Origin: an uncultured Veillonellaceae bacterium
Lineage (GTDB): Bacteria > Bacillota > Negativicutes > Selenomonadales > Selenomonadaceae
Direction of reading: 5' to 3'
Assembly (NCBI GenBank): GCA_902801565.1
Contig: CADCIX010000011.1
Coordinates: 1 to 58,333, forward strand
Length of the DNA: 58,333 bases
A program made the position numbers and the translations under genes. Below the pieces are notes generated by a model that worked only from the letters and a program-made list of their open reading frames with translations, made no database searches and was not told where the DNA came from. Below, piece by piece: positions 1 to 58,333 of this stretch. Numbering within the stretch: the first letter of the stretch is position 1; every line of letters starts with the position of its first letter.

Positions 1-1
1 A

Positions 2-99
2 GACGGAAACCATAAAAAGTAAAGTAACCAATTGGATTGCCAGCCAGAGCAGGTATATCAAGGGATTGTTTCAAAATTTATGCTGGGAAAGTTGAGTTA
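2..99. repeat. Left copy of a 98-bp terminal inverted repeat
   Basis: Bases 2-99 are identical, base for base, to the reverse complement of 58236-58333. No reading frame is apparent in it. Identity stops sharply at base 100. The likeliest explanation is that both contig ends run into copies of one dispersed repeat, such as an insertion sequence end, where the assembly stopped. A genuine long inverted repeat flanking the segment is the alternative. Confidence 0.9.
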
Positions 100-110
100 A
101 TATTAATATT

Positions 111-227
111 ATAACGCATAGTTCAAATTTTGCCAAAGGCAAAATATTCTTATTAACGTTTCGACAGGTTCATCCTGTCATAACGCATAGTTCAAATTTT
201 GCCAAAGGCAAAATATTCAAATTAACG
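111..227. repeat. Tandem pair of 48-bp hairpin repeats with a spacer hairpin
   Basis: Bases 111-158 and 180-227 are direct repeats that differ only at the two bases 150-151 versus 219-220. Each contains the palindrome ATTTTGCC-AAA-GGCAAAAT. The 21-bp spacer contains a second hairpin, GACAGG-TTCAT-CCTGTC (163-179). The right copy runs into the 3' end of the glycosylase gene and supplies its stop codon (222-224). A related shorter copy lies at 33653-33673. This looks like a small REP- or MITE-like intergenic repeat. Confidence 0.8.
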
Positions 228-731
228 TAATCCTTTTCCCCATTCCATCTCCAGCATCTCCAGTTTCCATCGTGCATTGGCCGGGCTGGTGGAGGGCATC
301 TTATGGAAAAGGAGATCCGGGCGCTCCAGGAGTGCCTTGTTGTATTTTTTGAAGCACTGGAAGGATTTGCCGCCGTTGAAGCAGATGGTATGGATTTTTG
401 GATATTTCTCGAGCAGGGCCGCAAAGTCGTTGCCCTGCTCGTTCTTTATGTCGGAGTCAAGGCTGCCCGCCCTGTCGCAGGTTCCGATGGAGTCCCAGAG
501 GGCGATGTGATGGCGGAGCAGCATGGCGAGGCGTTCCTCATAGGAGGCAGGCGGGGCAGGAAGGTTTTCCAGAATCCGTGCCATGAGGGGCCAGAAACGG
601 TTCTGGGGATGGGCATAGTATTGCTGTGCCGACAAAGAGGCGATGCTCGGCATGGAGCCGAGGATGAGATGGGTACAGTCTTTGTCGATGCTTGGCGTGA
701 AGCCGATGCAATGGGAAGATGATTTGTTCAT
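222..731 (-). CDS. Hypoxanthine/uracil-DNA glycosylase (UDG superfamily, HDG family)
   Basis: A 169-residue DNA repair enzyme that should excise deaminated bases such as deoxyinosine. The UDG-superfamily first motif is seen as GSMPSIASL (25-33), followed by YYAHPQNRFW (38-47). FNGGKS lies at 118-123 and the closing motif MPSTSPANA at 145-153. This layout and the short length fit the hypoxanthine-DNA glycosylase branch (UDG family 6) rather than Ung. The ATG at 731 is preceded by a GGAGGTG ribosome site. The gene stands alone on the minus strand, and its stop codon lies inside the 48-bp repeat. Substrate preference between inosine and uracil cannot be read from sequence alone. Confidence 0.88.
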   Translation of the reverse strand: MNKSSSHCIGFTPSIDKDCTHLILGSMPSIASLSAQQYYAHPQNRFWPLMARILENLPAPPASYEERLAMLLRHHIALWDSIGTCDRAGSLDSDIKNEQGNDFAALLEKYPKIHTICFNGGKSFQCFKKYNKALLERPDLLFHKMPSTSPANARWKLEMLEMEWGKGLR

Positions 732-838
732 GGAACACCTCCGAAGGGGATTTTCTCGAATTTGTCTTTCTTCAAAAAGGATTTTTATGAGATGACCTCG
801 TAATTATAACATCATAGATGAAGATAGGGGGAGTGAAT

Positions 839-2224
839 ATGTCGATTGTTGCTGCTGTTGTTGTTCCGCATCCGCCGCTCATCCTGCCGGAAGTTGGGCA
901 TGGCGAGGAAAAGGGGATACAGAGGACGATTGATGCGTATCGCACGGTCATGGAACGTGCCGCGGCGCTGAAACCGGATACGGTTGTGGTGACGAGCCCG
1001 CATTCCATCATGTATGCCGATTATTTTCACATTTCACCGGGAAGCGGCGCCAAGGGGAATTTTGCCCAGTTCCGTGCGCCGCAGGTGGAGGTTCAGGTCG
1101 ATTATGACGAGGAGTTTGTCAAGGCCTTGGCACAGCGTTGCCAGGAGTCGTTCCTGGCAGCAGGGACACTGGGGGAGAAAAATCCGGCACTGGACCATGG
1201 TTCCTTGATCCCCTTGCGGTTCCTGCAGGAGCATTCACTGGATTTTAAGGTGGTGCGGATCGGTTTGTCGGGACTTCCCGCTAGGGACCATTATGCCTTG
1301 GGGCAACACATTGAGGAAGTGTCGGAAAGCCTTGGACGCCGTGTGCTTCTCATTGCCAGCGGCGATCTTTCTCACAAACTCAAGGAGGATGGTCCCTATG
1401 GCTTCGCCGAGGAGGGGCCGAAGTTTGACAAATTGACGATGCAGGCTCTGGGGAGTGGGGATTTCCTTTCTTTGTTGGAGATGGACCCGGATTTGGCGGA
1501 AGGCGCTGCGGAGTGCGGTCTTCGCTCTTTCTGGATCATGGCGGGAGCCATGGATTGCAAGGGCGTGAAGACAGAGGCGCTTTCCTATGAGGGGCCCTTT
1601 GGTGTGGGCTATGGTGTCGTATGGGTGCAGTCTGTCGGGTCGGATGCGTCGAGGAATCTCGGGGCGCAATTAGAGGACCGTCACAGAAAGCGCATGGAGG
1701 AGCGAAAGGCAGGGGAGGATGCACTGGTTCGTCTGGCGCGGTTGAGCCTGGAAACTTTCGTGAGGACGAGAGGGTATGCGAAGCTTCCGGAAAACTTGCC
1801 GAAGGAGCTTACGGACAGGAAGGCAGGAGCCTTTGTTTCCCTGAAAAAAGATGGGCGCCTGCGCGGATGCATTGGCACCATCCTGCCGACACAGTCTTCC
1901 CTGGCAGAGGAAATCCTGCAGAATGCTGTTTCTGCAGGGCTCCATGACACGAGGTTTTCCCCTGTGCAGCCGAGTGAATTGCCGGAGCTTGTCTACAGTG
2001 TGGATGTTCTGGGCGAGCCGGAGCCCATCGACTCGCCCAAAGAACTGGATGTGCACCGCTATGGCGTCATCGTGCAGTGCGGCAATCGGCGTGGTCTGCT
2101 CCTTCCGGATCTGGCAGGTGTGGATACCATAGAGCAGCAGATTGATATCGCCAGGAAGAAGGGCAATATTCGTCCTGACGAAAAGGTTCAGCTTTGGCGG
2201 TTTGAGGTGGTTCGTCATCACTGA
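839..2224 (+). CDS. AmmeMemoRadiSam system fusion protein: Memo (system B) plus AMMECR1 (system A)
   Basis: A 461-residue fusion. The N-terminal ~265 residues are a Memo-type, extradiol dioxygenase-like domain, with VVPHPPLILPEVG near the start, then SPHSIMYADYF, LDHGSLIPLRFL and IASGDLSHKL. The C-terminal ~170 residues are an AMMECR1 domain with the signature LRGCIG. In many bacteria these two proteins work with a radical SAM protein (the AmmeMemoRadiSam triad) in an unresolved modification pathway, but no such partner is adjacent here. An in-frame ATG at 818 exists, but the AGGGGG site at 826-831 places the start at 839. The gene is monocistronic as far as can be seen. Confidence 0.9.
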   Translation: MSIVAAVVVPHPPLILPEVGHGEEKGIQRTIDAYRTVMERAAALKPDTVVVTSPHSIMYADYFHISPGSGAKGNFAQFRAPQVEVQVDYDEEFVKALAQRCQESFLAAGTLGEKNPALDHGSLIPLRFLQEHSLDFKVVRIGLSGLPARDHYALGQHIEEVSESLGRRVLLIASGDLSHKLKEDGPYGFAEEGPKFDKLTMQALGSGDFLSLLEMDPDLAEGAAECGLRSFWIMAGAMDCKGVKTEALSYEGPFGVGYGVVWVQSVGSDASRNLGAQLEDRHRKRMEERKAGEDALVRLARLSLETFVRTRGYAKLPENLPKELTDRKAGAFVSLKKDGRLRGCIGTILPTQSSLAEEILQNAVSAGLHDTRFSPVQPSELPELVYSVDVLGEPEPIDSPKELDVHRYGVIVQCGNRRGLLLPDLAGVDTIEQQIDIARKKGNIRPDEKVQLWRFEVVRHH

Positions 2225-2252
2225 AAAATAATTTCATGGATTCAAAAAATTC

Positions 2253-2281
2253 TTGCCAAAACTCTATTTTTGTGGTATAGT
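2253..2281 (+). promoter_or_regulatory. Sigma70-type promoter of the RNA gene
   Basis: TTGCCA (2253-2258) and TATAGT (2276-2281) are separated by exactly 17 bases. The start point is predicted near 2288. The only thing downstream is the non-coding unit, because the next gene is on the opposite strand. Confidence 0.7.
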
Positions 2282-2287
2282 AAAAGC

Positions 2288-2475
2288 AAGTCGAGGGACG
2301 AGCCACTTGTTGATGATAATGCTAGCAGACAGGTGGCGGCATTGTTACAAACCGACATGAGATCGTGCAAAGGGGGAGAGTCCGATGGGGCAGTAAGACG
2401 CTTCCAGGGTCGGTATGAAACAGGATGAGATGACATGACAGCCACTTGCGGTAGATGCAAGTGGCTGTCATTTGT
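2288..2475 (+). ncRNA. Predicted free-standing small RNA or riboregulator, about 190 nt
   Basis: The stretch lies between two gene 3' ends, has its own promoter upstream, and ends in a 15-bp perfect hairpin (2435-2471). It has no convincing ORF: a 23-codon frame from the ATG at 2358 lacks a ribosome site. Internal pairings include ACCGAC with GTCGGT and AATGC with GCATT. The 9-mer AGCCACTTG near the 5' end (2301-2309) is repeated in the 5' arm of the terminator, so either copy could pair with CAAGTGGCT (2458-2466). That arrangement resembles a switch between two folds. It does not match SRP RNA, tmRNA or RNase P RNA motifs, or the common riboswitches I know. The size would suit 6S RNA or a lineage-specific sRNA. 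Confidence 0.6.
2435..2475 (+). terminator. Hairpin terminator of the small RNA
   Basis: A 15-bp perfect stem (2435-2449 with 2457-2471) around the loop GGTAGAT, followed by a weak T-rich tail TTGTTATG. It sits between the RNA gene and the convergent ATPase-like gene and could also stop transcripts from that side, although no T run follows on the minus strand. Confidence 0.65.
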
Positions 2476-2484
2476 TATGTAAAG

Positions 2485-3765
2485 CTACTGTATGCGAAAG
2501 GTGTTCAGCAGAGTGAGGATGGAGGCGACAAGAAAACCTCCAAATGCAATATCGGGGTTCAGGAAGGGGCCGCCAAAGACGGTGAGAAGCCCCATGGCAG
2601 GTGGAAGCAGAAGAAGCCATGCCAGATAGGAAATCATGCGGTTTTGGTGGATGATGTTGCGGGCACTGCGGGCCAGTTTTATGGCAGGAATCAGAGCATG
2701 GAGTCCGCCTTGCAGAACGATGTCCGGCTGCAGGGCGGTTTCGGAAGGGGGAGGGGGTGCATCCTCTTTTTGTGTTTCATCATCCTCCTCCGGGTCAATG
2801 ACTTCGACGCGATTGCGGGGAGGTTCTGTGTCTTTTTGCGGAATCAATTTGATGGCAAGATCTGCTTCGGCGAAAGCAAGCTGGTCGGTTCCCAGGCTGC
2901 CTGCCATGGCAATGCTTGCTCCCCTGGCCCGCATGAGCTGGATCTCACGGGCTTTTTCCATGGGAGAAAGGTCGGCCCTGGCATCGTCTATGTCCGTGGC
3001 CTTTTGTATGGCAGAGGCGGTGCGTTGGCTGTCGCCGGTGAGCATGACAACGCGGAGGCCGAATTTCTGCAGGAGATGGATGGCGGCCGTGATGTTTTTT
3101 GGAATCGCATCTTCCAGGGCAATGATGCCCCGTGCGTACTTCCCATTGCTCACAAAAACAGGCATTTTGCCATGATAGGCCAGCTGGTCATTTTTTGTGA
3201 GGAGTTCGGCACTGATGTCGATATCTTCCTCTTTCAGCCATTTCAGCCTTCCAACGCGTACGGTTTTGCCGTTGACGATGGCCTCCACGCCATAACCGGG
3301 GATTTCGTTGCAGGCGGATATCCGTTGCAAGCGGAGTCTGCGGGAAATGGCTGCGTTATAGAGGGTTTTTCCTATGGGATGCACGGAATCGCGTTCCGCG
3401 GAGGCGGCCAGGGCGAGCAGGGAAGATTGTGACATGCCTTCCGGAACGATATCGGAGATATAGGGATGTCCTTCTGTGATCGTCCCGTTCTTGTTGAGTA
3501 CCAGGGTATCGATGTATTGCAGTTCATGCAGGGCTTTTGAGGATTTCAGTTGGATTTCCTGCTTCGCGGCGAGCTTTGCGGCATGGTAGATGGGAAAGAT
3601 TCCGGCAAGGACATAGGGAAGGGGACAGCCTGCAAAGAAGATGGCGATGAATACGGCGGCCGTGGCAATGGGGGAGAGTCCCGTGATGAACCAATAGGCG
3701 GACATCCCGGTAGCGAGGAGAATATCTGCCAGAAGAAGATATTTTACAGGAATGGAATTTCTCAT
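2485..3765 (-). CDS. Truncated P-type ATPase-like protein lacking catalytic residues (pseudoenzyme)
   Basis: A 426-residue protein built like the C-terminal half of a P1B metal ATPase: two N-terminal membrane segments (about 10-62), P and N domains, then two C-terminal membrane segments. The key residues are changed. The phosphorylation motif DKTGT is NKNGT at 91-95, the membrane CPC is CPL at 47-49, and the hinge GDGxND reads GSLGTD. The nucleotide-domain HP motif (HPIGKT) and a GYG glycine pair are kept. An acidic, proline-rich insert of about 40 residues separates the P domain from the last membrane pair. The frame is long and clean, with a GAGGTAA site before the ATG, so this looks like a maintained non-pumping protein. 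A regulatory or scaffold role is inference. Confidence 0.75.
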   Translation of the reverse strand: MRNSIPVKYLLLADILLATGMSAYWFITGLSPIATAAVFIAIFFAGCPLPYVLAGIFPIYHAAKLAAKQEIQLKSSKALHELQYIDTLVLNKNGTITEGHPYISDIVPEGMSQSSLLALAASAERDSVHPIGKTLYNAAISRRLRLQRISACNEIPGYGVEAIVNGKTVRVGRLKWLKEEDIDISAELLTKNDQLAYHGKMPVFVSNGKYARGIIALEDAIPKNITAAIHLLQKFGLRVVMLTGDSQRTASAIQKATDIDDARADLSPMEKAREIQLMRARGASIAMAGSLGTDQLAFAEADLAIKLIPQKDTEPPRNRVEVIDPEEDDETQKEDAPPPPSETALQPDIVLQGGLHALIPAIKLARSARNIIHQNRMISYLAWLLLLPPAMGLLTVFGGPFLNPDIAFGGFLVASILTLLNTFRIQ

Positions 3766-3800
3766 AGTGATTACCTCAATAGATAAAAATTTCGTTCCTA

Positions 3801-3829
3801 ATTATAACGCTACTTGATGGTTTTTGCAA
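3801..3829 (-). promoter_or_regulatory. Promoter of the ATPase-like gene
   Basis: On the minus strand, TTGCAA (3824-3829) and TATAAT (3801-3806) are 17 bases apart and point to the gene starting at 3765. It physically overlaps the divergent ispE promoter. Confidence 0.65.
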
Positions 3830-3842
3830 AAATTGATACAAT
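3814..3842 (+). promoter_or_regulatory. Promoter of the ispE operon
   Basis: TTGATG (3814-3819), 17-base spacer, TACAAT (3837-3842). The predicted start near 3849 leaves no room for a ribosome site before the ATG at 3858, which favours a downstream start for ispE. Confidence 0.65.
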
Positions 3843-3878
3843 CGAATTATCGAACCAATGAATTTTTTCAGGATGGAT

Positions 3879-4748
3879 GTGTTTGTATTGATTACCATAA
3901 ACGGCAATGCGAAGATCAATCTCACCCTTGATATCCTTGGCAAGCGTGAGGACGGCTACCATGAGGTGGCCATGGTCATGCAGTCCATTGGGCTGCATGA
4001 TACACTGGAGATGGAAAAGACCTCGGGAGAAATACTCTTGGATATTGATGTGCCGGGCTTGGAGGTCGATGAACGGAATCTGGCCTGGAAGGCTGCAGAT
4101 CTTGTCATCCGGCGGTTTCATCCGGGAGGCGGTGTTCATATCCGCCTGACAAAGCGCATCCCGATTGCCGCAGGGCTGGCAGGCGGAAGCACGGATGCGG
4201 CGGCGGTGCTCCGAGGGATGAACGAGCTCTATGATTTGGGGCTTGAAAATGGGAAGCTTTGTGAATTGGGAGCCGAAATCGGTTCCGATATTCCCTTTTG
4301 CATCATGGGGGGGACGATGCTCGCCACCGGCCGGGGTGAGGTGCTGGAGCACCTTCCGGATATGCCGGAAATGCCTGTGGTGCTCGCAAAGCCAAAGATT
4401 TCGGTGTCCACGGCATGGGCGTATCAAAACTACGATGCACATGGGGCGCAGCAGCATCCCGACAATGTGGCCATTCAAAAGGCAATTGCTTCCGGGGATG
4501 GAAAAACCGTGGCGAAATTGTTGTGCAATGTTTTGGAAAGTGTTACTATAAAAAAATATGAGGTTATTTCCAAATATAAACAAATGATGATGGAGCACGG
4601 CGCATTGGCCAGTATGATGTCAGGCAGCGGCCCCACGGTGTTCGCACTGGCAGAGTCAGAAGAGCGGGCAAAAGACATTGCGGCCTTCATGAGGCAGGCT
4701 ACAGATGCTGAGGTTTTCGTTACGAAAACTGTCGGTCGTGCACAGTAA
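3879..4748 (+). CDS. ispE: 4-(cytidine 5'-diphospho)-2-C-methyl-D-erythritol kinase
   Basis: IspE phosphorylates CDP-methylerythritol in the MEP pathway of isoprenoid synthesis. The GHMP-kinase layout is complete: the NAKINLTLDILGKREDGYHE N-terminal signature, the ATP-binding GLAGGSTDAAA loop and the C-terminal GSGPTVFAL motif. The frame is open from an ATG at 3858, but that codon lies too near the predicted transcription start. AGGA at 3870-3873 points to the GTG at 3879 (289 residues), with the ATG at 3873 as a further option. It is the first gene of a probable operon with the GntR regulator and glmU. Confidence 0.93.
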   Translation: MFVLITINGNAKINLTLDILGKREDGYHEVAMVMQSIGLHDTLEMEKTSGEILLDIDVPGLEVDERNLAWKAADLVIRRFHPGGGVHIRLTKRIPIAAGLAGGSTDAAAVLRGMNELYDLGLENGKLCELGAEIGSDIPFCIMGGTMLATGRGEVLEHLPDMPEMPVVLAKPKISVSTAWAYQNYDAHGAQQHPDNVAIQKAIASGDGKTVAKLLCNVLESVTIKKYEVISKYKQMMMEHGALASMMSGSGPTVFALAESEERAKDIAAFMRQATDAEVFVTKTVGRAQ

Positions 4749-4763
4749 AGTGAAATCGGGGGA

Positions 4764-5468
4764 ATGTCTATGGGCAAGAAGTTGGCGCCAATTTGTCTGG
4801 ACAGCTATCAGCCCCTGCGGGAGGTTGTCTGTGAATCGCTTCGGGAGGCAATCCGCACGGGAGTCCTGAAGCCGGGAGAACGGCTGATGGAGATACAGCT
4901 GGCGGAGGAACTGGGAGTGAGCCGTACTCCTGTTCGCGAGGCAATCCGCAAGCTGGATCAGGAAGGATATGTTGTGATGATGCCGCGGCGCGGTGCCTAT
5001 GTTGCCGATATGTCCATTCGTGACGTGAATGAGATCTTTGAGATCCGCACGGCCCTGGAATCCCTTTCCAATGGGCTTGCGGCGGAACGCATCACATCCG
5101 AGGAATTGGAGACCTTGCAGCGGCTCTTGGTGCAGATTGGAAATCATATCAAGGACAATGACATGGACAAGATCGTCGAAACGGACATCAAGTTTCATGA
5201 TCTTCTCTATCAGGCATCGCGCAATTCACGGCTGGAGGGCATCATTTCCAATCTTCGGGAACAGCTCACACGTTTCCGCACACGGTCCATGTCCTATCCG
5301 GGGCGTCTGGAGGAAACACTGCAGGAGCATCGTGCCATCGTGGATGCGATTGCCCAAGGGAACACGGAGGCTGCCCAGGAAGCTGCGGAGCGGCATATGG
5401 AACGTTCGGAGCAGACGCTCATGAATGCAATGGAAGCCATGAAGAAGTCAGATGACGTGAAGAAATAG
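4764..5468 (+). CDS. GntR-family transcriptional regulator (FadR/FCD subfamily)
   Basis: A 234-residue DNA-binding regulator. The winged helix-turn-helix lies at about 15-80, with the recognition-helix signature SRTPVREAIRKL. It is followed by an all-helical FCD ligand domain (about 95-220) of the type that binds small carboxylates, often through a metal. It sits 15 bases after ispE and 28 bases before glmU, so it is probably co-transcribed with them. The ligand and targets cannot be inferred: neither neighbour is a catabolic gene, so it may act elsewhere. A GGGGG site precedes the ATG at 4764; the ATG at 4770 is an alternative. Confidence 0.88.
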   Translation: MSMGKKLAPICLDSYQPLREVVCESLREAIRTGVLKPGERLMEIQLAEELGVSRTPVREAIRKLDQEGYVVMMPRRGAYVADMSIRDVNEIFEIRTALESLSNGLAAERITSEELETLQRLLVQIGNHIKDNDMDKIVETDIKFHDLLYQASRNSRLEGIISNLREQLTRFRTRSMSYPGRLEETLQEHRAIVDAIAQGNTEAAQEAAERHMERSEQTLMNAMEAMKKSDDVKK

Positions 5469-5496
5469 GAAACAATCCAAGGGAGGAATGGATGAT

Positions 5497-6861
5497 ATGT
5501 CGAATTTAGTTACCGTTGTGCTTGCCGCGGGCAAGGGAACGCGTATGAAATCAGCCTTGCCGAAGGTCTTGCATCGGGTAGGAGGGAAGCACATGCTTCA
5601 GCATGTGCTGGATGCTGCAAAGGCTGCAGGGGCGAAGAGGAATATCGTCGTGACAGGCTTTGGCGGAGAGACAGTTCGGGAAGCCATTGGCGACCAGGCG
5701 GAATTCGTCACGCAGGAAGAGCAGCTTGGGACTGGCCATGCCGTATTGCAGGCGAAATCGCTGCTGGAAGGCGAGACCGGCACGGTCATGGTTCTCTGCG
5801 GCGATACGCCGCTTTTGACAGGCGAGCTTCTCAAAAGGCTCTATGATGCCCATCAGGAAGCAGGCGCAAAGGCGACAGTTCTCACGGCAATCATGCCAGA
5901 TCCCACGGGATATGGACGTATCGTTCATATGGCAGATGGCTCGGTGGAGAAAATCGTGGAGCACAAGGATGCCACGGAGGAAGAGCGGAAGATAAAGGAA
6001 ATCAATTCCGGTATCTATTGTTTTGAGGCCAAGGAGTTGTTCTCTGCCCTAGGCGAGGTGAAGAACGACAATGCCCAGGGAGAGTACTATCTGCCGGATG
6101 TGCTGGAAATTCTCCGCAAGCAGGGCAAGAAGATCTGGGCGGTTGCCACGGAGGATTACGAGTCCACCTTTGGAATCAATTCGCGCAGCCAGCTGGCGCA
6201 GGCGGAAAAGATCCTTCGCCATCGCAAGAACGAGGAACTCATGGCAGAGGGAGTTACCCTTATGGACCCCGACACCACCTTCATTGATGCGGATGTGAGA
6301 ATCGGCAGGGACACGGTCATCTATCCTTTCACCTGGATTGAGGGGAAGAGCGTCATCGGGGAGAATTGCGAACTTGGGCCGAATGTCCGCCTACAGAATG
6401 TCACCATCGGCAACGGGGTGACAGGGCAGTTCACCTACGCCCACGATGCGGTCATTGATGATGGGGTCATTCTGGGGCAGTTTGTCCACATCCGTCCCGA
6501 CACGCATCTCATGGAGAAGGTCAAGATCGGCAATTTCGTCGAGGTCAAGAATTCCAATGTCGGGAAGGGGACGAAGCTCCCGCATCTGTCCTATATCGGT
6601 GATTGCGACATGGGAGCCAATGTCAATATGGGATGCGGGACGATTACGGTCAACTATGATGGCAAGAAGAAATTCCGTACGGTTGTGGGAGACAATGCCT
6701 TCATCGGTTGCAATTCCAATCTCGTGGCGCCGGTCACCATTGAGGATAATGCCTATGTAGGCGCGGGCTCCACCATAACGAAGAGGGTTCCTTCCGATAA
6801 TCTGGCGATTGCGCGTGCCCGCCAGACCAATATTGCCGAATGGGGAGACAAGAGGAAGTAA
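5497..6861 (+). CDS. glmU: Bifunctional N-acetylglucosamine-1-phosphate uridyltransferase / glucosamine-1-phosphate acetyltransferase
   Basis: GlmU makes UDP-GlcNAc for peptidoglycan and envelope polymers. The N-terminal half is a nucleotidyltransferase with LAAGKGTRMKS and LCGDTPLL. The C-terminal half is a left-handed beta-helix of hexapeptide repeats (from about 250) carrying the acetyltransferase site around PHLSYIGD and GCGTITVNYDG. The length, 454 residues, is normal. An ATG at 5488 lies one base from the GGGAGG site (5481-5486), so the ATG at 5497 is the more likely start. UDP-GlcNAc synthesis next to prs and uppP gives this stretch a cell-wall precursor theme. Confidence 0.95.
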   Translation: MSNLVTVVLAAGKGTRMKSALPKVLHRVGGKHMLQHVLDAAKAAGAKRNIVVTGFGGETVREAIGDQAEFVTQEEQLGTGHAVLQAKSLLEGETGTVMVLCGDTPLLTGELLKRLYDAHQEAGAKATVLTAIMPDPTGYGRIVHMADGSVEKIVEHKDATEEERKIKEINSGIYCFEAKELFSALGEVKNDNAQGEYYLPDVLEILRKQGKKIWAVATEDYESTFGINSRSQLAQAEKILRHRKNEELMAEGVTLMDPDTTFIDADVRIGRDTVIYPFTWIEGKSVIGENCELGPNVRLQNVTIGNGVTGQFTYAHDAVIDDGVILGQFVHIRPDTHLMEKVKIGNFVEVKNSNVGKGTKLPHLSYIGDCDMGANVNMGCGTITVNYDGKKKFRTVVGDNAFIGCNSNLVAPVTIEDNAYVGAGSTITKRVPSDNLAIARARQTNIAEWGDKRK

Positions 6862-6888
6862 GGATTTGCGCGAAAGTACATTTTATAC

Positions 6889-6917
6889 TTGATTCGTTCT
6901 TTCCTTTATGCAATAAT
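6889..6917 (+). promoter_or_regulatory. Possible prs promoter
   Basis: TTGATT (6889-6894), 17-base spacer, AATAAT (6912-6917), about 66 bases before the prs ATG. The -10 box is imperfect, so the assignment is tentative. Confidence 0.45.
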
Positions 6918-6982
6918 GAGAAGGACGCTACATTCTGTTGCAGTCAAATAGTTTGTGTATCATGTTTGGAGGCTTTTGACAA

Positions 6983-7945
6983 ATGGCATTTGACACTGGA
7001 AACCTGCGTATACTGACGGGAAATGCAAACCCCGATCTCGCGAAGAAGATTGCTTCTCATATTGGCGTTGAGCTTTGCGAGGCCTTTGTTGGCCATTTCA
7101 ACAACGGTGAGACACAGGTGATGATAGGCGAGAGCATTCGTGGCAAGGATATCTTTATCATTCAGCCGACTTCCCAGCCGGTCAATGACAACCTGATGGA
7201 ACTTCTCATCATGGTGGATGCCTGCAAAAGGGCTTCGGCGCACAGCGTCACGGCAGTGGTTCCCTATTATGCATATGCGCGGCAGGATCGCAAGACCCGT
7301 GGACGTGAGCCGATTTCAGCGAAGCTGGTGGCAAATCTCCTGCAGACGGCCGGATGCAGCCGTGTGATCACGGTGGATCTGCATGCAGGCCAGATACAGG
7401 GATTCTTTGATATCCCCGTGGATCATCTGGCTGCGGCACCGGTGATTGCCAAGTATCTCAATTCCCAGACTTATGAGGATGTGGTTGTGGTATCCCCGGA
7501 TCTCGGTGGCGTGACCCGTGCCCGCGCATTGGCGGATTATCTGCATGCTCCCATCGCCATCATCGAGAAGCGTCGTCCCAAGCCCGGCGTTGCCGAGGTC
7601 ATGAACCTCATTGGCGAAGTCAGGGACAAGACGGCAATCCTGATCGATGACATTGTGGATTCGGCAGGTTCTCTTATCGAGGGCACCAAGGCATTGACAA
7701 AAATGGGCGCGAAGTCCGTTCTTGCCTGCTGCTCCCATGCGATACTGAGCGGTCCTGCAACAGACCGCATCAAGGATTCCGATTTGGAGAAGCTCATCAT
7801 CACGGATACGATTGCGCTTCCTCCGGAGAAGCGCCTGGACAAGATCGTGGTGCTTTCCATGGCAGAGTCGATTGCCAATGTCATCAAATGCATCCAGTCC
7901 CATGAGTCCGTGAGCAAGCTGTTTGACAACAGGGCATGCCAATAA
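6983..7945 (+). CDS. prs: Ribose-phosphate pyrophosphokinase (PRPP synthetase)
   Basis: Converts ribose 5-phosphate and ATP to PRPP for nucleotide, histidine, tryptophan and NAD synthesis. The 320-residue protein has class I features: YYAYARQDRKTRGREPISAK in the N-terminal half, the DLHAGQIQGFFDIP stretch, VVSPDLGG, and the PRPP-binding loop as ILIDDIVDSAGS. A GGAGG site lies upstream of the ATG. It follows glmU, as is common in Firmicutes, and is closed by a strong hairpin terminator. Confidence 0.96.
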   Translation: MAFDTGNLRILTGNANPDLAKKIASHIGVELCEAFVGHFNNGETQVMIGESIRGKDIFIIQPTSQPVNDNLMELLIMVDACKRASAHSVTAVVPYYAYARQDRKTRGREPISAKLVANLLQTAGCSRVITVDLHAGQIQGFFDIPVDHLAAAPVIAKYLNSQTYEDVVVVSPDLGGVTRARALADYLHAPIAIIEKRRPKPGVAEVMNLIGEVRDKTAILIDDIVDSAGSLIEGTKALTKMGAKSVLACCSHAILSGPATDRIKDSDLEKLIITDTIALPPEKRLDKIVVLSMAESIANVIKCIQSHESVSKLFDNRACQ

Positions 7946-7966
7946 ATTTGTGAAGATGCAAACAAG

Positions 7967-8006
7967 GCATCAGGCAATCCCAGGGTCGGGATTGTCTGAT
8001 GCTTCG
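7967..8006 (+). terminator. Terminator after prs
   Basis: A 15-bp stem (7967-7981 with 7988-8002, one G-U pair) around a 6-base loop, followed by TTCGTT. It separates prs from uppP. Confidence 0.75.
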
Positions 8007-8052
8007 TTATACTATAGGTACTTTTGGAAAAGTAAGGATTAGGAGGATTTTT

Positions 8053-8901
8053 GTGGATTTAAGTATTGCCGAGTTGTTGAAAACCATTATACTGGGCATT
8101 GTGGAAGGGCTTACCGAGTGGCTGCCGGTCAGCAGCACGGGGCATATGATCCTCGTGGACGAATTCATCAAGCTGGACGTGAGCAAGGCCTTCATGGATA
8201 TGTTCCTCGTGGTGATACAGTTGGGGGCCATCCTTGCTGTCGTGGTGCTGAACTTTGAGAAGCTCAATCCCTTCTCTTCATGGAAGACGAAGCGGGAGAA
8301 GCAGCTTACGGTCAGCCTTTGGTGCAAGGTCTGCGTGGCCTGTGTCCCGGCGGCGGTCATCGGCCTCATGTTCAACAAATACATGGAAGAGCATTTCATG
8401 ACTGCTCCGGTGGTGGCGGGGACCTTGATTTTCTATGGCATCATGTTCATCTGGGTGGAGAACTATAACAAGCGTCGCCGCCCGAGGGTGCGGGATCTCG
8501 ACCATCTGGACTATCGGACGGCCCTCATCATCGGTATGTTCCAGGTGCTTTCCCTGGTGCCGGGAACCTCCCGCTCCGGCGCGACAATCCTGGGTGGCAT
8601 CCTGTTCGGCACTTCCCGTTATGTGGCGGCGGAATTTACCTTTTTCCTGGCGATTCCCGTCATGTTTGGCGCCAGTGCCCTGAAGATGGTGAAGTTCGGA
8701 TTCCATTACACGGGGGAAGAAGTCCTGATTCTTATCGTCGGGATGGTGACGGCCTTTGTCGTGTCCATCCTGTCCATCAAGTTCCTGCTGCGCTACATCA
8801 AGAACAACGATTTCAAGGCCTTCGGCTGGTACCGGATCGGTCTTGGCATCGTGGTCATCGCCTACCTGCTCTTGGTGGGAGATCCCACAGCAGACCATTG
8901 A
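8053..8901 (+). CDS. uppP: Undecaprenyl-diphosphate phosphatase (BacA/UppP)
   Basis: A polytopic membrane enzyme that recycles undecaprenyl diphosphate to the lipid carrier used for wall polymers; overproduction gives bacitracin resistance in other bacteria. The two family motifs are present: [14 protein letters not shown] near the N terminus and [10 protein letters not shown] in the centre. The rest is mostly hydrophobic segments. The frame is open back to 7999, but AGGAGG at 8041-8046 places the start at the GTG at 8053, giving 282 residues, typical of the family. It is followed 12 bases later by pth. Confidence 0.95.
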
Positions 8902-8913
8902 GGAGGATGCGGC

Positions 8914-9513
8914 GTGAAAATCATTGCTGGCCTTGGCAATCCCGGCGCAGAATATGCGAAGACGAGGCACAATGTGGGCTTTATGCTCATAGATGCCCTG
9001 GCGGCAAAGCTGGGAGTTGACGATTGGCGGGAAAAGTATGATGCCATGGTATTGGAGACCCGCATCGGGCTCGAAAAAGTGCTTTTGGTGAAGCCCCTTA
9101 CCTATATGAATGAAAGCGGAAGGGCCATCGGCCCTTTGCTGAGCTGGTATAAACTGGAGGCAGAGGATCTCGTTGTCGTCCATGATGACCTGGATATCCC
9201 GGTGGGGACCATCCGTATCCGCAAGAAAGGCAGTGCCGGTGGACATAATGGGATCAAGTCGATCCTTTCCCATGTGGGGGACGAGCATTTTGCCCGTGTA
9301 CGGATCGGCATTGGTCGTCCCTCGCCCGGATGGACTGTCATCCATCATGTTTTGGCGCCCTTTCCTTCGGAGGATGTGCCGAAAATCAGGGAGGCCATCG
9401 ATTATCTGCTTTCTGCGGTGGAATGCATCGTGACGGAGGATGTGGACATGGCCATGAACAAGTTCAATCCCCACAAAAAGAAAAAGGAAAAAAAGGAAGA
9501 AACAAATGAATGA
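8914..9513 (+). CDS. pth: Peptidyl-tRNA hydrolase
   Basis: Releases tRNA from peptidyl-tRNAs that drop off the ribosome. The 199-residue protein begins MKIIAGLGNPGAEYAKTRHN, containing the catalytic His of the RHNVG motif, and has the conserved HDDLDIPVG and GSAGGHNGIKSI stretches. The GTG start at 8914 has an AGGAGG site. The C-terminal tail is very rich in Lys and Glu, which is longer than the minimal Pth fold needs and may help RNA contact. Its last 8 bases overlap the next gene, suggesting translational coupling. Confidence 0.95.
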   Translation: MKIIAGLGNPGAEYAKTRHNVGFMLIDALAAKLGVDDWREKYDAMVLETRIGLEKVLLVKPLTYMNESGRAIGPLLSWYKLEAEDLVVVHDDLDIPVGTIRIRKKGSAGGHNGIKSILSHVGDEHFARVRIGIGRPSPGWTVIHHVLAPFPSEDVPKIREAIDYLLSAVECIVTEDVDMAMNKFNPHKKKKEKKEETNE

Positions 9514-10741
9514 GATTAGGGCATTGTATGCCGACGAGGATGGGGAGATCTTTGATGCTCCCGGGTTCGCTGCCATGGGGAGGATCGGCTGGGAAAATGT
9601 TCCACTGACGCCGGAGGATCTCATCCCTCTTCCGGAAAGCGCGGATCTCATGTTCCTGCCGGGAAGGCTTGCCATGGGGATTTCTTCGGAGGGGGAGGCC
9701 ATGCCCATCACGGGACAAGCGGTGGCAGCTCTCCTGCCTGCCGGCTATACCAGGCTCTTCCTGCCCGCCTGCAGGAAAGAGGAGGATGCGGAGCAACTGC
9801 CTCTTTATGGGTATACTGCAGTTGCCCTTTACAAGGACGAATTGTATGCGGCGGCGGTCTATACGGATGAGAACGACAAATGGGACCCTGTCCATTACAA
9901 TACCCATGAACTGAAGAAGCTGGTGCAGCGGACGAAAAAGGAGCTCAAGGGCAATCGTATCGTGGAACAGGTGGGGAATTGCTCCCTGGAATGGCATTGC
10001 TGCACGGCACAGAATCTCTTTTACCGCCGATGGGAGGCGGGGATTCCCACATCACCCGTCTGCAATGCCAACTGTTTCGGCTGCATTTCCCTGCAGCCGG
10101 CGGAGTGCTGTCCTTCCCCCCAGAGCCGCATTTCCTTCCAGCCGACGCCGGAGGAGATTGCCGAGGTCGGGATTTACCACCTCTCCATTGCCCCTGACGG
10201 GATCATCAGTTTTGGGCAGGGATGCGAGGGGGAACCTTCCCTGGCGGCGGACAGGATTGCCCCGGCCATTGCTTTGATCCGTCAGAAAACGAAGAAGGGG
10301 CAGATCAACATGAACTCCAATGCCGGCTATACGGAAGGCGTGAAGAAGATTGTGGATGCGGGCCTGGAATCCATGCGGGTATCCATCATCAGCGCACGGG
10401 AGGAATCCTATGATGCCTATTACCGTGCCAGCTATCGCCTTTCGGATGTGAAGGCCTCCATCCGCTATGCCTTGGACAAGGGCGTCTATGTATCCTTGAA
10501 CATGCTTTGCTTTCCCGGCTTCAATGACCGGGAAGAGGAGATGGCCGCATGGCAGGAGTTCTTCCAGGAACTTCCCGTGCAGATGGTTCAGGTGCGCAAT
10601 CTGAACATTGACCCGGATGCCTTTCTGGAAATCATGCCGGAAGCAGCAGGGCAATGCAGGGGAACACGTCATTTTCTGGAGGACCTTCATGGGAAATTCC
10701 CCCGGATGGTCATAGGGAGTTTCAGCCATTATATTGAATAA
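9506..10741 (+). CDS. Radical SAM protein of unknown function
   Basis: A 411-residue protein with a radical SAM cluster motif CNANCFGC (Cys 186, 190 and 193, spacing CxxxCxxC). It sits unusually deep in the chain, after a ~180-residue N-terminal region with no motif I recognise. Additional cysteines surround it (159, 165, 166, 201, 202), and GQGCEGEP follows downstream, so auxiliary iron-sulfur binding is possible. The radical SAM barrel continues with INMNSNAGY and VSLNMLCFPGFND. It overlaps pth by 8 bases and is followed by a heat-shock gene, neither of which points to a substrate. It is not the AmmeMemoRadiSam partner as far as the motifs show. Confidence 0.8.
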   Translation: MNEIRALYADEDGEIFDAPGFAAMGRIGWENVPLTPEDLIPLPESADLMFLPGRLAMGISSEGEAMPITGQAVAALLPAGYTRLFLPACRKEEDAEQLPLYGYTAVALYKDELYAAAVYTDENDKWDPVHYNTHELKKLVQRTKKELKGNRIVEQVGNCSLEWHCCTAQNLFYRRWEAGIPTSPVCNANCFGCISLQPAECCPSPQSRISFQPTPEEIAEVGIYHLSIAPDGIISFGQGCEGEPSLAADRIAPAIALIRQKTKKGQINMNSNAGYTEGVKKIVDAGLESMRVSIISAREESYDAYYRASYRLSDVKASIRYALDKGVYVSLNMLCFPGFNDREEEMAAWQEFFQELPVQMVQVRNLNIDPDAFLEIMPEAAGQCRGTRHFLEDLHGKFPRMVIGSFSHYIE

Positions 10742-10813
10742 AGGCAGGAATTTTCGGAAGGGAAAGCGAATATATCTATTCAGAGATGGTTGGATTATGA
10801 AGGAGGTTTTTCT

Positions 10814-11260
10814 ATGTTTCGCAATATTCCGTTCAATATCAAGGGCAATGCCGAAAAAGGGCGCGAGGTGCTGGAAAAGGTGATGGATTTTGCCCTGGAC
10901 CAGCCCTTCAACCCTATCAGCAGGGTCAGCGGTGCGCTTTCGTCCTTCCGCGTGGATGTCACAGAGAGCGAGGGCCGCTACGAGGTCTTTGCCGAGCTGC
11001 CGGGCTTCACGAAGGAGGAAATCACGGTATCCTATGATGAGGATTGTCATCTCAGCATCAGCGCAGAGCGTCTGGAGGTAGAGGATGATGCTGTGAAGTT
11101 CCTTTGCCGTGAGCGGCGCACGGGCAAGTTTGAGAGGGCGTTCTATATTGATGATATCGAGGCAGACGAGGTGAACGTCTCCTTCGAGAACGGCGTGTTG
11201 CACATCATCCTGCCGAAGGCTGCCGAAGGAAAGAACAAGAAAGTTTTCGACATCGCATGA
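10814..11260 (+). CDS. Small heat-shock protein, Hsp20/alpha-crystallin family
   Basis: A 148-residue ATP-independent chaperone that holds unfolding proteins. The alpha-crystallin domain spans about 45-140, with FRVDVTESEGRYEVFAELPG at its start and the FENGVLHIILPK motif near the end. AAGGAGG just upstream fixes the start at the ATG at 10814; an in-frame TTG at 10790 is not needed. I see no CIRCE element upstream. A strong terminator follows immediately. Confidence 0.93.
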   Translation: MFRNIPFNIKGNAEKGREVLEKVMDFALDQPFNPISRVSGALSSFRVDVTESEGRYEVFAELPGFTKEEITVSYDEDCHLSISAERLEVEDDAVKFLCRERRTGKFERAFYIDDIEADEVNVSFENGVLHIILPKAAEGKNKKVFDIA

Positions 11261-11268
11261 TTTTTTTC

Positions 11269-11298
11269 GATGCTGTCCTGGGTGGCAGCATCTTTTTT
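11269..11298 (+). terminator. Terminator after hsp20
   Basis: GATGCTGTC and GGCAGCATC (11269-11277 with 11284-11292, one G-U) around CTGGGT, followed by TTTTTT. A textbook intrinsic terminator. Confidence 0.85.
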
Positions 11299-11398
11299 CA
11301 TTTTTTAACGAGAAATTTTTCTAATGGGCAGGATTTTTCAGAATAAAAGGGGAATACTATAGATACAAATACTATTGAAGAAAATGGAGGGTCGTATC

Positions 11399-12187
11399 AT
11401 GATGGATGAGAGGGATTGGGTATCCTTTAAGCAGAAATTGAAGGCAAAGACAGAAATTGACCTGGACTTATATAAAGAACCGCAGATGAAACGGCGCATC
11501 GGCAACCTTGTGACCAGAGCGAACATGGATTCCTATGTGGGCTATTTTGACCATGTATGCAAGGACAAGGATGATTTTGCGGCATTCATCGAGTATCTGA
11601 CCATCAACGTCTCGGAATTCTTCCGCACGCCGGAGAAGTTCTCCAAGCTGGAGACGGATGTCATTCCGGATCTTCTGAAACGGAGCTCCAAGCTCAACAT
11701 CTGGAGCGCGGGCTGTTCCATCGGTGCGGAGCCGTATTCCCTGTCCATCATCATGAAGGAGATGACACCGGGAACCAAGCACCGCATCCTCGCCAGTGAC
11801 CTGGATATCGAGATCCTTGCCAAGGCGAAGAGGGGTGTGTATACGGAGAATGAGCTCAAGAGCATCACGCCGGAGCGCAAGAAGAAGTATTTCGATGTGG
11901 TCGAGGGCAACAAGTATGCGGTGAAGCAGGAGATCAAGTCCGTCATTGAGTTCAAGCGACACAATCTTCTGAAGGACAAATTCGAGACCGGCTTTGACCT
12001 CATCCTCTGCCGCAACGTGGTCATCTATTTCACGGAAGAGGCGAAGGACCAGCTTTATGCAAACTTCTTCAAGGCACTCAAGCCGGGCGGGATTCTCTTT
12101 GTCGGTGCGACAGAGGCAATCCTGAACTTCCGGAAGCTTGGCTATACGAGCTTCCAGCCTTTCTTCTACCAGAGGCCGCTTACTTGA
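11399..12187 (+). CDS. cheR: CheR-type protein-glutamate O-methyltransferase
   Basis: SAM-dependent methyltransferase of chemoreceptor glutamates. It has the short N-terminal helical CheR domain (about 1-75, ending in NVSEFFR) and a Rossmann domain with the SAM loop WSAGCSIGAEPYSL, then LCRNVVIYF. The length of 262 residues is typical. GGAGGG at 11386-11391 favours the ATG at 11399. No other chemotaxis or flagellar gene is in the window, so it either acts on receptors encoded elsewhere or belongs to a CheR-like system with another target. The next gene begins 48 bases downstream and may be co-transcribed. Confidence 0.92.
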   Translation: MMDERDWVSFKQKLKAKTEIDLDLYKEPQMKRRIGNLVTRANMDSYVGYFDHVCKDKDDFAAFIEYLTINVSEFFRTPEKFSKLETDVIPDLLKRSSKLNIWSAGCSIGAEPYSLSIIMKEMTPGTKHRILASDLDIEILAKAKRGVYTENELKSITPERKKKYFDVVEGNKYAVKQEIKSVIEFKRHNLLKDKFETGFDLILCRNVVIYFTEEAKDQLYANFFKALKPGGILFVGATEAILNFRKLGYTSFQPFFYQRPLT

Positions 12188-12235
12188 TGGAGGATAGATG
12201 CTTGATTTTCCGTGTCGATATGGGGAGCTGACGCA

Positions 12236-13213
12236 ATGATTGCCAATGCGAAAATGGAACAGATGAGCCGAAGTGATATCAAGGCTCTCCAGTTGGAAAG
12301 GCTGAAAAAAACGATAGCCTGGGTTACGGAGAAGAGTCTGTTCTACCAGAAAAAGTTCAAGGATGCAGGAATCCGGCCAGAGGATATCCAGACCTTGGAG
12401 GATGTGGGGAAGCTGCCCTTCCTGACAGCGTCGGAACTTCATCAGGCAAATGCCATGGATCTCTTGACGCTGCCCTTGAGCGGTATCCTGCGTTTCAATT
12501 ATATGCAGGATGTATCCGGGGAACTGACGAAGCTTTACACCAATGGCGACATTGCCAATAATGTGGAAATGATGACGCGCTGCCTTGTGGCGGCAGGGAT
12601 TCACAATGCTTCCATCGTGGGGCTTCAGGGAGAACTTACCGACAGCCGCCTGCTGGATATCCAGTATGCCCTTGAGGCCATCGGTGCTGCTGTTGTGCCG
12701 CTGGGGACTGGCAGCAAGCATTGGCTGCGCCTTCTTGAGATTGCCAGTATCGATACGCTGATCAGTACTCCGCAGCTCATCATGCAGCTCATCATCCAGT
12801 TGCAGGCTGCGGGGCAGAATATCGTTGATTATCCGATTTCCAGGATTGTCTGCATCAATCTCACAAACATCCAAAATCCATTGCAGCAGCATATCCAGGG
12901 ACGCACAAAGACCAAGGTGTATAACCTTTATGCATCGCCGGAGCTTGGCACGGCAGGAATGCTGTTTCAATGCGAGGCCCACATGGGCCAGCATGTGCAG
13001 GAGGATAATTTCTATGCGGAAATTGTCGCCTTCAACAGTGATATGCCCATAACGGAGGACAATCGCATGGGGGAACTGGTGGTAACGACACTGACAGCAG
13101 AAGCCATGCCCTTGATTCGCTATCGGACGGGACAGGCTGTGAGCTGCATGACGGATGCCTGCAAATGCGGAAGGACGTTTATGCGGCTGGCAACGCCGTT
13201 CAGTTATTTGTAA
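12236..13213 (+). CDS. Phenylacetate-CoA ligase (PaaK)-like protein, degenerate and C-terminally short
   Basis: The N-terminal part reads like PaaK-family adenylating enzymes (LERLKKTIAWV, YQKKFKDAGIRPEDI, DVGKLPFLT), and GELVVTTLTAEAMPLIRYRT marks the end of the large domain. The ATP/AMP-binding P-loop, normally like SSGTTGKP, is replaced by QDVSGELTKLYT. The protein stops at 325 residues, where the family usually has about 430, so the mobile C-terminal domain is missing. It probably does not make acyl-CoA; it may be a binding or remnant protein. The start at 12236 follows GGGGAG. The reading frame itself is intact. Confidence 0.65.
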   Translation: MIANAKMEQMSRSDIKALQLERLKKTIAWVTEKSLFYQKKFKDAGIRPEDIQTLEDVGKLPFLTASELHQANAMDLLTLPLSGILRFNYMQDVSGELTKLYTNGDIANNVEMMTRCLVAAGIHNASIVGLQGELTDSRLLDIQYALEAIGAAVVPLGTGSKHWLRLLEIASIDTLISTPQLIMQLIIQLQAAGQNIVDYPISRIVCINLTNIQNPLQQHIQGRTKTKVYNLYASPELGTAGMLFQCEAHMGQHVQEDNFYAEIVAFNSDMPITEDNRMGELVVTTLTAEAMPLIRYRTGQAVSCMTDACKCGRTFMRLATPFSYL

Positions 13214-13228
13214 TATATGATGAAGAGA

Positions 13229-13264
13229 GCTCCTGCAGGAATCATGGAATGCAGGAGCCTTTCT
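13229..13264 (+). terminator. Terminator after the PaaK-like gene
   Basis: GCTCCTGCA (13229-13237) pairs with TGCAGGAGC (13250-13258), followed by CTTTCTT. It separates the cheR/PaaK-like pair from addB. Confidence 0.65.
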
Positions 13265-13318
13265 TATGAAAGACGACAAGATGCCGGAAGAATGATATGG
13301 GAACGGGAGGATGGCTTC

Positions 13319-16300
13319 ATGCTGGAATTCATTATCGGACGTGCAGGATCGGGCAAGACAACGGCCTGTCTTGGGGACATGAAGAAAAGAATGGAAGATA
13401 CGCCATTAGGCGCTCCTTTGATTCTTCTCCTGCCGGAGCATATGACCTACAAGGTGGAGCGGGAACTTGCGTCATCCATGGAGGCGGGCAGGGGATTCCT
13501 GCGGGCGCAGGTATTTGGTTTTCGCCGTTTTGCACGGAAGGTGCTGCTGGAAACCGGCGGTATGGCCTATCCCCTTGTCACGGATGTGGGAAGGAGCCTG
13601 CTCCTGAAAAAGATATTGCATCGACGCCAGACGGAATTGAAGATCTTCCAGCGTGCGGCGAAACAGAAGGGTTTCAGCCACTCTTTGGCAGAAGCCATCC
13701 AGGAAATGAAAAGCTATGGGATGGATGCATCACGTCTCTCGGAAGCGGCAGAAAAGGCAGAGGATTTCCAGCTTCAGGGAAAACTGCAGGACCTGTCCAT
13801 CCTTATGGAAGATTTTCATGCGGCAATGAAGGGCCGCTACAATGACAACGAAGATGTGATGGATGCCTTGGTTCGCCGTCTGCCAGGGGCAGAATTCCTA
13901 AAGGGCGCGGAAGTATGGGTGGACGGGTTCATTTTCTTCAACCCGCAGGAAAGAAACGTGCTGGAAGGGCTCATGCGTCTGGGGTGTCAGATGCATGTGT
14001 CCCTGGCCATGGACCCTGAGGTGCAGTCTTCGGAGAATCTGCGGCAGACAGGCATCTTTCACCGTTCCTGGGAGACGATGAAAGCATTGGAAACGATGGC
14101 GGAAGGATTGTCGATTTCCTGGAAGGTCCGTCCTTTGACAGGGTTCCATCGTGGCAGGAAGAAAAGCCTTTGCCAGGTGGAACAGAACCTGTTTCGTTTT
14201 CCCGTCGCTTCGTCAAAGGCAGGGGAAGGTGTTTCCTTTGCAGAAGCGGCAGTGCGCCGCCTGGAGGTGGATGCTGCAGTATCGGATATGCGTCGCCTTT
14301 GCAGGGAGCAGGGCTTTTGCTACCGGGATATCGGTGTACTCCTTCGTGAGGATGCCTATGGAAGCCTTCTGGATCTTGCTCTGGAGGAGCATGGTATTCC
14401 CTTTTTCCGTGATAGCAAGCGCAGTGCAGCACATCATCCCTTGGCGGAACTGGTGCGTTCCTCCTTTGAGGCGCTCAGGGGCTGGCGTTACGAGCCTGTC
14501 TTCCGTTGCCTTCGGACAGGTTTTTTCCCGGTGACCTGGGACCAGCTGGACCGATTGGAGAACTATGTACTGGAATTTGGCATCCGCGGAAGCAAACGAT
14601 GGCTCATGGAGGAAGAATGGAACTGGCAGCGGCGTTCCCTGGAGGATGTTTCCGGGCAGACGGGGGAGAAGGTTGCTGAGGTATTGCTGGAAGTGAACTT
14701 TGCCAGACGGCAGGCGGCAGCACCTCTGGCCGCTTTTGGGAAAGCGTTGAAGACGGCAAAAACCGTGGAAGAGATTACCCTGGCGCTCTATGAATTCCTA
14801 ATGGAACTCAAGGTTCCGGAGCGTTTGGAGGAATGGGCAGAGCGGGCGGAAGAACATGGGCGGCTGGATGCTGCAATGGAGCATCGGAAAATCTGGGACG
14901 ATGTCATGGAACTGATGGACCAGATCGTGGAAATCAGCGGCGCAGAACACATGGCTCTGGGCGAGTATGCGGAAATTCTGGCGGAGGGCCTGGAAGCCCT
15001 GCAGATGTCCCTGGTTCCTCCCGGACTGGATCACGTTTCCGTGGCGGCCTTTGACCAGAACAGCCTGGGAAACAGCAGGGCCATTTACATTCTCGGGGCA
15101 AATGAGGGAGTCATGCCAAGGCGCAGCCGGGAAAAGGGATTGTTTACCGATGCGGAAAGACTGCATCTTGCAGAGGCGGGGGTGGAGATTTCCTCCGGGG
15201 CCATGGAGGGAAGCCTGGCAGAGAAGTATCTGCTCTATCGCGGCTTTACAGAGGCCAGGGATTATCTTTGGGTATCCTATTCCATGGCGGATGCGGCAGG
15301 AAAAGGCCTTGCGCCATCTTCTTTGGTGGGAAGGCTGCGGGCCATGCTCCCGGAGGCGGAACATATTTTTCTTCCCTTGGAAACCCTGGCTTTCATGGAA
15401 ACGGACAGGGGAGAGAAGAAGCTGGGCCGCATGGCCGCACTGCGTCTCTCTGATGGCCGCCATGCACTGTCCGGACTGGTACGGGCCTTGCGAAAGCGGC
15501 GCGATGGACAGGAGATGGAGGAATGGTGGCGTGATGCCTATAACTGGATTTTAGAGGAGAATTCCTTGCGCGAGTCGAGGAAGACGGCCATGACAGGTCT
15601 TTTTGCCGGGGCAGGAGAAGAAAAGCTCCCGGTCCTTCTGGCGGAGCAGATTTTTGCGCCCAATCGCCGTCTACGGGGAAGCGTCACTCGCTTTGAATGC
15701 TATCATAGTTGTCCCTTCCAGCATTTTGCCCGGTATGGGCTGAAACTCAAGGAACGGCAGGAATACAGGTTCCAGGCCATGGATCTCGGAACCCTTCTTC
15801 ACAGTGCTCTGCGGGAATTTGGGGAAAATCTCAAGGCATCCGGCCGTCGATGGAAGGACGTTGGGGAAGAGGAATGCCATTCCATGTGTGCAGAGATATT
15901 GGAGCGACTGATGTCCCGACTCAGAAATGAGCTTTTGATGAGCACGGCGCAGTACAGGCACCAGCAGGAACGCATCCAGCTTCTGGCGGAGCGGAGCATC
16001 CGTCGTATCGTTGCACTGGATGCTGTGAGCCAGTTCCATCCGGAGGCCTATGAGTGTTCCTTTGGGGGAGGAAATGGGGTAGCACCCTTGTCCTATCGTT
16101 TGAAAAATGGTGTGCGGGTTGAGGTGATGGGCCAGATTGACCGTATGGACCTTGACGAGGATGGCAGGTACTTTCTCATCATTGATTACAAGACAGGAAG
16201 CAGCGCCGTGAATCTTCTGGAGGTTTACTATGGGCTTCGCATGCAACTGTTGACCTATCTTTTGGTGGCAAAAAACCTTCTGGCAAAGTCTGAGGGAAAA

Positions 16301-16801
16301 GAAATGCTCCCTGCGGGGATGCTCTATTTCTTCCTGAAGTATCCCATACATACATTCGGTGCAAAGGTTGAGGCAGCGCAGGCAAGAAAGGAAATCTGGA
16401 AAGAGCTGAAGATGCCCGGATGGGTTCTGGCGGACGAGGAAGTCATTCGCGCAATTGACAGCAGTCTGGAGTTCATCAAGGTGAGGCTTACAAAGAACGG
16501 GATCAATGCCTCGGATATGTCCAAGGTGAAAACGACAGAGGAATTTTCTATTTTATTGGATTATATTGACTATTTATTGGCTGAGACGGGAAAGAATATC
16601 CTTTCGGGGGATATCTCACCCAATCCCTATCAGTTGAATGACAGGATGCCCTGCACCTTCTGTCCCTATCAGGTGGTCTGCGGTTTTGATCTCACAAAAG
16701 AAGGCCTTCGGTACAGGAAATTGGAAAAACAAGGAGATGCCGAGTTAATAGCGGCCATGAAATCGGCAAGGAAAGGCGGTGGGAAACATGGCGTGGACTG
16801 A
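13319..16801 (+). CDS. addB: ATP-dependent helicase/deoxyribonuclease subunit B
   Basis: AddB partners AddA in end resection for double-strand break repair, the Firmicute counterpart of RecBCD. The N terminus carries a Walker A loop GRAGSGKTT (about 7-15). The C terminus has the RecB-like nuclease core IIDYKTGSSAVN and cysteines for the Fe-S staple: one in CYHSCPFQHF upstream and a cluster CTFCPYQVVC near the end. Its length (1160 residues) is normal. The frame is open to 13217, but GGGAGG and alignment of the Walker loop place the start at 13319. It overlaps addA by 14 bases. Confidence 0.95.
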   Translation: MLEFIIGRAGSGKTTACLGDMKKRMEDTPLGAPLILLLPEHMTYKVERELASSMEAGRGFLRAQVFGFRRFARKVLLETGGMAYPLVTDVGRSLLLKKILHRRQTELKIFQRAAKQKGFSHSLAEAIQEMKSYGMDASRLSEAAEKAEDFQLQGKLQDLSILMEDFHAAMKGRYNDNEDVMDALVRRLPGAEFLKGAEVWVDGFIFFNPQERNVLEGLMRLGCQMHVSLAMDPEVQSSENLRQTGIFHRSWETMKALETMAEGLSISWKVRPLTGFHRGRKKSLCQVEQNLFRFPVASSKAGEGVSFAEAAVRRLEVDAAVSDMRRLCREQGFCYRDIGVLLREDAYGSLLDLALEEHGIPFFRDSKRSAAHHPLAELVRSSFEALRGWRYEPVFRCLRTGFFPVTWDQLDRLENYVLEFGIRGSKRWLMEEEWNWQRRSLEDVSGQTGEKVAEVLLEVNFARRQAAAPLAAFGKALKTAKTVEEITLALYEFLMELKVPERLEEWAERAEEHGRLDAAMEHRKIWDDVMELMDQIVEISGAEHMALGEYAEILAEGLEALQMSLVPPGLDHVSVAAFDQNSLGNSRAIYILGANEGVMPRRSREKGLFTDAERLHLAEAGVEISSGAMEGSLAEKYLLYRGFTEARDYLWVSYSMADAAGKGLAPSSLVGRLRAMLPEAEHIFLPLETLAFMETDRGEKKLGRMAALRLSDGRHALSGLVRALRKRRDGQEMEEWWRDAYNWILEENSLRESRKTAMTGLFAGAGEEKLPVLLAEQIFAPNRRLRGSVTRFECYHSCPFQHFARYGLKLKERQEYRFQAMDLGTLLHSALREFGENLKASGRRWKDVGEEECHSMCAEILERLMSRLRNELLMSTAQYRHQQERIQLLAERSIRRIVALDAVSQFHPEAYECSFGGGNGVAPLSYRLKNGVRVEVMGQIDRMDLDEDGRYFLIIDYKTGSSAVNLLEVYYGLRMQLLTYLLVAKNLLAKSEGKEMLPAGMLYFFLKYPIHTFGAKVEAAQARKEIWKELKMPGWVLADEEVIRAIDSSLEFIKVRLTKNGINASDMSKVKTTEEFSILLDYIDYLLAETGKNILSGDISPNPYQLNDRMPCTFCPYQVVCGFDLTKEGLRYRKLEKQGDAELIAAMKSARKGGGKHGVD

Positions 16802-19800
16802 AAGCCAGAGACTGGCCATTGAGACGAGGGACAGGAATCTTTTGGTGGCGGCTGCTGCAGGTTCCGGCAAGACAGCTGTGCTGGTGGAACGCATCATCCG
16901 GCAGGTTCTGGATGGGGAATGCGATGTGGACCGGTTGCTGGTTGTGACCTTTACCCATGCGGCAGCAGAGGAAATGCGTATGCGTATTGAGGCCGCATTG
17001 CGGAAGCAATTGGAGCAGACGATGGACGAGGGAAGGCAGGAGCGGATGGAGCGACAGTTGATCCTGCTTTCCGGTGCCTCGATATCGACCCTGCATTCTT
17101 TTTGCCAGACGGTGATCCGGCAAAATTTTTCCGCGCTGGATCTGGACCCTGAGTTTCGCCTGGCGGGAGAACAGGAACTTCAACTAATGAAGCAGGATGT
17201 CCTGGTGGAACTTTTTGAGGAGGAATACGAAAAGGGGCGAGAGGAATTCCTTCACTTTGTCGATGCTTTTGGCGGGGATGAGCGTGGAGATGAGAAGCTC
17301 TATGAACTTGTGCTTCGGCTCTATCATTATGCACAAAGCCAGCCTTTCCCCGAAACATGGCTGAAATCCCTGCCGGCAGGCCTGGATTTGCCCGAAAATG
17401 CAAGTCTGGTCGATACCCCGTGGTATGGCATCCTCCAGCAGAAGATGCAGAGGGAACTGGATGGGGCCCTGGAGGAAGCAGGGCAGGTATTGGAAGACCT
17501 TGAAGTATTGGGCGCCGGGCCCTATGCTGAAACCGTGAAATCCGATATTGCTGTGCTCCAATCCCTGCGCCGGGCATTGGAGATGGATTCCTGGGATGCC
17601 ATACAAAAAGCATTTTCTTCCATGTCGTTTGAGAGGCTCAAGAGTCTGCGCGGTGCGGATGACGGGCTGAAGGAAGCTGCTTCTTTGGCAGTGAAGAAAC
17701 CGCGAGAGCATTATAAGAAGATGGTTTCCGACATGCAGAAGGAATATTTCCAGGAGACAGAGGCGGAGCAGATCGAGGATATGCGGGCCGCATCAAAGGA
17801 TATCGCAGAACTTTGCTTCCTGACGGAAAATTTTGCGACAGCCTTTGCCGCCGCAAAGCATAGGAAATCCATTGCGGATTTCAATGATCTGGAACATTTT
17901 GCGCTGCAGATCCTCTGCGAGCATGGAACGGAAGAGGGTGATCTGGTCCCATCTGCATCCGCAAAGGCATTGCAAAAGCATTTTCAGGCAGTCATGGTGG
18001 ATGAGTACCAGGACATCAATGGGGTGCAGGAAGCCATTCTTTCAATGCTGGCAAGCAGAGAGAAGCCGAATCTTTTTTGCGTGGGGGATGTGAAGCAGAG
18101 CATTTACCGCTTTCGTCTGGCAGACCCGACACTGTTCCTGAAGAAATATCGGGAGTATCCGAAACTGGGAGAAGAATACGCAAGGATTGACCTCTCCCAA
18201 AATTTCCGCAGCCGTCCGGAAATTCTTTCCGCCATTAATTTCGTTTTTGCCCAGGTGATGTCGGAAGGAGCCATGGAGCTTGCATATGATGAGGCAGCGG
18301 CATTGCATCCGGGGGTGGAATATCCGCCTTGCGATGGAAGAGGCCTGAAGGGACCTGCGGAGCTTCATATCGTTTTCGATGATGGGGAAGAAGAGTCATC
18401 TTCGAAAGATGAGACAGCAGAGCAAAAGGGCGAGGAAGGTCCCAAGGGCCTGGAACGGGAAGCCATGCTGATTGCCCGTCGGCTTTGGGCGTTGATGGAA
18501 GAAAAGTATCAGGTGTTTGACAAGGAACGCCGGGAGTATCGTTCCCTGCGCTGGCAGGACATCGTCATATTGCTCAGTTCCGTCAGAGGCAAGGCGGACA
18601 AGGTCCTGGAGGTACTGCGCAAAAATGGGATTCCGGCCTATGCCGAGGTGGATGCAGGATATTTCGAACGACAGGAAGTGCGCGTGATGCTGGCACTTTT
18701 GTCCGTGTTGCACAATGCCAGGCAGGATATCCCGTTGGCGGCGGTGCTGGTTTCTCCTATAGGGAATCTGGAGTTTGCGGAGCTGGCACAGATCCGTCTG
18801 GCAGCAGAGGCGGAGGACCTTTACGGGGCCCTTCTGAAGGCCGTTGCGCCGGATTCCTCCGCAGACCGGAAGATTGTCGAAAAAATTTCCCTGTTTCTGG
18901 AGCGCCTTTCCCACTGGCGGATGCTTTCCAGGGAACTCAGTGTGCCGGAACTCATTTGGCAGCTCTATCGGGATACCGGATATTATGATTATGTGGGCGG
19001 GCTCCCGGAAGGTACGTTGCGGCAGGCGAATCTGCGCATGCTGGTGAATCGGGCAGCGGAATATGAGGCAACGGATTTCAGGGGACTGTTTCGCTTCCTG
19101 CGCTTTGTGGAACGCATGCGGGATATGGATACGGATCTCGCGGTGGCGCGTACCCTGAGCGAAAAGGAAGATGTTGTCCGAATCATGAGCATACACAAGA
19201 GCAAGGGTCTGGAGTTTCCTGTGGTCGTTCTCGCAAATATGGGAAAGAAATTCAATCTTCAGGATGCCTCCGAGACACTTCTCATGCATCGGGAATTGGG
19301 ATTGGGCCCCTATCGGGTGATCCGGGAAGAATCCTTTCGTTATCCGACCTTTGCCCGGCGGGCAATCGCGGCGAAAATCCTTCAGGAACATAAGGCAGAG
19401 GAACTCCGGGTACTCTATGTGGCCATGACAAGGGCAAGGGAGAAGCTCATTCTTGTCGGGACGGTGTCCAATGAAAAGAAATTGCGGGAAAAGGCGCTGC
19501 GCTGGTCCTCCCATGCAAAGAAAACCTGCATTTCCTTGCCGGAATATGCGTCTTTTGCGGCGGAATCCTTTTTGGATTGGGTTGGAATGGCGGTGACAAG
19601 GCATGCGGATGGAGCTGTTCTCAGAGAAAAAGCGGAAGTTTCCTCTTCTCCGACGGCTTTTTTTGACTATGAGGATGATTCCCGATGGGAAGTGCATTTG
19701 ACTGCTGCTTCCGACATACAGGCAAGAGAGATGCAACCGCCAAAAGGAGATGAGGTTTTGGCAGCCGTTGCGAAGGGAGAGCCTCTTTCGGATTCCCCGA

Positions 19801-20504
19801 AAAAGGAAGCCGTGCGCCAGCTTCTCAATTGGCATTATGATATGCGGGGTTTGGGGATGGTTCCCGCAAAACTTTCCGTCACGGAAATCAAGCGCCGCTT
19901 TGCGGAGCAGGAACAGGAGGGCAGACATCTGCAGCAAAACAGGCCCGCCGAAGAGTGGCGGCGCCCGAATTTCCTGCAGGGAAAAAAGGGCTTTACAGGC
20001 ATGGAGTATGGGACGCTCATGCACAGTGTCATGCAGCATATCGATTACAGGAGAGATGTGAGCTACAGCGGCATCAAAAACCAGCTGGAGGAAATGGTGG
20101 AGGCGGAGCTCCTGCTCCCGGAGCATATGAAAGCCATCCGCACCAAGAATGTACAGTCCTTCTTCCAATCCTCCCTTGGGCAGCGCTTGCGGAAATCCCT
20201 CCGGGCATGGAGGGAGCTTTCCTTCAGCCGCATGCTTCCGGCACATCAATTTTATGAAGAGGTCCGGGGAGAGGAAGAGCTTTTTGTCCAGGGTGTGATT
20301 GACCTGCTCTTTGAGGAGGCGGATGGAGGTCTTGTTCTCGTGGATTACAAGACGGACAGGGATACGTCACCGGACAGGGTACAAAGTGCCTATCGTGTCC
20401 AGATGGACATTTACAGCCAGGCTGTGTCAGATATCTTAGGACACTCCGTCAAGGAGCGGTATCTCTACATGCTCCACGATGGAAGTGTGGTGGATATGGC
20501 ATGA
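16788..20504 (+). CDS. addA: ATP-dependent helicase/nuclease subunit A
   Basis: The UvrD-family 3'-5' helicase and nuclease subunit of AddAB. Visible motifs in order: Walker A AAAAGSGKTAVL near residue 25, VDEYQDINGVQE (helicase motif II), VGDVKQSIYRFR (motif III), SIHKSKGLEFPVV (motif V region), LYVAMTRAREKL (motif VI), and the C-terminal nuclease LVDYKTDRD. The length, 1238 residues, is standard. The ATG at 16788 is preferred; an in-frame GTG at 16779 is possible. Overlap with addB indicates coupled translation. Confidence 0.96.
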   Translation: MAWTESQRLAIETRDRNLLVAAAAGSGKTAVLVERIIRQVLDGECDVDRLLVVTFTHAAAEEMRMRIEAALRKQLEQTMDEGRQERMERQLILLSGASISTLHSFCQTVIRQNFSALDLDPEFRLAGEQELQLMKQDVLVELFEEEYEKGREEFLHFVDAFGGDERGDEKLYELVLRLYHYAQSQPFPETWLKSLPAGLDLPENASLVDTPWYGILQQKMQRELDGALEEAGQVLEDLEVLGAGPYAETVKSDIAVLQSLRRALEMDSWDAIQKAFSSMSFERLKSLRGADDGLKEAASLAVKKPREHYKKMVSDMQKEYFQETEAEQIEDMRAASKDIAELCFLTENFATAFAAAKHRKSIADFNDLEHFALQILCEHGTEEGDLVPSASAKALQKHFQAVMVDEYQDINGVQEAILSMLASREKPNLFCVGDVKQSIYRFRLADPTLFLKKYREYPKLGEEYARIDLSQNFRSRPEILSAINFVFAQVMSEGAMELAYDEAAALHPGVEYPPCDGRGLKGPAELHIVFDDGEEESSSKDETAEQKGEEGPKGLEREAMLIARRLWALMEEKYQVFDKERREYRSLRWQDIVILLSSVRGKADKVLEVLRKNGIPAYAEVDAGYFERQEVRVMLALLSVLHNARQDIPLAAVLVSPIGNLEFAELAQIRLAAEAEDLYGALLKAVAPDSSADRKIVEKISLFLERLSHWRMLSRELSVPELIWQLYRDTGYYDYVGGLPEGTLRQANLRMLVNRAAEYEATDFRGLFRFLRFVERMRDMDTDLAVARTLSEKEDVVRIMSIHKSKGLEFPVVVLANMGKKFNLQDASETLLMHRELGLGPYRVIREESFRYPTFARRAIAAKILQEHKAEELRVLYVAMTRAREKLILVGTVSNEKKLREKALRWSSHAKKTCISLPEYASFAAESFLDWVGMAVTRHADGAVLREKAEVSSSPTAFFDYEDDSRWEVHLTAASDIQAREMQPPKGDEVLAAVAKGEPLSDSPKKEAVRQLLNWHYDMRGLGMVPAKLSVTEIKRRFAEQEQEGRHLQQNRPAEEWRRPNFLQGKKGFTGMEYGTLMHSVMQHIDYRRDVSYSGIKNQLEEMVEAELLLPEHMKAIRTKNVQSFFQSSLGQRLRKSLRAWRELSFSRMLPAHQFYEEVRGEEELFVQGVIDLLFEEADGGLVLVDYKTDRDTSPDRVQSAYRVQMDIYSQAVSDILGHSVKERYLYMLHDGSVVDMA

Positions 20505-20601
20505 TGGCAAAAAAATTGCGGAAAAAGAGGATTTTCGTTTTTGATAACGAAATATGAGAATAAGAGATGATGGGCCGATAAGTTCGATGGGAGGTAATGT
20601 C

Positions 20602-20982
20602 ATGGGCAAGATAAAGAAGATTCTCGTTCCTGTGGACGGCTCTGTCAATGGCTGCAAGGCAGTGGACGAGGCAATTTTTTTGGCACAGAAATGCAAGGCG
20701 GAGATGGACTTTGTCTACGTTGCAAGCAACATCAACAAGGACATCCCCAGCCATATCGTGTTTGACCGCATCTGGGAAAAGCTCCCGGAGGACATCAAGG
20801 CGGCAAAACATGTGGAGACAGGCAACATCCCGAAGGCAATCCTGCGTGTGGCTGAATCGGAGAAGAGCGATATGATCATCATGGGAAGCCGCGGATTGGG
20901 GCTTTTCAAGGGGGCTCTCATCGGCAGCGTCAGTCAGAAAGTTGTCGAGGAATCTTCCATTCCTGTCATGGTCATCAAGTAA
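20602..20982 (+). CDS. Universal stress protein, UspA family
   Basis: A single-domain Usp of 126 residues with the N-terminal ILVPVDGS strand-loop and a C-terminal nucleotide-binding loop GSRGLGLFKGALIGSVSQKV, close to the G2xG9xGS/T pattern of ATP-binding Usps. GGGAGGT at 20589-20595 supports the ATG at 20602 over an earlier in-frame start. It shares a terminator with the convergent exporter gene. The stress to which it responds is not evident from sequence. Confidence 0.92.
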   Translation: MGKIKKILVPVDGSVNGCKAVDEAIFLAQKCKAEMDFVYVASNINKDIPSHIVFDRIWEKLPEDIKAAKHVETGNIPKAILRVAESEKSDMIIMGSRGLGLFKGALIGSVSQKVVEESSIPVMVIK

Positions 20983-20984
20983 AA

Positions 20985-21030
20985 AGAACTCCCTGCCGGG
21001 CATCCTTGGTGCCTGGCAGGGAGCTTTGTG
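20985..21030. terminator. Bidirectional terminator between usp and the AI-2E family gene
   Basis: A 13-bp stem, CTCCCTGCCGGGC (20989-21001) with GCCTGGCAGGGAG (21011-21023). It is flanked by AAAAAG on the left and CTTTGTGT on the right, so it can serve both convergent genes. Confidence 0.8.
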
Positions 21031-22077
21031 TCAATCTTCTTCTTTGCTGAGCCAGCGGGATTTGGCAATTGCCTGTTTCATCTGCAGGCGGTCCTGGTAG
21101 ATGTCCTGGATGACCAGCTTGCAAATGGTAATGATGGGAACTGCCAGGAACATGCCGGCAGCCCCCAGAAGCTCTCCGCCGAGGATGATGCCAAGAATGA
21201 TGGCGATGGGGTGAAGGTTCAGGGATTTGCCGATGAGGTTCGGATAGACAACATTATGGTTGAACTGGGTCAATACCAGGTAAAATCCTGCCGTCTGCAA
21301 GGCGATGAGGAACGAAGAGGTTGTCGTCAGAAGGACGCCGAAGGCAGAGGCCACGGTGGGACCGAGGACAGGAATGAACTCTGCAATGCTGGATACCACG
21401 GCAAAAACGGAAGCGTAGGGGAGACCTCTCAGGTGATAATAGGTGAAGACGATGATTCCGGTGATGCAGCAGATGACCAGCTGGCTGAGTATGTAGACGC
21501 GAAGTGCCTTGAGGATGCGGTCAAAGAGGTTTATCACGCGGTTGTAGCTGCTGTGCGGGAAAAGTCCTGCCAGGTATTTCTTGATATTGTCCCCATCCTC
21601 TAAAAGGTAAAAGGTGACGAAGAGGATGATGACAAGGTCGATGGCCTTATTGAACAGGGAGATGACAAGCCCAAGAGAGGATTTCAGGGCGGTTATGCTG
21701 GCGGTCATCAGTTCGGTCCAAATGGTGTCCAGTTCCTTGGCAAGGAACGAGGAATTTTCCACGATGGAAAGCTGATAGACTTTTGCTGCAATATTTGGGA
21801 AGTCTGTTACGAAGGTGGTAAAGGTAGGAAGAAAACTATTGGAGACCACGGCAAACAGCCCTAAAGAAAAGGCCAGAAAGCAAAGGAGGACGATTCCTGC
21901 AGCGAGTGCTCTTGGCATGCGTTGCCCCAGAAAATTCACTGGGGGCAGGAGAAGCAGCTGGAGCAGCAGGGAAATAAAGATGATGAATGCCAGGTTCGGC
22001 AGGAACCAAAACATTGAGATCATGAGCAGGGACGTAATGCCCAGCAGGATGGATGTTCGGTAGTTACGCAAATGCAA
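21031..22077 (-). CDS. AI-2E family transporter (PerM/YdiK-type membrane protein)
   Basis: A 348-residue polytopic membrane protein of the AI-2E exporter superfamily, whose characterised members export signalling molecules or act as Na+/H+ antiporters. Hydrophobic segments cover about 10-80, 145-170 and the C-terminal third. The family stretches LGPTVASAFGVLL, FNHNVVYPNLIGKSLNLHPI and LGAAGMFLAVPI are present. A TTG start at 22077 follows AAGGAGGG; a second TTG lies two codons later. It is transcribed away from the TRAP transporter genes. Its true substrate cannot be read from the sequence. Confidence 0.88.
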   Translation of the reverse strand: MHLRNYRTSILLGITSLLMISMFWFLPNLAFIIFISLLLQLLLLPPVNFLGQRMPRALAAGIVLLCFLAFSLGLFAVVSNSFLPTFTTFVTDFPNIAAKVYQLSIVENSSFLAKELDTIWTELMTASITALKSSLGLVISLFNKAIDLVIILFVTFYLLEDGDNIKKYLAGLFPHSSYNRVINLFDRILKALRVYILSQLVICCITGIIVFTYYHLRGLPYASVFAVVSSIAEFIPVLGPTVASAFGVLLTTTSSFLIALQTAGFYLVLTQFNHNVVYPNLIGKSLNLHPIAIILGIILGGELLGAAGMFLAVPIITICKLVIQDIYQDRLQMKQAIAKSRWLSKEED

Positions 22078-22198
22078 AGGATTCCCTCCTTTAGTTCTTT
22101 AATTCTTTATTACATAGTTTTGATGATGTCGGCGATTATTATTATACATGATTTTCATGAGAATGGCATTGATTTTTCTCTGAAAAAATGGGTGTCTC

Positions 22199-22227
22199 TT
22201 GTTATGGGGTGATTTCTATGATATAAT
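22199..22227 (+). promoter_or_regulatory. Promoter of the TAXI-TRAP operon
   Basis: TTGTTA (22199-22204), 17-base spacer and a perfect TATAAT (22222-22227), about 60 bases before the binding-protein start. Confidence 0.75.
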
Positions 22228-22288
22228 AGCATGGAAGGCATGATATTTAAGTATATGCAGTCGAATGAGGGGAAATGGAGGGGTTTAC

Positions 22289-23254
22289 ATGAAATTCAGT
22301 TCGTTCAAAAAGGCGTTGCTTACCGGATTAGCAACCATTGCTGCAGCGGCAATGCTGGTAGGGTGTGGTGCTGATCAGGGGGCGCAGAAGCAGTTCCTGA
22401 ACATCGCGACAGGTGGTACGGCGGGTACGTACTATCCTATTGGTGGCGCGTTTGCGGAAATCCTGAACAAGGAAATCCCGGGTATGAATGCCAGTGCACA
22501 GAGCACAGGTGCTACCGTTGCCAATATCAACATGCTGAAGGAAGGCTCTGTTGACCTCGCCATTGTACAGAACGACATCACTTATTACGCTGTGAATGGC
22601 ACGGAGATGTTCAAGGACAAGAAAGTGGATAATATCCGCGGCATTGCAACCTTGTATCCGGAAACCTGCCAGTTTGTGACACTGGACTCCTCCGGGATCA
22701 AGTCCATTGCCGATCTCAAGGGCAAGCGCGTGGCAGTCGGAGCGGCTGGCAGCGGCGTCGAGGCCAATGTTCGCCAGATTCTTGCGGCTTATGGGATTGA
22801 GTACAGCGATATCGATGCGCAGTATCTTTCCTTTGCGGAAGGCGCCAATGCACTGAAGGATGGAAATGTTGATGTTGCCTGCCTCACGGCTGGTTATCCG
22901 ACGGCTTCTGTCCAGGATATCGCCTCCCAGCACAAGGTTCGCCTGTTGCCGGTGGATGGCGCTGAGGCGGATGCGTTGATCGCAAAGTATCCTTTCTATA
23001 CGAAGACCACGGTTCCGGCAGGAACTTATGCAGGTTTTGACGAGGAAATACCGACCGTTTCCGTTATGGCAATGCTGGTCTGCACGGACAAGGTGGATGA
23101 CAAGCTTGGCGGCGAGATTGCCAAGGCCATCTTCTCGAATCTTGACCGCCTCCAGGCGGCTCATTCCGTGGGCAAGCTCATCACGAAGGAAGGCGCCCTG
23201 AAGGGAATGTCTCTCCCGATGAACAAGGGTGCAGAGGATTTCTTGAAAAAGTAA
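22289..23254 (+). CDS. TAXI-family TRAP transporter solute-binding lipoprotein
   Basis: A 321-residue extracytoplasmic binding protein that delivers substrate to the TRAP permease encoded downstream. The signal peptide has a lipobox ending LVGC, so the mature protein should be lipid-anchored at Cys. TAXI signature stretches are visible: ATGGTAGTYYPIGGAFAEIL early, and GAAGSGVEANVRQIL centrally. The ATG at 22289 follows GGAGGGG. A strong terminator follows the gene, which should make this product more abundant than the permease. TAXI proteins bind glutamate and other small carboxylates in known cases, but the substrate here is unknown. Confidence 0.92.
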   Translation: MKFSSFKKALLTGLATIAAAAMLVGCGADQGAQKQFLNIATGGTAGTYYPIGGAFAEILNKEIPGMNASAQSTGATVANINMLKEGSVDLAIVQNDITYYAVNGTEMFKDKKVDNIRGIATLYPETCQFVTLDSSGIKSIADLKGKRVAVGAAGSGVEANVRQILAAYGIEYSDIDAQYLSFAEGANALKDGNVDVACLTAGYPTASVQDIASQHKVRLLPVDGAEADALIAKYPFYTKTTVPAGTYAGFDEEIPTVSVMAMLVCTDKVDDKLGGEIAKAIFSNLDRLQAAHSVGKLITKEGALKGMSLPMNKGAEDFLKK

Positions 23255-23274
23255 TGTTTTTTTTGGAAAGGACA

Positions 23275-23304
23275 GCGGGCGGTTATGGAACCGCCCGCGT
23301 TTTT
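23275..23304 (+). terminator. Intra-operon terminator/attenuator between binding protein and DUF1850 gene
   Basis: GCGGGCGGTT (23275-23284) pairs perfectly with AACCGCCCGC (23289-23298) around ATGG, followed by GTTTTTGG. It ends three bases before the next start codon, inside what looks like a transporter operon. Confidence 0.8.
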
Positions 23305-23306
23305 GG

Positions 23307-23804
23307 ATGATGAAGAGGACATGGTTTCTTTCTGTATATGCTCTGGCAGTGCTTCTTGCAATGTCCGGATTCCTTTGGCAGCCTTGTTTTTTCATTTATG
23401 GGGATGGTGCCTGTGTTGCATCCGTGCCCTTGTTGAAAGACATGCCATTTTCCATTCATTTCATTCATTCGGTGCAGAAGACGCCGGTGCTTGAGAATCT
23501 CGTGGCAAAAGCGAATGGAAGCGGCTTTGAGCTCCTTTCAACAAAGTACCAGTCCTTTGGCGTAGGGCTTCCCTTCATGAAGTCGGAAGGAGAATTCCGT
23601 GAGGAAGGGGATTATTATATCTTTGACCACATGAACCGATGGTTTCCGAAGCTGAGCCTGAGGACGGGCGTAGGGACGGAACTGACGGTTCAGGCGGAAG
23701 GACGGGAATATCGTCTTTATGAGCAGTTCCCTCCGGGCACGAAGATTGATTTGTTCGTTGCGCCTTTTTATGAAAGATTTTTCTATGGAACTGTGAAGAA
23801 ATAA
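23307..23804 (+). CDS. DUF1850 domain protein associated with TAXI-TRAP transport
   Basis: A 165-residue protein with one N-terminal hydrophobic segment (about 7-30) and a short extracytoplasmic domain containing SIHFIHSVQKTPV and the C-terminal FYERFFYG. DUF1850 genes are commonly found beside TAXI-type TRAP genes, and this one lies between binding protein and permease. Its biochemical role is not known. The start at 23307 has no recognisable ribosome site, because the terminator hairpin occupies that space. Translation may therefore be weak or may start at the second ATG (23310). Confidence 0.82.
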   Translation: MMKRTWFLSVYALAVLLAMSGFLWQPCFFIYGDGACVASVPLLKDMPFSIHFIHSVQKTPVLENLVAKANGSGFELLSTKYQSFGVGLPFMKSEGEFREEGDYYIFDHMNRWFPKLSLRTGVGTELTVQAEGREYRLYEQFPPGTKIDLFVAPFYERFFYGTVKK

Positions 23805-23846
23805 ATTTTGAATGATGAACAGTTTCTCTAGAACAGAGGTGGGACC

Positions 23847-25763
23847 ATGAAAGAGAAAAAAGAACAGGATCTGGCGCAAGAGGTGCTGAAGAAATACGAT
23901 AATGAATCGGATACGATGGAATATACGGGAATCATGGCGAGGATTGTCTCGGCCATTGCAATCACGTTCTCGGTGTTCCAGCTTTATACGGCGATTTTCG
24001 GCATATTGGATGCCCAGCTGCAACGTGCGGTTCATTTAGGATTTGGCATGGCCCTTTCCTATCTGCTGTACCCGACGAGGAAGTCGTGGTCGCGCACGAA
24101 GATTCATCCACTGGATCTTCTGCTGGCAATCGTTGCGGCAGCTGCCCCGGCATATATTGTCTGGGCTTATCAGGAACTGGTGATGCGTTCCGGGACAGTC
24201 ACGGGTATGGATCTCGTGGTGGGGGCTATTGGTATCCTGACCGTGATCGAGGCTACCCGCCGGGTGGTGGGGATCCCCATGGTGATTGTCGTGATCTGCT
24301 TTTTGGCGTATGCCTTTGCCGGTCCTTATATGCCGGGAATCCTGGCTCATCGGGGACTTACTGTGGAGCAGCTGGTCGGTCATCTTTATTTCACGACGGA
24401 GGGAATTTTCGGGATTCCTTTGGGCGTTTCCTCGACGTTTATCTTCCTGTTCATTCTCTTCGGCGCTTATCTGGAGTCCACGGGCCTCGGCAAGTTCTTC
24501 ATCGACCTGGCGAATGCCGTGGCAGGATGGGCGAGCGGGGGGCCCGCGAAGGTGGCGGTGCTTTCCAGCGGCCTCATGGGAACGGTGTCCGGAAGTTCCG
24601 TGGCAAATGTGGTGGGAACAGGAAGCCTGACCATCCCCATGATGAAAAAACTGGGGTATCATAAGGACTTCGCAGGGGCAGTGGAGGCTGCTGCATCCAC
24701 TGGTGGTCAGCTCATGCCACCGGTCATGGGAGCTGCGGCCTTCCTCATGGCAGAGTTTGTCGGCGTTCCTTATGTGGAGATTGTCAAGGCGGCTGTCATA
24801 CCGGCACTGCTCTATTTCATCGGCGTCTGGCTGGGCGTTCATTTTGAGGCCAAGCGAAACAATCTGAAGGGCATTCCCCGGGAGCAGCTTCCAAAACTGG
24901 GGAAAATCCTGACGGAACGGGGACATTTGGCATTGCCCCTCATTGTCATCGTCTATCTGCTCGTTTCTGGCTACACGCCCATGAGGGCAGCCCTCGTGGC
25001 GATCTTCCTCGCCATTTTCTGTTCTGCCTTGAGGAAATCCACGCGCATGAAGCCCATGGAAGTCATCAAGGGATTGGAAAACGGTGCCAGGAATGTCCTG
25101 GGCGTCCTGATTGCCTGCGCTTCTGCAGGTATCATCATCGGTGTCGTGACCAAGACAGGAGTGGGGCTCAAGCTTGCCTCCGGACTACTGGAACTTTCCG
25201 GAGGACTGCTGCTGCCGAGCATGTTCTTCACCATGGTGACGGCGATTGTCCTCGGCATGGGAGTGCCCACCACGGCGAATTATGTCATCACCTCGACCAT
25301 TGCGGCGCCTGCTCTTCTGCAGCTCGGCATACCGATTCTGCAGGCCCATATGTTCGTCTTCTATTTCGGCATCATCGCCGATGTGACGCCTCCTGTGGCA
25401 CTGGCGGCCTATGCGGGCTCCGGAATCAGTGGGGGTAATGCGCTGAGGACAGGAGTCAATGCATCGAAATTGGCGATTGCGGCATTCATCATACCCTATA
25501 TGTTTGTCCTGTCGCCGGAACTTTTGATGATCAGTCCGGATGTTTCCCATATTGTTGTGACCGTCCTGACGGCAATCATCGGCATGATAGCCCTGAGCTC
25601 GGCATTGATTGGCTATTTGGCGGCCAACTGCGCTGTTTGGGAGAGGCTTGCACTCATCGCAGCGGGGCTTATGATGATCAAGCCCGGCATCATGACGGAT
25701 ATTGCCGGTGTGGCGATTTTTGCGGTAATCCTGCTCTTGCAGACGAAACGGAAAAAGGCATAA
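23847..25763 (+). CDS. TRAP transporter permease, fused small and large membrane subunits
   Basis: A 638-residue polytopic protein combining the DctQ-like 4-helix region (about 40-180) and the DctM-like 12-helix region, the arrangement typical of TAXI systems. Family stretches such as SGSSVANVVGTGSLTIPMMK and GQLMPPVMGAAAFLMAEF are present, as is GMGVPTTANYV. It should use an ion gradient to import the substrate captured by the lipoprotein encoded at 22289. A GAGGTGGG site lies before the ATG. It is followed by a bidirectional terminator. Confidence 0.94.
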   Translation: MKEKKEQDLAQEVLKKYDNESDTMEYTGIMARIVSAIAITFSVFQLYTAIFGILDAQLQRAVHLGFGMALSYLLYPTRKSWSRTKIHPLDLLLAIVAAAAPAYIVWAYQELVMRSGTVTGMDLVVGAIGILTVIEATRRVVGIPMVIVVICFLAYAFAGPYMPGILAHRGLTVEQLVGHLYFTTEGIFGIPLGVSSTFIFLFILFGAYLESTGLGKFFIDLANAVAGWASGGPAKVAVLSSGLMGTVSGSSVANVVGTGSLTIPMMKKLGYHKDFAGAVEAAASTGGQLMPPVMGAAAFLMAEFVGVPYVEIVKAAVIPALLYFIGVWLGVHFEAKRNNLKGIPREQLPKLGKILTERGHLALPLIVIVYLLVSGYTPMRAALVAIFLAIFCSALRKSTRMKPMEVIKGLENGARNVLGVLIACASAGIIIGVVTKTGVGLKLASGLLELSGGLLLPSMFFTMVTAIVLGMGVPTTANYVITSTIAAPALLQLGIPILQAHMFVFYFGIIADVTPPVALAAYAGSGISGGNALRTGVNASKLAIAAFIIPYMFVLSPELLMISPDVSHIVVTVLTAIIGMIALSSALIGYLAANCAVWERLALIAAGLMMIKPGIMTDIAGVAIFAVILLLQTKRKKA

Positions 25764-25810
25764 AAAGAACCTGCTGTCGGCATAGTATTCCCGGCAGCAG
25801 GCTTTTTTTG
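25764..25810. terminator. Bidirectional terminator after the TRAP permease
   Basis: The 11-bp stem CCTGCTGTCGG (25770-25780) with CCGGCAGCAGG (25791-25801), one G-U. It has AAAAAG before it and CTTTTTTT after it, serving both convergent genes. Confidence 0.85.
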
Positions 25811-25812
25811 CC

Positions 25813-26103
25813 CTATCTTGCCTTGCTGGAGAAAAAATAGACGAGAATGGTGAGCAGGATGCCCAGCCCGCCGTAAAGAGGACCTTTTTCTATAAAGGCG
25901 TAGATGGTTGCCCCCAGACAGAAAAGGACGGCAAAGAAGGTCTGCTTGGCATTTTCCTTGCGGTAGGCAAAGGTCTTGTAATCGATGCCGGTTGCTTTCT
26001 CGAAGCACTCCGGGCAGATGATGTGCTTTTCCCCCTGCTCGTCCTTATGGACGAGGGCTTCTTTTTCGGGAAGGTCACGGCCGCAGTCCGAACATTTCAA
26101 CAA
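25813..26103 (-). CDS. Small zinc-ribbon membrane protein of unknown function
   Basis: A 96-residue protein. The N-terminal ~35 residues hold two CxxC pairs (CSDCG near residue 4 and CPECF near 30), as in a zinc ribbon. Two hydrophobic segments (about 56-70 and 74-91) follow, and the end is basic. The start is TTG at 26103 after AGGGGTGAT; no ATG fits. It is monocistronic and convergent with the TRAP permease. I do not recognise a characterised family; a membrane-tethered metal- or nucleic-acid-binding ribbon is a guess. Confidence 0.65.
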   Translation of the reverse strand: MLKCSDCGRDLPEKEALVHKDEQGEKHIICPECFEKATGIDYKTFAYRKENAKQTFFAVLFCLGATIYAFIEKGPLYGGLGILLTILVYFFSSKAR

Positions 26104-26171
26104 TAGATATCACCCCTAGGTTTTGATATCTTCTATTCTAACGTAAAACCGTCGGGAGTTCCAGTCCTTCC

Positions 26172-26200
26172 TTGACACCAATGAAAAAAAACATTACAAT
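26172..26200 (+). promoter_or_regulatory. Promoter of rny
   Basis: A perfect TTGACA (26172-26177), 17-base spacer, TACAAT (26195-26200). The predicted start near 26207 gives a leader of about 145 bases before rny. Confidence 0.8.
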
Positions 26201-26206
26201 AATAAA

Positions 26207-26351
26207 GTATACCTATGCTCGTGAGCAGGAAATTTTCCTGTTCATGGCATATGCAGGGACCGTAAAGGCTTTGCTTACGGTAATCTTAACGGTCTCAAAT
26301 GACAGAATTGCGATGCATGAAAGCACAAACAATCAATAAGGGGGGTGAATC
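26207..26351 (+). promoter_or_regulatory. Long structured 5' leader of rny
   Basis: The leader can form hairpins GCAGGAAA/TTTTCCTGT (around 26224-26242) and ACCGTAA/TTACGGT around an AGGCTTTGC loop (around 26259-26282). An alternative uses the same GACCGTAA with a downstream TTAACGGTC. The competing pairings suggest a possible regulatory leader, perhaps for RNase Y acting on its own message. This is inference from visible complementarity only. Confidence 0.4.
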
Positions 26352-27887
26352 ATCATCGAAACAGTATTGGTAGGAATTCTCGCAGTACTTTTCGGCGGCG
26401 CCGGCGGCTATGTTGCCCGCAAGCGGACAGCAGAGGCCCAGATCGGTTCTGCCGAGGAAGAAGCACGAAGAATCGTAGCAGACGCAGAAGAGAAGGGTGA
26501 AGCCAGGAAGAAAGAAGCCATGCTGGAAGCGAAGGAGGATATCCACCGCTTGCGGCAGGATCTTGACAAGGAAACCAAGGAGCGCAGGACTGAACTCCAG
26601 CGCCAGGAGCGCCGTGTTGTCCAGAAAGAGGAGAACCTGGATCGCAAATTGGATTCCCTGGAAAAGAAGGAGGAATCCCTTTCCCGGAAGGAAGCCAAGA
26701 TTGACAGGACCCAGGCTTCGATTGATGAACTGCATGAGAAACAGAAGACGGAGCTTGAGAGGATTTCCAATCTGACGGTGGATGATGCAAAGTCCATGCT
26801 CATGGCGGAGGCCGAAGAGGAACTCAAGCATGAGAAGGCTCTGAAGATCAAGGAATACGAGCAGCAGACAAAGGATGAGGCCGACAAGAAGGCAAGGGAT
26901 ATCATTTCCCAGGCAATCCAGCGCTGCGCGGCGGATCATGTGGCGGAAACGACAGTTTCGGTTGTGGCTCTGCCAAACGATGAGATGAAAGGTCGTATTA
27001 TCGGGCGCGAGGGGCGCAATATCCGTGCATTGGAAACCCTTACGGGAATCGATCTCATCATTGATGACACGCCGGAGGCCGTCATCCTGTCGGGATTCGA
27101 CCCGGTGCGCCGGGAGATAGCCCGTATCGCATTGGAGAAGCTCATCACGGATGGACGCATCCATCCGGCGCGCATTGAGGAAATGGTGGAGAAGGCACGG
27201 CGTGAGGTTGACCAGCGAATCAAGGAGGCCGGCGAACAGGCGACCTTTGAGACAGGCGTCCATGGCATCCATCCGGAGCTCATCAAGCTCCTGGGACGCT
27301 TGCGTTATCGCACGAGCTATGGGCAGAATGTGCTGAACCATTCCATTGAGGTTTCGCATCTGGCGGGCATCATGGCGGCAGAACTTGGCGTGGATGTCAC
27401 ATTGGCAAAGCGCGGGGGACTTCTCCATGACATCGGCAAGGCCATCGACCATGAGGTCGAAGGCCCGCATGTCACCATTGGCGCGGATCTGGCACGCAAG
27501 TACCGTGAATCCAAGGAAGTTATCAATGCGATTGCTGCCCATCATGGCGATGAGGAGACGACTACCGTGGAAGCGGTTCTCGTCGCTGCGGCGGATGCTG
27601 TGTCTGCCGCAAGGCCGGGAGCGCGCCGCGAGAGCCTTGAGTCCTATCTCAAGAGGCTCAAGCGTCTGGAAGAGATTGCCGAGTCCTTTGACGGTGTGGA
27701 ACGCTGCTTTGCCATACAGGCAGGCCGTGAGATCCGCGTCATGGTCAAGCCGGACAAGGTGGATGACGTGGCGGCTGTGGGTGTTGCCCATGATATCGTC
27801 AAGAAGATCGAGGACGAGCTGGAGTATCCCGGACAGATCAAGGCGACGATTATCCGTGAGACCCGTGTTGTCGATTATGCAAAATAA
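26352..27887 (+). CDS. rny: Ribonuclease Y
   Basis: RNase Y is the membrane-anchored endoribonuclease that starts bulk mRNA decay in Firmicutes. In order: a hydrophobic N-terminal anchor, a long charged coiled coil (about 25-200), a KH domain with [20 protein letters not shown], and an HD domain with [23 protein letters not shown] and HHGDEE. The start is unusual. The six-G ribosome site (26340-26345) is followed by TGA and then ATC-ATC-ATC-GAA-ACA-GTA, with no ATG or GTG in frame. An ATC at 26352 has ideal spacing and gives IETVLVGIL as the start of the anchor. The first conventional codon is TTG at 26367, about 21 bases from the site, which is too far. Confidence 0.9.
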
Positions 27888-27905
27888 TAAGAGATTGGAA
27901 GGAGA

Positions 27906-27940
27906 GGATGCTGCGGGTAGGTCCGCTGCATCCTTGTTTT
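27906..27940 (+). terminator. Terminator after rny
   Basis: GGATGCTGCGG pairs with CCGCTGCATCC (one T-T mismatch) and is followed by TTGTTTT. It is probably partial, since the following genes are commonly linked to rny. Confidence 0.6.
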
Positions 27941-27983
27941 ATGGAACTACTGATTGATTCAGTGCTTCCTTGCATGAGGGTTT

Positions 27984-28514
27984 ATGATCATGGTGAGTTT
28001 TAAAAAGAGGAAGCAAGTGAATTCCGATGGAATCCATCTGCTGGCATCAATTTTGGTATGTTTTTCGGAGATTACTACGATATCTTATGAACCGGATGAC
28101 GAGAGCCTGAAGATTACATTTACATTGCAGAGGACTATGAACCAGGACAGCTTCGATGAGCTGGCACGGTTTCTGGCAGAGAGCATCCATACATATCATG
28201 CGCTGGAAGGATTTTTTGACAGTCGCGTGGATTTTTCCATGGAAACCCATGGGAAGCTCTCCTTCCTGCATATGACGCGGGATATCGGAACCATGTCCCG
28301 CGGGGAGCTTTCCCTGGTGGCGGCCATCATGAAGGAGCGGTTCGGGGCGGAACTGGTGGTGGACGGCCATGGGCGTGGCATGCTGGATCCCGATTTTGCT
28401 GCGGCCCAGGAGGAAACCCTTGACCGTATGTTGGGGAATCTTCGGGGAATCAGTCTTCCGGGACGTCTGGTTGGCGTTCGGGAAGGGGACCATGTAGTGG
28501 TATTTGATCGATGA
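27984..28514 (+). CDS. Conserved-looking protein of unknown function between rny and ymdB
   Basis: A 176-residue soluble protein with no membrane segment or signal peptide. The sequence mixes amphipathic strands and helices (SFKKRKQ at the N terminus, ITFTLQRTM, RDIGTMSRGELSLVAAIMKE, and a closing GDHVVVFDR). I recognise no catalytic motif. It lies 97 bases after rny and 16 bases before ymdB on the same strand, so a role linked to RNA turnover or the YmdB pathway is possible but unproven. Starts at 27984 and 27990 are both possible, with GAGG just upstream. Confidence 0.65.
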   Translation: MIMVSFKKRKQVNSDGIHLLASILVCFSEITTISYEPDDESLKITFTLQRTMNQDSFDELARFLAESIHTYHALEGFFDSRVDFSMETHGKLSFLHMTRDIGTMSRGELSLVAAIMKERFGAELVVDGHGRGMLDPDFAAAQEETLDRMLGNLRGISLPGRLVGVREGDHVVVFDR

Positions 28515-28530
28515 ATGAGGGGTATTGACT

Positions 28531-29307
28531 TTGAAAATCATGCTGGTGGGGGATGTGGTCGGCCATTCCGGGCGAAGGGTTTTTCGGGAGCATACCCGGG
28601 AATTGCGGAAGGACAAAGGAATCGATGTGGTCATCGTGAATGGCGAAAACTCCGCAGGCGGGAAAGGCATTACGAGGAAATCCCTGGATGAGCTGTACCA
28701 TGCCGGTGCTGACATTGTCACATCGGGCAATCATGTCTGGGACAAGAAGGATGTGCTGGAATTCATCGACCAGGAACCCTTTCTTGTCCGTCCGGCAAAT
28801 TACCCGGAGGGGGCTCCCGGCAAGGGGTACTGCATCTATCCCTTCAAGGCGAAGAATATCGGCGTCATCAATCTTTCGGGGCGTACCTTCATGCCGGCCC
28901 TGGACTGTCCCTTTCAAAAGGTGGAGCAGATTCTCAGGGAAATAGAAGGGAAATGCGATATCATTCTTCTGGATTTCCATGCCGAGGCCACTTCGGAGAA
29001 GCTGGCCATGGGATGGTATCTGGATGGACGTATTCATGGCCTTGTGGGAACCCATACCCATGTCCAGACTGCGGATGAGCGCATCCTGCCGAAGGGAACA
29101 GCCTATATCACTGATTTGGGGATGGTGGGACCCTGGAATTCCATTCTTGGAGTGAAGTCCGACATCATCCTGGAAAAATTCACGACCATGCGCCCTGTGC
29201 GCTTTGATGTGGCAGAGGGGCCCGGGGTTTATTCGGCGATTCTTGTAGAGATAGAGGATGCGGATAACAAGGTGGTCGGAGTGGAACGGATTCTCATCAA
29301 AGAGTGA
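28531..29307 (+). CDS. ymdB: TIGR00282-family metallophosphoesterase (YmdB)
   Basis: A 258-residue dinuclear-metal phosphodiesterase; the Bacillus homologue hydrolyses cyclic nucleotides and affects biofilm versus motility choice. Metal-binding motifs are intact: MLVGDVVGHSG, VNGENSAGGKG, SGNHVWDKKD, LLDFHAEATSEK and GTHTHVQTAD. GAGGGG ends at 28522, so the TTG at 28531 is better spaced than the in-frame TTG at 28525. Together with rny upstream and spoVS downstream it matches the Bacillus rny-ymdB-spoVS order. Confidence 0.93.
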   Translation: MKIMLVGDVVGHSGRRVFREHTRELRKDKGIDVVIVNGENSAGGKGITRKSLDELYHAGADIVTSGNHVWDKKDVLEFIDQEPFLVRPANYPEGAPGKGYCIYPFKAKNIGVINLSGRTFMPALDCPFQKVEQILREIEGKCDIILLDFHAEATSEKLAMGWYLDGRIHGLVGTHTHVQTADERILPKGTAYITDLGMVGPWNSILGVKSDIILEKFTTMRPVRFDVAEGPGVYSAILVEIEDADNKVVGVERILIKE

Positions 29308-29332
29308 GGAGATACTTAATTTTTTTTGTCAA

Positions 29333-29361
29333 GAAGGAATTTTCTTACTTGTGAAGAATAT
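29333..29361 (+). promoter_or_regulatory. Candidate sigma-H-type promoter of spoVS
   Basis: GAAGGAATT (29333-29341), 11 bases, then GAAGAATAT (29353-29361). This fits the Bacillus sigma-H consensus RnAGGAwWW-N11/12-RnnGAATww at every fixed position. It lies about 67 bases before the spoVS start. In Bacillus, spoVS is sigma-H dependent. Confidence 0.55.
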
Positions 29362-29427
29362 CTCCATATGATATATGTTGCAATTGACACACTAATTTTC
29401 CAGACTCGAAGAGAGGACGTGCTAAGC

Positions 29428-29688
29428 ATGGAGATATTGAAAGTATCTGCAAAGTCGAACCCGAATTCCGTGGCAGGGGCTTTGGCGGGCGTGCTCCGGG
29501 AGAACGGCAGTGCTGAGATGCAGGCCATCGGTGCGGGGGCGCTCAACCAGGCAGTCAAGGCTGTGGCCATTGCCCGCGGTTTTGTGGCACCTCATGGGGT
29601 GGATCTCATTTGCATACCGGCGTTCACTGACATCAAGATTGAGGGCGAGGAACGCACGGCAATCAAGCTGATCGTGGAGCCTCGTTGA
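29428..29688 (+). CDS. spoVS: Stage V sporulation protein S
   Basis: An 86-residue Alba-like small protein, almost full-length SpoVS: LKVSAKSNPNSVAGALAG at the N terminus, then MQAIGAGALNQAVKAVAIAR and the closing ERTAIKLIVEPR. The frame is open to 29326, but the family N terminus and a GAGAGGA site point to the ATG at 29428. SpoVS affects septation and sporulation in Bacillus but also occurs in non-sporulating bacteria, so it does not prove sporulation here. Confidence 0.95.
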   Translation: MEILKVSAKSNPNSVAGALAGVLRENGSAEMQAIGAGALNQAVKAVAIARGFVAPHGVDLICIPAFTDIKIEGEERTAIKLIVEPR

Positions 29689-29712
29689 TTTCTGCTATAG
29701 GAGTGGGACGGC

Positions 29713-30537
29713 ATGCCAAGTGACTTGCACATGCATACGACCTTCTCGGACGGGAAGTTGACACCCGAGGAGCTCATAGCTGCCGCAAAGGCAGCAAACC
29801 TGAAATACATTTCGATTACAGACCATGATACCGTAGAGGGAATTGGTCACCTTTACGAGAATGGATTTTATCCTGCACGTGGGATCCATATCATTCCAGG
29901 GATAGAGTTCAGCGCGCATCATCCCTTGCGGGACATTCATATTCTGGGATACAATGTGGATATTTACCAGAGCACCCTGGCAGACAAGCTCAATGATGTG
30001 ACAGAGGCACGTTGGACCAGGTTCAGCGAGATGGTGGAGAAGCTTCGGGAGCAAGGGTACGACATCAACGAGACCGATGTTCTGACTCTGGCAGGAACCA
30101 GCCGGGCCATCAGCCGCTCCCATGTTGCACGGGTGCTGGTGAAGAAAGGGTACTTCCCCACGGTCCGGGAGGCATTCAATGCCGTGCTGGAGAAAGGAAA
30201 GTCCTGCTATGTGCCCCATTATCGTCTGGAAGCAGAGGAGATCATCGATATCATCAAGCAGGCTGGGGGCATTCCTGTTCTTGCGCATCCGAAGCTCATC
30301 CATGACGATGAGATTGTCGAAGATCTATGCCACAAGGGAATCGAGGGTCTGGAGGTATTTTACCCGCAGCACGATGCCTCTGATGAGGAACGCTACATGG
30401 CCATGGCAGAGAAGTATCATCTGCTGGTGACAGGGGGCTCGGACTTTCATGGATTTCCAACGCGGCAGCCTACGGAACTTGGGGTGTTCACGATAGAAGA
30501 TCGATGGGCGGAACAGATTTATCGTCCGGAAGACTGA
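29713..30537 (+). CDS. PHP-domain phosphoesterase
   Basis: A 274-residue metal-dependent phosphoesterase. The PHP motifs are all visible: [11 protein letters not shown] (about 4-14), [22 protein letters not shown] and GGSDFHG. The arrangement, with a helical insert between motifs III and IV, fits the YciV/TrpH-like group whose members hydrolyse 3',5'-nucleoside bisphosphates (pAp) or degrade short RNA 5' ends. It lies 24 bases after spoVS in the RNase Y neighbourhood, which suits a role in RNA or nucleotide turnover (inference). Confidence 0.88.
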
Positions 30538-30567
30538 CTAGAATGACAGACGAGAGAGGTATTCAAG

Positions 30568-31401
30568 ATGGATGTTATTGCATTGGTTGGTCCCAGCGGA
30601 ACAGGGAAGAGCCATCGCGCTCTCATGGTGGCACATCAGCAGAATGCGGATGCCATCATTGACGATGGCATCCTCATCAAGGATGGCAAGATTATTGCGG
30701 GACATTCCGCGAAGACGGAAAAGAGCAAGATCATGGCGGTCCGGCGGGCAATCTTTGTCCTGCCCGGGCATGCGGAAGAGGTCAGGAAGGCCATTCAGGA
30801 AGTTCGGCCCCATCGCATGCTCATTCTTGGCACCTCGGAGAACATGGTGCACAAGATTACCAAGATACTGAAACTGCCGTCCATTGCAAAGATCATACGC
30901 ATCGAGGATATTGCAAGCAAGGCGGAGATGGAGCAGGCCCAGGTTGCCCGTCTGAAGGAAGGAAAACACATCGTTCCTGTTCCGACGATTGAGCTGAAAC
31001 CGCATTTTTCAGGGTATCTCATCGATCCCCTGCAGTCCCTTTTCAAACGCTCGCCCAGAAAGCGGCGCAGACTCGGGGAGAAGTCCATTGTCCGGCCGGT
31101 GTTCAGCTACTACGGCAAACTGGTGATTGATGACTCTGCCATCAAGGCCATTGTGGCCAGCGTGGTGAAGGCGAAGGAATTCGTGAAGAAGGTTGCTCAT
31201 ATCCATGTCAATCATCTCCGGAGTGGGGAAGAGGATCAGGGCATCAAGATTTCCTGCGAAATTGTCCTGTCCTACGGGAACCATCTTCCCACCCTGCTCG
31301 CCCAGACCCAGCGGAGGGTCCGGGAGGCTGTGGAGTTCATGACGGGCATGGTGGTTCATGAAATCAATATCATGGTGAAGGCGCTCTATGTGGAGGCGTA
31401 A
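30568..31401 (+). CDS. P-loop domain fused to an Asp23/Gls24-like domain
   Basis: A 277-residue two-part protein. The first ~130 residues form a P-loop fold with Walker A GPSGTGKSH (about 8-16) and an acidic strand IIDDGILI. A basic linker (SPRKRRRLGEKS, about 160-172) follows. The last ~105 residues look like the Asp23/Gls24 (DUF322) fold, including AIKAIVASVVKAKEFVKKV and REAVEFMTGMVVHEINIMVK. Gls24-like proteins are linked with envelope stress in Gram-positives. ATP or GTP hydrolysis coupled to envelope attachment is conceivable, but no function is established. It begins 30 bases after the PHP gene and ends at a terminator. Confidence 0.75.
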   Translation: MDVIALVGPSGTGKSHRALMVAHQQNADAIIDDGILIKDGKIIAGHSAKTEKSKIMAVRRAIFVLPGHAEEVRKAIQEVRPHRMLILGTSENMVHKITKILKLPSIAKIIRIEDIASKAEMEQAQVARLKEGKHIVPVPTIELKPHFSGYLIDPLQSLFKRSPRKRRRLGEKSIVRPVFSYYGKLVIDDSAIKAIVASVVKAKEFVKKVAHIHVNHLRSGEEDQGIKISCEIVLSYGNHLPTLLAQTQRRVREAVEFMTGMVVHEINIMVKALYVEA

Positions 31402-31404
31402 GAT

Positions 31405-31434
31405 AAACGGCTGGGATTTCCAGCCGTTTTCTTG
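31405..31434 (+). terminator. Terminator after the P-loop/Asp23 gene
   Basis: AAACGGCTGG (31405-31414) pairs perfectly with CCAGCCGTTT (31420-31429) around GATTT, followed by TCTTG. Confidence 0.75.
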
Positions 31435-31453
31435 TAGGGGGGAAAAGAAAGAT

Positions 31454-32026
31454 ATGCTGCAGGTGTATACGGGAAACGGAAAAGGAAAGACAACAGCGGC
31501 CATCGGGCTTGCCATTCGCGCATTAGGTGCAGGGAAGCGGGTCTACATCATGCAGTTCATGAAGAGCCTTGCCTACAGCGAGCAGGAGGTCCTGAAGGGC
31601 TTTGCGCCGCAGCTTTGCCTGGAGACCTCGGGGAAGCCCTTTTTCATTGCGGAAGAGGGGATGCTCACGGAGGAGGAGAGGAAAGAATGGGGGAAGGATG
31701 TGGTTGTTTTTCCCAAGGGAAATCCCCCTGCCGATTATGTGCGCCTCATGGAAAATGGCTTGCAAAGAGCAGAGCAGGAGGCATTGGAAGGAAAGTATGA
31801 CATCATAATTTTAGATGAAATCAATGTGGCCCTGGCTTTTGATCTCATATCCAGGGCAGCCCTGGAGAATTTGCTGGAAAAGATTCCGCCCGATGCAGAG
31901 ATTGTCTGCACCGGGCGAAAGGCGCCAAAGTGGCTGGTAGATCGCGCCGATCTCGTGACAGACATGCGTGAAGTCAGGCATTATTACCAAAAAGGTATAC
32001 TTGCCCGCAAGGGAATCGAGAATTGA
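31454..32026 (+). CDS. cobO: Cob(I)yrinic acid a,c-diamide adenosyltransferase (CobO/BtuR family)
   Basis: Transfers the adenosyl group from ATP to cobalt in corrinoid synthesis or salvage. The 190-residue protein starts LQVYTGNGKGKTTAAIGLA, the family P-loop, and continues with VYIMQFMK, LDEINVALAF and CTGRKAPKWLVDRADLVT, all typical of CobO/BtuR. The frame is open from 31388, but the ATG at 31454, after GGGGGG at 31437-31442, matches the family N terminus. No other cobalamin gene is in the window, so it may serve corrinoid salvage. Confidence 0.93.
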   Translation: MLQVYTGNGKGKTTAAIGLAIRALGAGKRVYIMQFMKSLAYSEQEVLKGFAPQLCLETSGKPFFIAEEGMLTEEERKEWGKDVVVFPKGNPPADYVRLMENGLQRAEQEALEGKYDIIILDEINVALAFDLISRAALENLLEKIPPDAEIVCTGRKAPKWLVDRADLVTDMREVRHYYQKGILARKGIEN

Positions 32027-32049
32027 AAGGGAAACCTTTCTGTTTCCTA

Positions 32050-32078
32050 TTGACATTTATATCGTAATAATATAATAT
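32050..32078 (+). promoter_or_regulatory. Promoter of the ArsR-thioredoxin operon
   Basis: TTGACA (32050-32055), 17-base spacer, TAATAT (32073-32078), embedded in a very AT-rich stretch that could also hold the operator of the ArsR-type repressor just downstream. Confidence 0.65.
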
Positions 32079-32124
32079 ATAAATATAAAATCCAAATGAA
32101 CTCCATGAGAGAGGTGAGGAATGA

Positions 32125-32433
32125 TTGATAAAGGACAAAAAGGCGATGGAGGAGGCGGCGGAAATGCTCAAGGCCATCGCTCATCCCGTGCGCCTTTGCA
32201 TGGTGCGGAGGCTTTGGCGGGTGGGGGAGTGCAATGTGACCTGCATGCAGGAATGCATGGATATGCCGCAGTCCACGATATCCCAACAGCTGGGGAAGCT
32301 CCGGCAAGCCGGAATCATTGAGGGGGAGCGCCAGGGACTGGAAGTCCGGTATTCTCTGAAGGATGACAGGGTCAGGAAAATCCTGGAAATTTTATTTGAG
32401 AAGCAAGAGTGTGAAGGAGGAAATTCAAAATGA
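32125..32433 (+). CDS. ArsR-family transcriptional repressor
   Basis: A 102-residue winged-helix regulator (AHPVRLCMVRRL, then MPQSTISQQLGKLRQAGII as the recognition helix region, then RYSLKDDRVRKIL). It contains four cysteines in LCMVRRL and ECNVTCMQECM. Placed around the helix where ArsR/CadC proteins bind metal, these suggest metalloid, thiol or redox sensing. The start appears to be TTG at 32125 after GAGGTGAGG; an ATG at 32121 is out of frame. It overlaps the thioredoxin gene by four bases (ATGA), so it probably autoregulates this redox operon. Confidence 0.85.
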   Translation: MIKDKKAMEEAAEMLKAIAHPVRLCMVRRLWRVGECNVTCMQECMDMPQSTISQQLGKLRQAGIIEGERQGLEVRYSLKDDRVRKILEILFEKQECEGGNSK

Positions 32434-32738
32434 AACCACAAGTGATCACCAAGGACAATTTCGATGCAGAGGTTCTGAAGGCGGAAGGCACCGTGCTGAT
32501 TGATTTCTGGGCATCCTGGTGCGGGCCTTGCCGCATGCTTTCCCCGATTGTGGATGAGGTAGCGGAGGCACATCCTGATCTCAAGGTCGGCAAGATCAAC
32601 ATCGATGAGGAGCCGGAACTCGCAGAGCGGTTTAGTGTCATGTCGATTCCCACGCTCATGGTCTTCCGTAACGGTGAGAAGATCAAGGATTCCGTGGGAG
32701 TGGTTCCAAAGGAGCAGATCGAAGCGCTTCTTGCATAA
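32430..32738 (+). CDS. trxA: Thioredoxin
   Basis: A 102-residue classical thioredoxin with the active site WCGPCRML, the cis-proline loop SIPTLMVFRNGEKI and the buried acidic strand FDAEV. It reduces protein disulfides in the cytoplasm. Translationally coupled to the ArsR repressor upstream (ATGA overlap) and followed 18 bases later by a flavin reductase, it forms a three-gene redox unit. This may be one of several thioredoxins in the genome, dedicated to whatever stress the repressor senses. Confidence 0.95.
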   Translation: MKPQVITKDNFDAEVLKAEGTVLIDFWASWCGPCRMLSPIVDEVAEAHPDLKVGKINIDEEPELAERFSVMSIPTLMVFRNGEKIKDSVGVVPKEQIEALLA

Positions 32739-32756
32739 TCCGGGGAGATGATGGAT

Positions 32757-33647
32757 ATGGCAAAGGTATTGGTTTTGGGGGCAGGGCCGGCGGGCATTTC
32801 GGCGGCCTTGTATGCCCGGCGCGGTGGTGCCGGGGTCCTGGTCATTCACAGGGGAACAGGCACAGGTGCCCTGGGCAAAGCCGAGATGGTACAGAATTAT
32901 TACGGGCTGGAGCAGGCTGTCCCGGGAGCGGAATTGGAGCGCAGGGGAATCGCGGGCGCAGTGGCTCTGGGCATTTCCGTGGTGGAAGATGAGATTCTGG
33001 CTCTTGAGTACAGCGATGATTTTCAGGGATTTCGTGCAGTCTCCTCCCAAAAGGTCTATGAGGCGGACAGCATTGTCATCGCGGCAGGCGCTGCGCGCAA
33101 GGCACCGAAAATTCCGGGCCTTCGGGAGCTTGAGGGGCATGGCGTGAGCTACTGCGCCGTTTGTGACGGCTTCTTTTATCGGGGAAAGACCGCAGGGGTA
33201 TTGGGCAGCAGGGAATATGCCGTTCATGAGGCGGAAGCCTTGCTGCCCCATGCGGCTGAGGTGCTGCTGTTCACACAGGGGGAAGATGCGCCGCCGAACC
33301 TGCCGGAGAAGGTAGTCGTGTATAAATCCCCTGTGACTGCCCTGGAAGGAACGGACCGGCTCACAGGCGTTCTTCTGGAAAGCGGGGAGCATATAGCAAT
33401 AGACGGGCTGTTCGTGGCGGTAGGAACCGCATCCGGCAACGAACTGGCGCGGAAACTCGGCGTGATGCTGGACGGGCAGAACATCAAGGCAGGCGAGCAT
33501 ATGGAAACAAATGTGCCGGGCGTATTTGCTGCCGGTGACTGCACGGGAGGCCTGCTGCAGATTTCAAAGGCCGTGTATCAGGGTGCAGAAGCGGGTCTGT
33601 CTGCCGTGAAGTTTTTGCGGGAACGCGGACAGGCTGCGAAGAAATAG
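32757..33647 (+). CDS. Thioredoxin reductase-like flavoprotein with atypical pyridine-nucleotide site
   Basis: A 296-residue protein with the TrxB layout. The FAD Rossmann motif LGAGPAGISAALYARR is at the N terminus, the redox disulfide is CAVCDG (near 135-140), and the FAD-binding C terminus is GVFAAGDCTGGLLQI. The central NAD(P)H domain is unusual: the GGGxSA loop reads GVLGSREYAVHEA and the NADPH-specific HRRxxxR segment is absent (LLFTQGEDAPP instead). It may use NADH, ferredoxin or another donor. GGGGAG at 32742-32747 favours the ATG at 32757 over in-frame ATGs at 32748 and 32751. It presumably reduces the thioredoxin encoded just upstream. Confidence 0.85.
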   Translation: MAKVLVLGAGPAGISAALYARRGGAGVLVIHRGTGTGALGKAEMVQNYYGLEQAVPGAELERRGIAGAVALGISVVEDEILALEYSDDFQGFRAVSSQKVYEADSIVIAAGAARKAPKIPGLRELEGHGVSYCAVCDGFFYRGKTAGVLGSREYAVHEAEALLPHAAEVLLFTQGEDAPPNLPEKVVVYKSPVTALEGTDRLTGVLLESGEHIAIDGLFVAVGTASGNELARKLGVMLDGQNIKAGEHMETNVPGVFAAGDCTGGLLQISKAVYQGAEAGLSAVKFLRERGQAAKK

Positions 33648-33652
33648 ACAAA

Positions 33653-33673
33653 ATTATAACGCATTGTTCAAAT
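33653..33673 (+). repeat. Third, partial copy of the ATAACGCAT repeat
   Basis: The sequence ATTATAACGCATTGTTCAAAT matches the start of the 48-bp repeat at 108-128 with one change. It lies just after the stop codon of the flavoprotein gene and marks the left edge of the restriction-modification island. Confidence 0.65.
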
Positions 33674-33716
33674 ACAAGAAAGACTACATGATACGATGAA
33701 GGGGAACAGCATCAAC

Positions 33717-36419
33717 ATGGACAATCAGATACATAACGCCATCGTGAGCTTTATATGGAGCATTGCCGATGATTGCCTACGGGATGTGTATGTTCGGGGA
33801 AAATACCGGGATGTCATCCTGCCCATGACGGTCATCCGCCGTTTGGATGTTCTTCTGGAGGACACGAAAGATGCTGTGCTGGACATGAAGAAACGGCTTA
33901 CCGAAGCAAAGATTGACAACCAGTACCCGGCGCTGTGTAATGCGGCAGGGCAAGCCTTTTGCAATGCTTCCCCCTTCCGGCTGCGTGACCTCACCAGCAG
34001 ACCAACCAAGCAGAAACTCAAGGCTGACTTCGAGGCATATCTTGATGGATTTTCTCCCAATGTACAGGAGATTCTGGACAAATTCAAATTCCGCAACCAG
34101 ATTGACACCATGATTGAAGCAGACATCTTGGGCGCGGTCATCGAGAAATTCATCTCGCCGGACATCAACCTCAGCCCGAACCCCATCTACAAGGACGAGG
34201 AAAAGACCATGCTCCGCTTGCCGGGTCTGGATAATCACGGTATGGGAACCATCTTCGAGGAACTCATTCGCCGTTTCAACGAGGAAAACAACGAGGAAGC
34301 AGGGGAACACTGGACACCCCGCGACGTGGTGGAACTTATGGCCGACCTTGTATTTCTCCCCGTGTCGGATAAAATCACCGATGCCACCTATTCCTGCTAT
34401 GACGGAGCCTGCGGCACGGGTGGGATGCTCACCGTGGCGCAGGACAGGTTGATTAATCTCGCCAATGCCCGAGGGAAAAGCGTGTCCATCCATCTGTTCG
34501 GGCAGGAAGTGAACCCGGAGACCTATGCCATCGCCAAGGCCGATTTGCTCCTGAAGGGTGATGGAGCACAGGCGGAGCATATCAGCTACGGCTCTACCCT
34601 CTCCCTTGATGGCAACGCCACTCGCCAGTTTGACTTCATGCTGTCAAATCCTCCCTACGGCAAGAGTTGGAAAACCGATGCAGAGAAAATGGCGAGCGGC
34701 GAGGACGATAAAAAGAAGAAAAAGGAAATCCTCGATACCCGGTTCAATACCTACCTGCCGGGAGGCGAGAACCTTGCCATGATTCCCCGCTCCAGTGACG
34801 GGCAGTTGCTTTTCCTGCTGAACAATGTGTCCAAGATGAAGGACACGCCTCTTGGCAGCCGCATTGCCGAGGTGCATAACGGCTCCTCCATTTTCACGGG
34901 AGACGCAGGAAGTGGCGAAAGCAACGCCCGCCGCTACATGATTGAAAATGACTTGGTGGAGGCCATCATTGCCGTTCCTGAGAATATGTTCTACAATACG
35001 GGCATTGGCACGTTCATCTGGATTCTGTCGAATCGCAAGGAAGAACGGCGCAAAGGAAAAATCCAATTGATTGATGCCACGGGCATGAAGTCTCCATTCC
35101 GCAAGAACATGGGGAAGAAGAACTGCGAGTTCACGGAGGAGATTCGCCGGGAGATTGTTCGTATTTTCATGGACATGGAGGAAAGCGAAGTCAGCAAGGT
35201 ATTTCGCAATGAGGATTTTGCCTATTGGTCTATCATGGTAGAACGTCCTCTTCGACTCAGGGTATTCCCAGAAAGAGAAATTCCAGAAAGCACCTTTAAG
35301 AAATCGGCTGACCTTGCTGAAGTCAAACTGGCGATTGCCAATGTACCGACAGATACACCTTTGGATGATTGGACGGCCTTTGCAAAGGCGACGAATCTCA
35401 AAGCCTCTGCCCTGAAGAAAATCCGTCCCTTTATCACGGAGAAAGACGAGACGGCAAAGCCTGTTGAGGGGGAGCCTGATGTGGAACTTCGGGACACGGA
35501 GAATGTGCCCTTCACCTATGAGGGCGGTATTGATGCATTTATGAAGAACGAGGTGCTGACCTATGCCCCGGATGCTTGGGTGGACGAGTCTCGCACACAG
35601 GTCGGTTATGAGATACGATTTACGAAATATTTCGCTAAAAAAGAGCAAGTATCTGATTTGCATCTTATCACCAATAAGATTGACCATATCCAAAAAATGT
35701 TACAAAAACAAATGCAATATATTCAATCGTGTCCGTATAAAGAATATAAAGATATAGAAGAATATTGGATTAAAACCATTCCAAGGCATTGGAAAGCAAT
35801 AAAAATTAAATTTCTGTTTGATGAACGCTCTGAAAAGGGTTATCCAAACGAGCCCTTATTGGCCGCAACTCAAAACATGGGAGTTGTTCCTAAAAATGTA
35901 TATGGGCAAAGGACTGTAGAAGCAACTAAAGATTTAGATTTGTTAAAACTTGTCAAAAAAGACGACTTCGTAATCTCGTTAAGATCTTTTCAAGGTGGCA
36001 TTGAACGGGCATACTATCAAGGTATTATCAGCCCTGCGTATACGATAATGATTCCAAAGGGAATTTCTGTAAATTATTTTAAGCATTTAGCAAAATCAAA
36101 AGTGTTTATCAATCTATTACAATCATGTGTAACAGGAATCAGAGAGGGACAAAATATAGATTATCGGATGTTGAGAAATGTTCGTATTCCAGTACCACCA
36201 ATCGAAGAACAAGAACAAATAGGAAAATATCTTGACAGCATAAATGCTCGCATAAATGAAGTACACCTTCTAAGAGAATATAGAGATGCAATAATGTCCG
36301 ATATAGTTACTGGCGTAACTGATGTTCGTAATATTGAAATCCCCGAATATGAATTTGTGGAAGATGAATCGCAAGCCGTGGAGGGAATGGATGCAGAGAG
36401 TAGTGAGAACGACGAATAA
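33717..36419 (+). CDS. hsdM: Type I DNA methyltransferase HsdM fused to a half HsdS (single target-recognition domain)
   Basis: About 900 residues. The first ~650 are a complete N6-adenine methyltransferase: an N-terminal helical domain (RGKYRDVILPMTVIRRLD), SAM motif DGACGTGGML, catalytic LSNPPYGKSW, and the usual C terminus ending VGYEIRFTKYF. The rest is HsdS-like but contains only one recognition domain (YWIKTIPRHWKAIKIKF through IISPAYTIMIPKG) and one conserved spacer helix (IEEQEQIGKYLDSINARIN), where a normal HsdS has two of each. The DNA becomes clearly AT-rich from about 35640, at the junction. The ATG at 33696 is an alternative start. Two chains could dimerise to recognise a symmetric split site (inference). 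Confidence 0.85.
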   Translation: MDNQIHNAIVSFIWSIADDCLRDVYVRGKYRDVILPMTVIRRLDVLLEDTKDAVLDMKKRLTEAKIDNQYPALCNAAGQAFCNASPFRLRDLTSRPTKQKLKADFEAYLDGFSPNVQEILDKFKFRNQIDTMIEADILGAVIEKFISPDINLSPNPIYKDEEKTMLRLPGLDNHGMGTIFEELIRRFNEENNEEAGEHWTPRDVVELMADLVFLPVSDKITDATYSCYDGACGTGGMLTVAQDRLINLANARGKSVSIHLFGQEVNPETYAIAKADLLLKGDGAQAEHISYGSTLSLDGNATRQFDFMLSNPPYGKSWKTDAEKMASGEDDKKKKKEILDTRFNTYLPGGENLAMIPRSSDGQLLFLLNNVSKMKDTPLGSRIAEVHNGSSIFTGDAGSGESNARRYMIENDLVEAIIAVPENMFYNTGIGTFIWILSNRKEERRKGKIQLIDATGMKSPFRKNMGKKNCEFTEEIRREIVRIFMDMEESEVSKVFRNEDFAYWSIMVERPLRLRVFPEREIPESTFKKSADLAEVKLAIANVPTDTPLDDWTAFAKATNLKASALKKIRPFITEKDETAKPVEGEPDVELRDTENVPFTYEGGIDAFMKNEVLTYAPDAWVDESRTQVGYEIRFTKYFAKKEQVSDLHLITNKIDHIQKMLQKQMQYIQSCPYKEYKDIEEYWIKTIPRHWKAIKIKFLFDERSEKGYPNEPLLAATQNMGVVPKNVYGQRTVEATKDLDLLKLVKKDDFVISLRSFQGGIERAYYQGIISPAYTIMIPKGISVNYFKHLAKSKVFINLLQSCVTGIREGQNIDYRMLRNVRIPVPPIEEQEQIGKYLDSINARINEVHLLREYRDAIMSDIVTGVTDVRNIEIPEYEFVEDESQAVEGMDAESSENDE

Positions 36420-36450
36420 GGCAGTTGTTCGGAAATTCCGAACAACTGCC
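36420..36450 (+). other. Perfect 13-bp inverted repeat directly after the hsdM-S stop codon
   Basis: GGCAGTTGTTCGG (36420-36432) pairs with CCGAACAACTGCC (36438-36450) around AAATT. There is no T tail, so it is either a weak terminator or an operator for the antitoxin encoded 30 bases further on. Confidence 0.6.
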
Positions 36451-36479
36451 GCCAACAGATGAAGGAGGACGGAAACAAA

Positions 36480-36785
36480 ATGTCAATAACAGTGCAAAAT
36501 AATGCTACAAACCCTATGATGCAGGAAGCATATAATCTGTTAGGGCAGTTAAACGAACATAAAATTATCGTAGCAATTAATTTACTAAAAAAACTCGTAG
36601 AAGAGGATGTCAGCCCCGAAAAAGAACAGGAGGAACTCGCCCAAAAGAGAGCCGCCTTTGCTAGACTTATGGAAATCAGGGAGGAAATAGCCGCCGCAAA
36701 TCTGCCGCCTATCGATGAAATTCGTCGGGAAGCAATAGAAGAAAAATATGGCTATATGATTCATCCGACGGAGAACAAGGTATGA
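36480..36785 (+). CDS. Putative antitoxin of a PIN-toxin module
   Basis: A 101-residue, mostly helical protein (MSITVQNNATN, HKIIVAINLLKKLVEED, then a charged EKEQEELAQKRAAFARLME stretch and IDEIRREAIEEKYGY). I do not recognise the exact family. The evidence for antitoxin function is the context: its stop codon overlaps by ATGA the start of a PIN-domain toxin fragment, the standard antitoxin-toxin arrangement. AAGGAGG precedes the ATG at 36480. Codon use is AT-rich like the recognition-domain segment upstream, which suggests that both arrived by transfer. Confidence 0.65.
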   Translation: MSITVQNNATNPMMQEAYNLLGQLNEHKIIVAINLLKKLVEEDVSPEKEQEELAQKRAAFARLMEIREEIAAANLPPIDEIRREAIEEKYGYMIHPTENKV

Positions 36786-36859
36786 GCGATAGAAAATTAA
36801 AAGTCCTTATAGATACCAATGTTGCCATGACTTTTTTAACAAAGAGAAAAGATAAATGA
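36782..36859 (+). pseudogene. N-terminal fragment of a VapC-like PIN-domain toxin
   Basis: Twenty-five codons reading MSDRKLKVLIDTNVAMTFL and ending KRKDK-stop. LIDTNVAMTFL is the first beta strand and first catalytic Asp of PIN-domain ribonucleases, which are normally about 130 residues. The frame ends where the hsdR fragment begins, so the rest was removed by a deletion. The remnant cannot be an active toxin. Confidence 0.7.
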
Positions 36860-37364
36860 TACCATCGACTTGGAAAGTTATCGGAATGAGGCAAGGGAGG
36901 CTGTATCCATCCAACTGGAAGATGCAGATGCGGAAGTAGCTCCCGTTCCGACATCAGTTCACGAAGGAGGCGCGAGTTATCCTGATATGAATCCGCTGTC
37001 GGTGATACTTGAGAATTTCAACGATATGTTCGGCAACATCAACTGGAACGATGCCGACAATGTACGCCGCCAGATTCTTGAAATCCCTGCTATGGTATCG
37101 AAGGATGAAAAATACCGGAATGCCATGAAAAACTCTGATGAACAGAGTGCAAGGCTGGAAAGCGAACGGGCTCTCCAGCAGGTCATTTTCGCTATCATGG
37201 CCGACAATATGGAACTTTTCAAGCAATTTCAGGATAATCCGTCCTTCAAGAAGTGGCTTTCCGATATGGTGTTCAATCTTACATACAATAGGGATGGAAC
37301 ACCCTATGATAACAATCAACCGAGACAGATTATGAAGTCACTCCAAAAGGACAACGACCAATGA
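36858..37364 (+). pseudogene. hsdR: C-terminal fragment of a type I restriction subunit HsdR
   Basis: About 168 residues beginning DTIDLESYRNEA and including LEDADAEVAPVP, NDMFGNINWNDADNVRRQI, RNAMKNSDEQSARLESERAL and LFKQFQDNPSFKKWLSDMVF. This is the helical C-terminal region of HsdR, which docks onto the methyltransferase. The helicase and nuclease parts (usually over 800 residues) are gone, and the fragment has no ribosome site. Base composition returns to GC-richer at this point. The junction with the toxin fragment lies at about 36850-36860. Confidence 0.8.
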
Positions 37365-37384
37365 TATCAATCCTGAGGGGACTT

Positions 37385-37570
37385 AGGAACTGTTCATCAA
37401 TAAATTTTAACTCTTGCTTGCCCAAATCCCGCCTGTCTGCGTTAGCGAAAACTTGACGTAGCTCTGCTACGACTGCGGGTTCACTTCCTTGTCATACGAA
37501 AAACTGTCTCGCTGTAGCGCACAGTTTCCGTTTTTCAACACGCCCTAAAATTTATTTCTTCACAGTTCCT
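37385..37570. mobile_element. MITE-like element, 186 bp, with 25-bp terminal inverted repeats
   Basis: The left end, AGGAACTGTTCATCAATAAA (from 37385), and the reverse complement of the right end, AGGAACTGTGAAGAAATAAA (from 37570), match at 21 of 25 positions. The interior has no ORF but several hairpins, for example GTAGC-TCT-GCTAC and AAACTGT...ACAGTTT. The right end reaches into the convergent CNNM gene and supplies its last three codons and stop (37560-37571). A clear target duplication is not visible. A 19-base piece of the same element (37529-37547) recurs with one mismatch at 38942-38960. Confidence 0.75.
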
Positions 37571-38891
37571 TATCGGCTTCCTCGTCCATGGGCTTTCGGG
37601 TGACGAGAATCTTGTCGATGCGGGCGCGGTCCATGTTCAGCACCTCGAAAAGGAAGCCGTTCCATTCGCAGGACTCTCCCTTTTTTGGGATGTAGCCGAA
37701 ATAGGAGGTGAGGAAGCCACCCATGGTCTGGAAATGGTCATGGTCTTCCTCCGGCAGTTCCTCGATATCGAAGCGCTCCTTGAATTCGTCGATGGGACAA
37801 AGCCCATCCAGGGCCCAGGAATTCTCGTCTCTCTGGCTGATCTGGAAGGGGGAGGCATCCGCCGTTCCCTGGGTGCTGCTTCCGATGATTTTCAGGAGGA
37901 TATCGTCCAGGGTGATGAAGCCTATGACACCGCCGTATTCATCGAGAACCATGGCCTCATGGATGCCCGTGTCGCGGAATTTTTCCAGCAGGCGGAAGGT
38001 CTCCATGGAACGGGGGATAGACATGGGCTTGCGGATGTATTGAGCGAGGTCCAGGGACTTCTTTGACAGCGAGGCATTCAGAAGGTCCTTGGCATAGAGG
38101 ACGCCGCAGAATTCATCGAGGCTGTTCCGCCCCACGGGGAAAACCGTCTGGGGATGTTCCCGGATGAGCCGCAGATTGTGCCTCAGGGAATCCTCCAGAT
38201 CCAGCCAGAGCATCTGGGTGCGTGGCGTCATGAGCCCGTAGGCGGTCTGGTCGCTGAGATGGAAGATGCGATCCACCATGTCCTGCTCTGTTTTTTCGAA
38301 GGTTCCGTCCTCGGTTCCCTGTTCAATGAGATCCTTGACCTCGTCCTCCGTGACCGTTTCCTCAATCTGGGGATTGATGCCGAAGATCAGCAGGATGGAA
38401 TTGGCCACTCTTGAAAGCAGGGCCACGAAAGGACGGGCAGCCCATGCCAGCATATCCAGCGTGCCGTGGTGCTTCAGCAGGACGTTCTCCGGATATTGCA
38501 GGGCAATCTTCTTTGGCAGGAACTCGCCGAGCAGCAGGAAAAGGCAGGTGATGGCCAGGGTGCTGACGGCAAGGGATATGGCATAGGAGTGGGGAAGGAA
38601 GGAAACGTGTGTGGCAAGCAGCGGTGCTGCCAGAAGCCCCGTGCAAAGCCCTGAAAGGATTCCTGTCAGGGTGATGCCGATCTGTATGACAGACTGGGTT
38701 TCGTCCGGATTCTCAAGAATGATCAGGGCAGCTTCGGCATCGGGATTGTCATCTTCTGCCATTTTTTCCAAGGTACTCTTGTGGCTTTTCGTCAATGCGG
38801 TTTCCACAAGGGAGAAGAAGGCATTTGCCAGCGTAAGGGAGATAATCAATGCGAACAGCAACGCAGGGTCAGGGGTTTCCAAGCAGTACAC
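37560..38891 (-). CDS. CNNM/HlyC-CorC family membrane protein with CBS domains
   Basis: A 443-residue protein: an N-terminal CNNM (DUF21) transmembrane domain (about 1-190, with FFSLVETALTKSHKSTLEKM), a pair of CBS domains in the middle (MTPRTQMLWLDLEDSL, then EAMVLDEYGGVIGFITLDDI), and a C-terminal CorC/HlyC transport-associated domain (from about 350, with ALDGLCPIDEFKERF). Family members are associated with Mg2+ or Co2+ export or homeostasis. The start is GTG at 38891 with AAAGGA nearby; a TTG nine bases on would be better spaced. Its last residues and stop codon come from the adjoining MITE-like element. Confidence 0.9.
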   Translation of the reverse strand: MYCLETPDPALLFALIISLTLANAFFSLVETALTKSHKSTLEKMAEDDNPDAEAALIILENPDETQSVIQIGITLTGILSGLCTGLLAAPLLATHVSFLPHSYAISLAVSTLAITCLFLLLGEFLPKKIALQYPENVLLKHHGTLDMLAWAARPFVALLSRVANSILLIFGINPQIEETVTEDEVKDLIEQGTEDGTFEKTEQDMVDRIFHLSDQTAYGLMTPRTQMLWLDLEDSLRHNLRLIREHPQTVFPVGRNSLDEFCGVLYAKDLLNASLSKKSLDLAQYIRKPMSIPRSMETFRLLEKFRDTGIHEAMVLDEYGGVIGFITLDDILLKIIGSSTQGTADASPFQISQRDENSWALDGLCPIDEFKERFDIEELPEEDHDHFQTMGGFLTSYFGYIPKKGESCEWNGFLFEVLNMDRARIDKILVTRKPMDEEADKEL

Positions 38892-38941
38892 ATCCTTTTA
38901 TTTATAGTGCTTTCAGTATAGCATAGTTCCGATGGTCTTGC

Positions 38942-38960
38942 TAGGGCGTGTCGAAAAACG
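38942..38960 (+). repeat. Fragment of the MITE-like element
   Basis: TAGGGCGTGTCGAAAAACG matches, with one mismatch, the reverse complement of 37529-37547 within the element. It lies 24 bases before the -35 box of the ylxM-ffh promoter. Confidence 0.6.
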
Positions 38961-38983
38961 TTCGAGATGACAAGTATTTTTGC

Positions 38984-39012
38984 TTGACAGCAAGGGGATG
39001 GCTGTGTATAAT
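38984..39012 (+). promoter_or_regulatory. Promoter of the ylxM-ffh operon
   Basis: Perfect consensus: TTGACA (38984-38989), 17-base spacer, TATAAT (39007-39012). It should drive strong expression of the SRP/ribosome operon. Confidence 0.85.
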
Positions 39013-39056
39013 AGTCCTCGTGCCAAATGGAAATACAGGATGGGCAGGGGAGTGCC

Positions 39057-39413
39057 ATGGTGGATGAGCTTCTTTATCTGACAGATCTTTTTGACCTGTA
39101 TGGGGCGCTTCTCACGGAGCGGCAGCGGGACTGCATGGAAATGCACCTGTTTGAGGATTTTTCCCTGGCAGAGATCGGGGAGGAACTGGGGATTTCCCGC
39201 CAGGCCGTCCATGACAACCTGCATCGCTCCCAAAAGGCGATGGAGGCATATGAGGAAAAGCTCAGGCTGGTGGAGCGCTACCGGAAGGAACGCGCGGAGC
39301 TGGGCGAGATCCATGGGATGCTGCAGAAACTTCGGCAGCCGGGCAATGAAAAGGCTGTGGATGAGATATTGGGCCGACTTTCTTCTTTTCTGGAAAGAGG
39401 CCGGGAGGTATAG
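39057..39413 (+). CDS. ylxM: YlxM/p13-like helix-turn-helix protein associated with SRP
   Basis: A 118-residue protein with a sigma-factor region 4-like helix-turn-helix (LTERQRDCMEMHLFEDFSLA, then ISRQAVHDNLHRSQKAME). YlxM proteins precede ffh in Firmicutes, and the streptococcal homologue modulates SRP GTPase assembly. AGGGGAG supports the ATG at 39057 rather than an upstream in-frame start at 39027. It ends three bases before ffh, implying coupled expression. Confidence 0.92.
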   Translation: MVDELLYLTDLFDLYGALLTERQRDCMEMHLFEDFSLAEIGEELGISRQAVHDNLHRSQKAMEAYEEKLRLVERYRKERAELGEIHGMLQKLRQPGNEKAVDEILGRLSSFLERGREV

Positions 39414-39416
39414 GAT

Positions 39417-40793
39417 TTGATTTTCGAGAGTTTATCGGAACGCTTGCAGGAGACCTTCAAGAAACTGCGCGGACATGGCAAGCTGACGGAGGACGATGTC
39501 AACGAGGCCATGCGGGAAGTGCGGATGGCGCTTCTTGAGGCCGATGTGAATTTCAAAGTCGTCAAGGATTTCATCAAGACCATCAAGGAACGGGCCATTG
39601 GACAGGAGATTCTGGAAACACTGACCCCTGCCCAGGTTGTTGTGAAGATTGTCGATGAGGAACTGACGAAACTCATGGGCGGCACCCAGAGCCGCATCAA
39701 TATGAGCCCGAAGCCCCCGACCGTCATCATGATGGTGGGTCTGCAGGGCGCGGGCAAGACCACATCTGCAGGAAAGCTGGGGCTTTCCCTCAAGAAACAG
39801 GGAAAGAGGCCTTTGCTGGTGGCAGCGGACATCTATCGTCCGGCAGCTATCAAGCAGCTCCAGGTGCTCGGTGAGCAGCTGGGAATTCCCGTCTTCACCA
39901 TGGAGCAGGGAACCGATGCGGTGACCATCGCCAGGGAATCGATTCCTTATTCCGTGTCCCATGCCAACGATGTGATCATCATCGATACGGCGGGCCGTCT
40001 GCAGATCGATGAGAAGCTCATGCAGGAGCTTCGGGATATCAAGGCGGGTGTCAAGCCCCATGAGATCATGCTGGTGGTGGATGCCATGACGGGACAGGAG
40101 TCCGTCAATGTGGCACAGAGTTTCCATGACAGCCTGGGATTGGATGGCGTTGTCCTCACAAAGATGGATGGCGATGCCCGCGGCGGTGCGGCGCTTTCCA
40201 TCAAGGCGGTCACCGGCTGCCCCATTAAGTTCGTGGGCATGGGTGAAAAGCTGGAGCCCCTGGAGCCCTTCTATCCGGATCGCATGGCTTCCCGCATTCT
40301 CGGCATGGGAGATGTGCTTTCCCTTGTGGAGAAGGCACAGGCTGCCTTCGATGTGGAAGAGGCCAGGAAACTGGAAAAGAAGCTCCGCAAGGACGAGTTT
40401 ACCCTGGATGATTTCCTCGCCCAGATGCAGCAGGTGAAGAAGCTCGGTTCGCTGGATACCATCCTCGGCATGATTCCCGGCATGGGAAGTGTCAAGAAGC
40501 AGCTGGCGGGGCAGGACATCGACCTCAACGGCAAGGAAATGCGCCAGATAGAGGCTATCATCACCTCCATGACACCGAAGGAACGGGCGGACATCAGCAT
40601 CATCAATGGCAGCCGCCGCAAGCGCATCGCCATGGGGAGCGGCACGAAGGTGCAGGATGTCAACAAGCTCCTGAAGCAGTTCGGTGAGATGCGGAAGATG
40701 ATGAAGAAGATGAAAAAGATGCAGGGAGGCAAGAAAGGCGGCTTCCCGATTCCCGGGGGGCTTGGCAATCTCAAGCTTCCGTTCATGAAATAA
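39417..40793 (+). CDS. ffh: Signal recognition particle protein Ffh
   Basis: The SRP GTPase that delivers nascent membrane proteins with 4.5S RNA. N domain (1-90), G domain with GLQGAGKTTSAGKL, DTAGRLQID and TKMDGDARGG, and a Met-rich M domain (from about 325) with the RNA-binding SGTKVQDVNKLLKQF-type segment followed by many Met and Lys residues. The length is 458. The start is TTG at 39417 with GGGAGG upstream; no ATG matches the family N terminus MIFESLSERLQ. Confidence 0.97.
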   Translation: MIFESLSERLQETFKKLRGHGKLTEDDVNEAMREVRMALLEADVNFKVVKDFIKTIKERAIGQEILETLTPAQVVVKIVDEELTKLMGGTQSRINMSPKPPTVIMMVGLQGAGKTTSAGKLGLSLKKQGKRPLLVAADIYRPAAIKQLQVLGEQLGIPVFTMEQGTDAVTIARESIPYSVSHANDVIIIDTAGRLQIDEKLMQELRDIKAGVKPHEIMLVVDAMTGQESVNVAQSFHDSLGLDGVVLTKMDGDARGGAALSIKAVTGCPIKFVGMGEKLEPLEPFYPDRMASRILGMGDVLSLVEKAQAAFDVEEARKLEKKLRKDEFTLDDFLAQMQQVKKLGSLDTILGMIPGMGSVKKQLAGQDIDLNGKEMRQIEAIITSMTPKERADISIINGSRRKRIAMGSGTKVQDVNKLLKQFGEMRKMMKKMKKMQGGKKGGFPIPGGLGNLKLPFMK

Positions 40794-40830
40794 GAATATA
40801 TGGATACCACTTTAAGGAGGTGAGTTTCAC

Positions 40831-41103
40831 ATGGCAGTAAAGATTCGTTTGAACCGCATGGGTGCGAAGAAGAACCCTTTTTATCGCATTGTTGTGGCTG
40901 ATTCCCGCGCTCCGCGCGACGGGCGCTTCATTGAGATCCTTGGCAACTACGATCCGTCCAAGCAGCCTGCTCTCGTCAATGTTGACGAGGCAAAGGTCAT
41001 GGACTGGATGAGCAAGGGAGCACAGCCTACGGATACCGTTAAGGCTCTCCTGCGCAAGCAGGGCATCATGTCCAAGTTCGCGGAGTCCAAGAAGAAGGAT
41101 TGA
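40831..41103 (+). CDS. rpsP: 30S ribosomal protein S16
   Basis: A 90-residue S16 with the conserved start [20 protein letters not shown] and [13 protein letters not shown]. It has the strongest ribosome site in the neighbourhood, AAGGAGGTGA. It sits in the standard Firmicute order between ffh and the KH protein gene. Length and sequence are ordinary. Confidence 0.98.
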
Positions 41104-41117
41104 GGGGGAACATCAGC

Positions 41118-41345
41118 ATGAAAGAAATTGTTGAGGTCATCGCAAAATCCTTGGTGGATCATCCGGAGAATGTTGTCGTGGAGGAAAAGCAGGACGGCAA
41201 TCAGACGATCCTCGAACTTCATGTGGCATCGGATGACATGGGCAAGGTCATCGGCAAGCAGGGCCGCATTGCGAAGGCGATGCGCACGGTGGTCAAGGCC
41301 GCGTCCATGCGTGAGAACAAGAAAGTTACAGTTGAGATTGTATAG
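41118..41345 (+). CDS. khpA: KH-domain RNA-binding protein KhpA
   Basis: A 75-residue single KH domain with the GxxG loop IGKQGRIAKAMRT. KhpA, with KhpB, binds many RNAs and influences cell division and envelope synthesis in Gram-positives. It is located between rpsP and rimM, as usual. The ATG at 41118 follows AGGGGG; the open frame begins earlier but lacks support. Confidence 0.95.
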   Translation: MKEIVEVIAKSLVDHPENVVVEEKQDGNQTILELHVASDDMGKVIGKQGRIAKAMRTVVKAASMRENKKVTVEIV

Positions 41346-41351
41346 GAAATG

Positions 41352-41400
41352 GCGGCATCCCCAGGAATGCATGTTTTTGGGGATTGCCGCTGTTTCTTTT
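41352..41400 (+). terminator. Hairpin terminator between khpA and ylqD
   Basis: GCGGCATCCCC pairs with GGGGATTGCCGC with one bulge and is followed by TGTTTCTTTT. It is internal to the rpsP-trmD cluster, so it is probably a partial stop that tunes expression of downstream genes. Confidence 0.6.
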
Positions 41401-41420
41401 AAAAATTGAAGGAGGCATAT

Positions 41421-41843
41421 ATGGACAGTATCGCAGTGAAAGTGCCAGTGACCATCAAGGCAAAACTGACGGAGAAACTCAAGGAGAGTATCCTTGAAGA
41501 GCTGGAGAACAATATCAAGCGGGCAGAGCTGGAGATCCAGCAGATCAACATACAGGAGCGCCGTGTCATCGATGAGAACAAGCCGGACACGGAGACGCCG
41601 GAGGGCGCCCAGCAAATGCAGGCCATCCAGCAGCATTTCGGCATGGAGCGCCAGAAAAGGCTGGAATTCCGCGCCCAGTCCCTGGACAAGAAGGAAGAGA
41701 CGGAGAAACTGGCCATCGGTGCAGAGATCGTGCAGGGCACACTGGAGCGCCAGGTGGAGATCCGTGTCGGGGACAATATGCGTGAAATCATGAATGTGGA
41801 AGTGCTGGTAGAAGATGACAAGATTATCGCCATCCGCGGCTGA
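41421..41843 (+). CDS. ylqD: YlqD family protein
   Basis: A 140-residue protein of unknown molecular function found in Firmicute rpsP-rimM-trmD operons. Visible: N-terminal SIAVKVPVTIKAKLTEKLKE, a charged, coiled-coil-prone middle (ELENNIKRAELEIQQI, RQKRLEFRAQSLDKKEE) and a C-terminal beta-rich part ending VLVEDDKIIAIRG. AAGGAGG supports the ATG at 41421. It overlaps rimM by 29 bases. Confidence 0.88.
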   Translation: MDSIAVKVPVTIKAKLTEKLKESILEELENNIKRAELEIQQINIQERRVIDENKPDTETPEGAQQMQAIQQHFGMERQKRLEFRAQSLDKKEETEKLAIGAEIVQGTLERQVEIRVGDNMREIMNVEVLVEDDKIIAIRG

Positions 41844-42342
41844 TTCCGGGACAGACAACCGAATCGTCATCGGCAAGGCAGGGGCTCCCCATGGCATCCA
41901 TGGGGAGCTTCGCATCCAGCCCCTGACGGATTTTGCCGATCGTTTTGACGGGCTCAAGGAAGTCATGGTGGGCAAGGAACTTCTTCATGTGGAAAGCGTG
42001 AAGCACCATAAGAAGTTCGTGCTCATGAAGTTCAGGGAATACCCTGTGCGTGAGGAGGCCATGCGGCTTACGGGGCAGCTCCTCACCGTGGATCGCAGCG
42101 AGGCAGCGCCTCTTGCTGAAGGGGAATACTATACCTTCGATATCATCGGGCTGGAGGTCTTTGATATGGAGGGAAGGACGCTGGGACATGTGGAGAATGT
42201 GCTGCGCACAGGGAGCAACGATGTCTATGCCGTCAAAAACGGGGATGGAAAGGAAATCCTTGTTCCGGCCTTGAAAAAGGTCGTGAAGGAGATTGACATT
42301 TCCGGAGGCAGGATGGTTGTGGACATGCTGGAGGAGGAGTAA
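41815..42342 (+). CDS. rimM: Ribosome maturation factor RimM
   Basis: Assists 30S head assembly and 16S processing. The 175-residue protein has the RimM beta-barrel start RIVIGKAGAPHGIHGELRI and the PRC-barrel region EYYTFDIIGLEVFDMEGRTL through VPALKKVVKEIDI. The only usable start codon is the ATG at 41815, inside the end of ylqD, so translation is probably coupled. This adds about 15 residues before the usual family N terminus. Confidence 0.95.
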   Translation: MTRLSPSAADSGTDNRIVIGKAGAPHGIHGELRIQPLTDFADRFDGLKEVMVGKELLHVESVKHHKKFVLMKFREYPVREEAMRLTGQLLTVDRSEAAPLAEGEYYTFDIIGLEVFDMEGRTLGHVENVLRTGSNDVYAVKNGDGKEILVPALKKVVKEIDISGGRMVVDMLEEE

Positions 42343-42344
42343 TC

Positions 42345-43118
42345 GTGCGCATCGATGTGATTACTCTCTTTCCGGAGATGTTTGCGGGCCCCTTCGGCGA
42401 GAGCATCATCAAGCGCGCCGTGGAACATGGGATCCTGGATATCCACTTCACGAACTTTCGGGACTTTGCCTTCGACAAACACCGCCAGGTGGATGATTCT
42501 CCCTTTGGGGGCGGCAGCGGCATGGTCCTGAAGCCGGAGCCCCTCTTCCGGGCTGTGCGCCATGTGAAGGAAGAGACGGCAGAGTACACAAACCGGCGAA
42601 TCCTGCTCATGGATCCCAGCGGTGTGCCCTTCCATCAGGATAAGGCAAAGGAACTGGCGGCCTATGAGCAGCTCATCTTCATCTGCGGGCATTATGAAGG
42701 CTTTGATGCCAGGATCACGGAAAATCTGGCAGATGAGGCCATTTCCATCGGCGACTATGTGCTGACAGGCGGGGAGCTCCCTGCCATGGTCATCACCGAT
42801 GCCGTGGCCCGCATGCTTCCGGGAGTGCTTGGCTCCGAGGAATCCGCTCCCACGGATTCCTTTTATCATGGATTGCTGGAATTTCCCCAATACACACGGC
42901 CAAGGGAGTTTGAGGAGATGCAGGTTCCGGAAATCCTCTTTTCCGGCGACCATGGAAAGATCCGTGAATGGCGAAGACAGCAATCCCTGAGAATCACGCA
43001 AAAAAACCGCCCGGACCTCTTGGAACGGGCGGAGCTTACGAAAGAGGACCGGGCGTTTTTGGCGTCGATTATTTCTTGCGAATGTGCCGATAGACAAGAC
43101 AGAGATGGCACCCAATAA
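42345..43118 (+). CDS. trmD: tRNA (guanine-N1)-methyltransferase TrmD
   Basis: Methylates G37 of tRNAs reading CNN/GGN codons, preventing +1 frameshifts. The SPOUT knot fold is evident: RIDVITLFPEMF at the start, DDSPFGGGSGMVLKPEP, CGHYEGFDARI and SIGDYVLTGGELPAMV. GTG start at 42345 with GGAGGAGG. The length, 257 residues, is slightly above the family norm. The last 50 bases are antisense to a small membrane-protein gene on the other strand. Confidence 0.97.
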   Translation: MRIDVITLFPEMFAGPFGESIIKRAVEHGILDIHFTNFRDFAFDKHRQVDDSPFGGGSGMVLKPEPLFRAVRHVKEETAEYTNRRILLMDPSGVPFHQDKAKELAAYEQLIFICGHYEGFDARITENLADEAISIGDYVLTGGELPAMVITDAVARMLPGVLGSEESAPTDSFYHGLLEFPQYTRPREFEEMQVPEILFSGDHGKIREWRRQQSLRITQKNRPDLLERAELTKEDRAFLASIISCECADRQDRDGTQ

Positions 43119-43353
43119 AAAATGCCATGCCCAGGAGGAAGAGCATGGCGGCGACAGGAGTAGAAGTCCGCTGCCATGCTTCCTCCCCGAAGGTCAGGGT
43201 TCCCGCGGCATTGACGAGAAGGAGATAGAAAAACGCCTTTGCCAGGTAAAGCCGGCGGAGTTTTCCCAGCCGCTGGAGCCCAAGGGGGAAGAGGGTGAAA
43301 CCGAAGGTCTGTACCAGTGTATAGGAAAGTATGTGGGCAATGGTCAAAAGCAA
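43069..43353 (-). CDS. Small three-helix membrane protein of unknown function
   Basis: A 94-residue hydrophobic protein with three likely membrane segments (about 4-25, 38-55 and 67-87) and a basic tail YRHIRKK, which predicts a cytoplasmic C terminus. TTG start at 43353 with AAAGGAG upstream at slightly long spacing. It converges on trmD, sharing 50 bases antisense. It lies 20 bases after the stop of the nitrogenase-like operon on the same strand and could be its last gene. I do not recognise a family; coding potential is supported mainly by the clean membrane topology. Confidence 0.5.
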   Translation of the reverse strand: MLLTIAHILSYTLVQTFGFTLFPLGLQRLGKLRRLYLAKAFFYLLLVNAAGTLTFGEEAWQRTSTPVAAMLFLLGMAFFIGCHLCLVYRHIRKK

Positions 43354-43373
43354 CTGTATAAAAACTCCTTTCC

Positions 43374-44546
43374 CTATTCGTCGATTTTAAGATCATGGAA
43401 GGATTCCATGAGATTCGGGATGTATTTTCGGTAGAGACGGCCGGAAAATCCCTCATGGGGAAGTTCGATGAACTTCACGTTTGATGGACAGATGGGCCTG
43501 TAGAGCGGATCGGCAATGAGGACAGAGGCGTCAGAGAAAAGAGGCTCCAGTTCTGTCTCGTCAGTGGCGCGCATATCGCCGGGACGAAGAAGGGCCTCCT
43601 CGGTCTCTACGGGGCAGATGACCTGTACAGGGCGCCGGTACTCTTCCTCCAGGGCTGCGGCCAGGGAGCAGGAAAAGACGCTTTCGCCGATGAGGAGAAC
43701 CCTGTTTTCCAAGGAAGAATCATGAGGTGTCGTCGTGGACGGCAGATAGGCACAGATGGAAGAAGGTTCCTGGCAGGAAGGCTCCAGCCGTTGCAGGAGC
43801 CTTTTTTTCATGCCTCCAAAGGGGATGCCGACGACATAGGGGATGCCCCATTCCTTTTCCATAACGCGGGCTGCGCCGAGGCCGCCATAACTGACCACGA
43901 GATTGACATCCGCCTGATGGGAATCCTGCAGTTCCTCCAGTGTGCTTCCCATGGCCCAACGACTGATGACGGAGAAGCCATTTTCTTCCAGCCAGCCGCA
44001 AATGCTTTTATCGCAGCCATTGACGGAGAAATCCAAAGGGGTGAGCCCCAGGACATTGATTCTTTTGTGCTTGCCGGTGGCGGCAGCAGACCTCGGATAG
44101 TCTTTGATAATGAGTTTTGCCATTGCCTCCAATGCCAGATAGACGCCCAGTGCATAGTAATGCATGCTGTTGGTGGGGAGGCAGAAGGTGCGGATGCCCG
44201 TGTTCTTTTCCACCATGCGGGCTGCAGCCTGAAGGTCGCAGCCGATCAGGGCGGGAATCTGGCTGGCCACGATGCAGATGAAGGCGGGCTTTTGGAGCAG
44301 GGCCGTTTCCGTGATATCCTTGATGAGTCGCTGGTCATTGCCGAGAATGGCATCCATCTCGGTCAGCCCGGAAATGTAGATCTGGCTGTCCATGTCGAAC
44401 CATCGTGGCTCGTCGTGGGTGGTGTAAGTGGAATTGCAGCCGGAAGGGTCATGCATGACCACCATGCCCCCCAGTTCAAAAAGGGCAGAGCAGACGCCGA
44501 AGGTATCGGCAGAGTAAGTGGATATGAAGGTTGCAGTCTGTTTCAT
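43374..44546 (-). CDS. Nitrogenase component 1-like protein, subunit B
   Basis: A 390-residue protein of the NifD/NifK/BchN/BchB superfamily. Cys 19 and Cys 37 (in VMHDPSGCNSTYTTHDEPRW) match the first two P-cluster cysteine positions. At the third position, where NifK has Cys before the IGDDL motif, this protein has SQIPALIGCDL: Gln 96, with a nearby Cys 103. Later parts show the three-Rossmann-domain pattern (RINVLGLTPLDFSVNG, VNLVVSYGGLGAARVME). The start at 44546 overlaps the stop of subunit A by four bases, so the two are surely made together. Function unknown; the pair would be expected to hold a bridging Fe-S cluster. Confidence 0.75.
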   Translation of the reverse strand: MKQTATFISTYSADTFGVCSALFELGGMVVMHDPSGCNSTYTTHDEPRWFDMDSQIYISGLTEMDAILGNDQRLIKDITETALLQKPAFICIVASQIPALIGCDLQAAARMVEKNTGIRTFCLPTNSMHYYALGVYLALEAMAKLIIKDYPRSAAATGKHKRINVLGLTPLDFSVNGCDKSICGWLEENGFSVISRWAMGSTLEELQDSHQADVNLVVSYGGLGAARVMEKEWGIPYVVGIPFGGMKKRLLQRLEPSCQEPSSICAYLPSTTTPHDSSLENRVLLIGESVFSCSLAAALEEEYRRPVQVICPVETEEALLRPGDMRATDETELEPLFSDASVLIADPLYRPICPSNVKFIELPHEGFSGRLYRKYIPNLMESFHDLKIDE

Positions 44547-45865
44547 AAGCAGCAGGGGCCTCCCAGCCCTTTCTGTTGGATCAAGCTTCTCATATCTTTC
44601 GGCGTATGGAAGGCCTCGACCATGAGCCTTGTCAGACGGCAAAGCCCATGGAAGCCCCAGAGGCCGCCCCCCTCTATGAGATTCACGAAATATGGAGTGT
44701 CATTGAAGTAGGCGGCTTTCTGCCCCAGAGCCAGCAGTTTTTCCCGGGAAGCGCGGTTGAAGAGCCGCATATCCGCATTTTTTGTGGCGATGAGGTCGAT
44801 ATCGCCATGGTGCTCCTGCAGCCAGCGGAAATCTTCCTCATCTTCCCTCGAAACGACATCGGAAAAAACCTGCACGACCCGGAAGCCGTATTGGCAGAGA
44901 ACCCGTGCGAGATTGAAGGGGCGGAAGGTGAAGGAGAGGTCGATGGCAATGGGGGTTGCCCCAAGGATTTCCTGCGCTTCCCGAAGCGCATCGGAAGCAG
45001 CCTGCTGCTTCGCCTGGAAATCCGGCAGGGGAATGGACAGTGTCGTGGCAATCTGCCGGAGCTGACGCAAAATGCTTTCGCTGTCATAGCATTGAGGCAG
45101 GTAAAGGAATTCCTGCCCAAGGCGCTCCTTGAGGTCTTTTGCCGCAAGGTGGGTGAAGGGATTCCAGTAGAGATTGAGGCGCGATTTCGCCATGGCCTGG
45201 AATTCCTCATAGCTTTGGCAGCCTGTCAGGTCATGCAGGGAAAATCCGAAGGAGGCCAGAAGCTTCATGAGGTCGCAGTCCTTGTCGAGGGGAAGGTTGC
45301 TGCCGATGGTGTTGATGGATTTCTCATCCAGCGGCGCCTTTTTCAAGAGACGGTAGATTTCCCGGCGTTCCCTTTCTTCCGGGGTGATTCCCTGTGTCTG
45401 GCGGATGGGGTCCATGATGCATTCTGCGAATTCCACCTTCGGGAAACGCCGATGCAGGGTGTCATAGACATAGCGAAGATTGCAGCCGAGAAAATGATGC
45501 ACGCAGGCAGTGAAAACGAGGACGGCCCTTGGAAGTTTCGGCAGCCGGTGGAGGATGGTGGTGATTCCCTCAATAATGAAGGTTTCGTTGTCCGTGTTTA
45601 CCATGTCCTTTTCACGGAATTCCAAGGCAGAAAAACGGTGCATGGCCCCCATTTCCGCGGCGGTGAGGACAACGCCCCTCAGACAGCCGGCAGCGCAGAT
45701 GTAGATCTGGTGGCTTTCCGGCAGGAGCATTCCCGTATGCACGATATTCCATGTGCCGCGGGCAGGGGAAGAATATTCGAGGGTATGGGGAAAGGGAGCA
45801 GGACAGGAAGCGTCCCGAAGCTTTACGACGGCGCGGGAGGGCTGGCCATGGATTTTCTGGAGCAT
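44543..45865 (-). CDS. Nitrogenase component 1-like protein, subunit A
   Basis: A 440-residue protein of the same superfamily. Candidate cluster ligands are Cys 21, Cys 61 (IYICAAGCLRGVV, aligned with the HGPVGC of NifD) and Cys 121 (FTACVHHFLGCNL), plus extra Cys 57 and Cys 128. C-terminal Rossmann features include PIAIDLSFTFRPFNLARVL and a closing GLGGPCCL with vicinal cysteines. It lacks NifD's FeMo-cofactor region as far as I can see and is smaller, closer to the tetrapyrrole-reductase branches. The ATG at 45865 follows GGAAGGCGG, which straddles the hypE stop codon, 13 bases away. No NifH-like ATPase is encoded nearby. Confidence 0.75.
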   Translation of the reverse strand: MLQKIHGQPSRAVVKLRDASCPAPFPHTLEYSSPARGTWNIVHTGMLLPESHQIYICAAGCLRGVVLTAAEMGAMHRFSALEFREKDMVNTDNETFIIEGITTILHRLPKLPRAVLVFTACVHHFLGCNLRYVYDTLHRRFPKVEFAECIMDPIRQTQGITPEERERREIYRLLKKAPLDEKSINTIGSNLPLDKDCDLMKLLASFGFSLHDLTGCQSYEEFQAMAKSRLNLYWNPFTHLAAKDLKERLGQEFLYLPQCYDSESILRQLRQIATTLSIPLPDFQAKQQAASDALREAQEILGATPIAIDLSFTFRPFNLARVLCQYGFRVVQVFSDVVSREDEEDFRWLQEHHGDIDLIATKNADMRLFNRASREKLLALGQKAAYFNDTPYFVNLIEGGGLWGFHGLCRLTRLMVEAFHTPKDMRSLIQQKGLGGPCCL

Positions 45866-45878
45866 GACAACCGCCTTC

Positions 45879-46883
45879 CTAGCAGATTCTCGGCAGCAAT
45901 TCTCCCCCGGGAGGCGGGAGCAGAGTCTGGGTGCCGATTCCCGTCGTGAGGACGACCTTTCCGATGTGATCCTCTGTGACCTTTCCGATGACAGATGCCT
46001 GAGCGGCATATTGGTTCGCGTGAAGTGCAGCCAGGACAGCTTCTGTGCTCTCATGGGGCACAAACATGACAAGCCGCCCCTCGCAGGCCAGATAGAGAGG
46101 CTCCAGTCCGAGCATGCCACATACACCCTTGACCGCAGGGGCAACGGGAATGGAGTCCGCATCCAGTTCCACCCCGATCTTGCTCTGGGAGGCGATTTCG
46201 TGAAGGACCGTGCCCACACCTCCCCGCGTGGCATCGCGTATCACATGGATGTCCTTTGCGGCATCAAGGGCAGCCTCGACAGCGCCCCAGAGGGGTGCGC
46301 AGTCACTGGTGACATCTGCCGTGATATTGAAGTCGTTGCGGGCCAGGAGGATGGAGCAGCCGTGCCGTCCGATGTCCCCAGTGACGATGATATCATCACC
46401 GGGCTTTGCGTTGGAGCCATGGGGATGGACATCCGGCAGCGCTTCCCCGATGCCGGTGGTGGTGATGAAGATGTTGTCCACCTGCCCTTTGCCCGCAACC
46501 TTCGTATCCCCCACGACGATGCGGATACCAGCCTCAGCGGCGGTCTTTTCCATGGCAGCAACGATCTTCCGAAGGTTTTCCATGGGAAAACCTTCTTCAA
46601 TGACAAAGGCGCAGGAAAGGTATTTCGGCCTTGCCCCCATACAGGCGAGGTCATTGACCGTGCCGCAGATGCTGAGCTTGCCGATATTGCCGCCGGGGAA
46701 TTCCCAGGGGGAGACAATGAAGCCGTCGGTGGTGAAGGCGATTTTCCCGTCGTGGACGGAAAGAAGCGCGGCATCGTCTGCCGTGAGCTCCGGATTGTTG
46801 AAATGGCGTACAAAGATATCCTGTATGAGTTCGCTGGTCCGACGGCCTCCCGCACCATGGGCAAGGGTGATGTTTTCCTCCAT
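45879..46883 (-). CDS. hypE: HypE, carbamoyl dehydratase of hydrogenase maturation
   Basis: A 334-residue PurM/SelD-fold protein. It starts ITLAHGAGGRRTSELIQD, contains FTTDGFIVSPWEFPGG, CGTVNDLACMGARP, VGDTKVAGKG and RDATRGGVGTVLHEIA, and ends in the diagnostic PRIC. The terminal Cys is carbamoylated by HypF and dehydrated to thiocyanate, the source of the cyanide ligands of [NiFe] hydrogenase. No other hyp or hydrogenase gene is present in the window. Instead it heads an operon with two nitrogenase-like proteins. AAGGAGG before the ATG; a promoter lies upstream. Confidence 0.93.
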   Translation of the reverse strand: MEENITLAHGAGGRRTSELIQDIFVRHFNNPELTADDAALLSVHDGKIAFTTDGFIVSPWEFPGGNIGKLSICGTVNDLACMGARPKYLSCAFVIEEGFPMENLRKIVAAMEKTAAEAGIRIVVGDTKVAGKGQVDNIFITTTGIGEALPDVHPHGSNAKPGDDIIVTGDIGRHGCSILLARNDFNITADVTSDCAPLWGAVEAALDAAKDIHVIRDATRGGVGTVLHEIASQSKIGVELDADSIPVAPAVKGVCGMLGLEPLYLACEGRLVMFVPHESTEAVLAALHANQYAAQASVIGKVTEDHIGKVVLTTGIGTQTLLPPPGGELLPRIC

Positions 46884-46941
46884 GAGATGTCCTCCTTATG
46901 TTCGCTGACTCTGATAACAACTATGATAACATATACATTAA

Positions 46942-46970
46942 AAAATACCCCTTCGGACGTTGAAAATCAA
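46942..46970 (-). promoter_or_regulatory. Promoter of the hypE/nitrogenase-like operon
   Basis: On the minus strand, TTGATT (46965-46970), 17-base spacer, TATTTT (46942-46947), about 60 bases before hypE. The 184-base region up to tgt is otherwise AT-rich, and I see no clear operator in it. Confidence 0.5.
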
Positions 46971-47058
46971 GGTTTTTATTTTTATAAAATCATGTAACTT
47001 TCTTTTCATGCATGTTTTTTTGTGATATGATAGTAACGTTATTGTATTTCAGGGATAG

Positions 47059-48505
<1,447 letters not shown>

Positions 48506-48509
<4 letters not shown>

Positions 48510-49108
48510 TGATCATGGAAAAAGACAGAATCCTTGCAGAGAAAAAGAGCTTGAGAAAACGGATGAGAAAGCTTCGCAGCGAGATTCCCGCGCAGGAACG
48601 GCAGATCATCAGTTCCAGAATAACGGCAGAGCTTTCCCGCCAGTATTTCTTTCAGGATGCAAATGTTGTGATGGCCTATGCATCCATGCTGGAAGAAGTC
48701 CAGCTATATGATTTGATGAAATTTTCCCTGGATATCGGGAAGAAGGTATGCATTCCGTTCATCAAGGGAAATGGCATTATGGATGCCGTGGAGCTTCTCA
48801 GCATGGGGGATCTGGTGGAGGATGACTACAGCATCCTGACCGTTTGCGAGGAACGCAGACATATGGTGGATCCTTCCTCCATCCATTGCATCATTGTCCC
48901 CGGCACTGCGTTTTCCCCGAATGGGGCGCGCCTGGGACTCGGCGGGGGATTTTATGACCGCTTCATAAAGAACAAGGCGCCCCATGCCTATCGGGTGGCT
49001 TTGGCCTTTGATTTTCAGGTTGTGGATGATGTTCCAGTGGAGGATTGCGATATCCCGGTGGATTGCATCATTACAGAAAAACGAACAATTCAATGCAGTA
49101 AAAGGTGA
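48506..49108 (+). CDS. 5-formyltetrahydrofolate cyclo-ligase
   Basis: Converts 5-formyl-THF with ATP to 5,10-methenyl-THF, returning this storage folate to one-carbon metabolism. The 200-residue protein has the MTHFS motifs: KKSLRKRMRKL at the N terminus, VCIPFIKGNGIMDAVEL and the ATP-binding GARLGLGGGFYDRFI. The start may be 48506 or the ATG at 48515. It overlaps yajC by four bases and the phosphatase frame closely follows, so it is part of the tgt operon. Confidence 0.93.
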
Positions 49109-49113
49109 AAGAC

Positions 49114-49824
49114 ATGGAAGTGAAGATTGGTCTGGCGAAGACGACAAAATATGCCATGAGCCATTGCGGGGACAGCTGTGATATTGCGGAACGGCCCCAT
49201 GGCGGAATTTCGGCCATCATTGCCGACGGGCAGGGAAACGGGCTTGCGGCGCATCATACCAGCAGCTGGGTGGTGAACAAGGCGGTATCCCTGATTTCGG
49301 ACGGCGCGAGGGACGGGGCAGTGGCAAGGGCGGTCCATGACTATCTCTATGCGATGAAGGACAAGAAGGTGTCCTGCACCCTTACCATGGTAAGTGCGGA
49401 TTTCGAGACAGAGACCATGGTCATCAGCCGCAACTCCAACTGTCCGGTCATTGTGAAAACGGAAGATTATGAGACGGTCTACGATGAGGACGTGAATCCC
49501 ATTGGCGTGCACCGCCATATGAAGCCACTCATCTATGAGCTTCCCTTCTCCCCCGGAATGATGGTGGTTTCCTATACGGATGGCATCAGCCATGCGGGGA
49601 AGAAGCGCATGGGAAAAGAAGCGGATTTTGAGAAGATCATGGCGATTGTCCGCGACAACAAGGCAGAGGATGCCGGATTCATTGCAAGATCCATCATGGA
49701 ATACGCACTGTCCCTGGACAATGAACAGGCCTCGGATGACATGACCGTGGTTGTCATGGGACTTGCGGAGGGGGAAAGACCTTCGCCGAACATCGAGCAG
49801 ATCGAGGTCAGTTATCCCATTTGA
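49114..49824 (+). CDS. SpoIIE/PP2C-type protein phosphatase
   Basis: A 236-residue single-domain PPM phosphatase. Metal-binding acidic motifs are visible: IIADGQGNGLAAH, then SYTDGISHAGK, and the closing QASDDMTVVVM. There are no sensor or membrane domains, unlike SpoIIE or RsbP, so it must be recruited by a partner. Such proteins usually dephosphorylate anti-anti-sigma (STAS) proteins, but no STAS or anti-sigma kinase gene is in the window. AAGGTG supports the ATG at 49114. Confidence 0.85.
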   Translation: MEVKIGLAKTTKYAMSHCGDSCDIAERPHGGISAIIADGQGNGLAAHHTSSWVVNKAVSLISDGARDGAVARAVHDYLYAMKDKKVSCTLTMVSADFETETMVISRNSNCPVIVKTEDYETVYDEDVNPIGVHRHMKPLIYELPFSPGMMVVSYTDGISHAGKKRMGKEADFEKIMAIVRDNKAEDAGFIARSIMEYALSLDNEQASDDMTVVVMGLAEGERPSPNIEQIEVSYPI

Positions 49825-49836
49825 GGGGGCATTCAT

Positions 49837-50193
49837 ATGAGAATCGCAATCGTTGGTGTGTGTGCATCGGGAAAGACAACTTTGGTTGCCGGCCTCAAGG
49901 CGGCCGGTTATGATGCTTATAATGTGGCACAGGAACATTCCTGCATCCATAATTTCTGGAACAAGCATCATCCGGATTTCCTTGTCATGATTGATGCAAC
50001 CCTTGCGGCGATTCACAAGCGCCGCAAGGTATACTGGGGAGAGGAGCGTCTCGTGACACAGCACAAGCGGCTGGCCGATGCCAGGGCGCATGCGGATCTC
50101 TTCCTCCAGACCGATGAGCTTGATGCACCTCATGTATTAGCAAGAGTTATTGAATTTATTGAAGAAAGGGTTGAAACAGTTGCGAAAGGATAG
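49837..50193 (+). CDS. Small P-loop NTPase-like protein of unknown function
   Basis: A 118-residue protein with a Walker A motif GVCASGKTTL (about 7-16) and a short fold consistent with a nucleoside-kinase-like core: FLVMIDATLAAIHKRRK looks like a Walker B-like strand and basic lid. It ends in a charged helix, FIEERVETVAKG. GAGGGGG precedes the ATG. Its 3' end overlaps the start of secD by about 14 bases, so translation is coupled. I cannot assign a substrate. Confidence 0.7.
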   Translation: MRIAIVGVCASGKTTLVAGLKAAGYDAYNVAQEHSCIHNFWNKHHPDFLVMIDATLAAIHKRRKVYWGEERLVTQHKRLADARAHADLFLQTDELDAPHVLARVIEFIEERVETVAKG

Positions 50194-51430
50194 TCTCATA
50201 AAACTGATCGTCTGCATTGTCGTAATCATCGGCGCCTTTTGCGCTTTTGTGCAGCCCTTGGCGTTTTCCATTCGCCAGGGACTGGATCTCCAGGGAGGCA
50301 CCCATGTTGTCCTGGAGGCAGAGGACACGCCGGAGGCACCGGTCAATGACGATGCGATGCAGCGCGTTGTGAGCATCATGGAGAAACGCGTGAATGAGCT
50401 CGGTCTTACGGAGCCGATCATCCAGCGGGAAGGGGAACGTCGCGTTATCATCGAGCTTCCCGGCATCAAGGATCCTGACAAGGCCATCCAGACCATCGGC
50501 AAGACTGCAATGCTGGAATTCAAGGATGAGGAAGGGAACACGGTCCTTACGGGAACAGATCTCAAGGATGCCCAGGCTGCCACGAACCAGCAGAACGGGC
50601 AGAACGTGGTCAATCTGGAGTTTACCGACGAAGGGGCAACGAAGTTTGCAGACCTGACCTTGAAGAATGTGGGACGCACCATTGCCATCCTTCTGGACGG
50701 TGAGGTGCTGACTGCGCCGAATGTCCGCGAGCCCATCATGGGAGGCAAGGCAGAAATCACCGGGCAGAAAACCCTGGAGGAAGCGCAGCAGCTTGCTGTT
50801 CTCCTGCGGAGCGGTGCCCTTCCTGTAAAGGTCAACATCATCGAAACCCGGACGGTTGGTCCTTCTTTGGGACAGGATTCGAAGGATAAAAGTAAATTTG
50901 CCTTTGCTGTGGGCATTGGTGCGGTCCTTATCTTCATGCTGATTTTTTACCGCATGTCCGGTTTCATTGCCGACGTTGCACTCATGGCCTATACCATCAT
51001 GCTGCTCTTCCTCTTGAAGGCGCTGGATGCCACATTGACCCTGCCCGGAGTAGCGGGAATCATCCTCTCCATAGGTATGGCAGTGGATGCCAATGTCCTG
51101 ATCTTTGAGCACTTCAAGGAGGAGTTCCGTCTTGGCAAGAGCCTGCGCCTTGCCATGGATGCCGGGTTCGATCGCGCATTCACGACGATTTTCGACTCCA
51201 ATATCACGACCATCATCGCGGCAGCCGTGCTTTTCTTCCTTGGTACCGGAACGATTCGCGGTTTTGCCATTACCCTGGGCCTTGGTGTCATCCTCAGTAT
51301 GTTCACGGCCATTACCCTGACGCAGTACATGCTGAAACTGCTCATTGCCTCAAAGCTGTTTGAACATCCGGCAGCCTATGGGGTGTACGATTTCATTTTT
51401 TCAGGGAAGGATGTGAAGAAGGGTGCATAA
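50180..51430 (+). CDS. secD: Protein translocase subunit SecD
   Basis: Membrane subunit that uses the proton gradient to pull exported proteins out of SecYEG. One N-terminal helix (LIVCIVVIIGAFCAFVQPL), then the periplasmic-side P1 region with RQGLDLQGGTHVVLEA, and five C-terminal helices with DVALMAYTIML and GMAVDANVLIFEHFKEE. Several TTG codons could start it (50150, 50171, 50180); GAAAGG favours 50180, giving 416 residues. It overlaps secF by eight bases. Confidence 0.95.
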   Translation: MRKDSLIKLIVCIVVIIGAFCAFVQPLAFSIRQGLDLQGGTHVVLEAEDTPEAPVNDDAMQRVVSIMEKRVNELGLTEPIIQREGERRVIIELPGIKDPDKAIQTIGKTAMLEFKDEEGNTVLTGTDLKDAQAATNQQNGQNVVNLEFTDEGATKFADLTLKNVGRTIAILLDGEVLTAPNVREPIMGGKAEITGQKTLEEAQQLAVLLRSGALPVKVNIIETRTVGPSLGQDSKDKSKFAFAVGIGAVLIFMLIFYRMSGFIADVALMAYTIMLLFLLKALDATLTLPGVAGIILSIGMAVDANVLIFEHFKEEFRLGKSLRLAMDAGFDRAFTTIFDSNITTIIAAAVLFFLGTGTIRGFAITLGLGVILSMFTAITLTQYMLKLLIASKLFEHPAAYGVYDFIFSGKDVKKGA

Positions 51431-52337
51431 GTTTGACGTTGCGTCTCGCGGGAAAATATGGTTCATCATCTCCCTTCTGATTATCCTCCCAGGATTTTTC
51501 TGCATGGGTACCAGGGGGTTCAATTTCGGCATTGACTTTACGGGCGGCACCATCATCGATCTGAAATTCGAGCAGCCTGTGACAGTGGCACAGGTGCGTG
51601 AGAGCCTGCGTCCCTTCGGCATGGATGGCAGCACCATCCAGCTTTCCGGCAGCGATTCCGAGGTGGAGTCTTCCCAGAATGTCATGATCCGTACCGTGGA
51701 CATGGAAGAAGCAGAGCGCAAGGAGGTCATGGCAGGCATCCGGTCTTCCGTGGGGGACTATCAGGTGATGCGCGAGGAGAAGGTGGGAGCTGTCATTGGC
51801 AGCGAGCTGATTCTCAATGCCGTGGAAGCATTGGTGATTTCCTGGTTCCTCATCATTCTCTATGTGGCCTATCGTTTTGAATGGCGTTTTGGCGTCTCGG
51901 CTGTGCTGGCGCTCATCCATGATATCATCATCGTTTTGGCCGTTTTTTCCTTTACCCAGAGGCAGATCGATTCTTCCTTTGTGGCGGCAATGTTGACCAT
52001 TGTGGGTTACTCCATCAACGATACCATCGTCATTTTTGACCGCATCCGCGAGAATCTCAAGCTCCACTTCCGCAAGGGCGGCGATATCTATGAGCTCGTG
52101 AACCGTAGCATCTATCAGACCCTGCGTCGTTCCCTTTACACGGTATTCACGGTCATGTTCACTACCTTTGCCTTGTTCTTCTTTGGTGGCGAGACGACCA
52201 AGGATTTCGCTTTTGCCTTGCTCGTTGGATTTGCCATTGGCTGCTATTCTTCGATTTTCATTGCCAGTCCCTTGTGGATCTTTTTACGCAATCGGAGCGA
52301 GAAGAAGAAAATGCCCAAGGCAGAGCTGGTAAAATAG
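51423..52337 (+). CDS. secF: Protein translocase subunit SecF
   Basis: Partner of SecD. A 304-residue protein with FNFGIDFTGGTIIDLKFEQP after the first helix and the conserved block TIVGYSINDTIVIFDRIREN in the membrane domain. GTG start at 51423 inside the end of secD. A hairpin terminator follows, closing the tgt-yajC-secDF operon. Confidence 0.96.
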   Translation: MHKFDVASRGKIWFIISLLIILPGFFCMGTRGFNFGIDFTGGTIIDLKFEQPVTVAQVRESLRPFGMDGSTIQLSGSDSEVESSQNVMIRTVDMEEAERKEVMAGIRSSVGDYQVMREEKVGAVIGSELILNAVEALVISWFLIILYVAYRFEWRFGVSAVLALIHDIIIVLAVFSFTQRQIDSSFVAAMLTIVGYSINDTIVIFDRIRENLKLHFRKGGDIYELVNRSIYQTLRRSLYTVFTVMFTTFALFFFGGETTKDFAFALLVGFAIGCYSSIFIASPLWIFLRNRSEKKKMPKAELVK

Positions 52338-52348
52338 TGGGGCTTTCT

Positions 52349-52377
52349 GGATGTTGGCCATGCCAGCATCCATTTTT
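52349..52377 (+). terminator. Terminator after secF
   Basis: GGATGTTGGC (52349-52358) pairs with GCCAGCATCC (52362-52371, one G-U) around CAT, followed by ATTTTT. Confidence 0.8.
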
Positions 52378-52430
52378 CATGCGGGCAATTCTCTTTGCCC
52401 CATGCAGTTCCTAAGAAGGAGGATAGGTGA

Positions 52431-53918
52431 ATGAAGGAACCTGGCATCCTGTTCATACTCTGCCTGCTGATGTTCTTCATGGGCAATCAGCTGTTGGATA
52501 TTACGGACCCTGTAGAATCGAATTATGTGATTACGGCAAAGGAAATGCTGGAATCCGGCGATTACCTTTCACCGCGCATTTACGGAAATTATTGGTATGA
52601 CAAGCCAATCCTGTTCTATTGGGAACTTCTGGCGGCGTTCCGTCTCATGGGAATCCATGAATTCGCTGCCCGCTTCTGTCCGGCCGTGATGGCGTCCATT
52701 GGAGTTTTTCTGACATATTTCTTCGGGAAGAAGCTGTATGATGGGCGCATCGGTTTTTTTGCGGCGGTGATTCTTGCCACTTCCATGGAATATTGGTATC
52801 TCGCCCATGCCGTGATTACCGATATGACGCTTTTTGTTGCCGTGTCCTTGGCATTGGCCTTTTTTTACTTTGGATACAGCAGGCAGAAACCTCAATATTA
52901 CTATGGCGCATACATAGCCGCCGCAATTGCGGTTCTTACCAAGGGCCCCGTCGGGTTTTGCCTTCCCGGGTTCATTATTTTTTTGTTTTTGCTTTGGCAA
53001 CGGGATTTGCGGCATTTTCTGCGGCTCAGGCTTTTTTCCGGAATGGCGGTTTTCCTTGCCGTTGTATCTCTTTGGTACTATCCTATGTATCAGAAGCATG
53101 GCTGGGACTTCATCAATACGTTCTTCGGTGTTCACAATGCCCTGCGTGTCTCGGTTTCTGAGCATCCGGAGGTGAATGTATGGTATTATTACCTCGCAGT
53201 CTTTGTCGTGGGCTTTTTTCCATGGGGATGGATGGCCGTTCCTGCTACGCTCAGAAAGTATTGGAGGGAGCGGAGGCTTCCTGCTTTGGGCATGAGGGAG
53301 CGGTTCCTTCTGGTCTGGGCTGTGACCGTGCCGGTGGTGTTCCAGTGCTTTGCCACGAAGTACATTACCTATACACTTCCCTATATGATGCCGGTGGCCC
53401 TGCTGTTTGCCTTGTATTTCCGTGATCATGAGAGAGCGTTTCGCCGTCTTGCTGCGGGCGCGGCTATTGTCTGGACAGTGTGCCTGTTCCTCGTGGCAGC
53501 GCCCCTTTGCGGCAAGAACTCCGAGAAGGATGTGGCACCCGTCCTGCAATCCATGGTCGGGGAGGATACTTTTGTGGTTTCCTTCGGCGGCCGCTATCCT
53601 GCTTCCCTGGTGTTTTATTCCGGATATACGGTTCATAGGACGGGCACGCCGAAGGAGATTGCCGTCATGTCGCCGAAGGCCATGAAGTGGAACAGCACGA
53701 ATGTCATGCCGCTCATTTCCCTTGACGAGCTCCCCCGTGACAAGGAAATCCTGGCAGTGGTGTACAAGAAGAAGCAGGAGGAGTTTCTGGAGGTGGCCGG
53801 GGAAGACTGGGATCTTGTGGAGGAAACAAGGAATCAGTATATTTATCGAAGAAAAGCCCTGGAGGGGGCAAGTCTGCCTGAGCATGCTGTCGGGGATGCT
53901 GCTTCGGGGCAGCGATGA
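52431..53918 (+). CDS. ArnT-like membrane glycosyltransferase (GT-C fold)
   Basis: A 495-residue polytopic enzyme of the ArnT/PMT type that transfers a sugar from a polyprenyl-phosphate donor to an envelope acceptor. The first extracytoplasmic loop has the acidic DITDPVESNYV typical of GT-C enzymes, followed by SPRIYGNYWYDKPILFYW. About a dozen hydrophobic segments follow, then a soluble C-terminal part of roughly 130 residues. AGGAGG precedes the ATG. It lies alone after the secF terminator. In Negativicutes, with an LPS outer membrane, lipid A or core modification is plausible, but the acceptor cannot be deduced. Confidence 0.85.
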   Translation: MKEPGILFILCLLMFFMGNQLLDITDPVESNYVITAKEMLESGDYLSPRIYGNYWYDKPILFYWELLAAFRLMGIHEFAARFCPAVMASIGVFLTYFFGKKLYDGRIGFFAAVILATSMEYWYLAHAVITDMTLFVAVSLALAFFYFGYSRQKPQYYYGAYIAAAIAVLTKGPVGFCLPGFIIFLFLLWQRDLRHFLRLRLFSGMAVFLAVVSLWYYPMYQKHGWDFINTFFGVHNALRVSVSEHPEVNVWYYYLAVFVVGFFPWGWMAVPATLRKYWRERRLPALGMRERFLLVWAVTVPVVFQCFATKYITYTLPYMMPVALLFALYFRDHERAFRRLAAGAAIVWTVCLFLVAAPLCGKNSEKDVAPVLQSMVGEDTFVVSFGGRYPASLVFYSGYTVHRTGTPKEIAVMSPKAMKWNSTNVMPLISLDELPRDKEILAVVYKKKQEEFLEVAGEDWDLVEETRNQYIYRRKALEGASLPEHAVGDAASGQR

Positions 53919-53964
53919 TATCAGGCATTGGGAATCGTAGTTTGTTGACGGGAAGTGTGTCACC

Positions 53965-55941
53965 CTGAAAAAGTGGAATATTTATACGGACGACAAGGAA
54001 AAAATAAAGACATTTGCCAAGGAGACCGGGTTATCGGAAAAGATCGCCAGCATTCTCTGGCATAGGAAGATCCAGACCAGGGAAGCTGCGGAGGCATTTC
54101 TTGACCCGGAAAACAAACAGGTGTTTCATGACCCGTTCCTCATGAAGGATATGGGCAAAGCGGTGGAGCGCATTCTTGCTGCCATCCGGAAGGAGGAGCA
54201 GATTGTTGTCTATGGCGATTATGATGTGGACGGGATTACCGCCACGACGATCCTTGTACGCACTTTGCGGAATCTCGGGGCCAAGGCAGATTATTATATA
54301 CCGGACCGCCAAAAAGAAGGATATGGGTTCAACCTTTCTTCCCTGCATCGATTGATTGAGGAAGGAACAAATCTTCTGGTATCTGTGGATTGCGGAATCA
54401 CTTCCGTGGAGGATGTGGCAGCCATTCGGGAGGAATTGGATGTTATCATCACCGATCACCATCTTCCCGGGGTGCAGGTTCCGGATGCATTGGCGGTCAT
54501 TGATCCCCATCAGGAGGATTGTTCCTATCCGGACAAGAATCTGGCAGGGGTCGGCGTGGCCTTCAAATTGTGCCAGGCTCTTTGGCGGCGGGCACAGGAT
54601 AAGGAATTTACCGATGACATGGAACTTGTGGCGTTGGGGACGATTGCCGATATCGTGCCTTTGCTGGGGGAAAATCGCAAGCTGACGCGGCTTGGCCTTG
54701 CTGCGCTGTCCCATACGCAGTTTCCGGGAATCCAGGCCCTCATAGAGGTTTCTTCCCTGCAGGGCAAGGAGATCAATTCCGGGCAGGTCGGGTTCACACT
54801 GGCTCCACGGCTCAATGCCGCAGGGCGCGTTGGAAGCGCCATGGATGGAGTCAGGCTCCTTCTGTCAGAGGACAAGGATGCTGCAAGTGTCGTGGCAACG
54901 GCGCTGAACGACGAGAATCTCGAACGGCAGAACATCGAGAAAGACATCCTTGCCCTTGCCGAGCAGCAGCTCAAGGACATAGATCTCTCGACGATGCATT
55001 CCATTGTTCTTTCCGGCGAGGAATGGCATCCTGGTGTCATTGGGATTGTGGCATCCCGTCTCGTGGACAGGTATTATCTGCCGACGATTGTCATCAGCCT
55101 TCAGGGAGAGATGGGCAAGGGCTCTTGCCGGAGCATCAAGGGGCTTCATATGTACGATGCCCTTTGTGCCTGCGAGAAATATCTTCTTGGCTTTGGCGGG
55201 CACTCCCAGGCTGCGGGATTGACCTTGAAGGCAGAGGATATCGAGGGATTCCGGCAGGCTTTTGATGAATATGTGGCAAAGACATTGGAGCCTGAGGATT
55301 TTATCCCAACGATTCCCCTGGAATTTGAGATGACACCGCAGGAGATCACTTTTGAACTGGTGGAGGAGATTGCCAAACTGGAGCCTTACGGCATGGGAAA
55401 CCCGAAACCGCTTTTTGGCTGCCGCGGCGTGCGTGGCAGGGGGGCACGGCCCATTGGCCGGGAAGGGCAGCACCTTGCCTTTGAGTTCGGGAAAAAGGAA
55501 CGGCCTGCAACGGCCCTTTTCTGGAACAAGAGCGCCTATGTCAATGTGGTGAATGCAGAGGCTATTGACATCGTGTATGTCCCACAGATCAATGAATGGC
55601 AGGGGAACAGGAACATAGAACTCATGATTCAGGAATGGGGTCCCGCCGAAACAGAGCAGATCTTTCCGGATCGCGATCTGCTGGTGAAGATATACACCTT
55701 CCTCAAAGGCTTGCAATCCAGCCGCAAGACGATTCCCTTTGATGCATGTGTGTTGACGGCAGCCTTTTCGAGGCAGTTTGGGCATATTTCCCTGTACAGC
55801 ATGAAATGGGGGCTTCAGGTTTTTCAGGAGCTTGGGCTTTTGCATGGGAATCTTGAGGAGAACCGGTATATCCTGCCTGCACCCAAGGGAAAGATGGACC
55901 TGATGCAGTCCCCATCCTTTCGAAAACATGCAGAATCCTGA
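53965..55941 (+). CDS. recJ: Single-stranded-DNA-specific exonuclease RecJ
   Basis: A 5'-3' exonuclease of recombination and mismatch repair. The DHH motifs are clear (YGDYDVDGITATT, VDCGITSVEDV, ITDHHLPG, GTIADIVPL), as is the DHHA1 motif GFGGHSQAAGLTL, and an OB domain and a C-terminal region follow. The first conventional start is GTG at 54121, but the same frame upstream encodes a typical RecJ N terminus (KKWNIYTDDKEKIKTFAKET through LDPENKQ). It is closed by TAG at 53938 with no ATG, GTG or TTG between. A CTG at 53965 is therefore the likely start, with a weak GGGAAG site. Confidence 0.93.
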   Translation: MKKWNIYTDDKEKIKTFAKETGLSEKIASILWHRKIQTREAAEAFLDPENKQVFHDPFLMKDMGKAVERILAAIRKEEQIVVYGDYDVDGITATTILVRTLRNLGAKADYYIPDRQKEGYGFNLSSLHRLIEEGTNLLVSVDCGITSVEDVAAIREELDVIITDHHLPGVQVPDALAVIDPHQEDCSYPDKNLAGVGVAFKLCQALWRRAQDKEFTDDMELVALGTIADIVPLLGENRKLTRLGLAALSHTQFPGIQALIEVSSLQGKEINSGQVGFTLAPRLNAAGRVGSAMDGVRLLLSEDKDAASVVATALNDENLERQNIEKDILALAEQQLKDIDLSTMHSIVLSGEEWHPGVIGIVASRLVDRYYLPTIVISLQGEMGKGSCRSIKGLHMYDALCACEKYLLGFGGHSQAAGLTLKAEDIEGFRQAFDEYVAKTLEPEDFIPTIPLEFEMTPQEITFELVEEIAKLEPYGMGNPKPLFGCRGVRGRGARPIGREGQHLAFEFGKKERPATALFWNKSAYVNVVNAEAIDIVYVPQINEWQGNRNIELMIQEWGPAETEQIFPDRDLLVKIYTFLKGLQSSRKTIPFDACVLTAAFSRQFGHISLYSMKWGLQVFQELGLLHGNLEENRYILPAPKGKMDLMQSPSFRKHAES

Positions 55942-55971
55942 GAAATTATATCAAAGAGCTTGCAGATGTGG

Positions 55972-55977
55972 TATAAT
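55972..55977 (+). promoter_or_regulatory. Possible -10 box of rel
   Basis: A perfect TATAAT 34 bases before the rel ATG; no good -35 box is seen at normal distance. If used, it excludes the upstream in-frame start at 55960. Confidence 0.4.
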
Positions 55978-56010
55978 GATATGAAGGCAATGCTCGAAGA
56001 GGTGAGTCGG

Positions 56011-58227
56011 ATGAATGACACAGGCAAGGAACCTGTAACAATAGACAATATTATCCAGGCAGTGCAGCGATACCAGCCGAATGCGAATGTCGGGCTTATT
56101 CGTCGTGCCTGCGATTTGGCCTATGCCGCCCATGAAGGACAGAGACGTGTCTCCGGTGAGGCATACATCATCCATCCGCTCCACGTGGCGCAAATCCTCA
56201 CAGAGCTCCATATTGACGACGTAACCATCAGCGCGGCTCTCCTGCATGATGTGGTGGAGGACACGACCTACACCATCGAGCAGATGGAAGAGATGTTCGG
56301 CTACGAGGTCGCCATGCTCATTGACGGCGTCACGAAATTGGGGCGTATCGAATACAAGTCCAAGGAAGAACAGCAGCTGGAAAACTACCGCAAGATGTTT
56401 CTCGCCATGGCGAAGGACATCCGCGTCATCATGATCAAGCTGGCCGACCGTCTGCACAACATGAGGACGCTGAAATTCATGCGCGAGGATAAGCAGAAGC
56501 GCATCGCGCAGGAAACCATAGAAATCTATGCCCCGCTGGCCAACCGGCTGGGTATCTCCAGCATCAAGTGGGAGCTGGAAGATCTCTGCTTGCGTTATCT
56601 GGAGCCGGACACCTATTACGAGCTGGTTGAGGGCGTCAACCAGAAGCGCAGGGAACGGCAGGCATTCATTGATGAGGCCATTGTGCAGATCCGGAAAAAA
56701 TTGGTGGAGGCCGGCATTGACGCGGAAATCAATGGACGGGCGAAGCATTTCTACAGCATCTACAAGAAGATGAAGCGGGACAACAAGGACATCAGTGAGA
56801 TTTACGATCTCTCTGCCATCCGGGTGCTTGTGCATTCCGTGAAGGATTGCTATGGCGTCCTCGGAACCATCCATGCCATGTGGAAGCCGATTCCCGGGAG
56901 GTTCAAGGACTATATTGCCATGCCCAAAAGCAATGGTTACCAGTCCCTTCATACGACGATCATGACCAAGGGGGCACCTCTGGAAATCCAGATCCGCACT
57001 ATGGAGATGCATCAGGTGTCGGAGTTCGGCATTGCCGCTCATTGGAAGTACAAGGAGACGGGAAAGAGCGTCGGCGCCGGCAGTGACATGGACCAGAAGA
57101 TGAGCTGGCTCAGGCAGATGGTGAGCCTGCAGCAGGAACTCAGCGATTCCCGTGAGTATATCGAGGCATTGAAGGTGGATGTCTTCTCGGATGAGGTCTT
57201 CGTCTTCACGCCGAAGGGGGATGTTATCAATCTGCCCAAGGGCTCGGTTCCCGTCGATTTCGCCTACCGGATCCATACGGAGGTGGGGCATCATTGCGTC
57301 GGGGCAAAGGTCAACGGCAAGCTCGTTCCACTGGAGTACAAGCTCAAGAATGGCGATATCGTTTCCGTTATCACAAACAAGGCGAACAATGGCCCCAGCC
57401 GCGACTGGCTGAATATCGTGGCTTCTTCCGAGACGCGCAGCAAGATCCGTTCCTGGTTCAAGAAGGAAAAACGTGAGGAAAATATCGAGCGGGGCAGAGA
57501 GATGCTCATCCAGGAGGCCAAGCATCTCGGCTATAATCCCAAGGATGTGGTAAGCGATGAACGTCTCCAATTGGTGGCGCAAAAGCTGAACATCCAAAAT
57601 GAGGAGGATCTGCTGGCGGCCCTGGGATATGGCGGCATTGCCATGCCGGGCATTCTCTCAAAGCTCATCGAGCTGCACAAGGATTCTGTCCGGGAGAATA
57701 CCCCGCCGGATGTTTCCAAACTTTTGAGCAAGTTCAAGCAGCCGCAAAAGGGGACGGCAAGCAAGTCGAGCCATGGCGTGCTCGTGGAAGGCGAAAGCGG
57801 CCTCTTGGTGCGTTTGGCGCGCTGCTGCAACCCGATTCCCGGGGATCCCATCACCGGCTATATCACACGGGGACGAGGAGTTTCCGTGCATCGCTCGGAT
57901 TGCCCGAACGTCATCAACGATACGAATTTTTCCCGCATGATCGAGGTCAATTGGGATGTGGGACTGGACAAGAGCTATACGGTGGAGCTGGAGATCATCT
58001 GCAATGACCGGAATGGTATCCTGTCCGAGATCTTGGCGGTGCCCTCGGAAATGAAGTTCAATATCCGTTCTGTGAATGCGAATCCCAATCGTGCGAACAA
58101 AACGACCAATGTCCTGCTGGGGCTTGATGTACGAAATGCCCAGCAGGTTGCCGGCCTCATGCACCGGCTACGCCAGATCAAGGATGTATACAGCGTTGCC
58201 AGGGCCATGGGGACTGCACAGGTGTAA
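56011..58227 (+). CDS. relA: Bifunctional (p)ppGpp synthetase/hydrolase Rel
   Basis: Makes and degrades the stringent-response alarmone. A 738-residue full-length RSH protein: an HD hydrolase domain with HPLHVAQIL, LLHDVVEDTTY and KLADRLHNMRTL; a synthetase domain with FYSIYKKMKRDNKD and GRFKDYIAMPKSNGYQSLHT; then TGS, zinc-finger-like CC and ACT domains. The intact HD residues and the RFKD (RXKD-type) motif mark the bifunctional class. GAGGTGA supports the ATG at 56011. The gene ends eight bases before the terminal inverted repeat. Confidence 0.97.
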   Translation: MNDTGKEPVTIDNIIQAVQRYQPNANVGLIRRACDLAYAAHEGQRRVSGEAYIIHPLHVAQILTELHIDDVTISAALLHDVVEDTTYTIEQMEEMFGYEVAMLIDGVTKLGRIEYKSKEEQQLENYRKMFLAMAKDIRVIMIKLADRLHNMRTLKFMREDKQKRIAQETIEIYAPLANRLGISSIKWELEDLCLRYLEPDTYYELVEGVNQKRRERQAFIDEAIVQIRKKLVEAGIDAEINGRAKHFYSIYKKMKRDNKDISEIYDLSAIRVLVHSVKDCYGVLGTIHAMWKPIPGRFKDYIAMPKSNGYQSLHTTIMTKGAPLEIQIRTMEMHQVSEFGIAAHWKYKETGKSVGAGSDMDQKMSWLRQMVSLQQELSDSREYIEALKVDVFSDEVFVFTPKGDVINLPKGSVPVDFAYRIHTEVGHHCVGAKVNGKLVPLEYKLKNGDIVSVITNKANNGPSRDWLNIVASSETRSKIRSWFKKEKREENIERGREMLIQEAKHLGYNPKDVVSDERLQLVAQKLNIQNEEDLLAALGYGGIAMPGILSKLIELHKDSVRENTPPDVSKLLSKFKQPQKGTASKSSHGVLVEGESGLLVRLARCCNPIPGDPITGYITRGRGVSVHRSDCPNVINDTNFSRMIEVNWDVGLDKSYTVELEIICNDRNGILSEILAVPSEMKFNIRSVNANPNRANKTTNVLLGLDVRNAQQVAGLMHRLRQIKDVYSVARAMGTAQV

Positions 58228-58235
58228 TAATAAAA

Positions 58236-58333
58236 TAACTCAACTTTCCCAGCATAAATTTTGAAACAATCCCTTGATATACCTGCTCTGGCTGGCAATC
58301 CAATTGGTTACTTTACTTTTTATGGTTTCCGTC
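58236..58333. repeat. Right copy of the 98-bp terminal inverted repeat
   Basis: Exact reverse complement of bases 2-99. It begins eight bases after the rel stop codon. No terminator for rel is visible before the repeat, so the repeat or what lies beyond the window must serve that role. Confidence 0.9.

Follow-up and report, generated by a model that had tools for sequence, protein, structure and literature searches.

Biosynthesis of the H-cluster of [FeFe]-hydrogenases is ascribed to HydE, HydF and HydG. HydG is regarded as the source of the CO and CN ligands; it cleaves tyrosine and delivers them as an Fe(CO)2CN synthon, which is then processed by HydE and HydF. In the HypCDEF pathway of [NiFe]-hydrogenase maturation, the normal product of HypCD is Fe(CN)2CO. 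A third set of described systems, NifEN/NifDK, DPOR (BchNB), COR (BchYZ), CfbCD and the methylthio-alkane reductase (Mar), shares a component-1 fold, a NifH partner and cluster-binding cysteines. The locus described here draws on all three. Its parts all belong to known families, and our literature search found their combination and proposed task in no paper; text searches on nitrogenase-like proteins with Hyp or HydG, and on HydG-independent maturation, returned no paper on the system. The study of the mlp gene cluster (PMC10418091), which mentions nitrogenase-like and maturation genes, was set aside, as it concerns Mar-type group IV-A genes acting on methyl-sulfur/selenium.

The window, a stretch of 58,333 nucleotides from an uncultured Veillonellaceae bacterium, contains three genes that belong to two modules. 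In relatives these modules have the gene orders nifH1-D1-K1-hypF-hypC-hypD-hypE (module X) and nifH2-A-B (module Y). The genes in the window are:

45879–46883, minus strand: hypE of module X, 334 aa, carbamoyl-dehydratase type with C-terminal PRIC; TIGR02124, 423 bits.
44543–45865, minus strand: subunit A of module Y, NifD/NifE-like, 440 aa, nitrogenase fold; PF00148, 57.2 bits.
43374–44546, minus strand: subunit B of module Y, NifK/NifN-like, 390 aa, nitrogenase fold; PF00148, 99.6 bits.

All three genes are intact, and both the 13-base gap and the 4-base ATGA overlap given in the preliminary description were found again. The TIGR02124 score lies well above the curated cut-off of 251.6 and identifies the first protein as a HypE; its C-terminal cysteine, Cys334, is kept in 49 of 53 relatives. 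In a HypD/HypE tree it groups with the HypE proteins of other X modules, apart from the HypE of the hydrogenase operon in the same genome. A and B both exceed the PF00148 cut-off (28.6) and are thus members of the nitrogenase component 1 superfamily. Their predicted structures (AlphaFold pLDDT 86.4 for A, 70 for B) have the nitrogenase fold, with Foldseek matches to NifEN, VFe and DPOR at a TM of about 0.6; a sequence search of the PDB with A alone as query gave no useful match.

Within this superfamily the pair stands outside every characterised nitrogenase-like family tested, as had been proposed. Neither subunit reaches the equivalog cut-off of NifD, NifK, NifE, NifN, VnfD, BchN, BchB or CfbD, the best scores being 24.1 for A (BchN, cut-off 324) and 77.5 for B (nifE, cut-off 505.1); D1 and K1 score 55 and 36 against 505. 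Profile and Foldseek comparisons do not place the pair in Mar either, the match to 9fmg having an E-value of only 2e-4 and Foldseek rank 38. The cysteines differ from those first reported. Subunit A was thought to keep all three P-cluster positions (21, 61 and 121), but Cys21 is unconserved and does not fall on the first P-cluster position, which in A is Ser, Pro or Ala. The conserved cysteines of A are Cys57, Cys61, Cys121 and Cys149, of which only Cys61 and Cys121 align with NifD (Cys88 and Cys154). For B, two cysteines and a Gln at the third position had been claimed; only Cys37, invariant among relatives, aligns (with NifK Cys95), Cys19 is off-register with the P-cluster position though kept in 78 of 90 sequences, and the Gln is mostly Pro in relatives. 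Only three P-cluster-type cysteines (α88, α154 and β95) are therefore conserved per A-B heterodimer, two in A and one in B, as against three per subunit in NifDK, and we reject N2 fixation because P-cluster ligands are missing. The same cysteine pattern is seen in the uncharacterised 'red clade' pairs of Dos Santos et al. 2012 (PMC3464626), for which neither a function nor a link to Hyp or Hyd genes was given, and which include two closely linked NifHEN-like copies in each of Coprococcus catus and Dorea longicatena; we equate that clade with A-B from pattern and gene arrangement rather than from a shared tree.

The statement that HypF, HypCD and NifH are not encoded nearby holds for the window but not for the genome, in which the system is scattered: nifH-D1-K1-hypF lies on one further contig and hypC-hypD on another. 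In relatives nifH-D1-K1-hypF, hypC-hypD and hypE-A-B are all contiguous, giving two paralogous nitrogenase-like pairs, as in NifDK/NifEN. The coupling of hypE to such pairs, far from being peculiar to this genome, recurs in dozens of genomes, which excludes chance adjacency. HydE, HydF and TM1266, a regulator of [FeFe]-hydrogenase, are frequent neighbours of module Y: of 80 loci, 50 have at least one of them beside A, with gene names confirmed by NCBIfam. A Megasphaera MAG and one other genome (G558) carry TM1266-nifH1-D1-K1-hypFCDE-nifH2-A-B-HydF in a single run, and Oscillospiraceae and others have TM1266-FecCD-FecE-HydE-nifH2-A-B-SBP-HydF.

The same genomes are set apart by what they lack. 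Among 66 genomes with A-B (many of the genomes compared are MAGs), [FeFe]-hydrogenase is present in 65 and HydG is missing from 62. The source genome has HydE (362 bits), HydF (521 bits) and [FeFe]-hydrogenase, and with no HydG above the cut-off its HydEFG set is incomplete. HydG is found in none of 10 genomes with a strong A match in a 398-genome sample, compared with 212 of the other 388 (p = 4e-4), and in the Selenomonad family in 0 of 23 genomes with A against 5 of 5 others (p = 1e-5), neither value being corrected for relatedness. A 2022 survey (PMC9431212) noted, and left unexplained, that HydG is missing in acetogens; Clostridium ljungdahlii, C. ragsdalei and C. carboxidivorans were listed with HydE/HydF and no HydG, the first two with HypCDEF and no HypAB, and the third with duplicated HypC/D/E. 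We find that all three carry X and Y.

The genomic evidence that the cluster is linked to H-cluster maturation is strong, and of the two options first put forward, a new metalloenzyme or a maturation system, the second better fits a context of HydE, HydF, TM1266 and absent HydG. The target could not be identified from the window because this context, the second pair, the full HypF/C/D/E set and NifH lay outside it. HydE, HydF, a TM1266-family regulator and [FeFe]-hydrogenase, partly cluster-linked, are common to this system and HydEFG maturation; the difference is that nitrogenase-like pairs, with HypFCDE or an importer, take the place of HydG. In many gut and acetogenic bacteria the system appears to supply [FeFe]-hydrogenase with CO and cyanide in place of HydG. 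We consider it probable that this is a HydG-independent path to the H-cluster, in which an Fe-CN(-CO) unit built by X, or an equivalent brought in by an importer, is reduced by Y or relayed by it to HydE/HydF. HypF and HypE would convert carbamoyl phosphate to cyanide, HypC and HypD would hold the iron, and NifH1-D1-K1 would provide ATP-driven low-potential electrons, plausibly for reduction of CO2 to CO. HypE may, as first suggested, donate CN to the nitrogenase-like complex. The resulting Fe-CN(-CO) unit would be taken up and reduced by module Y, with its NifEN-like pair, and handed over to HydE/HydF; every chemical step, and their order, we infer. Several points count against the proposal. 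HypCD gives Fe(CN)2CO rather than Fe(CO)2CN, so that the ligand count must change somewhere; four A-positive genomes do have HydG (two of I. bartlettii, L137 and C. thailandense); one genome with A-B (G127) has no HydE-like match, HydE having been searched with its own model in only some of the genomes; and the single HypF of Selenomonads also serves their [NiFe]-hydrogenase.

The loci that carry Y without X suggest how the labour might be divided differently. A FecBCD-type importer is beside Y in 34 of 36 loci without X and in 0 of 44 with X (p = 1.4e-20); Y-only status is taken mostly from the locus, and was checked genome-wide in one complete genome, which lacks hypCDEF, D1 and K1 throughout. 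Hyp genes and HydG are both missing from it, although it encodes HydE and HydF and gives four matches to [FeFe]-hydrogenase. Such organisms need a source of CN and CO, a further difficulty for our proposal, in which the importer would bring in a precursor equivalent to the product of X; import is a guess, and the substrate-binding protein scores only 42 bits against IsdE (cut-off 299), so that no cargo is assigned. Since Y is the sole part common to all loci, it is possible, though we think it the less likely reading, that, starting from a precursor taken up or already in the cell, Y itself generates the two ligands or relays them in free form, with X an optional supply of cyanide or iron and no assembled Fe-CN-CO unit passing from HypCD. 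This too would be a replacement of HydG. Against it, X retains Cys2 of HypC and the catalytic cysteines of HypD and HypE, pointing to complete assembly of Fe-CN on HypCD, and the mutual exclusion of X and importer beside Y argues for one shared upstream product.

Nitrogenase-like proteins act on diverse substrates, and X and Y might instead make another cofactor or reduce another substrate, with loss of HydG a by-product of shared ancestry or lifestyle. Related pairs on Treponema and Sporomusa plasmids have FecBCD and no Hyd genes nearby, and some genomes with HydG encode relatives of A (E 1e-60 to 1e-90). We regard this as unlikely, because the cluster is linked directly to HydE, HydF and TM1266 and because it and HydG replace each other repeatedly at the level of genus and family. 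Relatives without A-B, even within the same genus, have HydG. A-B without HydG is contrasted with HydG without A-B in one genus (G000 and G187 against G186), and the same direction is seen in a second genus (G145, G162 and G163 against G146, G151 and G160) and in two families (G496 against G211, G327, G474 and G555; G240, with HydG absent, against G279 and G506).

A HydG too divergent for the model, beside which X and Y would act, is improbable. The survey proposes candidates of this kind (PMC9431212), such as a 450-aa radical SAM protein, but its authors themselves raise doubts, and the HydG model is sensitive enough to pick up even HydE and ThiH in A-B genomes; in C. ljungdahlii and C. ragsdalei it gives one 67–68-bit match only, consistent with HydE. 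Least credible of all, and rejected, is that these are the usual maturation genes of a [NiFe]-hydrogenase, placed next to uncharacterised nitrogenase-like genes by chance: the HypE is a true HypE, HypF, C, D and E are intact with their catalytic cysteines as in that pathway, and a [NiFe]-hydrogenase is matched in the source genome and in all but one cluster-bearing Selenomonad genome and, with both CxxC motifs, in C. ljungdahlii, but no match is found in 16 of 21 X+Y genomes outside the Selenomonads (most of the X+Y Clostridia lack the enzyme), whose Hyp genes must then serve something else, the Selenomonad hydrogenase operon keeps a second hypC/D/E set, and the X-type HypD and HypE, encoded in a single operon together with nitrogenase-like genes, form a clade apart from the hydrogenase-operon copies.

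We treat the system as of its own kind beside HydEFG maturation; it becomes a HydEFG variant if all routes to the H-cluster are counted as one. An extension of the proposed route to organometallic cross-feeding in the gut is tentative and rather doubtful. [FeFe]-hydrogenase genes without HydG are present in industrial acetogens and in many bacteria of the gut, and for this the system offers a concrete, testable candidate explanation. If correct, it would represent a second biological way to the Fe-CO-CN chemistry of the H-cluster, would extend the role of HypCDEF beyond [NiFe]-hydrogenase and would assign a function to a large, so far uncharacterised part of the nitrogenase superfamily. It would then also be relevant to the engineering of acetogen hydrogenases and to H2 metabolism in rumen and gut.

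The minus-strand genes hypE, A and B of the window are all intact. The spacing given in the preliminary description, a gap of 13 bases and an overlap of 4, is borne out.

45879-46883, minus strand: hypE, intact, scoring 423 bits with the curated HypE model, whose cut-off is 251.6
44543-45865, minus strand: A, NifD/NifE-like subunit, intact, above the cut-off of PF00148 (nitrogenase component-1 family)
43374-44546, minus strand: B, NifK/NifN-like subunit, intact, likewise above the PF00148 cut-off

A and B fall well under the cut-off of every nitrogenase-type equivalog model tried, the best matches being BchN for A (24.1 against 324) and NifE for B (77.5 against 505.1). Their AlphaFold models (pLDDT 86 and 70, respectively) resemble nitrogenase-fold structures, including NifEN, V- and Fe-nitrogenase and DPOR; Mar also matches A, at rank 38. 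In a superfamily tree, built by a quick method that leaves some forks weak, A, B and the subunits D1 and K1 of a second nitrogenase-like pair each form a separate group away from NifDKEN. Conserved cysteines are C57, C61, C121 and C149 in 95 A proteins, and C37 is the only invariant cysteine in 90 B proteins. A C61 and C121 align with alpha 88 and alpha 154 of NifD, and B C37 with beta 95 of NifK, a pattern matching that given by Dos Santos et al. (PMC3464626). Cys21, previously counted as a P-cluster-type cysteine, is found in the window's A sequence but is absent from its orthologues and off-register with the first P-cluster cysteine.

A collection scan, in which many genomes were MAGs, turned up 493 encoded relatives of A, and the analysis kept the best 80. 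The pairing of hypE with A-B extends well beyond this genome: most Selenomonad loci examined (e.g. L043, L045, L049, L052, L056) have the order nifH1-D1-K1-hypF-hypC-hypD-hypE-A-B. Two adjoining modules, X (nifH1-D1-K1-hypF-hypC-hypD-hypE) and Y (nifH2-A-B), are found in Clostridium ljungdahlii, ragsdalei, carboxidivorans, luticellarii, thailandense and muellerianum, and in Lachnospiraceae and Megasphaera. A third group among these best 80 of 493, chiefly Oscillospiraceae, has Y with no X beside it. One Selenomonad, unlike the rest of its family, has nifH2-A-B (L053, G140:C13) and nifH1-D1-K1-hypFCDE (L054, G140:C14) on separate contigs, and at L046, L054 and L056 D1 and K1 lie within a single long open frame (about 790-880 residues), recalling the NifEN fusion. 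Related nifH-D-K-like operons with FecBCD-type importers on plasmids of Treponema saccharophilum (pTS1, L309) and Sporomusa termitida (L310), with no Hyp or Hyd genes nearby, are likely sister systems.

HypF, HypCD, hydrogenase and NifH-like genes, earlier reported as missing nearby, are indeed apart from hypE-A-B in the window, but this genome's assembly, 2.7 Mb long and 99.8% complete, contains them all. Contig C1 carries nifH1-D1-K1-hypF, with the genome's only hypF, and by score the genome has a single NifH; hypC-hypD is on C8, and apart from these, on C3, is a [NiFe]-hydrogenase accompanied by a further hypD-hypE. In the window trmD-rimM-rpsP-ffh adjoins the set (42345-43374), and in G001, a genome without A-B, hypF occupies the same spot, so that hypE-A-B looks like the remnant of an ancestral cluster site from which the other genes have moved. 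A 94-residue membrane-protein-like ORF (43069-43353, minus strand, TTG start), 20 bases past B, could be a further operon gene. Contig C37 of the window's genome (G000, L198) holds a pyrrolysine-type cluster, with PylB-, PylC-, PylD- and PylS-like, corrinoid-protein and MtbA-like ORFs named by eye.

The recurrent neighbours of Y (NCBIfam, Pfam) are HydE, HydF and a TM1266-family 'iron-only hydrogenase system' regulator, together with a FecCD permease, a FecE-type ATPase and a periplasmic-binding protein. At least one of HydE, HydF and TM1266 lies beside A at 50 of 80 loci, and TM1266, X, Y and HydF form a single run in a Megasphaera MAG (L134) and in G558 (L207). In some Y-only operons the FecE-type ATPase has a second TM1266-like domain fused C-terminally (L119 7087-8157, L208 12209-12457).

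In the usual pathway HydG supplies the H-cluster with its CO and CN ligands. Only 4 of 66 A-B genomes have HydG above the cut-off of the curated model TIGR03955 (two Intestinibacter bartlettii, L137 and C. thailandense), and 65 have a PF02906 [FeFe]-hydrogenase; the remaining one is a partial MAG of 1.2 Mb. HydG is present in 5/6 relatives without A; the sole A-negative genome lacking HydG and a HydE-like match also lacks [FeFe]-hydrogenase. Within the genera g1 and g22 and the families f25 and f52, A-positive genomes always lack HydG and A-negative genomes always have it. Across a 398-genome sample HydG occurs in 0/10 genomes with a strong A match against 212/388 others (p=4e-4, ignoring relatedness).

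Of 80 loci, 36 have no X parts, and 34 of these have a FecCD permease or binding protein next to Y; none of the 44 with X parts does (p=1.4e-20, ignoring relatedness). The complete Y-only genome G589 (1.70 Mb) has no hypC/D/E/F and no D1/K1; HydE, HydF and TM1266 lie beside its Y, and it has four [FeFe]-hydrogenase matches. No [NiFe]-hydrogenase was found in 16 of 21 non-Selenomonad X+Y genomes. In both the HypD and the HypE tree the X-type copies form one clade (100/100) apart from hydrogenase-operon copies, including the window genome's own. The catalytic cysteines are retained in X-type HypC, HypD and HypE.

The simplest account of these gene distributions is that X with Y, or the importer with Y, would do the job of HydG. 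X and the importer replace one another beside a constant Y; both should therefore feed into Y, with X producing the equivalent of the importer's cargo. It is established that HypF, HypE, HypC and HypD assemble an iron-cyanide-CO unit. A nitrogenase-like reductase could provide CO by reducing CO2; alternatively, it could yield iron at a lower oxidation state, as HydE does in the HydG pathway. NifEN is the nearest sequence and structural match of Y, which by analogy may serve as a scaffold. A literature search covering few subscription papers or preprints found no paper linking nitrogenase-like proteins to Hyp or Hyd maturation.

HydE and HydF without HydG have been described in C. ljungdahlii, C. 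carboxidivorans, C. ragsdalei, C. coskatii and AWRP, most of which have HypCDEF without HypAB, with HypC/D/E in duplicate in C. carboxidivorans and, in the authors' view, 'no straightforward explanation' (Di Leonardo et al. 2022, PMC9431212). C. ljungdahlii, C. ragsdalei and C. carboxidivorans carry X-Y, which would explain all three oddities.
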